Shown here: positions 1 through 64,000 of the stretch, one piece after another
Layout: every line of letters begins with the position of its first letter
Numbering within the stretch: the first letter of the stretch is position 1
Origin: Thysanoteuthis rhombus
Taxonomy: Eukaryota > Mollusca > Cephalopoda > Oegopsida > Thysanoteuthidae
NCBI GenBank assembly: GCA_963457665.1
Contig: OY735207.1
Span: 32,719,578 to 32,783,577 of the forward strand
DNA: 64,000 nucleotides
Direction of reading: 5' to 3'
Translations under genes and position numbers: made by a program
The notes under the pieces: generated by a model
What the model was told of the DNA's origin: nothing
Database searches by the model: none
Seen by the model: only the letters and a program-made list of their open reading frames with translations

Positions 1-834
1 TTACAAATGTAAGGTAGACAACTCTTTTTGCCCCAAATCTCACCTAAATTTCCATGGATGACAACAGCAATCTAAAAATCAACTAGCTATTGCATTTCAA
101 TACAAATTTTTATTACCTATTCATTTATGAATTAATCTATTTATGAAAAGAGTCTATTGTGTGAAAAAGTTGTGGAAATCTTTAAGCCAATCAGCCATTA
201 TTCAATTTTAGGAAATCTCTATAAAATATGATTCATTTTCCTGTGTTGTTATAATCAAAGTTATTTTCCACCAGTCAATATGGGTATCCCTACTAGTTAT
301 GTATATGTATATAATGCAGTGGTATAGTGCTAATAATAGAAGTTTTGGAATGCAAAGCTGCTTGCTTTCAGGAGAGGGTGTGTCTTGAAGTCCCCTACTC
401 CCAGAGAAAATTTTTTTAATTTAACCAATTTCAGGGATGTTTTGAGCCTATATACTGGCTGATTTTTCTTATCAGTTAATTGTTCAAGTAAAGAATTTCA
501 ATAGTATTGTAGGTTTGATGGTTCCCGTAGTGAGTGAGGGAGAATCGTAATTGTAATGAAGACACATACGAATGATTACACAAATAAATAAAACATACAC
601 TTGATTATGAGCTGAATCTTAATTGTCAGTTTTCTGAAAAAACAAGGTCACATTCAATTTGCAAAGCAATTGTAAACAATACTGCTGCTAACATAAATTC
701 AAAAAGTTATTCTTGTAATAACCAAGATTTTCATTTAAATTTTATCATCCTTTGTCATCCTTTTCAATTCAATTGCAGTAAATAAAACTTGAAACTAAAA
801 GAAAACAATGTTTTTTATATAAACTAGCTGAAAT

Positions 835-960
835 TAACCACCCTCTAGGCATTTATCCCCAGCTATATGGAGCCTATAGCTGTAAAATATCAAAATTACT
901 TACCTTAAGGTTTTACAGCTATAAGCTCCACATTATTTGAGATAACTGCCGATACAACAG
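835..960 (+). repeat. Hairpin-forming dispersed repeat, copy 1
   Basis: The arms GGAGCCTATAGCTGTAAAAT and GGTTTTACAGCTATAAGCTC are near-perfect inverted repeats around a short spacer. The outer flanks (TAGCTGAAATTA) recur in the second copy at 5705-5840, which lies in the opposite orientation. Probably a small non-autonomous element. Confidence 0.65.
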
Positions 961-1589
961 GTATTTTCAAATATCTATCCCTCTATACACCACTGTTAGT
1001 GGCTCTGTAACACTGAATTGGTTAAACTAAATTTGTGTTCATGTCTAAGTGTGTAGACCAGCTACAACTTTCATACTTAGCATACATACCCCCAACATAT
1101 GTCCGAGTACAACGGTATGCAAAGAAGATTCATATATTTAAATCGAATTTTAGACACTTTTCTAAGTTTCTGTTCACAAAGTGAGGGATGGGTTTTCTAT
1201 AGTTATGAAGTGATAAAAGGACCCCTCAATGATTAATACATTTTAATGTAAGATTAGGCATATAGAGGGAATCAGTTTTCTATTGGTATTTAGAGATAAA
1301 CTGATTCCACCATTATTGATACAACCATGTCTTTTTCTTCAAGTAACAAGTCTATACACCAGATACGCAATTTGCATTTTGTGTACTAAATCCCAAATTA
1401 AAATAAATGATATAATATAAAAAGTTATGAAAAAAAAAATTATTTTTACGCACTCAAAATTAAACACACCTAATCTTCTTCTACCAGATCATATTCACAA
1501 CACAATTACCATATTTACTCGCTTCCCCATAAAAGCAAGATGAGACACAAGGTTATTTTAAAATGGGGTTCCAGTTACAGAATTACTAC

Positions 1590-1810
1590 AAAAATTGTTC
1601 CAATCCCAGCAACTAGTGTCAAAAAAGTGCCAGGGCAAGCCTGACCTGTCCCTTTTAGTGCATTGGGATGGTACTGCCCTGAGGTGTGCTGCTCCCCCGA
1701 GACTGGACAGAGTTATTTTTGAGGCCATAAGACGAACCCTTAGGCCTCTTGTGCTCAGCAATGCCAAGCCTCAGTAAACCATCATCAACCTCAACATTGC
1801 ACCGGCACAG
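1590..1810 (+). repeat. Unidentified repeat or gene-fragment remnant
   Basis: A GC-richer island in AT-rich surroundings. The 60-codon frame at 1595-1777 reads DLSLLVHWDGTALR, reminiscent of a short motif I associate with multicopy invertebrate sequences. I cannot name the family. It could be a transposon remnant or a retrocopy fragment. Confidence 0.3.
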
Positions 1811-2561
1811 AGAGTGTACAGTGAACAATTAATTTATTTCAAACAAATACTTCATAATGTTCTAACAGCTCCATTAAAATCAAAATAGTGGAGTCAAGTG
1901 ATTTGTATCAATTTAATTTCTAGCTCCTATGGCAAATTTTAAAGGAAATCTATACATACAATATGCATTCAAGTATTTTACCAGGTTTCAGACTATTTTT
2001 AGTCACATAACCAACACCTTTTTGTAGTATGCTGTGTTTGGTGTGATCAATTAAAAGAACTGGTAAAGGGTGAGTTACTTCTGTTGCCCGGTGTTTTGAT
2101 ATAAAGTATCTACTAGTTCTGCAAATGAGCTATTATACGGTAATATTCAAGTTGCAGTTGAAAGAAGCCAGTCACAAAAAATGTCCAATTTTGCATGAAT
2201 TTGAATTAATTTAGTTTGGAGTAATTTTCAAAAACCTACTTGCTAAAAACCTTCTCCTGGGCCCGAGTAATAAACATAGAAAATTTCATTTATGTTGTGT
2301 GGTTTTTATGATAGGAGAATACGTATAGATGGACAGAGGACATTTGGTGAATTGTTAAATAATAGATACTTGATTTTAATGTTTGATCAGTTGCAATTAA
2401 CTCCCATTCATGCATCCATAGTCAATTTTGACAATGGCCAAATGTTAAATGGACACAAAATGAAAAAATGCTCTTTTTAGCAAGTGATGTTTATTAATTT
2501 TGAAGTTATATGACAATAATTCAGGTGAGTGTTTCTTGTCAGCTTTCGGGACTGGAGTTTA

Positions 2562-2632
2562 AGATTCGGATTAGGGTATAAAGCTGAAAATCATTTTAAA
2601 ATTTTTGTGTTCCCCCATCTGAATCTTAACCA
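2562..2632 (+). repeat. Small palindromic-ended element, copy 1
   Basis: About 70 bp bounded by TTAAGATTCGGAT and ATCTGAATCTTAA, which are inverted copies of each other. A related copy in the opposite orientation lies at 11913-11992. Confidence 0.5.
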
Positions 2633-4914
2633 TTTCTTCTTGTTTTTTTTTTTCTTTTCATAGCAAATTATACTTAGATGATGATGGCCCAACCCTGTCA
2701 GATTTCAGTACTTTTGTGCTGTGAAGATTGAAACGAACTGTTCAAGTTTTAGTTTCAAACAAATATTGTTGATACCAACATTTATTTGGACAACAAACTA
2801 TTCTTCTCATTTTTGACGCAGTCATGTTTTGGGCAATTTATTCTACGTTATAATTATAAACAAAATATGATTGAGCTAGAAGCAGAGGCATAGCATGGGT
2901 TATCAGCACCTAGGAGCAGAGATAATTTATGTGCCCCCACCCCTAAAATGAATTATATTCTTGTTGATATGAATAAGATGAATTGTTAGATGGTTTTTAT
3001 CGTGCACTAATTCAACATCAAGTGAGCGTGTGTGTGAAACTTTATAATCAGGACTATCTTCCCTGCATAATGTCAAAATATGATTGAAAAGTTACGTACA
3101 TCATTGCGAAATAAATTAAAATATTATTTCATGGAAAATTTTTTTTTATGACCTTAATTCCTACCCAGAAAACAAAAGTTGTGACTTTTTTCCTTTTTTG
3201 TTTTCTAGGTAGTTACACTGTGACTTTGGTTCTGTGATCTTCTTTTCCACTGACTTATTCCAGGATTCTTTTTTAAATATTTTGCACACTTTATGATTGT
3301 GCAAGAAAATTGAATATTCACTCAAAAATTAATTCTTAATAGATTTTTTTTTTTTCAGAAAAATTAATTTGAATATTTTCAAAGTCTTTATTCTCCATGA
3401 TTACTTCTGAAGCATTGTTATTAAATAAAACTGAGTTTTAATAATCATGAAATGTAAAGTTTTACAAAATGTAATGGAATCATTCCAGTTTTTTAAATTG
3501 AAGCAGGTATTTATAACATAGTCCCTAATTTTTGTATTATTAGTAAAAAAAATTAAAAAGTATAATTAACTTAATGCTATTTTCTTGCAGTTGAAACAAA
3601 ATTAAAACTTCAAAGAAGTTTATAATCATACTACTGCAATACAGTTTAGAATTTTTTAAGAAAATGCGTAAAAGTACATGTTTTACAGTTAGCTCATGAA
3701 TTTATAATGTATTAAAAACTGTGTTATCAAATTATTCAAAATTTTAAACAAAAACAAAGCAATATAAAATGTATAAAATGGTGATTTTCTCAACACTTGA
3801 ATTTGCTATACTGCTAGTGCTCATTATGTTTTTGTACATGTCTTTGAATAAAAGAAGCTCTTGTACACTTTCAGTTTGACTTCGGATAACTTCTCAGGAC
3901 ATGTCTGTTAAAAATTCTAATTTATTCACATTATCTGCATTGTTGATATGATTTGGATCTAAAGCACTAAATTTGGAAGCCTCACTTTTTAAATGCTGTT
4001 TGCGATTTATGATAAAATTGACTGTGTTTTGGAAAAATATAAGTTACATTTTTCTGTAGAGGAAAATACAATTCTTTACAAGTGTATGCTTGCCTCTCAA
4101 CACAGTTCAAAGGACAAATTGTGAAGGACTATGTACCAAAGATTTCATTGAAATCCAAGAATTAGTTAATTTTTGATAGAATTTCAAAATCTGGGCATAT
4201 TTTCACAATTAAATTTTCTAATGCAAATCATTACATTATACTGTTTTGCACAGTGTAAACAACCTTTTGCACACAAATATCTCTGAATTTATATTTTGGA
4301 AGCAAATAATTTTCAAAACAGTCTTACAATCTTTGATCATTTCAGATGACACAAAGTCCATTATGAAAGAATTGGCTATTGTTAAGTTGGGTTGCCTAAA
4401 CACAATGATACCCTACATTTTGCATTATGGAAGTACATACAGAATATTTCCTTTGAGTGTGCATAATTCATATTGATTTTTAGTTAAATCTCTGCTTTTA
4501 AGCATTTACACTCCTTAAATACATTTGTATCCTATCATGAGAAGGGACTTCAAAAATACAATGAGTCATTTTAAAAAAAGTAGGGAATGTAGTTGTTCAA
4601 CTACACATATACTTATTTTTTTGTATTCATATACTGTATTACATAAAAGTTGAATAGGGAATTTTTTTTCTATGAAAACTGCTATTAGCTTTGCTTAGCG
4701 ATATTCTCTGGAACAGATTTTATCGTAAACCCTCTTCTCCAGACTCCTGTAATCATTTTAGATTTTCGCGTGACATCCAAATGTTTATCGTGGATTTGTG
4801 GTTGTATATAATCTGTTCATCCCAATAGTTATGAAATCTGTTCATAGAAGAATTCACATTTTTAGAGCACACTATTATATTTGGTGAAACATAGAACCTA
4901 ACCAACAGACTGAC

Positions 4915-5275
4915 CCACAAACTGTGAAGCATGCAATGTGTAGAGGAAAGAATCATGCTCCACCTCACTTGGAGAGATCACAAAACAGCACACTATATCA
5001 GGGAGAAAACAGGAGTCAGGGACATCATAGAATCTATCAGGAAACTCAAGTAGCAATGGCCTGATCATGTTGCATTAATGGCAGACAACTGATGGACATC
5101 ATGACTCATAACATGGATCCCCAGAGATCACATGTGCAATCGAGGTCGGCAGAATACATGATGGAGAGGCAAATTAGACAAATTCAGGAAGTATTGGTGC
5201 TGCAACAGTCATGATAGAGAGGAGTGGCGAATCCTGAGGAAGGTGTATGTCCAACGACAGACGTTAAAAGAAGAA
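4915..5275 (+). mobile_element. LINE 3' end, C-terminal part of a decayed reverse transcriptase ORF
   Basis: The translated + strand gives LTWRDHKTAHYIREKTGVRD, IIESIRKLK, QWPDHVALMADN, then WRGKLDKFRKYW and DREEWRILRKVYVQRQT. This order (WAGHVAR-like, RGRPxTRW-like and EWR-like blocks) is typical of the C-terminus of invertebrate LINE ORF2 proteins. In-frame stops interrupt it, for example directly before QWPDH. Only the 3' end is present, as expected of 5'-truncated LINE insertions. Confidence 0.75.
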
Positions 5276-5360
5276 GAAGAAGAATGATGATGATGATGAT
5301 GATTATCATTATTATCATTATTATTATTATTATTTTTTATTTTTTTATTTTTTTTTTTTC
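5265..5360 (+). repeat. Simple-repeat tail (GAA, GAT, ATT, then T-rich)
   Basis: It begins exactly at the end of the LINE remnant and moves from GAA units to GAT and then ATT units. Microsatellite tails are typical of several LINE clades, RTE included. Confidence 0.8.
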
Positions 5361-5704
5361 CCGTATCCACACGATGCTGACATTGAAACTTTATTTTTGT
5401 ACGTAACAGTCTGGCTCTTTGTTGGTACATTTTCTGGTTGTTAACCCTATTTCCTGTTTCCTGTATTTACTTTACATTCATGATCATATATATACTTACA
5501 TCATGTCTCCTCCTAATCCTCTATATCTAAGAGTTGGTAGCTTCTGCAAACTAAACCAGTTCTTGGCCAAAGCCCATCCTATTGATTTTAACTACTATTC
5601 ATTCACCATCATAAAGCACATAAAATAACTTATTGGCTATCAAGATGCCTGTCATTAAAGAATTAACAGATAATGATTTTTAACTGAATCTTAATTGTTA
5701 GCTT

Positions 5705-5840
5705 TTTTTAAATCCTGAGCTATGTAGAGCCTACGGCAGTAAAATATTCAATCATTACTTAACTCGAGGGTTTTCAACCGTAGGCTCCATATAGCTTTGT
5801 ATAACTACCATGAGGGTAGCTAATTTCAGCTGGTTATATC
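5705..5840 (-). repeat. Hairpin-forming dispersed repeat, copy 2 (inverted)
   Basis: The reverse complement matches 835-960, including the TAGCTGAAATTA edge and the paired arms (GAGCCTACGGCAGTAAAATA against GGTTTTCAACCGTAGGCTC). Its CTGAATCTTAATTGT flank at about 5683 also occurs near copy 1, at about 613. Confidence 0.65.
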
Positions 5841-5929
5841 AAGTAATGATATTTTGTCTTATGTAGCACATGGATGTGTATAAGTTTGATTAATTGAACA
5901 ATCATAATGGACAAATTGATATAGATATC

Positions 5930-6460
5930 TATTAAGCTTAGCCTTATCTGGCATGAGGCCACTATAGTGGAGCGCTAATTGAAAGTCAAACTCGTCATCA
6001 ATAACACATGAGATTTATTAGCAAATTATCCTTGCACAACATGCACCTTAACACATTAGTTATTTACTAATCTTCACCAAGTCTTTTATAAGGCTACAAT
6101 TGTAAAGCACACAGTGAGAATTGAACTCAGTGTAAATGCTTTGAAAAATCATTGTAGATCAATACATGTCAATATAGCAAATACCCTGACACAGAAGAAA
6201 TTAGTCTAGTCTGATTCAAGGCCACAACAGTGGAGCACTTGGTGAGGATTAAACTCTCTTACCATGGCTTGTGAGATTACCTCGCTTGTTATGCATTCTT
6301 TTTACTAAAACTGGCTTTGGGCCATAATAGTGGTAGACTCAGTAAAGATTGAACTCACTTGCAATGTTCTAAAAATATTAGTTTGCCAATCACTATTATG
6401 GCTCTTGCCCTAAGACTGTTATAAGACTCGTCTAGAATGAGGCTATGATAGTAGAGCACC
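5930..6460 (-). repeat. Degenerate tandem array of about five tRNA-like SINE units
   Basis: Units of roughly 110-130 bp share the pattern AGTCTGGCA..AAGGCCA..AGTGGAGCAC..GTGAGGATTGAACTCAC. They are visible starting near 5935, 6070, 6198, 6305 and 6415. The complement contains GAGTTCAATCCTCAC, a good fit to the polymerase III B box of a tRNA-derived SINE. Related single copies occur at about 13480 and 43475-43580. Confidence 0.55.
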
Positions 6461-7129
6461 CACTAATTAACAACATATTGTATTATTGGATGCTATAGAC
6501 CTTCTCAGGTTGCCATTTGTGCATATCTCCCCAGACTTGCACTCTGTTTAGGTATCAAAATCTTTATTGTTTTCTCAATGGAAAACAAAAAAAAAACATG
6601 ACACTGTAATGATGAGAGAGAGAGAGAGAATATGCCTGTGTCTTTTTGTAGCTATTTTAGGGCTAACATGTCATGCCGTATACTGCTTTTTCTAGTTCTT
6701 CAGCTATACACATTATCTTTTTTCATGTTCCTATTACATAATAGTATTATAAAATAATTATATAAGTATAACATTTTTCAAGACTTTTTTTACATTGTAA
6801 TATTTCCTTTTTATGCCCTGTTTATATGGCATTTTAGCAATTTTCAGCCATAATTTAGCCACTATCTCTATATCATTCATGTGTTGGCAACTATGGCAGT
6901 GCCTGGGAACACTGCCTTTTTTGAATGTTCAAAGATATGGTAACCCTAAGACATTCCACAATGCAAAATAGCTAACAGACCTCTAGCAGACTCTGAACAG
7001 GACAGAACTTGGCTGGATGAAGACTTAACCAACCAAACTATTTTGAAAGAAAGCAAAAAACAAAGAAGATCATTGAATAAGATTGTTATTAATATCTGCC
7101 ACCCACAACAGACTGTTGCAGGGTTGAGG

Positions 7130-7260
7130 AAATGTTTTTTTTTTTGCTTTTAAAATTTTTTTCTGCTAAATAGGTTTTTATTGTTGGTTCAATTTACAAA
7201 GAAAGTTTATGTTAAATCGGTTCATTAGCTTGTGTTCATTCTTATTGTTGTTTTTCTATC
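7130..7260 (+). repeat. Dispersed repeat family (TTTATGTTAAATCGG type), copy 1
   Basis: Shares GTTCAATTT..TTTATGTTAAATCGGTTC with 11205-11250 and, more diverged, with 12345-12400. Family unknown. Confidence 0.5.
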
Positions 7261-9239
7261 ATAAATTTTTGATTCATACCATACTGTTGGTATTTTCATC
7301 AAGGTAACTAGATTTTACCATTGCCACAGCTTAGTTTACAATGTAAAAAGCAGCATATGTAGGTGGTGGTTCATAATTGTGGAATGTTAGTTTATTTCAT
7401 GAGAAGTCAGTCTTTCAGCTCTGAAGTGTTACAATTCTTTCTGTGATGATATTTACAATGTTTTGCTGAGTTTGGCAGAAGTGAGAAATGAGCGATAAGT
7501 AGACTGTGTTCTATTGATCTTTCATTCAAGAAAAGCCTACTAACCTTGTAAATCAGCATGTGTAATTCTGGATCTTTACCTGAGTTCAGACTCTGAAACA
7601 TGTGGGAAATACACAACTATCTCAGCCATGAAGCAGGTCACACAAATCCTTCTCTGTTCATTATCAAGCTTAACTTCTCTATATGGAATTATGTTATAAA
7701 AGTTGGTGCCAATTCATTTTTTGCCTTAATTAGCTTGGCCATTTGGAACCAAAAATTACTTGAATTGTAATAAAACTAGCTGATTTTTATCTCAGCATGA
7801 TTTGGGCAACAACTTCCTATTGTCTCTCTGAAAGGGCTGCTGTATACTCAGCTTCAATAAGTCAATTAACCTTTTATCATGATTGATATTTGAAAAGGGA
7901 TTTATGAAGATGTCAAGAGTCAAGAATGTTCGGAAAAACCCTGATCTATCGTTACTTTACTTGTCTTTGATCTTGAGTAGTAGTCAAAAAAGTGGACGAA
8001 ACGAGGAATGGGTTGAAATAGGTGAAATTTTGCTTCTGTACTACCTTGTGGGCATACAACAAAACATTAAAAAAAAAAGATTTAAATTCAAATGAATAAG
8101 CAAGTAAATAATAATTGGTTATGAACATTCATCCCATCTCCGGTATTAAATTAGAGCCCCAACTAATAACACATGTGAGAAGGTGCTCCCTAAAACTGTG
8201 TAGCCTCACCCCATATCCACTGGGTGAAAGCTGATCAAAGCCAGATCACCTCCCCCCCCCATCTTGGTGAACCTTGGAACATGAGATGGAGAGAGGCAAT
8301 TTTCGATTTATCTGATGACATCCTATTCATCTTATCAGTGCTTTTCATTACAATTAGGATGGCCAGTTCGAATCCACACCCTCTGGCCTTTCCACTTATC
8401 AGCTTAAAAGTCATGATAACCCAAATCGAGTCTTCCAATTCCAATATGGGGATGACAGGTCATCTGCGCTTTTAATCCCTATAGTCTTTTAGGAGGAAGG
8501 CTGAAGGGTGATTGTCTGACCATCCCATTGTACTTATCACCAGCTGGTCAACTCACATGTCTCTTTGATTTCTTGCTTATCCTGGGTTTCAAGTCTCGCT
8601 AATGATTTCAAGTAATCTAGTCAACTTGAGCGTAACAAGTACCTCTTCCTTATTGGCTTAATACACTTGTGACACTATCCACTTGGGGAGAATATCTGAT
8701 TCTCTTTTTCCATTCCTTAATCATGATTGTTTTAGTATCTCAGATCCAGCTAAAATTGCAACTCTCTTTAATCAATCAAAGAAAAATATTGATTCATCCT
8801 ATTTTCTAATGAGGAAAATAGGGAGAGGGTCAGTTGGATCATAACATTGTTATTTCATTCAGAGAAAAGGGAATGAAAATCAAAGAAAAAAAATAGAGGC
8901 TGTTGCCAAAATAGTGAATTGTGGTAATAGTTCACAATAACCTTACAAATCAATTTTTTTCGTTGTCATTTTTTTAGAGTGGTTGTCTGATTAAAGAAAT
9001 GACTGGATTAACCAGAATTAATGCCTACAGGACCATGAAATTAAAGTTAATGTCTACAGGGCTATGATAGTCAGTTGGCACAAATCAAACTAGCGTAAAA
9101 ATAGAATGAAAACTAAATGAAAACTAAGCTGAAGGAAGATAAATGGTGTAAAGAATGCTCTAGCTGAAGGAAATAATTTTAAGAAAACGTGAAAATATTT
9201 CTCAATAAAAAAAAAAAAAACGAATTCCTAGATTAACCC

Positions 9240-9432
9240 CAATTTTGATTATTTCTTTCCCACGAGATGGCCCACACTTACACAAAATTCTATGCGTCAA
9301 AAATGAAAGCACCGGTAAACGCGTACAATTAATAAAATGGTTACGAGAAGGATAATTATCTCCCTTGTTTAGAGCTCTCATTCAGATGAAATAACTTTCA
9401 TCCTCCCCTCTTGTTTTGGATTGTCGCTCGTC
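9240..9432 (+). promoter_or_regulatory. NCSTN: Probable NCSTN promoter and 5' UTR
   Basis: CpG dinucleotides, rare in most of the window, cluster from about 9250 to 9610 (for example ACGCGT near 9320 and GACGTCG near 9530) around the first coding exon. An in-frame TAG at 9370-9372 lies upstream of the first in-frame ATG at 9433, so the ORF does not extend further 5'. A TCTCCCTT-type block with ATAATTATC lies near 9350-9366. No clear TATA box was identified and the transcription start is unknown. Confidence 0.5.
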
Positions 9433-9493
9433 ATGGGGATGGGCCATGTTCAGTCTTTGTTAATTTTAATTCTGATTTTTCTATGCAATCGAG
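9433..9493 (+). CDS. NCSTN: NCSTN exon 1: start codon and signal peptide
   Basis: ATG at 9433 opens 20 codons with a hydrophobic core (SLLILILIFLC) and ends one base into a codon. That base joins the first two of exon 2 to make Gly21, giving CNRGFSVRTK. Human nicastrin reads LCRGNSVERK at the same place, which supports the join strongly. Without splicing, the frame stops three codons later (TGA). The donor is GTTTGT, weaker than the GTAAG-type donors elsewhere in the gene. An alternative start at Met3 (9439) is possible. Confidence 0.8.
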
Positions 9494-12400
9494 GTTTGTA
9501 TTGACATTTTCTTGTCTTTTTAATCAATCGACGTCGCACTGATATTCATATATCTCACTCCATTGACTTACATGCTCACAATTCTTAAACATACGGAAGG
9601 AAGATTCAATTTTCTTTCTCGATCGAACCTGTTGTTGTAACCTAACCATCATTCAGGAAAAAACGAAAATGAATAATATTTCTTTTTTTAGGATCAGCTC
9701 CTTCATAAATTTCATCCACTTTTCTCTAAAAATTTTTTAAAAATGTCTTCACCGCTTATTACACCTTCAACTTCATTGCTATTTGTGAATAAAGACAAAC
9801 AATATTTTGTACTTAGATTTGGCTGGCTCAGAACAAAAGATTTTGAGAATAAGAAATTGTGGTTCTACGAGATATATCTTCCGTTTGCAGATATTTCAAT
9901 TAAACGAGGAACGTGTGTACAAACTATGATACAAAGTTTTCTGAATAAATGAAACTTGCATGATGATGAAAAGATGTTGGTTATAAAGACTTGAGTTTCC
10001 CTTCTTATCGACATTTTTAAGGTAAACGTTAAGTGGTCAACAGGTTTTTAAAATTAAAGTTGGATTATACCTTTTCAACTTTAATGTAGTTAGCCTATAA
10101 ATTTGGTAATTATTTTTCTCCTAACATTTTTAAAAATTATTCCAGTTGAGTACGCGTGGAAAATTTGAGAAAAAACGGAAGATTGAGAAATGTTTTGAGA
10201 CTGACAAAAAGGGAGACAGAAGTGGAAGTACTAATTAAATAAAAATAATTGAATTTTTTTAAATCTCAACTTGAGAAAGAAATAGTTGTGTTCGTCATTA
10301 AACAAGGATAAGGAACCATTTTGGAAAATATTTATTTTTCTGTCACTTTAAAACAATTTGTTCGGCGACCAGAGACATCCTTTTGTTTCTTAGAAAAAAA
10401 AAATGAATTGAAAATGTTTTATCTATCTCAATAGTTCAGTTAGTATTGTTTACGCGATTCGTTCACACACACACGACGGTGGCTTTTATATGAAGTATTT
10501 GCTTTCTTTTATTAAGTGTGTCTCCCTTTATTTTTAAGTAAATAAAATATACACAAAATTAAGTTCTTACGATAATCACTTGAAAACGATTTCCTTGATA
10601 CATGAATAAAATGTGACAGTTGAGTAAAGACATCGACAATTCGTCTGCTGAAAACTTCTTTCCTTAATAATGTGATAATAATCCTTGCTAATGAACATAT
10701 CCTCCCCCATTCCAAAAAGCAATAAGTATTCTAATGGTTTTAGTGCTGTATGAAACGGTATAAATCCTGTAAACAAATTTAGTTTAATTTTTTTTTTTCC
10801 AAACATCAAGACATTTAAATTAAAATGTATTTTTCATTAGTGTCATGAAAATTATTTTCCTCTGAGAAGAGAATTATAAAACACAAACGCCTCTGTTAGT
10901 TCAATAGAAATGAACTTCTTAGTCCCAGCTCCCTTCATTATTGATCACTGCTACCCACAGCACTGGTTTGGATACTGTTGTTAGGTTCCAGTTATTCATG
11001 TGTTCTGACATCTATATCTATCTATTTTGGTTCAGTTTATTCATGTGTTCTAACATTTATATGTAGCTATGTATCTGGACTTTGCCCTTACCTAACCGTG
11101 TAGTGTAGAAACTTGAAATTTTACAAACACACACTCCCCCAATGAGTTGAGAATTTTTTTTTTTTTTTTTTTCCAAATTCTCCTCCAAACTGAGGTTTTA
11201 GTGTGTGTGGGTTCAATTTTCATTGTAAATTTATGTTAAATCGGTCCCTTACTTTATGTCAACCCTTGTCTTTTGAAAATTGACATTTTTGCGCTCAACA
11301 AAAGGCAAGAGGAGTAACTTATTCTTTGATCAACCCAACAAGACATTGGTTGGTTGAGAAGAAAACCCATTTTCACATGTATCTCATATCGTCAAAACAA
11401 AATCTGCCCATAATTCTCTTGTTTCTTTTCATTTTTGATTAATAAATATTATTTTTTTTTCATTTATTAGTCGCCTGGAATTTAATGAGGGATAAAAATT
11501 GCCCATTGTACAAGGTTTTATTAAAAACTTATGACATAACTCGGCCATGGTGGTCCTGACTGGAATTCTGAGTGTGGAATAAAAAGAAATAAGCTGGGCA
11601 AAACAATTTTTAAAAAACAAAAAAAAGCATCCTTCAACTAGTTATCAAAAAATTCCTAGCATTTGATACAACTCTCTCACTGATAGAATTGAAGCTGTGG
11701 CTATTGGGTTTGCCCTTAAACAAGTGTTTCACGAGGTAGTGAATGACTCTCTTGTACCAAAACTTGATCATATTTATGGGAAACTTAAACTTGAACAATC
11801 TATTTCAATCTTCACAGCTCAAGAGTTTTTCAAAACTGCCAAATTTGTGTTTGGTTGTGCCATCATCAGCGAAAGCTAAAGAATAAAAAATAAAAAACAC
11901 GTGAGAAGAAATGGCTAAGATTCGGATGAGGGGAGCTCAAAAATCGTTAATATAATCTTCAGCTCTATCCCTTTGTCTGAATCTTTCACCCTCCTTCCGC
12001 AAAAGAAAAAAACAATCATCTGAATTATTGTTGTATAACTTGAATATGAATAAATATCATTTTTGTTTGATGATCACATAACTTTTAACCAAAATTGACT
12101 ATGGATCCCTAAAAGTAAACAGTTGATTGCAACTGATCAAACATAGACAAAGTTTAGAAATTTGTCAATATGGGTTCCTTCAGTTTTCAAGCTAGTCTGG
12201 CTGGCTATTTATGTACCTTGTGTACAGGCAGCATCAATGGGACTAGAGGGCTGTTAGTTCAAACATTTACAAAATATTAGGTCTAGAAAAACATTTAAAA
12301 AAATTTTTTTTATACATCCACCCATTCCTAAAAAGGTTTTTTAGTGTATGTGTGGGGGTAATTTGCATTGTGAGTTTATGCGAAATTAGTCCTTTAGTCT

Positions 12401-15400
12401 ACATCCAGGAGCACTCGTGATCATTGCCTAACAAAATGCAAGAGAAGTAACTGATTCATTGATTGATCATTCTTTTTTTCAATTGATCACCCCCAATGCA
12501 GTATGCTGACATTGGTCATGTGACAATTTCTATTGATCTTGATTTCATTTTATTGAATGAAGCATTGTCAATCATAAATTTTTGAATGACATCATTTTTT
12601 CATCTTGGTTAGAAACCGTCAACCATTATCACTAAAACTGTCAACATAGGATTTTCCAATTGATCATACTTAACACAGCGTGCTTGCCCAAAGACATTGG
12701 TCATGTGATGGTTTCTTTTAAGTGATTAACCAGACATGTTTATTTTCTGAGATCTTGAAAAAAAAAATAGTATAGTTCATTTTAGATAGTTATTTCTAAA
12801 ATCAGACCCTAAAATGTTTTCTTAGATGAGGGTTTGATAAATTTGTACACCGTTTTTAAGTGTACAAAGGTGTGAAGCTTTAAAATCGGATTATATTTAT
12901 TAATACATCATGGTTACAGCAGAAAATTGTGATTCTGTTTTTCTTTTATGAATTCTCTTTCTTTTCATTTATGCACCGTATTCAACATCAAATGAATGGA
13001 TGTATGAAACTTAACTATTTACAATCACGACATTGTGCCGAATTAGGGAGGTGCAGAAGTGAATTTGCATCAACAATGGTCATAAGGACACAAAACGAAA
13101 GTCAGGTTTAAAAATTTTTCCAAATAATGAAAGTATATAGTATCAAATAGAATATCAACCGATCACTTTATTGTTGATTATATGGGCCAACCTTTCCTAA
13201 GGCAAATTTTCATGCTCTACCAGTTTGTGATTATAAACAACTAATTAAATACAAATATTATTGCAATAAAATTCAAAGATTTTCAGTTTTTCTTTTTAAC
13301 TTAAATCACCAATAATCTTTGTGTTAATTTATAAGCACTATGCAAGCAGTGCTCAAAATGATCTTCGCGAAGTTCTCAAAGAAGCATGCTTTTCACAATA
13401 GAATAGAAGTGACTGCAAATCTTTTCAAAACTGATCAGTGTAGATTTATTATACTGAACTGATCAGTTATATTTGCTATTTTGGCCATAGTGGAGCACTT
13501 CCTTTTGATGGGAAACAACAACAATCTTTAAATTAAATAAAACTTTGAACAAAAGATTAACAAAACAGAGAAACTATGTGATCATCATAGACGAATTGAT
13601 GTGTCTAAAATTCTATCATCTGTGGAAAATGTGCAAGTTTCCCAACAACAAAGCAGGCTCTGAATAGGTATTTACTAAATCACAGAACAATGTTTTTACA
13701 AATGGTGAGTAGGCAGTATTTTTATCAGCAAAATTCATATCTTTGAGGGGGGAGTCTATTGTAATTGACAGAACAAAAAAATCACACTGCTCATTGTATA
13801 CGTGGATAGTTTTTACATCATAGGTATTCATTTGATTTTTTTATGTTTGTTGTTATAGGTGTTGAAATATTGTTTGCTATTGTATGTTTGCATAATATCC
13901 TATGCAAAATGTACAGAATGTAATTTTTTCAAAAACATTACATATAAAATTATTTGAATATTGTTTTCAGAATATCTAGTAATGAAAATAGTGTTGAATA
14001 TTTTCCGAATATTGTTTATTTATCATTGCTAATTATTTTGTGTACTTGGTGCAGCTGGTAACTAGCAGAATGAAAGTAGGAAGCAGATTCCTTTTTCCGT
14101 CATGACTGCTTACTGTTTTGGATAAAACCTGAATCTTATCCTCTGTTTTTGTCATATCTCCGGGGATATTGGCATAATCTTGAAACTGGTATTTAATGAT
14201 GCATAACAGAATAGTCATGGCATTGAAATAGAGCCCCATAAAAATATTTGAGTTGATTAATGAAACCAATTGGACATGCTGGAGGAACCCTCTGTGAGTC
14301 AAAATATCTTGGGTAAGCATTCCAGATCAGTTACAAAAAAAAAAAGATAGTGCCATTGTTCATAACGATGGATTTTCATTGTAGTGTCTTGGTCAGAAAA
14401 GAAAAATTATCATCAAATATGCATAAATTCTACATTGTTGGGAAATTTCATGCTGAGTAAGTTTATATAAGAAACAGATTCAAGTAATCTTATGCTATTT
14501 CCAATCAAATATCATAAACTCTTGTTTTAAAATGAAACACTTGTGCGAATTGATAGCTATAGCATATGGAAGGTTGATGGATCTGCTTCAAAATTCAATC
14601 ACTCCTTTAATAGCCTATTGCCTTCCTAGAAATTTATTGAGAACTTTTGTAAATATTGTGTGGACAGACAGAGAACTTTTAGAGCTATTGTGTGGTGAGG
14701 ACATTGGCAAATAATTGTGCATGGATCCACTCCAAAATCTCATGACTTCTTTCAGAGTTGATTGCCCACTCTTTTATGTTACCAAATTATTAGGAGAACG
14801 AAAATATCAAGAATTTCAGAAAATTGACAGAAAAATGATTTCATTTTATTATATTTTTGTATACATTTATTATATATATATTGCATGATTAATTAATTTG
14901 TAAATAATACCATCATTTTTTATGGGTGCTATGCTAGTATGTTCATTAATCTATTGGTCAGAAACAACTTTTCTGAATATGAAGACAGTCACAACTTCTA
15001 CAGGACAAATAGATCTAATTTGTCTTTCTTATTTTCTCTGTTTCTGATCAGATTTCTTCATGCCTATGTGCAGCCTAATTTTATGGCTGTAGCCATATTA
15101 TCCATTGTCTTCTTGTGAAATCAGTCATCAATTGTCTTGATGGATGATGGTATCAAAAAGAATGAATTTTTTTTTGGACCATTTGAACTCATTCTTGGTG
15201 TTGCTGATGTTGTTGCCAAGACAATTGGGCAGGTTCATTCTTCAGCCATCTTCAGATATATAATCAGTAAGGAAAGTGAAGCAACACAAAAAGGAGTTTA
15301 ATTGTCTGAACAAATCATGAAATTTTCTTACAGTTAGAGACAACATATCTAAAAAGAAGTGATCCCCATCCATGATGGGCTTTTGGTAAAAAGGAAACTA

Positions 15401-17183
15401 GAGGAACTCCAAAATTAACATTGTGGTTAGGTGTCTGAAAACCATGAATTTAACTGAAAGAAGGTCAAGGGGCTACTTAAGTTATTGTAGTGTGGGAATT
15501 TTATGAGTAACTTATGTTTAGTCAGAAAAATCACTCAATTTGCAATTTCACCTACATATATCTAGTATATAATATATTTGTATCTTTTTCTTCTTTATGA
15601 CATTGATCAAGGAGTTCTTGTAGTTAAATTCTCGTCTTAAATTGTCTTTATTCACTATTCCTCACAATTCAAAATCGATTTGTGTTGAATTCATGTTAAG
15701 AGGATAATATTTGATATCTATCAAAGAAGTGAGAGAAAGTTTGAAATTAAAATACGGCAATATCTTAGATAGTGCGGGCTTTGGTATAGTACAGTTAAGG
15801 AATTGCTGTACAAATTAATGTAACTAAGTATAAGCTGAAAAACAAACACATTAAATCATAAGACCTTGATAAGTATGGAGAATTTGGAACAAATTAACTA
15901 CACTAATCAAGATATACCTGTATTTTGAAAAAAGTAAAAAAGAAAAAGAAAAAGTTTCTGTATATAAAAAGGACTTTGACTATTTGTGCTATTTTATCTT
16001 GGCATACTTTTTATATAAGTCAATTGGTTTTAATGACTAACATGTATAAACAAACGCATTTTGATGGCTATAATTTTAAGAGTCATTATCATGCCAAGAG
16101 TTGTTCAGACAATTGAATTCATTCTTTATGTAGTTCATATTGTACTCCCTACATTTTGGCCTCTCCATTCTACGGCCTCCTTTGGGTGTACCATCAATAT
16201 GGAAACAGTAGTTTTTTTGGCATGTTTTTCTTCCTGGTCATGCAAACCAGAAAATAGTAGTAATATTTATTTTGTAAAATTACCAAATGTGGCTCAAAGG
16301 CTGATGAGAGGATTGGGGAAGGGGTTGTTTATTTCATACGTTAACTATACTACTCTTAGATAGACCCCCAAGTAACCCATGCTTATAGCATTTGTTTGTT
16401 ACCCCAGAAGAATTAATTCACATTCTGTATCAATCACCATAATACTGCATTAGCTCTATGGATGTAAACTAATTCCCCGTGACAATGAATACAACTTCAA
16501 TGATATACGAATGAATGATGATGGAAGGAGGTAAAAAAAATACTTAAAAAAACAAGTGTGAGGAATTAGGTGGGACAGAAGGTTCCTATAATATCTAGAG
16601 ATAGAAAGCCTTTTTTTTTCTGGGGAACTAGGTGCTATAATTTATAACAAAAATTGCCTCCTTTTTTTTTTTTCTCCAAGAGAAACAAGCAAGGACTTCT
16701 GGTTTCAGTTAACTTGCTGCTCTAATTGCTGTCTCCATGTTTAATTTACAATCCCAAAATCCTACCTGTCCCCCATCAAGTTGCAATGACAAGATCCCGA
16801 TGGCAAAGTGAAGTTTGTTCTTCAAGTTTTGATTTTTTTGTCAATCTTTGTTTCAAAAATACACTAAAATCTAGATCCTATCACTTGGTTTACATCTGCT
16901 GTAACAGCTGTTGTCATAGTGTTGGTATGATGATCTCAGCAGGTTGCAATAAAAATAATAATAATAATGAAATTCATTAATCATGGTATGTCAACTTAAA
17001 TATATTTTTATATTCAATCGATGATACCAAGTATTTTTTTCTTTACTGTTTGCTGAGACTGATATCAACTATTGTGTGTAATTTTAACCTTTAACCAATT
17101 TTTAAAATATTGGCATCACCTGATGTGAAAACTGATTTTTAACATTGGTTTCATCATTATATATATATATGTGTGTGTGTATG

Positions 17184-17240
<57 letters not shown>

Positions 17241-20200
17241 TAGCAGGGATACCCAGCATTGCCCAGTTTAAAGATAACTTTGAATACAGGTTGGGTTTGT
17301 CAATCAATAGAAACAGTCATGTAACCAATGTCTTTCTGCTTCATGCTTTCCACTTTTCAAAACCGACTATAAGCGAAGTCCTCTTTTAAGATAGCCATTA
17401 GCTGTCTTGTACCATTCTCCTTAATCTTGTCCATGGTCTGGAATCTTCTCCTTTTCAACAGTGAAAGGCCGGAAGATGTGAAGACTGGACGAGTGAGAAG
17501 ACCACACTGTACACAAGATCAATCAATAGCATCTTGCTGGATAACCCCACCAAAGAGCATCTTTTCACAAATGTGCAGTAAGCTCCTTTTTGATTGGTTT
17601 GCTGAGTTACAACAAGGCCATGCAACCAATCAAACAAACTCTCACAAAAGTATGTTAACAGAAAATACTTAAAGATTCTGCATGAAAATAATCTTCAAGA
17701 AGATAAATAATTATCCTCTGCACATTTCCTGGTCAAATTGGGGCAAGGTGTTTCACCTGTCAGCTTGATATGCTGGTTGGTTATTGTTATTCAAAAACTT
17801 TTGGTATTTGAAAAGAACAATACCTCTGTATGTTTTTATTATGAAATCCATGTGTTTAAAAATTAAATCTAATCAACTAAAATTCATTAACTCACCAGTC
17901 GCCTCTGTCCACAGACCACAGCCTCACCTCATTACAACTCTGGAGTGGTGGACGTGGTAGTGCTGAGACAGGGAAGACCTGTTTCACTATCACGTTGGGA
18001 AACGCAGCTGGTCTCTGGAGCATAATCGTAATCTATAAAATAGATTAAAATTCTTTATTTTTGAAAATTTATAAATCAATTTTTTTTCTTTTCTTTTTAG
18101 GTTTCTCTGTAAGAACAAAAGACAAGATTTATGTCAACATTAAGGGTCAGAAAGCTTGCTTCCGACGACTAAACGCCACGAGCCAAATTGGCTGTTCCTG
18201 TAAGTTGCTATCTCCAAATTTTTCAATACAGTTGCTTCGTGATGGTTAAATAATTGCTTTGAAAGTAACCTTCACAAAACCTGAAAACTCTTTGAACATT
18301 GTCTGGCCTATCATGCTGATTCTTTTCTTGATGCCGAACTGAACCGCATGCTTTCTATTGATTTATGACATGAAGTATTGTTTGTTTTCAATGATTCTTT
18401 TGGATTAGCATTCCTTTCTTGTTTTTTTTTTTTATCACCAAGTTTTGAGTAATGAGTTCTCCAGCCATCCTTGATGATCCATATTGCATCTGATAATCTT
18501 TGAAGGATTTTAAACAGAACCCTTTATTTGGGTAGGTGTGGATGGCCTAATGGTTAACACTACAGAGAATGAAATTGGTTAACAGAATTCAATTTCCAAG
18601 TGAGACAGTTTGCGTTCAGTATGCACTGATGCCCTTGTGTAAGTTGCATGACAGTTGGTGCCCTTTAAGTCTGTCAGGCAGTCCATCTTGAGTGTCAGTC
18701 GTGGACCTTGGCCTCGTAAAAAATCCACAATTGTTCCTATTGATGATTGGGTCATTCAGGAAATGCCTCATGTGGTGTGCGACATGGGAAGCCATTTTAT
18801 TTTGGTTGTTCTGTTGTGCCCATATGTTGTCCACTGGTTCCTCTTGTGATATTGAAAGAAATTTCAATTTCAAATCTCCAGCAAGGGTGTTAGACATGAT
18901 AAAAGGGGAGAGTTAAAACAGAGTGTCTCTCTGGATGAAATGAAGACTTCAGTTCAAAAATCTTTCAAGGCTACTGGATGTGACATACATCTGAGGAAGT
19001 CCAGAAAATATATTGGCAGAAATTTGGAATATTGATTTTATAGAAATAATTTGATTAGAATTATGCCAATAACTCACCATGGAACTCTTGACTTTGTTGA
19101 CTATAGATCGAGGTGAGCGATTGAGTTCTGCACGTATTTTAGTTCATAATAACAATTGGTCACAATAGTAGTAGTAGCATTAGAATGACACTGTGGTAAG
19201 CAACCTATGGCCTGTTGGTTAGATCCAGTCTGTGAAGGGATTTTCACTAAGTTATGAATAAATATTGGGATACTATCCTTACTTTTCATGTTTTGAAGAT
19301 GCTTTTAAATAGATTTAAAAGATGCTTTGATTGGAATTGATTGTGAATCAATTGGTTAAGCACAAATGATGGTCTAGCATCCATCAATTTGAAGCAAAAT
19401 GTAACTAGATGCATTCAAATGGATAATTCTCATATTTGAACTTTTTTATAGCACTTATCTGGCCCACATGCAAAAAGGTTGCTTACCCTAGGTTATCATT
19501 AAAAATATATTAAACTCATGTTCTTGTGTATCTTCTAAAAGGTTTTTCTTAGTATACTCCTTTAAGAAGTAAAAAATATTCTTACCATCTTGCTGCTTGG
19601 GTAAGTAAAACAATTATGTATTTACTGCCAGAGTCTGAGATTGGTGTTCCAAGCCCAGGTAAATGCTAGGATTTTGAATGCTAATTAACAAGGCAAAAGG
19701 TCAGGCCCTTTCCACTAGAAAGAGTGGCATATGAACTTAGTAAATATCAAATTATTACCACTTTTTTTTTTCTATTCACTTATTCATGATCATTTTGAAA
19801 TTGTTTTAACAATTCCTCTGTTTTTTTGTAGCTGAGAGTAAGGGGAACATAGGCGTCGTCCATTATGTGAGGACCCCAAGAGATCGTGACTGGGTCCTAA
19901 ATGAAGGACCTTACCCCCCTTATATTATGCTGATTGCTGCCAAAGATTTCAACAGGTGAGAAAAAAAAGTAGATTTTTGTTTTCTTTAATTCTCCTATAG
20001 AAAAATAAAAACCTACTATTTGATTAGTTTTTGTAGATTTTCATCCACTTTGCAGGTTTTTATTGCTAACAAAGAAAATTCTTTAAATTGTGAAAGTAGA
20101 AATAATTAATTGCTGTTTAAATATATTTCATTGGTTTTATACTTCTGATGTATTTTAATGATTAAAACAATGACTTCATCATCGTTGATCAACTGGAAGC

Positions 20201-20855
20201 TGGATTAAAAGCAACAAAGATGGGGATATTAATCGGAATAAGTGATCAGTCTGATGTGTTTGATTCTGAGGAAAGGCATTATCTACGACACTCATGGGAT
20301 TAAGGGAATAAAACATACAGTTTGAAAGTTAACTGAATGTGAGATTCGCTTGCTGAAAGGCTGGAAAAGATTAAGTATTATAAACCAGATAAACCGCCGT
20401 GTTATTATAATGTTAGTTTCTTGGGGTAGGGATGCACAGTAGGATACCTTCCTCTTTTATTTCTGCAAATTTGCTGCAGGGACAAAAACTGGAGTGTGTA
20501 TGTGCTATATTTTTGAGAAAGAAGCATTCATCTCTTGCTCATTGTCATATCATCTTTGGGCTCCTATCTGCTATGGTGTAGAGATACAACAATTCAAAAT
20601 TCTTAATGTTCGAAAAAATACGAAACTTCTTCTTTGACACTTTATGTCATCTATATAGGCGTTTGTCTACCACATTCATTCTCTGTAAAAATGTTAAAAT
20701 CGTCACTTTTTTTGTGAAATTTCATTTTGACTTACTGTGACTGTTTATTAGAAACTGGATAAACAGTTTTAGTTGCCTTGCTTTTCCATCAAAATGTGTA
20801 GAACAGATACTACACTTTGTTTTCAAGTATATACTTAGCTTAGTCTGGCACGTGA

Positions 20856-20889
<34 letters not shown>

Positions 20890-23800
20890 CAATAAAACTC
20901 AGCTTAGTCTGCCCCAAACCCATCACTTTTCAATTCTATGGTGCAGGGTTCTATCCTTTTTTTGTATGTTCATGTGATCGTTTGTTCCAACTCACCTAGC
21001 ACTACCATTTTGTCTACAGCCTTGGAAATTGACATCTGTAATTCACCAGACCTTTTATAGAAAATTTTTGAAAAAAAGCATTTTTGACTTTATGGGGGCC
21101 TTATTCTGATGGTTTATCAATAACATCTACATTCTGGAGAATCTAGATGTTTTTGTTTTTTGTTTTTTTTCTTTTTGACACTATTTTCCTTTTTTTTCTG
21201 TGGAAAATACCAGTGTTGTCATAAGTAAATTTATTCTGACTGTATTTATTCTTTGATGAAATTTTGCTGCATGACTTCAAATTTTGACACTTTGGTTCAT
21301 CTTACTCCTGTTTAATATAAGATGTTTTTTATATTTGCAAGGCAAAACATCACAGAACTGATTGATTCAAAAAGAGTCAATGGTATCTTGATTATTGAGG
21401 CCAATAGCACTGCTATGCTACCGCCACATGGGTTTTCCTCAGATAGAAGTTGCCCCAATGATGGTTATGGTATGTATAGATTATATTTTCTTGTGGATTT
21501 GAATGCAGTGTAGACTTTGATTGCAATGGATTTTAATAGTATATTTTGTAGTAATGTAACATACGTTTTTACTACATGAAATTTCATATCTATTTAATAC
21601 CAGATTTTACTTCTGTCTGAAGCAAATTCAGTCAACCCAGGCTTGTTTATTTGAGACAGCAATGATTATTATTGTCTGACAAAAGATGTTTCTAACTCAA
21701 CTACTATATTTGACGTCATAATGGGTTCCAAGGTAAACTTGAAATTTGTTGGCCAAAACTTGAATTTAAAAACTCAGTGATAAATGAGAGGCTTTTCAAG
21801 GGAATGCATTTTTTTTAATCATTTTTAATACCTCCTGAAATGAGGTCGGTTGGGATGACTTATGTCATCAGATATATAATAATCCGCTATTTCAGCTCAG
21901 AGAAGGTACCCTTTAAGTGAGTTTGAGGGGGGTGCTGGTTCCTTGTGCTAGCAAGATCATCAACATTGACAGCCATTTCACAATGGCAGATTGGACTTCA
22001 TTCATTTATCTCCTATTTTAATACTATGATATTATAATTGCATTCATTTCCCACGAATCTAACATTGTTCCGTCTAACATTTTTGAAAACTGTTTAAATT
22101 GTATTTCTATCAACCATTGACTTGTCTATTGAAGGCCTCTATTACAACAACACTGTTTACAAGAGCTGCAGTAACATAGAATGGAATCCTTCTGGGGAAG
22201 GACAGATGTTCATTGACTACAGCATCCCAATCTTCTTGCTTACCAATTCAAGTGAAGTGCAGTATATCATAGAGAAAGTAAGCAATTTATCTATTTTTTG
22301 TTGTTGCTGGGCATCTAGCTTCTTTTTTTCAGCTCCAGCTCCATGTCAAAGCAAAAAATGAATGTTTTTCACACGGAATATTGTCCTTAGTGAAGTGAAA
22401 GTATTACTTGCTTAAAAGCGGCTTTTGGTAGTTTCCACTCAATGTCAAGTTACTTCCTACTTATAGAATTTATATTATAGTTATTTGCAAGTGCCAATTA
22501 TCACTTAGCTTAATTATTATTAAAGTTTCGTCTCCATCCTATATGAACTGATTTTCATTCAGTTTTCAATGGCATTGGTTGAGGTGTGCATCAAGAGTGC
22601 TTTCTAGTTTACACAATGTTTTTGTGAATATATATTTCTTTGGCTTTTCTAAAGATGGAATGAAATCTATACCGAATGAGTGCTAAAGGATATTATTTTA
22701 CACTGATTTAGTTCAAGTAATTGGTATATAATAATGATGATTCCACCTGTTAGAATTCAGCCAAAGGTTACATTGGTCTGGAAAATATGTGGAATAATGG
22801 AAGTACTTAATCTAAGCACTTGAGAAAACAACTAAAAAGATGTACTGGTATTATGTTATGGATGGGAGATCTAACGACAAAAGCTTGAGCTGCATAATAG
22901 ATATATGGTGAAATGTACAAGAATTCTTTTTGAAAGGGAAATCCTAGCAAAACAGGTGCATTTTATTAACATTCCTAGCTTTGTTCAGATTATTCAACTC
23001 AATCGGATTGTGAAGAAGGTGGCATACAACAGCTTATTGGCAAGTTGCATAAGTCAGACCTATACAGATTCCAGCATAGTGTGCTCAGCAGGGGAAGTAT
23101 AATTTCATATATAAGAATTACATGGGTGATGGTGAATAGTATTGTTTATTTATCTAATGTTGCCTGAATGAACCAATCTGGTTGGTATATTAGCAACCCT
23201 CTTCTGTTGCTATCTTGTATGTATATGAAAAGAAAAAAGAGACCTCTCTTTCCTTACGAATTATCCAGTTGAAATCAGAAGAATTGATCAGCCAAAACAT
23301 TGTGGTCACACGAAGTGGGGAGAATTGTCTGAACGAAGTTTGGGACCATGAATTCCTTCATGTTGTTACCAAAGCTTAGGAAGTACTAGTAGCCTAACTG
23401 TTAGCATGGAAAATGAAATAGGCAAACAGAGTTCAAAGATAGTTTGCATTTATTTTGCAATAATGCCCTAGAGAAAGGCATGAATCCACCACCACTACCC
23501 CTGCCTCGGGAATGTGTCTTTGAAAAATATGATTAACGGGGCTGTGGTTAAGCCAGCCAGAAGTTGATTATGATAAATTTTTCTTGTAAAAATATAGAAA
23601 AATAAGAAAGCAAAAAAAATGTATAAGAGATGACAGAAAGGCTTTTAGTAGTTTGAAATTGGCAGAGAAGGCTCTAACAGTCAAAATGCACATTATAAAA
23701 CCTAGACTTATAAGAACAACTAACAACTTAGATATAGGAGCAGGAGGAGAGGTAGTAAAAACATTGGTGAAAATATTTCAAATGGGGTTTAGTAACATAA

Positions 23801-26800
23801 GGATGCAAAAATTTAGAATTTTATCACTTTAATGTAGATGGCTTAGGAATGGCTTTGATGTGGAACTGAATTTTATTCTAGACAAAGAAAATTTTTTGAA
23901 TCTTGAGATGTTGGATGAAAGTTGGAAACATTCGAGTCAATGTACCGAATTTTTTTCTCTCTCATTTAATAATGGGAATTTGTCTCACTTCTGTTGTGGT
24001 TTTTGCTTTCCAAATTTTGTTGTTTTTCTCTTTACATAAAACTGAAAACTTAGGTTGATGTCATGGCTTGATTTTCTGTTTTTACTCTTTCAAATTAACC
24101 CTTTTTTCCTCCTCGGTTTATACTGATCAGTTTTTTGTGAAATTCTGCTCAAGAACTTGGGCTTCAGACTATGTATGTTCAGAGAGGTTCACCGATTTTC
24201 TGGCACACAACCACTTAGTGCAAGGATAACCCAGCATGCCTCAGTATAAGGACCAACAAAAACAAACTAGAATTAAAACAATTTATCACAATACAAAATT
24301 AAAAAATCTTTTTTGAATTGAGTTATTTCTTCATTTACTTCTGTCATTCAATTTGATAATTTATAGTTCATAGGAGCAAACTATAAAACTGTTTAATTAT
24401 GGTGTTGTTTTCTTTTTTTTTTTTTTTTTTTTCTTTCTTGCTACCATCAGAAAAGTTGTAATTGTAATTGGTCTTTGCAAATTTATAGACAATTCATTTA
24501 ATTGTTGAGTGTTGTTCTGGTCTTTATTTATTCATTTATTTGTTTGGTTTGATGTCCATAAATCTATGGCAGTGTTTAAACAGCATGCAAAAGTTTTACA
24601 GAGAATGGAAAAAATGTACTTTTTTATTAAAAAGCAACATATTCATCATATTATTAAACAACATATTCATCAGAAATTGATGCAATAGGGAAATTAAAAG
24701 TATCTTCATTTAAAAAAAAAACATCTGTTTGGCATGTTGAATGCATTGTTCATACAATTCATGTGCAATTGGATAAAGAACAAGACATTTCATTATAAGG
24801 TAGATGAAAGGCAGACATATATGCAACAATAAAAAGAAATTTATTCAACAAATTTAGCTAGATGGTTGAATGTCGTTTTGCATTCAAATATAAACATGTA
24901 TTATATAGCTTTTTGAAATATTTTTTAAATCGATTTACTTCTTTGAAAATCTTTTTAAAAATTGTAAATATTATATTACATATTTTTTTGCATGTGGTCG
25001 AAGTTAAAATCTACTATGTATTTTGACAAATGTAAATAAAATGTACTTTGGTTTATGTTGTAGATTTTTATATACAAGTGTATGTTTGGCTTTGGAAATT
25101 TTTAGTTGTTTATTTTTTTGTTTTTCTTAGAATCTGTTCTGTAAATAGAAGAATTTTAACTAAAGTACATTAAAATTCATTCAACATTGTTCATGACTTT
25201 TCAGACTAAAGAGAAAAGGTGTGTGTCAGGGGTATTACATTTTCTCTGAAAAAATATCTGAAAATTGGAAGTCATTTTTTACATATGTTACACAGTGACC
25301 CACATTTGATGTATGTTGATGTTCATCTAAATTTAATGCTTTCAATTCCTTAAAATATAATTCTTTAATAACATGAAAGAAAACTCTGTCTATGAATAAT
25401 TTTATAGTTTGTTCCTGCCAACTATAAATTATCAAATTGAACAACTGAAGTGAATTAATTCACTAAAATGATTCATGTTGAAAAATAATTTCAATTTTCG
25501 CATCGGTGAATTGTTTTAATACCATAGTTTGTTTTAATGCGCTCAGTTTTTGTACGCTGAGATCAGTGTTCTGATGTCAGTGCAGAGAAGTTTTGTCCTA
25601 GTTAAGGAAGTAAAACACCACCTGCACTTTGACACCTAGATTTGTGTTACTGATAGGTTTGAGCAATAGCTGATGGGCTGGTAATTTTTTTTTTCTTCTA
25701 CATTCAGAGCTTAAATTATTTTGGGTATTGCCATGATGTTGATTCGAATTTGACCAAATAATCTTGAGACTTTTTTGGTTTTTTTTTTTTTAGTGTTATG
25801 AGAAATACAATAATCCGGAGAATGACTTGGCCAATCAATATCCATTGTGTGCAGCTGAGTTGAAAGATGCCATGAATGCAGCCAAAGATTCTATCACCTG
25901 TATACGTCGTTCCAACTATTTCAGCAGTTTAACAACTAGTATGAGCCAGTATTGTGATCCTTTGGGAGACCAGAATATTCTTGGATTCGTCAACCCCAAA
26001 ACCAAAGATGAGGAGCAACAGAACAAATCTGTTATTATTGCTGCCTGCAGAGTAAGTCCTTTGTTTCTCGGGGGAAATCAGGATGAAGGAACTTATGCAG
26101 GATCTCTAATTCTATTGAAGCTATTGGCTGAAACTTTCTATTTCTTAAAACACTTTAAGGTTGTATCAAAATAGCTCTTAGGTAGTAAAAAACTTTTATC
26201 ATGTAATCTACAAAGCTTCATTCTGATATTTTTCAAAAAAATAGTTGATGTAAGTGTCTATAACTACTGTATTTCCTGGTGTAGAGGATGTTCCAGCCAT
26301 CTTGATTTGCAAAGTTTTGTGGAAGAAAAAATTTTGAGTCGCAGTACTTTCATATACTTCACCTAGATGTCTTGCGGGTGGCTCAGCGGCATGTAGATCC
26401 TCTTGACCAATTTGTATTGTGAGAGGATAAGAATAAATGTGAAGACGCTGTAAGTTTACACCCAACCTACCAGTAAGTACCCACAATAGAGCTGCACCTA
26501 CTCTACGATACCCCAGTGCCAGAAACAAATTGCATGAAGTAGCTGGAAAATTTGTAAAAAGTAACATATTCAACTTGTAATTAGCCCCAAATGGAGAATA
26601 TCAACTGTCTCTATAGGTATTAATTTTCTATTGATTTACACGTAATGTACAATGCGTTGTTTCTCATTTTTTTGTTTCTATTTTCGACTTTGTAGAGTTA
26701 TTGATCTGATATGTTTGAATTATGTGAATCCTTGTATTCTATTTTAATCCTGCAATATTCTCTGACATAGCACAAATGTGATGCCTTTGGGCATGCATAC

Positions 26801-29800
26801 CTCCTATTTGGTTTTTCATTTGAAAAAATTGTCTTGTGGCAAAAACGATTTGAATAAAAAAAAAACTTGCATTGACCACAGTTCACACGTGTGTAAATAT
26901 TGTAGCTGTGTTTCAGTTTAACTTTCATTTGTTTAGCACAAACTTAGCAGATATATCATAATTCCATTTATAATTTTATGCTGTATTTCAACTACTAAAC
27001 ATAGAAAAAATTGAATCATTCGCTATTAAATGCTGGATCTTGTTTTTCTTGCATTGGATATGATCAAAAGGTTTCCATTTACATAGAATCCGACTTTTGA
27101 TGTTTTTTAGAGGATCGTAATGTTTTTATTCTTTTCATTTTGATAAATATTAAAAAAAAATATATAACTGTCATGTACGTATAAATGTGAAATTGCTTTT
27201 AATTCCTTTCAACCAAGATCATTTATATCTTTGAACACAAAATAAAAAAGTTTCCTGCTACATTTTTTCTTTTGTAACACTCATCTTATAAATTTATAAG
27301 CTAAAATAATGACGAAGAATAGTTCTCATTCATTCCCCACAAGATGTGTGAACTTTTGCTCAAATTGAATAGAAATAGCAGAAAACTAAAAGTAGATCAA
27401 CCAAATTGCTAAGCTTACAGAAAAATTACAAGTAGCTCTAATTATGAAAATCTATCAACCCTGAGTTCCACAATTCCATCTCCATCCGTGCAGTTGTTTT
27501 TCTACTTTTACTGAAATATCTGTATCACAATCAATAATAATGTTTGAAATAAAAAAACAAAAGCATATCACTACTAGCCTGTTGGTCTACCTAAGAATAC
27601 TGATACAGGAATGATGCCGGGAAATAGCTTGTGTATTTCTGATCCTCCTCAAGTGTTTTGCAAAGGCTTCAACAAAAACCACAATTGTTTCCTTGAATGA
27701 GACTAAACTGTGATAATGTTATTGAGCTATGGTTCTATTATGATAGTGTCACTGTTATAACTTTGTTACTATGTTATTACAGCTGAAAAGCCGAAGAATT
27801 GTCCTATCTCGCAAGGTTAACAAAATTGCTCAAAAGTTCCTGTATCTGCCCTCAAACTTAATCAATTGTTCCTTGGCCCATCCTTCCAAAAAATGCCATA
27901 GGAATCATTGAGTATTTTGGGAGATATTGTGTGGATAAACAGACAAACAAACAGATTGACAAATGTGGGTGAATACATAACTCATGTCCAACTTCATAAC
28001 TAGTTCCTAACCCTTAGGTTATGTAATTATTTACTCCTTTCTCAACAGTTAAATGATGAAAATCTCAATAACATTTGTCAGTTCAACTTTGAATCCAGTT
28101 TTTAACCTTTTGGACTTATGTTTTATTCATTGCATTGTTATTCAATAGAGGCTGACCTGTCTTTTTTTTTTCTTTTTTTCTTCTTTCTCTCTTTCCTCCA
28201 ACAATAGCAGTGTTGGATTATTTAACAATTTTCAAAATACTTCATTTTATGAACTTTTTTCAACTTCCAGGTCGTAACATGATTTGTTGTACCGCAACAT
28301 GTTTGAAGTTAAATGTGTTGCATTTAATTTTAATGCATTCCTTTTTTATTGGAAAATCAAGCTGAATAATCTCTCACAGTAAATGTCATATTCTTGTTGT
28401 AAAAATCTTTTTTCTTGTAGTGCTTAGTCTGTTTCTGGAGAAAAATGCCATAGGTTCATAGCCATGACAATATAAAGAGATTAACTGTATGACAACATGC
28501 TTAAGTGATTGGTTTCTTTGAAAGGGGGTAAATCATTTCTAGGAGAACCTGCAACAAAGAAAATAATGTTTATGATAAATCATGAGGATTCTCACAAGGT
28601 GGGGGGAGTATGATATATATAATTTTAACTTTTTTTTTTCAATTTTTTAGATGGACTATATGTCATTGTTTGAAAACGTGAATCGAAGTGCAGATAACCC
28701 AGTGACCAGCATTGTTGCTCTCCTTGCTGCAGCAGAAGCCATTGGAAAAGTCAAAGAGGATATCAATGATGACAAAACTATTCTCTTTACATTCTTCCAA
28801 GGAGTAAGTATTTATTTACAATATGTAGTCTCTGAAAATGCACCATCACACTCAAAAAAACAAATATCCAAACATCATGTTTAATCCGATTAGTTGGTAT
28901 TATAAATGTTTAAATCATATGGGAAGATTATCTTGCACTATTTTTCCTACCTACCTAGCCAATCAAAATTTGAAACTCTTGCTTTTACATGGGTTCTAAT
29001 GCTGATGCTGGGAGCTATTCAATAATTTGCTGGATATTCTTTGTATATCTTGAGATCCTGATGCAAAGCCTTGGTGTAACTTGGCGACCAATCAGTGAGG
29101 ACCTTACAGTGCATGTTCGAACACTCTTGTGTGGGTTATTCAATCCGCAATGGAATACAATTGAGTGAGTTTGTGATACTGTCTGACCATCGCATTCTTA
29201 TGACTGAATGCAGGTCAGCAACCCCTACAGTCTAGATTTTGCTCCCTGTGACTTCTGGCTTTTCATCTTTGAAAGGGAGGACATTTTAGACCACAGATGA
29301 ACTTAAGGAGAATGCGGCAAAGCAGCTAATGGCGATTCTGAAAGAAGATATAGTAGAATACTTAGAAAAGCAGAAGGGATGCTGGGAGGAGTGTTCAAGT
29401 GATTATTTGAGGATTAATATCAAAGTTTAAAGAAGCATAACGAGATAATTTTTGAACCCATTGAATTTTCATCAGAGCAACTTTTTTTATAACTTGAACC
29501 ATTTCTTTTTGAAATTCTAGCAGAAAAAGTGCATTTCTGTTCAAAATAAATGCTTGAAGGTTGGAAGTGAGAAGGGGCATTAGAAAGAAAGAGAAAAACA
29601 GTGGTTTTGAAGAGAAAAGGGTGTAATTAGTGAGTGGGGCTGGGAGATGAATGATCAACAGATGAATGTGTTACTGCACTTGAAAAGAGAGTCCAAAGAA
29701 GTTGTGAAGTCAAGGGTGACAGTGAGATGAGCTTACAACACATGGTGGGAGGGGAGAATGAGTAGTCATGTTTGTTCTTAGCTTTTTTTTTTTCTTTTTT

Positions 29801-31339
29801 ACCTTTCTTTTAACTATTAATTATCATTTTAACTTCAGAAAACAATATATTATTATATTATTTGAATATATGTAGGAAATTAGGAAAAGACATCAGTTAG
29901 GATTAGTTATGATCTTTACAAAAATAATAATTATGCAAAATAAGTGACGCTGCGAACTGTTTTGCATAGATATTGTTACCATACGTAATAAACGCTGTGT
30001 GAAGAATTGACGGTTAGTTGTATTCTTGTCAGAAAAGATCATGAAGGTGTACTTCTAAGAGGATTTACGATTATTAGAGTTAGTCAGAACAGATCAAAGG
30101 AAGTAATAATTATTTGTTGTCATAGTGAACCTATGCAAACATGCACGCAGATACCCAATTCTATATCTACTTTAATAATGAACAGTGATTTTCTTGCTTT
30201 GCTAGTCATAACATTGGACTCTTCCACTGACAGGGGAGGGGGTAAAATTCTGCTGAAAAAATATTTCCTACCCGTTTTCAAATTATGGACTCTTATGTTG
30301 TTGTTTTTTTTTGTTTTTTTATTTTTTTTCCCAAACCATCTTAATCCAAATATATCCATGAATTTTTTTTTTTTCTCCAAGATTAACAAATAGATCATGG
30401 ATCAGCAAGCTAAACCTACTGGATAAGATTATCAAGTAGATCATATGAAAAACAAATGGATCAGGACACATGTTGTAGAGCAAGGGTCATCGAGCTGAAC
30501 CCGTTGGCTGTTTTCAATGGTTTTGATCCACATTGGATCTCCCACTATTGATGGTCTAGTACAAAACATACATGACAATGGATAACATGGAAAAGAAATG
30601 GTTTGGAGCACATGTTAGTTAGCAACGATCAGCAAGCTGCTATTTACCTAAACCACCACGAAGACAGGATGTAACACAAGGTTGGTCTAACCTGGGGAAA
30701 CATACACGCAAACATGTTGGAACAGGAACCACTGAAAATTTTCATAAGACATAAGAGCACTTTGTGGTCAAGGCAAATCCTAATCTCACTAGTTTAGACT
30801 ACACAGGCCAATGCTAAGGGCGTCACTTCTCCTTCCGTCTTGTCAGAAATCATCCTCCTTTCACGAATTTGGAGGATCAGCGAGCTAATCTTGCTGGACT
30901 TTGTTTGTGGGTTCAATCCTCATTAGATCTCCCACTATTGATGTTCTGGTGTCAAACTATGTTGAGCAATCGTATGAAAAGAAAAGATCTGGATGCTAGT
31001 TGTATAGCAATGATCTGCAAATTAATCTTGCTGACTGTTGCTAGTGGCTTAAGTCTTCATTGGATGTCATCGTAAAGTTTCATAGCAATTTACACTGTTG
31101 ATATACTTGTATAAAAAGCAGTGTGACCTTTTCGTTTTTCTTTTGGTAAAACTGGATTTTTCCACTCAGGGTGAAAAATCTTGTGGAAAGAAATACCTCT
31201 TACTCACCATTTGAAACAAGGACTCTTCAATGACATACACTATATTATTTTTCATAGAAATTCAAATATATTTAAATTTTCTCTAGGTCATCGAGTGTGT
31301 GTGTGTGTGTGTAAATAAAAAAATAAATAAAATAAAAAG

Positions 31340-31426
<87 letters not shown>

Positions 31427-32456
31427 CATTTTATTTTATTTATTTTTTTTTACACAACCCAAATTCTTATCTCTTCCAACATAACAGTATGTATTTAGGA
31501 AATGGACATTTTGGTCCAACAGAATGAATTATAAATTGAATTATATTATTTTTTGGTCCTACAGAATGTATTATAAGTTGCTTTATATTATATAGAATTC
31601 TGTCTCATTCTCAGACTTCATTTTTTAGCCAGGCTTACAGATAGTTGGACATTTCTGACCAAAAAATGGCCAAATGTAATTCTGCACTATACTCCAAAAA
31701 TAAGGATTTATTATAAATACTTCTCCAACAAAGTTAGCTTACCTCAATCAATCTTATATTTCAAAGTCCTAAAGCGAAGGTTCACCAAAATTTGTTTGAC
31801 CATTGACCCCTCATGTTGTTATTCTTACCTACTTATTCAAACTATGCACTCTTCCCAGTAAGAAAATTTTGGTCAAATGCCCTAAGGACCAAGGTGGATT
31901 GGAAACATTTGTGAAGGACGAAAAGATGCATATATTACATTAATGTACCCTCAGGGCCAAAGAGACAGTTTTACTGGCTATCTCAGTGAAAGAAGTTTGG
32001 GTTCAAGGCTTCCAATCTCACCCCATAAAAACCCATTTGCTAAACATAATCAACATGCAAGCTGAAGGGCTGATTTGATCCAGGATTTACGTACGTGTGT
32101 TTATTTGTGTATGTATATATTTATTTATTTTTTTGCCAGGAAGCATTTGATTACATTGGGTCAAGCCGCATGGTGTATGATATGGAAGTTGGCACCTTTC
32201 TTGAGAAGGAAGGTAAACATGGACTGCATGCCCTCAACCTTGATCACTTGTCTCATTTTATTGAGGTGAGCCAACTTGGTTTCCAGCAGCCAAATGAATC
32301 CAAAGTTTGGCTCCATTCAGATCCTCTCAGCAGGGTCAACATTTCTAAGCAGGTAGGTAAAACACTTTCGCTTTATCCTTAATGTTGGTGAGAATTTTTT
32401 TGTTTAATTGTTTGTTTTTTTATGTTGGATTTTCATAATTTGGGAAGGTTTTTTTG

Positions 32457-32489
<33 letters not shown>

Positions 32490-33720
32490 GAATGCAAGTC
32501 AATTAAGCTTTTAGCATTTGTTACTTTTATTCACACCTCATAGGCTCAATCCAAGCCTTGTCCAATGATATTTTTAGGAAATGGCGCTAATCCTTTTCTC
32601 TCTCTCTCTGACTTTGTGTGGTCATTTCAAAGCGTTAGTTACTTTACTGATATTTCTGGTGTATAAAAACAGTGATAAAATGTTTTTATGACCTAATTCT
32701 TATGATCTTTACTTTATCTTCTTGCTTTGATTTCATCAGGCTGATCACAAATGTTAGATTTTTTTTTAAAAAATTTCTTTTCTTTTTAAAAAAAATTCTT
32801 TTCAGATTGAAGACTTAGTCAACCAAATCCAAAGAATCGGTCAGCAGTTGCATGTGTCTGTGCAAGAACCCAACCATTCTCAACCTCTGCCACCATCATC
32901 ATCACAGAGATTCCTACGCAAGACCCTCCTACCAAGTGTAGTATTTGCTAACCATGAAACGCAATTTAGCAATATGTAAGTGTACCCTAGAATTTGTTAA
33001 AATTGTCAGATTGATATTTGTTCTTTGTAGCTGACTACACACTTGTAGTCTGTATTATGCTCCCACGTTGAACTCTAAACCTGCTACTCAATAATAATAG
33101 GACCTTAGGCTAAACTTTCCATAAACAGTGAATATACTTTTTGCAATCAATGTTTGGATTGTGACAACTTCATATTGCTTATTTCACAATTGCAGCAAGA
33201 TATTATTTGTAGTCAAGTAGAGAATTGCAATGTGGAAAGAGAGCAGTGTTTTTGAAAATTAGGGTTTATGGCATTTTTTTATAAATAAGACTGACAAAAG
33301 AAAAATTCTATGCTAATTGTCTTTCTCTCTTTTCAGTTTCTATAACAGTATGTTTGACATGGGTCAGCTTATAGGAGTTGATTTCCCTCCTTCGGGTAAT
33401 CCAGATGACCTTCCCATTACACATCAAGCCCTCTTACTCACTAATATTTCTACAATCTTGGCTCGAACCCTTTATGAATTGGCTACTAACGGAAATAAGT
33501 CCCAAATACAGGCCGACAGCAAAACAGTAAGTTCATTGGTTGATTGAATTGCCATAAGGAATCCAGTTGCATAAATGCCTCAGTCTTCTCACTTTATTGT
33601 TTTTCTCCTGCTTGTATTTTGTTTAAATTTTTTATTTTTTATTTATGAGGTGTATGAGCTTTATATATGACAACTATTTATTTTATGTATGTATGATGAA
33701 CTTATATGAATTCAAGACAT

Positions 33721-33796
<76 letters not shown>

Positions 33797-36700
33797 GCAT
33801 GAAGTTTCTGATACATTTTCAAAAGATCATTTAATCATTATTAAACAGCCTTGAAATCGATAGAATTTAGATCAAATAAATTACTAAAATGATCAATAGG
33901 TATTAGTTTCAGTTACCTTTTCATGTTATTATACTCACATTCCATAAGTAATAAATTACCTCAACAAAATGATAATCCTTAATTGCAGAAACCTATATGC
34001 AAGAGTAATGATGTGTTAGTTGTCAACACCTGTGGAAGTTTTACTAGTTGATATAATTTGCTGTTGCCGATTGTATTTTGCATTTTAGGTCACCCGTTTA
34101 CTGTACTGCTATATTCTCAACAGCAACTGCCCAATGTTTCACATGATCTTAGATGAAGAAACTAGTCACAAATTCAGTAAGTATTTGATTCTATTTCTTT
34201 GTTGCTCTCATAAAAGATCTGCCACAAAGTGTAATATTTTTCAAATGGCCTATATGGCTCTCTGAATGGATCTTACATTAGGTGCAGTGATTCCACTTCC
34301 TTTTTTTTATCTTGATATTTGTCTATATTCATCTTGTTGGTGTTGTAAACACAAGTCAAAAACATGCTTTTTTTCCCATCCTTCCAGTAGACATAATCTT
34401 AAAATTCAGCAGTGGCTTACAATAATACAGATTAACAATGAAGTTGGAGAAATGTTACTATCGCCACCAACAGAAAAGTTGCACACTGGTCCACTTCGCT
34501 TAGACTTTAGTGTGTGAGATTTGGCCACTGTATCAAGCAGATGAGGCTAGTATAGGTGCATTTGACTATAAATGTATGTGGCAGAATCAGTGTAGCAAAT
34601 GGCAGGACATGGTGCCCGACACAGAAATTTAGCTGCACTTCTTAGGAAAGCCTCGTCTTTCATTTAGTGTAGTTGCAAGGAGCTCCCTTGATGATTTGGA
34701 AGGAGTGCCACAAAAACTGCCATCCCCATTGCTGCTGTCAGTTGCAGTGCTTTTCCTGGCTGGGGTGGGAAGGAAAAAAGTCCGAGTGAAAACAGTGCTT
34801 CAAGAATATAGTTGACAGCAATGCCCAAGCCAAGCTGACGATATCTCATATTTTTGGGATAATAGTTAATAGAAAATGTACCTAGCTCCACATTATCGTA
34901 AAAGTGTTGTAATCAGTATTCATTACACTTTCACGCCTTTGCTACTGATAATATATCCAGCAGCATGGATTGATCTTAGAATGTTATGATATGCATCAAT
35001 GTGACGTGTTAGTTTTTTATTAAATTGTCTTCATTAAAAAGTTTTAGCTTTTTTTAATCCTTAGATTTTCCCCCAAAGTTATTCTCCTTTTATATTTATG
35101 ATCTGATTTGATATCACCTCCTGAAATATAATCAGCAAGCCTGTTCGCTCATTTCATAAAGAGTAGTTGTATATATTAGGTTTGATTGCCAGTTCTGAAA
35201 CAGAGTACATCTATAGTGCAGGGTGGCATAACTGTTACCAGCACAGAAATCAGAATTGATGAATTGAATTTTGGCTGAGGCTGCTTGCATTCAATTCACA
35301 CTGATGCCCTCAGAAAAGGCATGGGTCCACTTCTCTCTCCAGCTATGAAGAGGGTTAGGTGTTGGGCTAGCAACTCCACCCCATACTTTGGTATACAAAA
35401 TGCTGCATCAACACCCTAGTGATTGCCATTGACATGGTGGTGTTATGACCTTACTCTCTACAAAGAGTCCACAGGAATTAACAAAAAAAAGCATGGCCAT
35501 TATAGAAGAGTCTGTTTGCCATAGAACTACATTTATGTTTGTATTGCTTGAATCATCATTACTGAACCAATTTAATTTAGTATTTCAAAATTGTTTTAAT
35601 TTGTATTTCAGGCAAAATTCTCGAGATGAATTTGTATGTGAGTGTCAAGAATAACCTCAAACCCCTGACATATATCACTGAGACGATGTTGGCTTATTTT
35701 CTGGGAGATAAACTTGAAAATGTCTCCAAGAGTCAATGCAAAGCAATGACAAATGGGGTAAGTTTCTAAACATTTGTCTCATTTTTGTCTCCACGACAAA
35801 TGTGTCAAGAATCTCAGCACATTGCATTTTGCCTCTTCGGTGATTTAAGATTTCTCAATCATTAAGGTTTCCTTGTCTTCGTTGTTTTTATTCCAATGTT
35901 TCTTCTACTGTATCCATTAGCCTTCCTCAAATATCTGTCGCTTTGTTAACCTCTCTGGAATACAATACTTCATTTGTTTATTCTGAGAAGTACGCTGTTC
36001 TCATTCCTTACCTGTCATGTTGAATGTAATTTTCAGGGAAAACTGGTAACCATCAATTCTTGTGTGATGCTGCTCTTCCCCTTAATTAAGCTTTTGTGGC
36101 CCCTTGGACATATATATCTCAAGGTTTCTGACTGCTGTCCTCTTTCAGAAGTCTTCTCTAACATAAGTGTCACATAGAATTAAATGAGATTTTCCTGACT
36201 TTTACAACCACAGGCAATGATGTCATGATAGAATGAAATCCACACAGAAATTAGTTCGCATTACATGACTGAACAGGAAAGATATGTAGGTGTGATCTTC
36301 TGATTTTTTGTTTCTAACCTAAGGGTGAGAAAATGTCACTAATTTTCATATATATTATAGATTTATGATCTAATTATTATATGAAAGTGTATAAAGTGAG
36401 AAAATAATTACATATATTCTTTGTAATGTTTTGGGGGCACCTTGTATAAAAAGTCAGGCATTAAGCACCTTGAATAAAAAGCCAGGCATTGAGCACCTTG
36501 ATAGGTTAGTCTTGAAGAGGTTAAGAATGTGTTTATTCCTGCACTACCTGACTCAAAGATTGAACACTCAAATTCCAGGGAACCAGATGAACTTTACCAT
36601 TGCCTTTATCAACTTGATCTTTGAATCAAACAAAGGATTTTATTTCAGTACCGTGATGGTAACTGAATGTAGCATATATGTGAGAAAATGCTATAAAGAC

Positions 36701-37535
36701 AAAAAGAGAAACCGATCTGAAAGCATCATTACATGATAGTAACAACACTTCATCTCAGAAATTCTGGCAGAAACTGCATGATTAGTTTTTCCTCAATGAA
36801 GTAACAAAACTGATAACATATTTTTGTTTTGATGCCTCAATTTGAAAAGATGTAAATGATTGCTTTGTATGTGCAAAAATGTAAGTTTGGTGCGTCATAG
36901 GCAAGTATAGTATTTTGGCAATTTCGTTTAGTTCTATTAATGAAGTAACTCCTATGTACAGTGGTCCCACTCTTAAGTGATTTCTCTCATAAATCTACCT
37001 TTGTATACAAGTACTTTTGCTTGGTTTCAATATTTTGCCATGTTAAATTACTTCTCCTGAATACACAGCTGGCAGATACTTTTTTTGTGACTGAAACCCC
37101 CATCTCTGCCCCCTCTCAAGCAAAGTTATAAATATATATGTATATATATATATATATTAGAGAAAACGGAGCTGCTGCAGGAATTGAACCTGCCACTGAT
37201 GAGGTAACCGCTTCAACGTTGCGATGTACTTGATGCAAAGGCCAAATACCTACTTTCAGTCCAAATTCTCGTCTCGTTTATTCTCGGTCTTTTTCGTCTC
37301 TTTTAACGCAACTGAGAAAAGGACATATCTGGTCCAACAGAATGAATTATGAATTGCGTTATATTATACGGAAACTCATTTGAAATGATCTCCTGTTGTG
37401 ACAAGATTAATATAGCATTCAATTAAGACAACATAAATAGAACAGACAATTGAAGAAAATTGGGCTGCTGCAAGAATCGGACCAGATTGGGTAGCAGCTT
37501 CAACATAGCAATGCACTTACCATTGTACTAAACAG

Positions 37536-37589
<54 letters not shown>

Positions 37590-40500
37590 TATCATATTGA
37601 AATTTTATATTTGAAATGATTTCCTGTTATTACATGGTGAATATATGTGATGATACATTCACCATATAATAATGAGAGATCATTCCAAGTATAGAGTTTC
37701 AATATAATCTATCTGATCAAATGGTTTTATTCATCCAAAATTTGAAGAGAAACTGCTTGTTGATTGGACTGGAATGTTTCTTTTTCTGGTTGGTTTGAAA
37801 AGATGCCTGAAAAAACTTAGTTTCTTGTTAGCAACGATACTACTTTTGCATGGGATTTATGCTCAAACTAAAGAGAGCATAATGTTGTCTGCTATAACTG
37901 AATGTTTGTATGACATTTTTACTGGGGTTACAGTGTGGTGCACAGAAGGTTTTTGGTAGGCTGTTCCACTTGCTGTAAAGGTGTGGTGGTGATAACTATT
38001 GGTAACGAAACAAAGCTTGCAGAGAATCCTGGACCTGAGCTTCAACTCTTTTGAAGAGGCAGCAGGTTTCTACAGCTGGTTGGGAAAACCACTTAGAGAA
38101 GGAAACTCAAGCAGAAAACCTACAAACTCCATTGGTGCTGATGTGAGAGCTTTTCCATGCATCTGCCTCATGGGCCACCTGTAGACCTGCCATGAATGTG
38201 ATTAACCCTTCTAAATCTTTGTTTGCAAAGCCAAGCTTTGACATGATCTGTCAAACTCTTGATTTCAAAAAATGTTTTTGTTTCATTTCTAATGTGTTGA
38301 TTTTTTTTTTTTTTTTCAAAAGTTTTCCTAAAATATCATAATTGACTTTAATAAACTGCCAAAAAAATAGTAAAATTGTAATAAATAACAATTTTTGATG
38401 ATCGTTTCAAATTTATTGGATCCTAAGTTGAATTATTGGTGTTGCTAACCTGTTCTTTTGTTTTGTTTTTGTTTTAAGTTAAATTTGTTCCTTTCTTCTT
38501 TTTTTTCTTCTTTATTTCTACTCTTCTTAGCCCTAATCATTCATAGTAGAAACTTTGCTCACACAGTCCACTCAACGGGTAGGGAAAACAGATTTTTTGT
38601 TTTTTGAAAAATCAGGCAAGTGGCTGAAATAGCTGTTTATTTTATCTCTGTGTACGGGCTGTATCAAAGGAGTCAGTGGAGTTTGACTCTGAAGCAGTCA
38701 GTTTTATTCCTACAAGTATCTTTCAATTTTTACAGACTAAAAGAGCCCACTGGATGCAAGGAAGTGGTGATCCTCGGCAAGGTTTCTGTTTGGTAGCTGT
38801 GACTCGATACAGTGAGGCTGTATCTCCTGCTTTTATTATTGACGGTAATTTCTTTTCCCTTGGATTTTTCTTTTCTAAACTAATTCAAGTTTGGGTTGGA
38901 TGTACCTTATGAGGATTTTTATCAGATACCAGCGCTGGATACCAGATAATCTGGCTGAACAATATTTATGATGATACGAATATAATTTTTGTAAAATCCT
39001 TGAACGAATCTATTCATGATGGGACTATAACTTCTAAGATTTCAGAACTAAGTGAGATATGCTGAAATATATTTTTAAATAGTATATTTTTCATGCTTAG
39101 CACTTTTAATATGAAAAAAATGGGTGAACTATAGATTCTCAAGAAATATGTTTTTGAAAACTTCATATTTGAAATAAGTAAAATTTTCATGTTTAGTGAA
39201 ATTTGTTATTGTATAATTCATAAAACTTCCATCGGAGACCCAGGAGGAGGATTTTAAATCATCCCCCACCCTTCTTATTTAATTGTATCCCTGTTCTAAG
39301 ACCTAATGCTCATATAGGAAAAATAATATAAATCATTTTCATAGAGAAAAATGAAGCATTTCTGTGGGAAAATGGCATAAAAAATCATTAACAATGTGCT
39401 CAGTAAAGGGTTGAAATGCTGTACTAAAATCATCAATATGGTAATTCAGCCTTCAAAGTATCTCATTTGGGTTGTCTTATTACTATAATCTATCGAGTTG
39501 AACTACTCAGAAATAAATTAATTCATTAAAATAACTCAGAAAATAATTTCAAGTTTTGTATTTCAATAAATTATTTAGATTCTAGCGTTTGTTTTTGTTA
39601 GTCCTTTTTGTGCTGAGTTAATCGTGCCCCAAGCAATTGTCTGCAGAAGAGTCAGTGTTCAATTGTTGGTGCTAAGTAGACATGCAAGAAGTATTTGAAC
39701 TGTCCTAGCACATACCTAGCATTTCAAAAATTTTCATGTTTTTTAAATTTATTCATAAGACAACAATAAGAGGAAAACCTATCTTAAAATAACTTGCCAT
39801 CACAGTCAATGATAGAGCTACCATAGTGTCAAAATTTGAAGTCCAGTAAAAAAAAGAATAAACATGGTCTGAATTAGGGCTGGGCGGTACATCAACTCCC
39901 AAATTGTTCTTGCATTTTCACCCCCACTTTCTTCTTTCACTGTTCCTTCAACAGTCTACATCATTAGGAAAATATTTTCTATTCGATTAGGATTTTTAGT
40001 TTTAGTTTTTCATTATCAGAGTATTCTGTGTATTACTCAGATATATATCATGAATCAGTATTCAGCCTGACAATACCAAGATATGAATTTTAGTCCATAT
40101 TGCCCCGTCCTAGTCTGAATATATTCTACTTATGACATCACTGGTGTTTTCCATTGGGAAGCATCTAAAATAGCGAGGAAAAAAACATCTAGAAACATCT
40201 AGATTCTGGAGTATTTAAATGTTATTAATAAACTTGTCAAAGAGTCATTCCGTGTGAAATCAACAATGGGTCAAACAATAATCTTCTCAGATTTTTTTTC
40301 AAATTTTGTACACTTATAGAATTAAATGAGACCAATCCAATGTTTTATTTCCTTGCTCAATCAGCTATGGGGATATGACCCACTGAACTTAGCCAGTTTG
40401 AAGAAATTAATGTCTGTGTCTAGAGAACACTTCAGATAATGCACAATTTGAATATATTTGATGTTTTTTTATATATTGTCTTAATTATAATGCTTACTCT

Positions 40501-43500
40501 TTGTCTTAAAATTATCAAATGTGTGTCCATGCATGCATAGTAAGGTCCCTTCTAATTGGTTGCCAAGTTACATCAAGGCTATGCAATGGGCTCACTAGGT
40601 ATTCAAAACGATTGGATACTCTCTTGACAGACACATGCACACACATGTAGGTACATCAATAATCACATCACGTAATTATGAAAAAAGATACTTATATTGC
40701 ACTATGAATATTTATTTTTCAATATAACTTCCTTCCTTCTTGATGCACTTAATTCAGTGGTGTGTGTTACATAGCTCGAACATTATCCTGAAAATGTCAA
40801 ATCAAAATTCAGTTAATAACTATGTGTCTACTTATTGGTGCATCCCTGTATATATGTATGGAGCAAAGATAGAACTCAATGTGGTTAGACAGCCAGACTC
40901 TCGGATGACATTTGTTGTAATATATGTGGCTCTTATTTTGAGTGCCGATTTTCAAGAGATTCTGACCCTCCCCTTTTTTGAGGGCTGACATATGATCTTA
41001 GCTCTTCTTTTGACCTCATTTCAAACTCAGTGAAGTTTGGTAAATATATTTATGTACATTTTTTTTGTGAAAATAAACATTAAATGAGACCCAATTAGTC
41101 AAGTGAAATGATGTAAGTCGAAAAAAAAATTTGTCCAAGTTTTGAAAATGCCTTTTTAATTGTGTGTAATTTTACATTTTCATTCACTTTTCTCAGATTA
41201 TGATTGGCTTTCGGGTGAATATTCAACTTGGACAGAGAGTATCTGGTTGCAAAATGCTATGTCTGTGCGTGTGTTCCTTATACCCAGCAACAAATTGCAA
41301 GTAAGGAAAACTGAAAACTATTACTTTTTATTTCATTTTATGTATTTTTTCTTCCCTCCCCACTTCCCCTGCAAGGATCAATCTCCTCCTCCTTCACCCC
41401 TTATCCCTTCTCCATCTCCGCTTTACACATGCATATACTCTCACTTCACCTACTCACTCTCACCACACTCCCTCTCATGTTAGTTTCTTGTTAGTGTTTA
41501 GTGAACATAATTAGTGGAATGTTATAATTAGTTTTATTGCTTGGTAATGAAATAGTCCTTTGTCATCGTAGTTAGTTTTTCTTTACTTTTTTTTTCCAAA
41601 CAACCAACAATGATATAATGGCAAAAATATTTTTTTTTTTTTTTATGCATTATCATATTTTTAAGTATCAATTAAATCCACAAATTTTATATCTATTTCT
41701 TCTCAGCTATATTCCCTCTGGTTCTTTGTAGTAAGTGGGTGCAAAAATTTTGCTGTACAATTATTTTTTCCTGCGACAAAAGATTGAGCATGCTTCTGAA
41801 TTGAAAATAGGGAATCAGTATTATTTCATAAAAACTTAGTGAGCTACCTACAGGATTTGTAGTCTTTGTGCACACCCTAATTTGCTTTCTACATTGGTTT
41901 CAAAATGTGTGTGCATGCACACAGCATCAAGGGAATTATGCTTCTATCCATTTTGATCATAATATGTTGACTGAAGTCTGTTAGGTATTTGTTCTGTTAT
42001 TTGCTATGCATCTTGAAAATAGTTTTTATATTTATTTCTTATCACAATGTTCAGGGCCAGATTAAGCTAGTCTATCGTCTGTAGCATGTTATAAAGGGGC
42101 TTCATATGAAAAAATACATATAAATATCAAGACACATACATTCTTTACTTTCATAGTAATTAAATTTTTCAATTGCTATACAGCCAGATAATACAACAAA
42201 TATGCCTGACATTTCAGTAATGGTATTAGGAATTTAGTTTCAAATATCTTCATATTTATTTGTCATCTATGTATCATATAGATTCCACACTTCCATGTTC
42301 AATAACTGTTGAAATAACACTAATCAAAGATATTCGATTAAAATCTCTAATCTTGGGCACCCAGTCGTTCAAAAAAGTAGAGAGTCATGTACTATCATTG
42401 TAATTGAACAAGTGCAGAATTTCTGAATCAGAATTGAGTCTGCAAGCATCAGACCTGGAGCCCTTGAAATTGCAAAGCCATTGCAAATAGTACATAGTTA
42501 ATCTGGTATTAACTATCCTTATCTCTTTGTTATGAACATTGTTTTGACACATGAACTCTTCTAGGCTTTTGCTCTGTACTCTGCTGTGCATTTTATGCAA
42601 ATTAAAAGGTGGAGAAATACCTGTTTTTCGGGAGGATAAAATTCAAATCAAAGAATAAATTTTTTTTTCCCAAACTCATAAATGGTTAGGGTTGAAAATA
42701 GTTGATTCCTTTTAAATACTCATGAAATTCTTTTTGAGTCCTTGATGAATCACAATTCCCTGGGTGAAAAGCTGCACTTTATCCTGAACTAGAAGTCATT
42801 GCTTGGAAAGTTTACTATGAAAACAACTGAGAAATTGCAGTATTTCCTGTTGTTAGATGCACTCCTGATTTTTCCAGCTAAAATTTGGAAAAAGTCAAGT
42901 GTACCAGTGAAGTGAGTCTGCTCTTTGGTCCTGTTGTGTCTGTTAAAAAAAAAAAATATTGGTTCTTATAAAGTCTATTCCAGGATCCCAAGAATGAAAT
43001 AATGCATGTATATAAAATATTTTTCATTTCCACCCCCAAAATTTTGTTCTGATATAAATAGCACCCAGCCCTCTTCCTTTCTCTTAATTAGCTGTAGGTA
43101 GGGTGACAAGCTGCACCTTCATTTTCTTGAGTCAGGCTAGGTGAATATAGGAAAGAACATGGGAATCAAAAAAAGAATAAGTTTTTTTTCTGTTTGCACT
43201 CAAAAGGTATTTTTGTATGATTTTTTTTTCTTTTCCTCTTCCTTTCCTTTTAGCTTCAAACATACAGGGTTGATTTTAAAAGGTTTATTTCAAGAAAAAA
43301 AAGGCCTCTTTAGAACGGGGGTGGGTATAATAGCTCATTGAATTGATAAAGTCAGGGTGTGTGGGCTGTTCATTTTGCTGCACAACTTGAATCATGAGAT
43401 AGCCGTATCCTCATTCTTTGATTGCTTCATCATACCTGACTAGCTCTAACATGACTTATGGGTATTTAATAATCTTACTTTAGTCTGGCACAAGGCCATG

Positions 43501-45516
43501 ATTGTTGGGTAATTGGTGAGGATCAAATGCACTACTCACTAGTAATGGTCTTATGGAGGAGTTTGCCAATCATTCGCTCACCGGAAGGGACCCGCCCCAA
43601 AGAGCCTGACCTGCAAGGTATGTCCATTGAATAACGAGACTGGGTTTATGTATTTTGAATCACATCATCTATCCATGATATTATATACATTTACCAGAGG
43701 GTCAGCATAAATAACTGAAAGTATCAATTTGCTAGTGTCTTCAGTTTACTGTTACGCACACACCACTTCGAGAAGACATCTTTTTCTCCTGTGTCATTAG
43801 AAAAAAATAGAGCAATGTATCAGTTTGAAACTTATGGTGAAATTGAACAAATTGGCTACTGATTTTTTTATATGCTAATTGAAGTTTATGGGGAAGATTG
43901 CATGTCACATGTATGTATGTTCAAGTGCCACAAGAGATTTTGTAAAAATTGAGAGAATATCAAAGGTGTACATTGAGGAGACCCATCCTTTTCGAGAACA
44001 AATGGTTCAGAATACTGTGTCCATCAATAAAGAGAGGGTTTTTTCTCTTACCTGCATGAGTGTCCACAGTGTTCATCATCTTTGATGTCTTCAACATAAT
44101 TACTTGCCGACTGAAAAAAAACTCTTACAGACAAAGGCTATTTCGAAGAAAACCGATATTATTCCTCAGGGGAGATAATCCTCTCACTCAGTTAGCAGGC
44201 GTGTACTCGCATATTGAATGGATGTCATCTGAATTTAATTTAACTTAATACCTGTACTTCGTACAAAATTAATACCAGTTTCGAATAAGTTTCAGTTTCC
44301 TCATTTTAAATATTTTGGCCTAAAGAATGATACTGCATCCTAAGATTTCCTAATATTGTCAATATTTATATTGATCATATTTAACAATTTAGCTATTAAA
44401 AGAAAAGAAACATGTTCTCATTCAAACAGTTTTATTGTTGTTACAAATTTACAGTTTATTCATTTGTTATTCTTTTAGCATTTTAAGAAGATAAAGTTTC
44501 AGTTTTCATTTTGAGAAATCCATTTTGATCTAGTGCTTTTTCTTTCATCATATCTTCTGAAAATACAGACTTGGTACTACTTTTGACCTATCAAGTTCCT
44601 CTATGGAAATTTGGCAAACACTCGTTTTACTGTATTTTGAAAGCAATGTTTGAACATAGGGTTTTAAGCCTGTATGGGTTAAAGCAAAGGTTTCCAGCAT
44701 TTTTTAACAGTCTTATAGTCTGTATATGATTTCATAGCATCATTATTCAGTCATCAAAGTATTTTTTCTCCTGGTTTTTCTATGACCTTATGCCATCTTT
44801 CTGATTAATTGTGTATTCCATCATATTAGATTGATTGCAAAGGTTTCTGGCATTTTTCGATTACATTTTTCAATGTCAACATCAAATCAGCATTATTTAG
44901 CCATCAAAGCATTTTTCTTAGCTTTCAATGATCTCACGTCATCTTTCAGCTAAATAGTGTACTCCATTATTAAAGAAAAAATCTGCTCTTGATTCGACGG
45001 GATCTTTTAAGAATTTTTTGTTATCTTGAATTTTTGAAACCACTGACTGTACAAGGTGTATTGCATGAATAGAAACCACCATAACCTCTTGTTTCATTCA
45101 TTACATAAACTGCTCTTTTATTCAATATATCTTGCTTTATTTTGTAAGTAAGAATAAGGAAATTATTCATCAACAAAAATGGCCAAGTCAAATTTAGTCA
45201 TCGGATATTCATTGGCAATATGCTGTAAAAAGTACTTGAAAACTAAAAAATGATATCATCTATAGTTTTTCCCTGATTTCAATAATGACAACAAGTATGG
45301 CTAAAAGGGCTACATTCTAAACATTTGGACATTATTTACATTCATTCATGCATTCTGTTGTAAATTAAAAGGGAAAGTTGACTAAAAATTGAAAGAACTT
45401 TTTAGTCTACAGTCTTTGATCAAACACACACACACACACACACACATATATAATGGATTGTCTATAGCCACACTGAAGAGTTGTAATACAACGAAACAGC
45501 TGTCTGTGGACACAAC

Positions 45517-45588
<72 letters not shown>

Positions 45589-48170
45589 TGAGAAAATGGA
45601 CGAGATTTATCCGATGTAGTGGTGAATTTAATAGACAATATGAAAACAAGAAAGTTAGGAAACCAGATTATATTTATTTCTATTACATGTTTCAAGAGAC
45701 TGGTTGTCAAAAGATGAAAGGGGGGGAAAAATGATAAAATTATTAATAACAAGGTTTGGAGAGGAGATGGGGAGATGTTGCATGCTTGTTATTGTTCTGA
45801 ATTTTTGTCATATTCTGGTGGAAAAAAAGGGAACTTTGTCTTTAAATAATTTGTGTATGTGTGTGGCTGACTACAGTGACTGTGTTATTGAGAAAGATTG
45901 TCAGTGTGTATGTATTTCTCAACAAAAACATCAATCCATCATGCACACCACCCAGGACCCAATGAGCACTGACCTGACCAAAAACAACACCCCTAACCAC
46001 AATACACATACATAGGAACAAAGAACAATAAAAAAAAAAAAAAAAAAAAAAAAAACCCTGTAAAAAAGAAGAAGAGAGAAAAAAACTAGTTGTATATGAA
46101 GGCAATATCAAAACAGAAAAATCAGTTGTCCATTGATTGCAATGCCAGGGACCAGATCAGTAACAACTGTGAGCACTATCACTGTAGCTGGAGCAACCCC
46201 TGAAAACAGTAAAGATAACAAAGCAGCAATCCATCATTTAAACATACATAATCAAAAATAAGACAAATTCTGTCTTTTTTTTTTTTCTTCTACTTGGCAT
46301 ACAAATCTATTATTAATGTTATCAAAGTCTTTTTAAAAAAAAACATTCCAAAGTTTGTAGTTCTAGATCTTTAAAATATCTTCACTTATTATCAAAAAAA
46401 TGTGATAGTGGTATTTAAAGAGTAATAAGTATTATTTTTCATTATGATTTTATATCTATATTCTAAGTATTGTTTTTCAAATAGTGTGATCCTAAATAAA
46501 TATGTTGATACCTGTAACTGAAACCAACATAATGTGTTAACAATGTCATTTGCACACATGGATCCTCCATGTACTTGAGAATACACATTCCGATGTTGAA
46601 AGATATGAAATATAAATATAGTTATGAAATATGAAAAATATATTGGTGCTCCTTTATTGTGATTTTGCATGGCTAACCCAACCATATTTTTCTGAAAATT
46701 TTTCGATGAAACATTTTCACTATATTATTATTTTTATAACTAGTTTCATTCCATTTTATCTTTGTTGCTTTTTATCCCAGTGCTCTGGGCGGATGAATTC
46801 TCTAACTGCTAGAACAAAAAGCATGAAACCGGAAAGAAGCTTCTTACAACACTTCAACTTTGTATCCCACACCTTCAGATCCTGTTCTTCATAGACATCA
46901 CCTTAACCACTTTGGCCACAGACACATCAATGATCGGGTGTATGACTAGATTTGTACTCCACTTAAGCATTGGTGCTTCTGTGGCCAATGTGGTCAAGGC
47001 GATGTCCATGAAAGGAAGGATTCCGAGGTGTGGAATGAGAGTTTGTTGTGAGTTACTTTTTTTTCAAATTTTGCATTTTTAGTTGAAGAATTGTTGCAAA
47101 CTGTTAAGATAGGAAAGCATAAAGCCTATGATAGAATAAACCAAACTTGGTAAATATTCAATTGTTGGTTATGGAATTGGTTTACTATACAAATTTCTTT
47201 GCTTCTTGGTATGTATGTTTCTTTTTTTCTTTTTCTTTTTCTTTAAAAAATCTTGAATATCCTCTTTTCCCATTTTGCTTTGAGAAATTTATAAATACTT
47301 TGACTGACAAAGGACAAATCTTCTATTTTCTGTCTACTACAAAGAAATAAAAAACAAAAGCTGCAGAACTTCGGGTTGTTAATTTTGTCTTGTTTCTTTA
47401 GAAATATTGAAGTCTTATCCTGTTCGGTAGTTAGATCTCTTTCTTCATATTCGGTTAGTCTTTTTCCCCCTCATTAATCACTGTTTGGCTGTTTGGGGTT
47501 ACCAATGGGAGACAGTCTCAGGAGATGATTGTTAGCTATCATAATCAATCTGCGATGTTGTTGTGTTTTTTGGGTTTTTTTTTTTTTTGTTTGCATGCTT
47601 TTGCACTAATTGTGTTGCCTTTGCAGCTTGTTGGACTCGCTCAGACTCATGGAAACGCTTTCACACCACTTCCTACCCCCCACTCTATTTCACCTAATAA
47701 ACATAAACTCAATATCACAGCTCTTTCACAGCTTGAACCTTACCCACTCTCAGCTATATATTTACTCAAGCTCAGTCTTTTATAAACTCACTTAGATCTG
47801 CACTCTCGCTTCAGCATGCCTTTATAAAAACATAGGTGGGCGAGTTTACAGTTTTTCAATACTAAATAAGCAATGATATGTATATGAAGTCGCTGTTTTT
47901 TTCCATTTATTTTAATTTTTACAGAATGCATTGCATGTTAGTAAAATTTATGTGCAAACTGTATGTTTTTGCCTAATCTCTTTACTCACAACTGTAGCAT
48001 GCCAAGTACGTGTGGAAGATTACCTCTAGATTGAAGACTTTTGTTTCTCATAATTTTGTATGTAAATAACGAAGCTTTTGAGTTCAATTTTCTCTGTAGC
48101 CTTACAGCTTCTCCTCTGAATTTGAAATGTTTACATTTTAAGTTGAAATTGTATGTATGTTTGTGTGTGA

Positions 48171-48217
<47 letters not shown>

Positions 48218-51200
48218 GTGTGTGTGTATATGTATATATGTACCCTGCTTTTCAAAAGTTCGCTTTGTTCTACTTTTTTGTGTTTACAAAAAAAAGGCGA
48301 AAATCAAAAATAGCATTCAGTATTTGTTTTGCAGTCTCCTGCACCTCCCAGCACTCCAAACTCTGATACCTAGGCCTAACATACCATCATCACCATTTTT
48401 GGGGTCTGGGAATGCCCTCTAAATTTCCCCATTTAAATTAATGGTAATTGCTTCTTTGCTGTATGCCATTTTGACTTACAAAAGGTTTTCATGCGGACAC
48501 TCTACTTTCGGATAGTGAGGGGAAACTTATATATATATATACACACATACATATGTATGTATGAACACGCTCTTGTAATTCAATTTTGTTTTTGTTTTAA
48601 TTTCCAGCATATAGAAATTTTCACTGATTTTTTTAAAGTGTACATGAAATAGTGAACAATTGATGTAGTTCTTTGGCAAATCGACTCCTATATAATAGTC
48701 ATGAAATACGAATCGAGTTTTTAAATTGTCTCTCAGACTTTATTATCAAATCAAACATTTAGGATAACAAATCTTTTAGAAAAGAAAAAATATGTCGAAA
48801 TTTGGGTAACCCCTTGGCATGCCAGGAGAAGGTCAGCAAGTGTTTCACCTTGTCCAAGGTTGACCTGTGCAATGTCTGAACATTCGACACTTTAGCTACT
48901 TGAAATTCCCACACATTTAAGGATCTTTCTGTTGTCTTTATGAACCAGTATTGTTAGCAGTTCTGCAGGAATTGACAAAATTACAGTCTTGCTTGTTACT
49001 GTTATCTCAACCTTTTTACTAGTCTTCTCTCCAGCCTTCATCAGGTATTTGTCAACACTTGGTGACTTTTTATTTTCTCTCAGAGGAATGTTGTTTTGAT
49101 TTTCACCTTTGTTGCAATCTATACTGAATGCTGTGTTTCATACAAATTAAGTAGTGCAGTTCCTCCTACAGAGCTAGTAGAATTTCTTTTTCACATTTCA
49201 TAGTCTAACATTGCTGATATTTCTGTTGTACCATTTGGATCTACAGTAATTGCCAGCCTATGCTATTGAGGCAAAGAGCTGTTTTGCTTAGGGAAATAAA
49301 AGTTACTGAAACATTCCTTTTGGAGACCCAACAGAACACTGGTCTCAAAACATTGTTAAAAGCAATGAAGATGACTAAATAAAATAAATCATGTCTTAAG
49401 GAAGCTTTTATACAGCTGCATAACTAGTTTATATGACCAATACTAGTTATGTTGATTTGAAGGAGAATTATATTGTGAATACTAAACAGTTAATCAGTTA
49501 ATAAGTAATAAAAATTATGTGATTTAGAATCAGGAAAAAGTTTCTATTCTAGACTTAGCAGACCCTTAAAGCAAACCAAGTGTACTTCACTTGGTGAAAT
49601 GAAATAATTAGATGAAACATTTTATCACTATAAAATTACTATTTCTGTTATTTTTCTAATTACCAATATCATTACTGTTTATAGATGTTACTAATGTTCT
49701 TGTTAGTTGAATAATATTTACTATTTACACTTTGATCACCATGACTTGATCATTATATCTGTTGTAAGAACTGGTATAGATCATCATTATTGACTATTAT
49801 TTATAGTCCTTTTATGATTTTCCTAAAATCCTGACCTTTTCTATGACTACAGCCCCCACCCCTTATAAGGCAGGTGTTGGGGTCTCAAAAAGCCAACTGC
49901 TTTATATCAGAGCTGTAATAAATGCAGGATGGGTATAGGTGATAGAAAGAGCTAGAATTAACACTTTCAGTGCTTTTTACATGGATAGCTTTCCTGATTC
50001 AGTCCAGGTTCAAAAGGAAATTCTGTTTTTATTTGCTGTTTTCTGGGTGGGCGAGCGAGCGAGCAAGCGAGTGAGTCAGCAATAATAGAAATAAAAATGA
50101 CTGATCCACTAACTACCTGACTTATAATGCAAACCTCTATATCAGGGGTACACCTGTATTTTACTGGTAGATTGTATGACTTAAGACTACTGACGTAACT
50201 ATTCCTCAAATCATTATCTTTCTTGTGACTAGTTTTTGTATTGATAGAAACATACTAATTATGTTTACTGCTATGATTCAAATACTCGTCTTTTAATTAC
50301 TAACTTATAATAGGACTATTATCAGTGACATATCTATTTCATATTTTATTTTGGACTGTTGTCTTCTTATTTATTGTTTTTAACATTTTGGCTGATATAT
50401 TCTTTAGCCTTCACCAGGTGTATGTTGGATTTGTTTTTAGAATTCGTGTATATTTTTATTTTTTTACTTTTAATTTGTTGTTTTCATTCTTTCATCAAAA
50501 ACATTGATATTAACAATGAAGATAACAGCTGAATAATATACTGAATAATGAAAAAAAAAACTTTACTTCAAAGCTTCAAAAAAAACAACCAGTCTTAAAT
50601 CTATACTAAAACCTATCATTATGACTACCAGTGTAATTGATATTATTGTACTACTAATATATAAAAGCTGTTTATTATGACCATGACTACAGATATTCTA
50701 CTGCAGCTATTATTATCACTGACTTATGATATTAGTAGTATTATACTACTGTTATTACTACCATGCCTTATTGTGATGAGTGAATGCTTCCTTTATTGCT
50801 ATTATTATAATTATTATAATCATTGCTTTTAATGAATGAAATGTATATACAGGTACACGATCTCATATCCAAAACCTTTGGGACCAGACACTTATTGGAA
50901 TGGTATTACAGGTGCCTTATTGATAATTACAGATGTTTTCTGTTCTGCTTCTCGCTGTTATACGTAGGGAGATCTGCAACTCTTTTTTACATCTTTACCA
51001 TTTTCAAGGTTGAAAATAACCAAAAGATAAAATATATATGAACTGCAGAGGCACTTTTGACTGAGATACAATCATATGATGTGGGTTGAGCTAAGGCTGT
51101 CTCAAAATAATAACAGTAACAAATAAATGAAATGACCTTGGTTAAATGTGGGTCATCTTTGTTGCCTTACACGAGCTTTGGCGTGCAGACAATGTCCGTG

Positions 51201-54200
51201 GAAAAAAATCTTTGTTTTTTTTAAAAAACTTTCTGGTTTTGTGTATTTTGAATAAGAGATTGTGTACCTGTACTATGATTCCAATTGCTTTTAATTCATT
51301 GCTTCTTTTTTGGGAAGGTTGGGAGTCTGTGACAGCAGCTTTTATTTGATTTATGTTGTATTTCTGTTGACATTTTATTCAATTTGAATATGTTTTAACA
51401 TCCTGAATTGCACCCTGAAACTACAAAAAAAAAAAAAGAAAGTTATCTTGAGTCTTGATAAGTTTTTAAAAATATTTTAGTTTTTCTCCTTATCATATTG
51501 TAAATAGAAAAAAAAAACAAATTTCCCAGATGGTTAATTTCTAACATTTTGAAACTTAATATCCTGGAAATTAACTGAAATGTCTTAGGTTAAGGTAGTG
51601 ATTCTCAAAGTGGGGAACACTTGGTTCCCAGGGGGAGAATTTTAGCCGCGGCAGGAATTGGGGAGGAATTCAAAATAGGGGAAGGATTGAAGAAAACCTT
51701 GGATCACAAAGAGAGGAATGTGGCCTTGGACTCTGAAACCCACTGATCTAGGGGAAAACATGAATCAAGCCGATAAACTAGTGGTTACCCACCTTTTCAA
51801 GGTTATTCTCCACTTTTGTCGATGAGATAACTAGTTTATTCCTACTTCAGACATTTTTATCAACACGTGTTGCTTTTTACCAAAAGTCTGTGGTAGTCGT
51901 GACTAATCATGTTAAAATAGAATTACCTCAAAATCAATTCTGGGAGGCAAACACGGCAATCATTTATGAAAATCAAAAATTTATTTAAGTTGATAAAATC
52001 AATTAAACGCTATGACAGAAAGCTATGACTAACTAAATTTGAAATAATTTTAATAAACAACTCTGGTAAGGAAAATTCATACCTTTGATTGCACAGTTAT
52101 ACTCCATCTTGCATCACACGTATCCTCTACCCATGAGCCAAAAACATTCACCACAACTTTTATTTTTACCTTTTAGCCTTATTCCTTCCTTAATACTACC
52201 TAAAATTTCCCCCTTGTTTAGTAACCATTGCTTCAAACACAGAGAAAGAAGTTGCTTTATTGCTTGTCATCACAAAAGCAAGAGAATGTTGCCTAATTGG
52301 GCATCGTTTGATTTCATATGACAGTCTCAAAGTAATAGTGATAAAATACCTAAGATCATTTCAGTTTTTGTGTATAATAATTATTTGTACTTTTTAAACC
52401 AACCCTTCTGCCAATAAGGTACAATATAATGTTCTTTGTTCGGTGCTGCTAGACTGCTTGAAATGAATCGTTTTTGTTTCACAAAAGAAGCACCGACTTA
52501 GTAATTACGAATTTTTTAATTTTTTCCTTCTGGTCATGTAGCACCCGTTTGTCAAGCTTTTTTGCTTTTCTGATTTGGTGCAAATGTTGAACAACTGTTG
52601 AATGGTCAACATTTAGTTCTTTGGCAATTTTGTGGTTTTGCATGAGTCTACCTCAGTTATGGCCCTTAATTGGATGTTGTCAATCACAGGAGGACATCCA
52701 TGACCTTCCTCATATTCAAGGCTCTTGTCTCCATTTCAAAATTTTTGGAACCAATGTCGAGCTGTACATTTGTTGACGGTCTCATGGCCAAATACTTGGT
52801 CAGTATTGCAAGCAGTTCCCACAACTCTATGTCTCATTTGGGACTTGTACAACAAAATTGCTTCAATTTACATTATTTCTATCTTTGATTTGACAGCCTC
52901 AAATGAACCGGAATAAATGGTGGAAAGAGTGCAAAAGTCACACTCTAATATGGTATATTTTATGAAAATAGTTAAATTATAGTTTACTCCAAAATAAGCA
53001 TCAAGGTTTAAAATAACAAAAAACACAATTATTTAGCACCAACTTGATATTATGGTGTGTATTCAAGAATGTTCACTCTGATGCCTACTTTGGTTTAGAG
53101 AACTTGTGTATGTCTCTTGTTCTCCTATGAGACTGAACTAGCCAATTTTATTCTCAGCATGAGGTACTGAAGCTGTGTGCATTATATTACTACTCATTAG
53201 CAGTGAAGGAATTGCAACTCAGTGGATAGATGGAATGGTATTGCCGTCAGTTGTTGGATGTATTACCTGGCCTCTAGGCTAAGCCCTCTTCATTAGGGAG
53301 GCTTTTTTGTAGTGACACCCACCATCAGTAGTAGTAGCAGCAGCAAGGTTTGGATTCAAAGCTCCTCTCTACATCTTGAAATAACTGACCACTACTGATC
53401 TATTAATTATTAAGATTGTATAATTATATTTATTCCATAACTTTAAGCTAGCTAACTATGTCTTGAAGCGCTTGATAATTACTACAAAATGGATGGTAAA
53501 AAGAGAAAAACATTAAAGTTTATCAAAATATGATGTCTTACATGATTTCTATTTTTACATTGACAATTTACGAGTTTATATACACTTTTCACCAGTTCAT
53601 TTCATGGGAAGCATTTACTTAGAGGAGATCTAAATAAGCGTCAATTAAATGTAAAATAGCACAGCAAAAACTTGTCTCTCTTAACCATTTGCAAATGGTT
53701 GAGGAGGTATCGTATAAAGGATTTCTTGGTCCTGAGTCTTCTTACTCTGGCAGTATATCAGATTGTGATTAAAGACGATTTGTTGTTGTTGATTAAAGCA
53801 ATGGAGCAGCTGACACAATATTTAGTTGATATGACATCTCACAAAACTATCCCAGTCTCAAGTGATTAAATGCTGGGCCAACATCTGGAGACACCACCAA
53901 AAAAAATAGCAGGAGGTTGATGTGATGGCTTGGGAACTTTAAGATTAGACAAGTTAGTTCTTGTCCAATAATACTGTGGAACCAGATTAAAAACTAATGG
54001 ATTTGAGGTTCTTGTTGGTTTTGTTCTATTCCTCTAGACTCCTCGTGGAGTATAGGGTTATAATAATATCACACTAAACGACAGTTGCAAGTTGATGCTG
54101 CCACAGTCTCTGTAGCAAGTAGGTTTTTCACTGGAAGTTGCTGGCCCTTTGCCCAAGCCTCCTCCTTCACCAGGGCTTCAGTTGGACTGTCTTACATGGC

Positions 54201-57200
54201 TCAAAGGCTCCATCTGCCCTGCTAACCTATAGCTAGAGGGTGGAGTGGATTCATGTCTTTCTCAAAGTCAGTAGTACGAAGTGAACGTAAGCTGCCTTTG
54301 CCAGAAATTTGACTCAGGGATGTTTGACCTGTGCTTAATTGGTTCACTGCTTGATTTAGGCTTCACTGTTATTATTGTGTATATTTTGCTTAGTTTTTTT
54401 TTTTTTTCTCATTTCTTAATGTGTGGAAAGGCTCTTCATTCTGGGATTCAAGAACCATTTTCTCCAATGGCATAAACATCAAAAATGGAAAGACAAAAAT
54501 AGCAAGCTGTATCAGCTTTAATAGCATTTTAAATTTCTACTTTTGTTTATATCCACCAGCTACTGACTTAGTTTGTTGGTATGTTGAGCTTTGATTTTGA
54601 TAGGTCGGCATCGAACCCAAATGCATACAAAAGTTCTTCACTCTTAGAAGCTTTAATGGGTTGGAAATAACATACTATGTTCAACTTTTTTAAGCTGTCA
54701 TTTTGGGCTGGGATCTTAGTGAGTTATCTTTATCTGGTTACAGGGACTGGGCAGTTTGTGTCCTTGTACACATTTAAGCATGTGGGTCCCGATGTTAAAC
54801 TGACCTCGTCACATTCTGCCCTCCATCTACTATAAGCTGTCCAGTAGAAAGATGGTAAAAAATCTGCGAAGCCAATCACCAAAGTCAATTTTCAGAATGG
54901 TTCATTGGTGCACATTCAAAATGATCAACCTGGCCTGTCAAATATGATATGCTCAATGTCTATATACATGGGTCCAATATCACAATCAACTGTGGCTTAG
55001 AACAGAAGTTGCTCTTGTGACTACTTTTGCAGATTTTAGATCATCTCTGCTCGTGTTTCTATAGTAAATGACAGCTTTATGAAAGTCAAATTTGAGTAAA
55101 AATATCTTCATTTTGAACTCAACTTGTAGTGAGGAGGTTGAGATGTTTTTGTGGTTTTGTCAGTCCATCTATTAGATTGGATGCCCACCAAAGCTCAAGG
55201 ACTCAGTCTGCCCTGCTATTTATACATAGCTAGAGGGAGAAGTGATCAAATCTTGCCTTTCCCAAGGGCTTTAATCTGAAGTGAAACAACCATCTCAGCC
55301 AGTGTTTGAACTTGTTTCAACAATTCTATTTCCCATGTTTTTAATCATTAGGCCACCCACACCTCCGAGGTTGAACATTGTACATAATTTCTGTCGCATT
55401 AAAGCCTGTTTCCAGTTGACAACAATCGTGTGTGTATTTGGATTCCTGTCAGTCCTATCAGGTTTTAATATAGAAATCTATATAAGGGTGGTGGTGCGCT
55501 CAATTTTCAAGAAAACTTGGTGCCATATTTCTGATTATCTTTCCTTTCTATTTCATCATTTATAAGATGTTATAATATTGTTACTCATCATTTTATTTGA
55601 ACTGATATATTCATCTTCTACTTGATTTTTGTTTAAGTGATCTTTGTGAGTGTATGATAGGTTTATCCTCAATTTTTAATTCATGTAGATTAACCTTGAA
55701 ATTGTCTCATACATCTTGAAATTTTAATTGTTACAAATGGAAATAGAGCCCACAACCTTTCAATTACTATCATGATGTAGCTGCACTACAAGAGGTGCAA
55801 GAAGTCAAATCCACTGATGAATAAAATTCACTTTTGGTAGTCAAAGCCACTGGTGAATGGTAAGACATGCGTTAGACAACAGTAAGGTGTGGAAAGTCTT
55901 ACATTTTAAAGTAACCGTCCAGATGGCGCGGATACCTTGTTGGTGTTTTGTGGTTGTAGTAGCTATAGTGGGCTTCTGGTGAAACTCTTTAGTGTTACCA
56001 TTGGTAGTGAGCTCGTATAGTTTGGTGGTTAGTTTCTCACTGTTACTACATACTATTTATAAAATAGAAACAACTCGGTTATCACTATATTACCCCTTTC
56101 CTGTACTAGTTAAAATTATTGTTTGAAGATTTAGTCAGGAATCAGAATGGTCCTGGCTGATCTTGGAGCTGGTCAAGTAGTAGAAGTAGGGTTTTTCACC
56201 TGTGTACTAGTCAATGGGATAGGTGTAACAGATGCAAGTAATGGAGTGGTTGGTTCTGGGCTAACATGACATTGAGATTGGATAGGGTCCAAAGGTATAC
56301 TTCTCTACACATAACTTCAGCTCTGCATCCGGAAGTTTAGTAACCAGAAGCTGGAGACTTGTAAGATGCTCTGCCTCAGTCGTGCCTCTCATTGATTAGT
56401 CATCAAGAGAGCAGAGGACTCCAGGTATACCTTGGAGTGTTTGCTTCATGGCTGTTTGAAAGATTCTTGGAGCTGAACATATACCAAAGCTTAGTCTATT
56501 GAATTGAAAAAGACCCTTGCTTATGTTAATCGCTGTATAAATTTTTGACACCTCATTCAGGAGAAGCTGCACATAACCCTGCAAAGGTGGAAGAGACCTT
56601 GTAATAATCTGATCCTGGTTATGCTTTATTGGGTCACTGTCTTCAAGCCGGCACCTGAATAACAGAGGGCTTGTTCTTTCCTTCATGCGAGCAGGCTCTC
56701 ACTTAGGATCAGATGCAGAATTGCCCACTGCGATAAGTGTGCTTGGCTGCAGGCCCAACATCCTCTCAACTAAACTGTTTGTAGATGGTTTATATACTGC
56801 CGAAGTAATTTCTAATGCCATTATTAGCTGAAAATTCTTTGAATCCCCTGCTAGTAAAGCAAGGGTCATTGTCAGATACAATAGTTATTGGGAACCCCAT
56901 TAAACAAACAGCATAGGTGTTTTATAGTATCATTAGCATTAGAACCCGAGGTAGGGAATATGTGAACCCACTTAGGGTAGGCATCAAACATGATTAAAAA
57001 ATATTAGCCTTGCACTGGGCCCACAGTCTACATGGAGACTATACCAGGATTGGCTATGATATTCCCAGGGGAGGCAATTCTGCTCTTGCAGGGATCTTGT
57101 TAGACTCCCAGTCTTTGCTTATGTTAATTGCTTTATAAATTTTTGACACCTCATTCAGGAGAAGTTGCATATAACCCTACGACATATCTAATTTTGAAAA

Positions 57201-60200
57201 TAATTTCCTCCTGACAAACTAGCAAATAAATTGTCCAACTTCAGAATAGAGTATCTATCAACTTTAATGATTTTATTTACCACAGCTTATAGCTGTCATG
57301 TTCTCAGTCTATTATCAACTATTAGAAGTGACCATAGCTGCAACCCATTTTGAATTTGAGAAATAATGTCTTTATTAACAAACCTGTTTAATTCTTATTC
57401 TTATAGAATAGGGAATAGGTCGAGCTTTACACTAAACAAGAGGTTCTCCTTTATCCATCAGTGTAGAAAACGTCTCTCTTTTATAACATCCCAGACCTGG
57501 AGAAAATAAATAGGGAATTTTACTCTTACATCTTCAAAAAAACCTAGTGTCAAAAGATACAGATTGGCACTTTTAGCAGACCAAATAGTTTTAGTATGTC
57601 TCTATCCAGGAGAAGAGGACTCAGATTTTTAACAAGTTACACGATATTTTCAGTAACTTTAGTTTGTTTATGTGTGATATTAATGTATAATTCCCCTTGA
57701 ATAGTTCATAGGGAGCCATCATGACACTCATGTAGCTGAGGACATTGTTCTGTAGACCACAGAGTTCTGTAGGATTGTTCGCTAATTAGTACACGAGTAG
57801 CCTCTGTGTGGAGTTCCATATTAATAGAAACACATATCTCAGAATTTTTGAGATGAGGTATTGTAATTATTTCTATTATTATTTGGACCATCCTCATCCT
57901 GATTGTTTTTCGTACGTTTCGGCCGTTGTACTCTACAGCCTTCATGAGGTATCATCTGGTAGGTGTGGGGAAGTAACGAACCAAACCCTTTATTTAACCG
58001 AACTCCCCTCTTAACATCAGTAGTATTATTATTGTCTCACACTGGGATTGAACCTAGAACCATCAGATTACTTGCAGTAATTTTGTCTGATTCTGTAACC
58101 ACTACGCTATGTGTCCATGTGGATGAAGGCTGTAGAGTACAACGGCCGAAACGTTGTATGAAAAACAACCAAGATGAGGATGGTCCGAATAATAATAGAA
58201 ATACCTTACGAACAAACTGGAACTTAGATTGGATTGACAATACAGCCAGTTGTGTAAGAAAATATACAATCATTTTAGGGTGTTAGTACATTTGAATAGT
58301 TCTGGTCATAAGAAGTACTCTTAGCATTCTGGTTACTATCAGATTTAGAAAAACACACTTATTGATTGCCTTATTTTACTCATACAGATTCAGTCTATGA
58401 ATTTAATGTAATAAATGTTTACATATCTATTTTATCTGATTTTATAACCTCTAAGTTAAAATGTTTTCAGAGGGGTTGGTTTCATTCATTGTCTTCAACT
58501 TTGAGAAAAGTCATTAACATTTCAAAATTTTGTTCGGGTAATTGAATCTCTTCTTCAAAAAGTTTTGCCACTTTTTTTTTTTGAATCATACACCTGATGA
58601 GGGCTGAAGAATGGCTCAAACAAAATGTGTTGGCTAAATCAAGAACGCAAAGCAGAGATTCAATTATTCAAATTTTTTGTTTTGTTTGTTATTACTTTTA
58701 CTACTTGACTCACCTTTAAATCCATGACTTTGGTTGGCACTATGAGTCCCATTTCTTTGCATGTTAAGCAAGAACATTAACAAGAGAATCAAGATGAATG
58801 GAAAAAAAGTAAAATGAAATATTCTTGACGACGAATGATAGAAAAATATTACTAGCGTCAAGATGGAAATTTTCATCCATAACATCAAATTCCAAATGTA
58901 CAAAACAACCAATATAAATCAAAGATAATCTGAGATGAAGATATTAGTCTGAATAGATTAATGAGTAACCTCTTTTTTTTTTTTTTTTTTTTCTTTTTTT
59001 TTTTCTCCAATGAAGCATTGTCAACCATTATTAGTTTTTGACTGGTATTTCTTTCATCTTAATCTTAATCTTGGGTGCTTTTCACTGCAATGACCTAGAC
59101 CACCAGTTGACAGCGTGGATCAGAAATAAAACATAAACTCTCTGTAAGATTCGAACTTGCATCCTTTTGCCTTGGGTTTCTTATTCACTCTGTTGACTAA
59201 TGGCTGTAGACTGAAAGCTTTTCATCAAGATGAAAAGCAAGTGAGATTAAGATGAAAGAAATACTAGTCCAAAATCAATTATGGCTGTCTCTATTTGTTT
59301 TAATTTTTTGTTGTTGTTTGGTGTCAGTACTTCTGCTACTCAGGTAAGGGTGGTGTCAGCTGTCACTTTCTACTTTCTCATCTTTTGTATTTTTATTTCT
59401 TTCTTTTTCTTTAATTAAATAAAGAAATGCTTAAAAAATATATATCAGAATTCTCATTGCAAACTTTTGCTGGCTCATTTTACTTCCAGGCAGTAACTCT
59501 GTTTGTCGGTGTTCTCATCCTGTGCCTGGCTATGGGAATCGTCTGTTTTCTGAACAGCCGAGCAGAGGTTGTCTTCTCTGCGGCACCAGTTTGCCCTGCT
59601 TTTGATGGCTAGGAACTACGCCCTAAGTCCCCTTCCTCCATTTCAGACAAAGCTCCTCCCCTAATCTTTTTTCTCCAACTAAGCACCTTCCTTATCTTTT
59701 TTCTCTTTCCAAAGCTCCTCCTCCACTTGTCCCATCAAAGCTCCTCATTCTGCCCTAAGCAAGCTCATTGGCCACTTAAAACCCCACCCATTGACTTCAT
59801 TAACCTTCTCCCCCTTCACTAAACTCTTCCCTCTTTGACTAAACCTTTCCTAATCTTTCCTGTTGATACCTTCAGTGAGACATCTGCCAAATTCCATCAG
59901 GAAAAGAAAAAAAATTGAGACAATACACAAAAACATTCCGCCAAACTTCTTTTAATTAAAAAACAAAACAAACTTTGCTTCTATTTCCATTTGTCATTTC
60001 TTTTAAGCCTTTCATTTACAATAAATAAAAACAACACCTGAATGAAAACAAAAAAAAATGTTAGACTTGAAAAATTTTTTAAAAATCCCTGCCCATCGAA
60101 TAATGGGGTAAGTATAATGTAAACATATTTTTCTTCTTGATGTTTTTTTTTTTTCCTTTTTAAAATGTCTTTGGATCTAGTGTGTGTTCAGCAAGTCCTT

Positions 60201-63099
60201 CAATAATATTCTACAGATAAAGCCGTTTATTGTGATAATTAGGGACGCAGTTGGAAACATTGAACTAAGAATATAAAAATTGGAACAATTTGCATTCATT
60301 GTTATATTATTTCATAATGATTGTAAACATTAAAAAACATTTAATTTTGGTAAGTGGGTTATTTTTGATCATTTTTCAAAAAGGTTTTGGGATCAACTGA
60401 TTTGACTAAAACACCCATTTGATGACATTATCCGTGAATATAATAAACGGCTTTCTCTGTATTTTAATTCCTTTAACTTGAATTGAAACTTTGTTATTAC
60501 TAAAGATCTGCAAATAGAAACATTAGATTATGTAAGAGAATTATACATTTATGGATTAAATATTCTCTGATAGTAAAAGGCCAAAACTATGTCTAAAATT
60601 ACATAAGGTGAATATTTTTCTCTCCTAGTTTTTGTAAGGAATTTTGATATAGATATGCCTTGATATTCATTGGTTTGCAAGATATTTTACTAAAATACAA
60701 ATTTATTTAGTCTCTCCTCCACCAATCAATCTATATTTTTTTTTTTTTTTGTATCCTCAACTATTACTAATTAGCTCATTACTTTATTCTGCTAAGCACG
60801 GGATTGAATTTCTATCCATAGCAATAAATATTTCAACTCTTATTTATTACAGTGATCGGCAAACCCCTGGGCCAAATATGATCCGTTGCCTTATTCCACT
60901 TGGCCTGTAAACTCTATTGAATATTTATATTACATACAGAAATTAGAGAAAACCAGAAAAATTTAAAGTGCAATTGGACAATATTTTGTTCCCCAAAAAA
61001 GATTTCCATAGTTGGTACATAGTTTTTGTAGGTATATATTCCTAAGAAGGAAAACATAATAAAAAAAAACAAACAAGCATTGAATGAACATTGTTTCATC
61101 TCTTAATTGCTTTGGCCCACAAGACATAGAAATATCTCTAATCTGGCCCACCTATCAAAAAGTTTGCTCACCCCTGATCTATTCTACTGAAAATGTGGAG
61201 GCACTTGATGATTAACAAGCTTAGCTAGCTTGATGTATGCTTCCCTGATATGGCTTAATGTCAAACTAAGCTGAGTTTAATCAATATCTACATAGAAGTT
61301 TTTGTTGTCTCTTACAAAACTTACTTAGCAAACCATTGCTTATAGAATTAATCTTGTAGCTACAAACCAAACTAAAATACGCTTACTAAATATTTAATCC
61401 ATGAAAAATGCTCTTGTGCACAACTCCTGGATTTAATATCATAAGACTCCAACAGGTACGCATATGGAGACAAGTGCAGTAAGGAGGATGTCTTTGTGAG
61501 CCAAAATGAATTTCAATTAATAATTATAGATTTTATTTAGAGTTGAACGAAATGTTTTTGCATTGGACTGTATTTTGTATATTAAAATGATATTCTCAAA
61601 TGTGCAGAGTAAGCCACTTATTGGAATCATTTTGAGAGAGGGTCTTTTGAAAAACATTTTGCAAAAAATATAACAATTGGAACAATGCGCTTTCGTTGTT
61701 ATAAACAACTTTATGAAAAAACGGATATAATATTTATGATAATGGATGATATGATTTTTAATACATTTTAAATTAAAACTTTTGGACAGACTGATTTTGA
61801 TAATAACCGTTTGATAACCTCCTCCGTGATTTTGATAAGTGACTTCCTCTGTATTAGTTTGTTTACGCTGTGCATGAAAATAACCAAAGAAAACTCTTGG
61901 AAAAGATTGACGTCCTTCCAAGTGTCGGCTTGTTCCTGAAATTTGATATTTTCATTTCGTAATAATGGTTCGAAAATCATTTTTGTTGTTGTTTCATTGC
62001 ATATATCAAGGGAGATAATTCTAACTTTTTAGTGAGAAGGGAGGTAACTAGTATTGAAACTACACTTTTTTTGTTTTCATCTGAATATACATTCATTAGT
62101 CTTGTTGAATATCAATACATTCGACGTAAAATCATAAGAATTTTTTAGAAACATAATTCTGTAATCTTTAATCATATTTCAATTTTCCAAGTATTTGGTT
62201 TTTATTTTTTTTGTTTATCCTATCTCTTTGAGGGAATGACAGGTACCTCGAATTGCTAATAATACTTCTCAAGGGCCCAGCTACTGAAATGATGAAAGAA
62301 CTGCATCCACATGCTGGAAAGGTCTATCTATGTTGATACATTAGGGCTGTTGAACTGGACATGCTGATGAAGTTGCTGTGTATTCTGTTGGTCATCAGGA
62401 TGGTCGAGTTTTAAAAAGTTCTATTGTCCAGCTGACCTTGAGAAAGAGTTTATGGGGATATTATTCTATATATTATTCTATATTTGTAAATATATATTGT
62501 ACATATATTCGTAATTTTTCCTTCAATTTATAAGATGCAAAATTATCATTATTATTCAAGATTTACTCAGAATGGTGTCCTCATCTTCGTTGTTAAGGTC
62601 ACGTTTTGTTGCACCCACCAGCCTTCTTCCGGTGTCTATTGTAGTTCGTAACTCCCTTGAAATTTCAAACCAAACTCTTTATTCAATCCATGAGGGTAGA
62701 TTATCCTCATTTGCAGTCCATATTAGAAGATATCTCGTACCTGTTGATTCTTCTCAGTAAATTTGTCATTGCGTTGATACTTGTCTGCCTCTTCTACTGA
62801 ACAGAAGTATACGACTTTTTTTTTTTTTTTTTTTGCACTATGTAAACGGGACAAAGAGTTAAGATGTTTCTTGGATAATGTTGTTGTAGAGAGGGTTTTT
62901 TCTTTTGTTGCTTTTTTAAACTAACTTTTTTGTCTGCTTTATTAATTTTTTTTTTAACTTCTTTTTCTTTCTTTTTCTTTTTCAGACATTGACACTCCTG
63001 TTGGGTATTATTGTGCTTCTTGTCTCGTCCTTAGTCATCTACGTCGTTGCTGAAAAGGCTGATATTCTTTTTGCTGGTGTGCCCTATGCTTATTACTAG
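9433..63099 (+). CDS. NCSTN: Nicastrin, gamma-secretase subunit (whole gene, 14 shared exons plus alternative exon 15a or 15b)
   Basis: Nicastrin is the type I membrane glycoprotein that gates substrate entry in gamma-secretase, together with presenilin, APH-1 and PEN-2, in ER, Golgi, plasma and endosomal membranes. Joining exons at 9433-9493, 18101-18199, 19832-19955, 21342-21469, 22135-22277, 25794-26051, 28651-28803, 32140-32352, 32806-32975, 33337-33526, 34089-34176, 35612-35757, 38736-38844 and 41197-41300 keeps one frame for 662 codons. Exon 15a then gives 702 residues and exon 15b 699 (human 709). Visible landmarks are a signal peptide (1-20), LNATSQIGC near 44-52, the aminopeptidase-like domain with FFQGEAFDYIGS (about 319-330), EYSTWTES near the end of the ectodomain, and one transmembrane helix. 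E323 lines up with human E333. There are 13 N-glycosylation sequons. The cysteine pattern matches the paired cysteines of human nicastrin. Exon borders are inferred from homology and splice sites, without transcript data. Confidence 0.95.
10980..11062 (+). repeat. Short direct duplication
   Basis: TTATTCATGTGTTCTGACAT and TTATTCATGTGTTCTAACAT occur 44-45 bp apart within matching flanks. Confidence 0.6.
11100..11400 (+). repeat. Dispersed repeat family, copy 2
   Basis: Contains the TTTATGTTAAATCGGTCC core, then a CAACAAAAGGCAAGAGGAGTA segment that matches the 12280-12540 copy in the same order, around a poly-T stretch. Confidence 0.5.
11913..11992 (-). repeat. Small palindromic-ended element, copy 2 (inverted)
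   Basis: The reverse complement of this segment resembles 2562-2632, including AGCTGAA in the middle and AGATTC-type inverted ends. About 75-80 bp long. Confidence 0.5.
12280..12720 (+). repeat. Dispersed repeat family, longest copy
   Basis: Contains the family's TTTATGCGAAATTAGTCC core, AAAATGCAAGAGAAGTAACT, and two spaced occurrences of GACATTGGTCATGTGA (about 12508 and 12697). The repeated block within the copy suggests a tandem duplication. A reverse copy follows the TA microsatellite at 17240-17340. Confidence 0.5.
17155..17240. repeat. TA/TG microsatellite
   Basis: TA, TG and TATG units run for about 85 bp. The frames across it are artefacts. Confidence 0.95.
17240..17340 (-). repeat. 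Dispersed repeat family, reverse copy beside the TA run
   Basis: GTCATGTAACCAATGTCTTT is the complement of the GACATTGGTCATGTGA block at 12508 and 12697. The copy abuts the microsatellite. Confidence 0.45.
18101..18199 (+). CDS. NCSTN: NCSTN exon 2: N-terminal ectodomain
   Basis: Codes for residues 21-53 plus one base. It contains KIYVNIKGQ and CFRRLNATSQIGC, matching human KIYIPLNKT and CVRLLNATHQIGC. It holds the first conserved cysteine pair (C40, C52) and the first N-glycosylation site (N45). Acceptor TTCTTTTTAG, donor GTAAGT. Confidence 0.93.
18531..18720 (+). mobile_element. tRNA-derived SINE, family A
   Basis: Starts with a polymerase III A-box-like GATGGCCTAATGGTTAACAC and contains GCACTGATGCCCT, as in the other copies at 23380, 35215, 54060 and 55180. 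Confidence 0.55.
19191..19491. mobile_element. hAT-type MITE, about 300 bp
   Basis: The left end CTGTGGTAAGCAACCTATGG and the complement of the right end, CTAGGGTAAGCAACCTTTTT, form terminal inverted repeats, each followed by GGCC a few bases further in. No transposase is coded. The 8-bp target duplication is not clear. Confidence 0.55.
19832..19955 (+). CDS. NCSTN: NCSTN exon 3
   Basis: Codes for residues 54-94. VLNEGPYPPYIMLIAAKDF corresponds to human VLTDGPNPPYMVLLESKHF, in the small lobe of the ectodomain. Acceptor TTTTTTTGTAG, donor GTGAGA. It begins with two bases and ends with two bases of split codons, matching its neighbours. Confidence 0.94.
19956..21341 (+). other. NCSTN: NCSTN intron 3
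   Basis: AT-rich, with a T-homopolymer at about 20861-20889. It is flanked by short fragments (AGCTTAGTCTGGCAC and AGCTTAGTCTGCCCC) that resemble one edge of the tRNA-like repeat seen at 5930-6460. Nothing else was recognised. Confidence 0.6.
21342..21469 (+). CDS. NCSTN: NCSTN exon 4
   Basis: Codes for residues 95-137, including RQNITELIDSKRVNGILI and SCPNDGYG, the latter matching human QCPNDGFG. Two sequons (NIT, NST) are present. Acceptor TATTTGCAAG, donor GTATGT. Confidence 0.94.
21470..22134 (+). other. NCSTN: NCSTN intron 4
   Basis: A 665-bp intron. No repeat family or conserved element was recognised in it. Confidence 0.7.
22135..22277 (+). CDS. NCSTN: NCSTN exon 5
   Basis: Codes for residues 138-185. 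CSNIEWNPSGEGQ and YSIPIFLL align with human CREIQWNSLGNGL and FSFPIFLL. Two sequons (NNT, NSS). It ends in phase 0 at GTAAGC. The acceptor is short on pyrimidines (TCTATTGAAG), but the joined reading frame and the homology leave little doubt. Confidence 0.93.
22278..25793 (+). other. NCSTN: NCSTN intron 5
   Basis: A 3.5-kb intron holding a SINE fragment at about 23380-23500 and a T-homopolymer near 24411-24432. The rest is AT-rich and unrecognised. Confidence 0.65.
23380..23500 (+). mobile_element. tRNA-derived SINE, family A, fragment
   Basis: AGCCTAACTGTTAGCATGG resembles the A-box region of the copy at 18531. It is followed by AATGCCCTAGAGAAAGGCAT, the conserved centre of the family. Confidence 0.5.
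25794..26051 (+). CDS. NCSTN: NCSTN exon 6
   Basis: Eighty-six codons, residues 186-271. It contains CYEKYNN, PLCAAEL, TCIRRSN, YCDPLGDQN and SVIIAACR, aligning with human CYQDHNL, PLCAMQL, TCMRRS, VCDPLSDYN and RVVVAATR. Four of the family's conserved cysteines lie here. Long T-tract acceptor ending TAG, donor GTAAGT, phase 0 at both ends. Confidence 0.95.
26052..28650 (+). other. NCSTN: NCSTN intron 6
   Basis: A 2.6-kb intron. A 121-codon open frame on the minus strand at 26208-26573 has no recognisable domain and is treated as chance or an unidentified repeat. The remainder is AT-rich with poly-T/poly-A runs. Confidence 0.6.
28651..28803 (+). CDS. NCSTN: NCSTN exon 7
   Basis: Codes for residues 272-322. 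SLFENVNRSADNPVTSIV, LLAAAEAIGK and FTFFQG align with human SFFWNVAPGAESAVASFV, QLAAAEALQK and FVFFQG, in the bacterial aminopeptidase-like domain. Acceptor ATTTTTTAG, donor GTAAGT, phase 0 at both ends. Confidence 0.96.
29170..29460 (+). mobile_element. mariner-type transposase remnant, C-terminal part
   Basis: SNPYSLDFAPCDFWLF matches the HPPYSPDLAPCDFWLF block, which carries a catalytic aspartate of mariner transposases. After a frame change, DELKENAAKQLMAIL and GCWEECSSDYL match the C-terminal WEKCIxxxGDYF region. Frame changes and stops show it is dead. Confidence 0.8.
30400..31090 (+). repeat. Degenerate tandem repeat, units about 130-145 bp
   Basis: GATCAGCGAGCTAATCTTGCTG, GTCATCGAGCTGAACCCGTTG and GATCTGCAAATTAATCTTGC mark successive units. 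They share GGATCTCCCACTATTGATG and a GGGTTCAATCCTC block that resembles a polymerase III B box. The clearest units start near 30487, 30868 and 31011. Confidence 0.5.
31340..31430. repeat. TA microsatellite
   Basis: About 90 bp of TA repeats with two CA interruptions. Confidence 0.95.
32140..32352 (+). CDS. NCSTN: NCSTN exon 8: DYIGS motif exon
   Basis: Seventy-one codons, residues 323-393. It opens with EAFDYIGSSRMVYDME, nearly identical to human ETFDYIGSSRMVYDME. The DYIGS motif is coded at 32149-32163, and E323 corresponds to human E333, which has been implicated in substrate handling. The segment KEGKHGLHALNLDHLSHF is longer than the human equivalent. Two sequons (NES, NIS). Acceptor TTTTGCCAG, donor GTAGGT. 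Confidence 0.97.
32353..32805 (+). other. NCSTN: NCSTN intron 8
   Basis: A 453-bp intron containing a short TA microsatellite at 32457-32484 and a CT run near 32597-32610. Nothing else was recognised. Confidence 0.7.
32457..32484. repeat. NCSTN: Short TA microsatellite in intron 8
   Basis: About 14 TA units, 105 bp after the exon 8 donor. Confidence 0.9.
32806..32975 (+). CDS. NCSTN: NCSTN exon 9
   Basis: Codes for residues 394-449 plus two bases. EPNHSQPLPPSSSQRFLR aligns with human RPNQSQPLPPSSLQRFLR, and VVFANHETQFSN with VVLADHSGAFHN. One sequon (NHS). Acceptor CTTTTCAG, donor GTAAGT. Confidence 0.96.
32976..33336 (+). other. NCSTN: NCSTN intron 9
   Basis: A 361-bp intron with no recognisable repeat. 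Confidence 0.7.
33337..33526 (+). CDS. NCSTN: NCSTN exon 10
   Basis: Codes for residues 450-513. FYNSMFDMGQLIGVDFP and ILARTLYELATNGNKSQIQ align with human YYQSIYDTAENINVSYP and [20 protein letters not shown]. Two sequons. Acceptor CTCTTTTCAG, donor GTAAGT. Confidence 0.95.
33527..34088 (+). other. NCSTN: NCSTN intron 10
   Basis: A 562-bp intron whose main feature is a TA microsatellite at about 33730-33790. Confidence 0.7.
33730..33790. repeat. NCSTN: TA microsatellite in intron 10
   Basis: About 60 bp of TA repeats. Confidence 0.95.
34089..34176 (+). CDS. NCSTN: NCSTN exon 11
   Basis: Codes for residues 514-542 plus one base: VTRLLYCYILNSNC, then MFHMILDEE, matching human VTRLLYGFLIKANN and WFQSILRQD. 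Two extra cysteines (in LYCY and SNCP) are absent from the human segment. Acceptor ATTTTAG, donor GTAAGT. Confidence 0.9.
34177..35611 (+). other. NCSTN: NCSTN intron 11
   Basis: Contains a + strand SINE copy at about 35215-35445. The block at 34560-34900 is less AT-rich than its surroundings but not identified. Confidence 0.65.
35215..35445 (+). mobile_element. tRNA-derived SINE, family A
   Basis: CAGGGTGGCATAACTGTTAC at the 5' end, CACTGATGCCCTCAGAAAAG in the centre and TCTCCAGCTATGAAGAGGG after it, in the same order as the other copies. Confidence 0.6.
35612..35757 (+). CDS. NCSTN: NCSTN exon 12
   Basis: Codes for residues 543-591. NLYVSVKNNLKPLTYITE fits the position of human HYIAVSSPTNTTYVVQ, and LENVSKSQC fits VVNLTREQC, placing the conserved cysteine equivalent to human C586. 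Acceptor TATTTCAG, donor GTAAGT. Sequence identity is lower than in the central exons, but frame and position fit. Confidence 0.9.
37155..37260 (-). mobile_element. tRNA-like SINE head, family B
   Basis: The complement reads GTTGAAGCGGTTACCTCATC, then GGCAGGTTCAATTCCTGCAG, an excellent B-box match. It abuts a TA run. Confidence 0.6.
37440..37545 (-). mobile_element. tRNA-like SINE head, family B, second copy
   Basis: The complement contains TTTAGTACAATGGTAAGTGC (A-box-like), GTTGAAGCTGC shared with the first copy, and CTGGTCCGATTCTTGCAGCA (B-box-like). Confidence 0.6.
37535..37585. repeat. TA microsatellite in intron 12
   Basis: About 45 bp of TA repeats beside the SINE fragment. Confidence 0.9.
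38736..38844 (+). CDS. NCSTN: NCSTN exon 13
   Basis: Codes for residues 592-627. TRYSEAVSPAFII matches human ARLARALSPAFEL, and the cysteine in QGFCLVAV sits at the place of human C620. The exon ends one base into a codon that completes as Asp with exon 14. Acceptor TTTTTACAG, donor GTAATT. Confidence 0.92.
38845..41196 (+). other. NCSTN: NCSTN intron 13
   Basis: A 2.4-kb intron. The block at 40540-40600 resembles 17570-17640 (shared GGTTTGC..AGTTACAACAAGGC type core) and is part of a dispersed repeat. Otherwise unrecognised. Confidence 0.6.
41197..41300 (+). CDS. NCSTN: NCSTN exon 14: last shared coding exon
   Basis: Codes for residues 628-662. GEYSTWTESIW and VRVFLIPSNKLQ match human TEYSTWTESRW and ARIFLIASKELE. 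This is the end of the ectodomain, just before the membrane helix. It ends in phase 0 at GTAAGG, so either exon 15a or exon 15b can follow in frame. Confidence 0.96.
43472..43600 (-). repeat. Single copy of the 5930-6460 tRNA-like unit
   Basis: TAGTCTGGCACAAGGCCATG and GGTGAGGATCAAATGCAC match the consensus of the tandem array. Confidence 0.5.
44683..44975 (+). repeat. Tandem duplication, period about 154 bp
   Basis: The two units begin GCAAAGGTTTCCAGCATTTT and GCAAAGGTTTCTGGCATTTT. They share CATCATTATTCAGTCATCAA-like and ATTGTGTATTCCAT-like blocks in the same order. Confidence 0.75.
45425..45584. repeat. CA and TA microsatellites
   Basis: CA repeats at 45425-45445 and TA repeats at about 45529-45584, with ACA units between. 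Confidence 0.95.
46860..47041. mobile_element. Hairpin MITE with about 73-bp arms
   Basis: The left arm (CATAGACATCACCTTAACCA..TTGGCCACAGA) and the right arm (TCTGTGGCCAATGTGGTCAA..CGATGTCCATG) are inverted copies around a 35-bp loop. The outer ends pair as TGTATCCCACACC with GGTGTGGAATGAG. Confidence 0.75.
48174..48240. repeat. TA/TG microsatellite
   Basis: TA repeats at about 48174-48215, then TG and TATG units. Confidence 0.95.
50051..50080. repeat. GAGC-type short repeat
   Basis: GGGCGAGCGAGCGAGCAAGC is a G/C-rich tetranucleotide run in an AT-rich setting. Confidence 0.85.
51596..51745. mobile_element. Probable hAT-like MITE, about 150 bp
   Basis: The left end TAGTGATTCTCAAAGTGGGG and the complement of the right end, CAGTGGGTTTCAGAGTCC, are imperfect inverted repeats of the hAT type. 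Target duplications are not clear. Confidence 0.45.
52435..52900 (-). mobile_element. mariner-type transposase remnant, N-terminal DNA-binding part
   Basis: The complement translates to HETVNKCTARHWFQKF, GHGCPPVIDNIQLRAI, then KELNVDHSTVVQHLHQI and KKLDKRVLHDQKE. These match the paired helix-turn-helix region of Mos1/SETMAR-like transposases. It contains stops and lacks the catalytic domain. It does not join the remnant at 29170, which is a different part in the opposite orientation. Confidence 0.85.
54060..54320 (-). mobile_element. tRNA-derived SINE, family A, longer reverse copy
   Basis: The complement runs CAGCTTACGTTCACTTCGTA, GAGAAAGACATGAATCCACT, CCCTCTAGCTATAGGTTAGC, GCCCTGGTGAAGGAGGAGGC and CCAGCAACTTCCAGTGAAAA, extending the family past its tRNA-like head. 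Confidence 0.6.
55180..55375 (-). mobile_element. tRNA-derived SINE, family A, reverse copy
   Basis: The complement begins GTGTGGGTGGCCTAATGATT (A-box-like) and includes AAGCCCTTGGGAAAGGCAAG and CCCTCTAGCTATGTATAAAT, matching the other copies in order. Confidence 0.65.
55860..57450 (-). mobile_element. Decayed Ty3/Gypsy LTR retrotransposon fossil
   Basis: The minus strand shows reverse transcriptase blocks such as GLFQFNRLSFGICSAPRIFQ and an LDD motif (56396-56686), an integrase block with YKPSTNSLVERM (56699-56881), and a second reverse transcriptase segment at about 57110-57440. A purine-rich tract on the minus strand near 56090-56100 may mark the edge of an LTR remnant lying about 55860-56090. 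The element is old, incomplete and broken many times, and its parts are out of the usual order. Confidence 0.75.
57855..58206. mobile_element. Foldback element enclosing a tRNA-like sequence
   Basis: The arms at about 57855-57955 and 58115-58206 are inverted copies. Both include GGCTGTAGAGTACAACGGCC followed by GAAACGT on the outward-reading strand, and GATGAGGATGGTCC. The loop holds a minus-strand tRNA-like region (58030-58115) with TAGCGTAGTGGTTACAGAAT as A box and GGTTCTAGGTTCAATCCCAG as B box. Probably a non-autonomous retroelement or a foldback that captured a SINE. Confidence 0.65.
59027..59285. mobile_element. Second foldback element, 205 bp upstream of exon 15a
   Basis: The arms at 59027-59085 and 59231-59285 pair through ATTTCTTTCATCTTAATCTT and GAGATTAAGATGAAAGAAAT. 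The loop on the minus strand contains GCAAGTTCGAATCTTAC, a B-box-like sequence. It has the same architecture as 57855-58206 but different arms. Confidence 0.6.
59490..59612 (+). CDS. NCSTN: NCSTN alternative terminal exon 15a: transmembrane helix and C-tail, version A
   Basis: Forty codons then TAG, in phase 0 after acceptor TTACTTCCAG. The hydrophobic stretch AVTLFVGVLILCLAMGIVCF spans the membrane. NSRAEVVF follows, equivalent to human NAKADVLF, and the tail is SAAPVCPAFDG. Joined to exon 14 it gives a 702-residue protein. The helix carries two cysteines and the tail one, unlike exon 15b. The upstream pyrimidine tract is interrupted, suggesting a weaker splice site than that of 15b. The exon has no internal stop and keeps the family motif, so it does not look like a dead duplicate. 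Confidence 0.88.
   Translation, partial: AVTLFVGVLILCLAMGIVCFLNSRAEVVFSAAPVCPAFDG
60020..60029 (+). promoter_or_regulatory. NCSTN: Candidate poly(A) signals for the exon 15a transcript
   Basis: Two overlapping AATAAA hexamers lie about 410 bp after the exon 15a stop. They would give a 3' UTR of roughly 0.43 kb. The cleavage site has not been observed. Confidence 0.5.
60213..60460. mobile_element. MITE pair, copy 1 (248 bp)
   Basis: Inverted ends ACAGATAAAGCCGTTTATT and AATAAACGGCTTTCTCTGT. It contains ATTGGAACAATTTGCATTC and TTATCCGTGA, found in the same places in copy 2. No coding capacity. Confidence 0.7.
60850..61176. mobile_element. hAT-type MITE, 327 bp
   Basis: The left end is CAGTGATCGGCAAACCCCTG. 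The complement of the right end is CAGGGGTGAGCAAACTTTTT. Both are followed by GGGCC-type inner sequence. The flanks ATTTATTA and ATCTATTC agree at 6 of 8 positions, as expected of an aged 8-bp hAT target duplication. Confidence 0.75.
61604..61852. mobile_element. MITE pair, copy 2 (249 bp)
   Basis: Starts GCAGAGTAAGCCACTTATTG and ends GACTTCCTCTGT. It shares ATTGGAACAATGCGC and a TCCGTGAT block with copy 1, in the same orientation and at almost the same length. Confidence 0.65.
62570..62690 (+). repeat. Diverged copy of the 57855 foldback left arm
   Basis: CCTCATCTTCGTTGTTAAGG, then CACCAGCCTTCTTCCGGTGT and CAAACCAAACTCTTTATTCA, follow the order CCTCATCCTGATTGTTTTTC, CTACAGCCTTCATGAGGTAT and ACCAAACCCTTTATTTAACC at 57890-57990. 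Confidence 0.45.
62986..63099 (+). CDS. NCSTN: NCSTN alternative terminal exon 15b: transmembrane helix and C-tail, version B
   Basis: Thirty-seven codons then TAG, in phase 0 after a long, nearly uninterrupted pyrimidine tract ending TTTTTCAG. TLTLLLGIIVLLVSSLVIYV is the membrane helix. AEKADILF matches human NAKADVLF more closely than does NSRAEVVF of exon 15a. The tail is AGVPYAYY, ending in aromatic residues as the human protein ends in SY. Joined to exon 14 it gives 699 residues. It is probably the ancestral version, with 15a the diverged copy, but that order is inferred from similarity alone. Confidence 0.92.
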   Translation, partial: TLTLLLGIIVLLVSSLVIYVVAEKADILFAGVPYAYY

Positions 63100-64000
63100 T
63101 AACTTCAGCCATATCCTAACCACTACCCAACCTTCACCTCAATGCCATCGATCATTCTGGACGACAAGGAAGACCGTATATACTGGATTATAAGACAAAT
63201 GGTTTACAAGGGTACTTGAAGGACTACTGCAACACATCCAAGGCCTATAAGTGTTTATATTGAGCTTCAGTAGACAGACTCCGAGTCATAATACCTAGTA
63301 CATTGGATGCAGTATAATATTTGTATAGTTTTTTTTGTCAAATCAGATGCCTGTCTTATAACCGGCATATACAGTATTCCAAGTGGATTTAAGAGGAAAT
63401 TTGAGAAAAATTAATAGCAAAATACTGGATTATTCTTAGGGACCAGAGAAACTTGCAAAATGCAAACCTTTAGGGTTTTTTCTCCTCTTAATATATAAAT
63501 ATAATAATTTCATGAATCACAATGCTAATCTGGTTTGAATTCATTAGCTACCATCATTGAATATTCTGATATAATATCGCAGATCGACTAATTCTGGACA
63601 GGGCTGATATTGTTGTGGTTTCAAATCCATGTGGTACTTAATTTATTTGGCACCTATTCATGTGTTGGATATGACTTCATGGCGAATCTAAGCAAACAAT
63701 AGTTTTCTTATGATGAATATACTCATCTATGACGTTTTTTCATTTTTCTAGCTTTTATTGATTTATACTTTTCCTTCAGTGATTTTAATTGCTGATTAAA
63801 TCATTATCAAATTCTCAAGTGAGGATTGAAATTAGAAAAATGTTATGTCATTCAAGGCCCTCTGAAAAGTTAGTCCTTAAATTTGGATAATTTCTATGAA
63901 GAAATTTCTGAGATGTCATGAGTGGTCTTTATTGAGTCTGAAATGGTCACTCATTTCCCACTAGTATCAAAGGTCAGTGTTCAAACCCTTATAAAAGAAA
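63100..64000 (+). other. NCSTN: Probable exon 15b 3' UTR and downstream sequence
   Basis: Follows the exon 15b stop. It contains a roughly 200-bp MITE with inverted ends (63176-63375). No AATAAA was found before the window ends. The variant ATTAAA at 63795-63800 is the nearest candidate poly(A) signal seen. Confidence 0.45.
63176..63375. mobile_element. MITE in the exon 15b 3' UTR, about 200 bp
   Basis: The left end CGTATATACTGGATTATAAGAC (63176 on) pairs with the right end TGTCTTATAACCGGCATATACAG. No coding capacity. Family not determined. Confidence 0.55.

Follow-up and report, generated by a model that had tools for sequence, protein, structure and literature searches.

The nicastrin locus and its shared exons

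Nicastrin is a subunit of gamma-secretase, a protease that acts in Notch signalling and in Alzheimer's disease. The stretch of Thysanoteuthis rhombus DNA analysed here, 64,000 nucleotides long and referred to below as the window, carries a nicastrin gene; the genome searched comprises 2.73 Gb in 514 contigs, with the window on the plus strand. The following features make up the part of the gene that all its predicted products would have in common.

9433–9493, plus strand: candidate exon 1, encoding a putative signal peptide; top-ranked of the candidates, with a weak donor (AG/GTTTGT)
18101–41300, plus strand: nicastrin exons 2–14 (13 exons), encoding the ectodomain and the juxtamembrane stretch; identified by GT-AG boundaries, PDB and Pfam
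41197–41300, plus strand: exon 14, the last common exon, ending in phase 0 with the donor CAA/gtaagg at 41300

The GT-AG rule is followed at all 13 of exons 2–14, and the joined frame is open over 641 aa. Both lobes of the nicastrin ectodomain are present and score over the Pfam cut-off (PF18266, E 5.3e-54; PF05450, E 2.4e-49) in a test sequence that included the candidate exon 1, and a rough draft of the protein matches human nicastrin in the PDB at 7.1e-41. For exon 1, the window and the 20 kb upstream of it were scanned for a signal-peptide exon of phase 1, and the candidate at 9433–9493 is the least certain part of the gene model. The sequence-only reading of this DNA had proposed products of 702 and 699 residues; these lengths come out exactly, but only if this candidate with its weak donor is the true first exon. 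As a side observation, retention of intron 14 (41301–41483) would keep the frame of exon 14 open for about 60 further residues, which include no nicastrin-type helix, and an early-ending form of nicastrin arising in this way is conceivable.

Two terminal exons in matching phase

Downstream of exon 14 lie two exons that could each complete the gene.

59490–59612, plus strand: exon 15a, encoding a membrane helix, the motif LNSRAEVVF and a tail ending in CPAFDG, with the stop codon TAG; identified by its acceptor and its similarity to human nicastrin
62986–63099, plus strand: exon 15b, encoding a membrane helix, the motif VAEKADILF and a tail ending in PYAYY, with the stop codon TAG; identified in the same two ways

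Exon 15a starts 18.2 kb past exon 14 and exon 15b another 3.4 kb further on; the encoded peptides measure 40 and 37 aa, respectively. Both exons begin in phase 0, compatible with the donor of exon 14, and each has its own stop codon. The acceptors, ...ttacttccag directly before 59490 and ...tttttctttttcag directly before 62986, were scored with a matrix built from the 13 other acceptors of the gene and obtained 7.3 (15a) and 10.6 (15b), within the gene's leave-one-out range of -1.7 to 14.5; among 3841 AG dinucleotides, 1.6% score as high as the former and 0.5% as high as the latter. Re-reading of the sequence reproduced the coordinates, acceptors, phase and stops that had been assigned to both exons earlier. 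The larger proposal, that a single nicastrin gene possesses two alternative terminal exons in matching phase, is likewise supported at the level of the DNA.

Similarity of both anchors to human nicastrin

The human C-terminus used as a query agrees with PDB alignments over residues 669–700. It was compared with all 778 peptides of 25–120 aa encoded by AG-led open frames on the plus strand of the window and the 10 kb downstream, among which 15b (score 62) ranks first and 15a (score 50) second, followed by a peptide scoring 40; the best of 894 peptides from the reverse strand scores 36. When the human segment was shuffled, the score of 15a was reached in 3 of 5000 trials and that of 15b in none of 5000. 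A tblastn search with the human protein places 15b and 15a at E values of 0.029 and 0.75, the first unrelated match following at 6.5. Both exons align to the human protein from position 671 onward without a gap. The earlier assignment of a nicastrin-type helix, a juxtamembrane motif and a stop to each is supported. Human nicastrin, 15a and 15b are identical at T672, L673, G676, L680, A694 and F698, that is, at 6 of 33 positions, and the mean hydropathy over 671–690 is 2.88 in 15a, 2.85 in 15b and 2.27 in the human protein.

The peptides are short, and it might be argued that one of the two frames is open by coincidence and that its acceptor is equally fortuitous. In a search of the PDB, 15b by itself matches the helix of human nicastrin at 0.059, and 15a by itself has no match at E values up to 10. 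Joined to exon 14, however, 15a matches human nicastrin at 5.1e-10 in an alignment that spans the helix and the motif, and residues 31–68 of this joint query match the construct of the human helix alone with an E value of 0.089. Permutation tests speak against chance as well: the observed similarity to the human protein was reached in none of 20000 permutations for 15a and in 1 of 20000 for 15b, and the ungapped similarity of 47 between the two exons themselves was reached by 1 of 20000. Together with the first and second ranks among the 778 peptides and the outcome of the shuffling, these results make a chance origin of either exon very improbable.

Copy number in the genome

Two copies of a last exon only 3.4 kb apart might also reflect a second nicastrin gene downstream, to which 15b would belong, or an error of assembly. 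Exon 14 and 15b each have one match in the genome, at their own locus; 15a has one real match, the other (E 8.65) containing a stop and being at chance level, and the 601-base stretch around 15a is unique in the genome. All three matches to the large ectodomain lobe (PF05450) fall at the nicastrin locus. Since exon 14, 15a and 15b are single copy, 15b is not part of a second nicastrin gene found by the searches. A third anchor exon was not found in the 20 kb downstream, where the best of 263 peptides scores 36, and 15a and 15b have diverged too far to represent haplotypes, so that both a second gene and a misassembly appear extremely improbable. A search for relatives with a 208-aa piece of nicastrin gave pattern matches, 14 in genome contigs and 37 in viral contigs, among which no relative was confirmed.

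Divergence and constraint of the pair

When 15a and 15b are aligned without gaps from their first codons, identity at codon positions 1, 2 and 3 is 11, 24 and 10 of 37, respectively: at chance level at positions 1 and 3, and far above it at position 2, the position that sets the polarity class of the residue. The 24 identities at position 2 exceed those of all 36 circular shifts (maximum 16) and were reached in 2 of 20000 block permutations carried out within the helix and within the tail. None of 230 other hydrophobic stop-free stretches from the window (overlapping, both strands) reaches 24 against either exon, the maximum of 22 leaving a narrow margin.

How long an exon without function would retain such properties was estimated by neutral decay starting from 15b, a run being counted as passing if the frame stayed open and the similarity to human nicastrin was at least that of 15a. 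At 1 substitution per site 1 of 4000 runs passes, at 0.5 the rate is 8 of 4000, at 0.25 it is 5% and at 0.1 it is 40%. Positions 1 and 3 have diverged to chance level, yet the frames, acceptors, motifs and stops of both exons are intact, which argues that both have been constrained for most of their separate history. The duplication of the anchor exon would accordingly be old, an age deduced from the sequences themselves.

A recent loss of function in one copy, below about 0.25 substitutions per site, is possible, and this leads to the view that only one of the exons is in use and that its counterpart was retired recently enough to look intact still. In line with this view, 15a lies below 15b in similarity to the human protein (50 versus 62), its acceptor is the weaker of the two (7.3 versus 10.6), and its synonymous codon usage is unremarkable, with 23% of 4159 stop-free intron pieces scoring as high, compared to 2.9% for 15b. 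The 40% of neutral runs that still pass at 0.1 substitutions per site are compatible with such a retirement. Set against this is the extent of divergence at positions 1 and 3 combined with the integrity of frames, acceptors, motifs and stops in both copies, and we consider the retirement of one exon unlikely.

The reading that we favour, and regard as probable, is that 15a and 15b are alternative last exons of a single nicastrin gene. They would have arisen when the membrane-anchor exon was duplicated long ago, selection having maintained both copies, and both are predicted to be used in RNA. In one mode exon 14 would be spliced to 15a and the RNA polyadenylated upstream of 15b; in the other 15a would be skipped and exon 14 joined to 15b.

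The membrane helix and its partners

The sequence-only reading had further suggested that exchanging the helix could alter which partner in the complex is bound. NMR data place E669, T672, G676, S683 and T687 on the face of human nicastrin that is directed towards APH-1, and the region V696–A700 also touches APH-1, according to that study (PMC4726005). Both anchors retain T672 and G676; S683 is present in 15b only and T687 in neither. Of the 4 APH-1-facing positions encoded by exon 15, 2 (672 and 676) are thus common to both. With these two residues in place, both forms probably assemble into gamma-secretase; the two products would share them along with an identical ectodomain.

Some observations are in line with a swap of partners, if both exons are used: the human helix adjoins APH-1, positions 683 and 687 of 15a are non-human, and so is 687 of 15b. 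The genome, however, contains one locus over the cut-off for APH-1, to which 4 of the 7 matches belong (within 8.4 kb), the other 3 lying elsewhere and below the cut-off. For PEN-2 there is one locus (2 of 2 matches), and for presenilin at least one locus over the cut-off (5 of 6 matches, 73 of 43107 candidates having been scored). A single APH-1 locus over the cut-off makes it unlikely that the anchors select among APH-1 paralogues, and T672 and G676 are retained in addition; we regard a change of partner as quite improbable.

Elsewhere the anchors differ. Human nicastrin is palmitoylated at C689, a modification that influences the stability of the protein and its association with rafts but leaves assembly unaffected, as summarised in a review (PMC10268010). 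15a has cysteines at the positions corresponding to human 681, 688 and 704, none of them exactly at 689, and 15b has zero cysteines. The products would therefore differ in the other surface of the helix, in acylatable cysteines (three in 15a, none in 15b) and in the cytosolic tail, and these differences would probably alter stability, membrane domain or cell compartment. Given that cysteines, tail and other helix faces differ, an effect of the swap on membrane placement or stability is our preferred hypothesis and would fit the differences between 15a and 15b better than a choice of partner, although differences in acylation and sorting between the two forms are speculative.

Comparison with known systems

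Nicastrin is usually regarded as an invariant subunit of gamma-secretase, the variety of the enzyme being due to presenilin and APH-1; in mammals APH1A and APH1B diversify the complex. PSEN1 and PSEN2 likewise give rise to several kinds of mammalian gamma-secretase, as described in two publications (PMC11130327, PMC10164903). In these cases diversity stems from gene duplication of other subunits, whereas here it would stem from splicing of nicastrin. Human nicastrin (NCSTN; PDB 5a63, 2n7q) has the same ectodomain lobes, a helix, an A-[DE]-hydrophobic-F motif and a short tail; the PDB protein sequences contain one anchor, in contrast to the two that are encoded by the present gene. Among the papers listed in a literature search that covered few subscription journals, none describes alternative terminal exons or membrane anchors for nicastrin.

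The nearest working model, by analogy and though not the same system, may be Drosophila Dscam1, whose exons 17.1 and 17.2 encode alternative membrane segments that steer the protein to dendrites or axons (PMC2566808). As in the present gene, a single ectodomain can be given either of two membrane segments encoded by alternative exons. The proteins themselves are different. Exon 17 of Dscam is internal; in nicastrin, by virtue of the stop codon in each of 15a and 15b, the choice of exon would also set the tail and the 3' UTR.

A more ambitious idea is that, with a single locus found for each subunit, anchor splicing replaces the paralogy seen in mammals and yields acylatable and non-acylatable forms that undergo Dscam-like sorting to different membranes or compartments; we put this forward tentatively, as an idea with a modest chance of being right. 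If the favoured reading of two alternative last exons is true, two kinds of gamma-secretase could arise from a single nicastrin gene, which would be a route to several such enzymes without gene duplication, and the pair would represent a natural swap experiment on the role of the nicastrin helix beyond holding the complex together.

3' ends and neighbouring repeats

Three further features bear on the ends of the predicted transcripts.

59613–59892, plus strand: C-rich, G-poor stretch after the stop of 15a (36.8% C, 7.9% G) with repeated AAAGCTCCTC words
60020–60029, plus strand: AATAAA hexamers that overlap one another, 408 nt past the stop of 15a and a candidate poly(A) signal for this exon
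63163–63384, plus strand: interspersed repeat past the stop of 15b, not including the exon itself; 75–83% identity

Among 6372 windows of 280 nt, taken with overlap from both strands, 2 reach the C content of the first feature, and both of these overlap it. The stretch is probably the 3' UTR of 15a and may offer a candidate site for C-binding regulators; C-rich-binding proteins would presumably be the candidate binders. GC content after the stop of 15b is ordinary, 14% of windows reaching the same level. The DNA that separates the two last exons is AT-rich and contains AATAAA at 5 sites, and because the hexamer is common in such DNA its occurrence at 60020–60029 is not distinctive on its own. 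Downstream of 15b the window has no AATAAA, the first being at 64483. Under the favoured reading, 15a and 15b would have separate poly(A) sites.

The interspersed repeat starts about 64 bases past the stop of 15b and has many copies in the genome; in a search with 62900–63500, 39 of the 40 matches listed (40 of 2675 candidates having been scored) cover query positions 264–485. A MITE-like element of about 250 bp lies between 15a and 15b at 60212–60461, with inverted ends of 20 bp (complementarity 95%); another copy of it, diverged in sequence, is located at about 61593–61860. Upstream of 15a, an open frame on the minus strand at 56396–56698 resembles a piece of a retrotransposon, which we take to be part of a reverse transcriptase.
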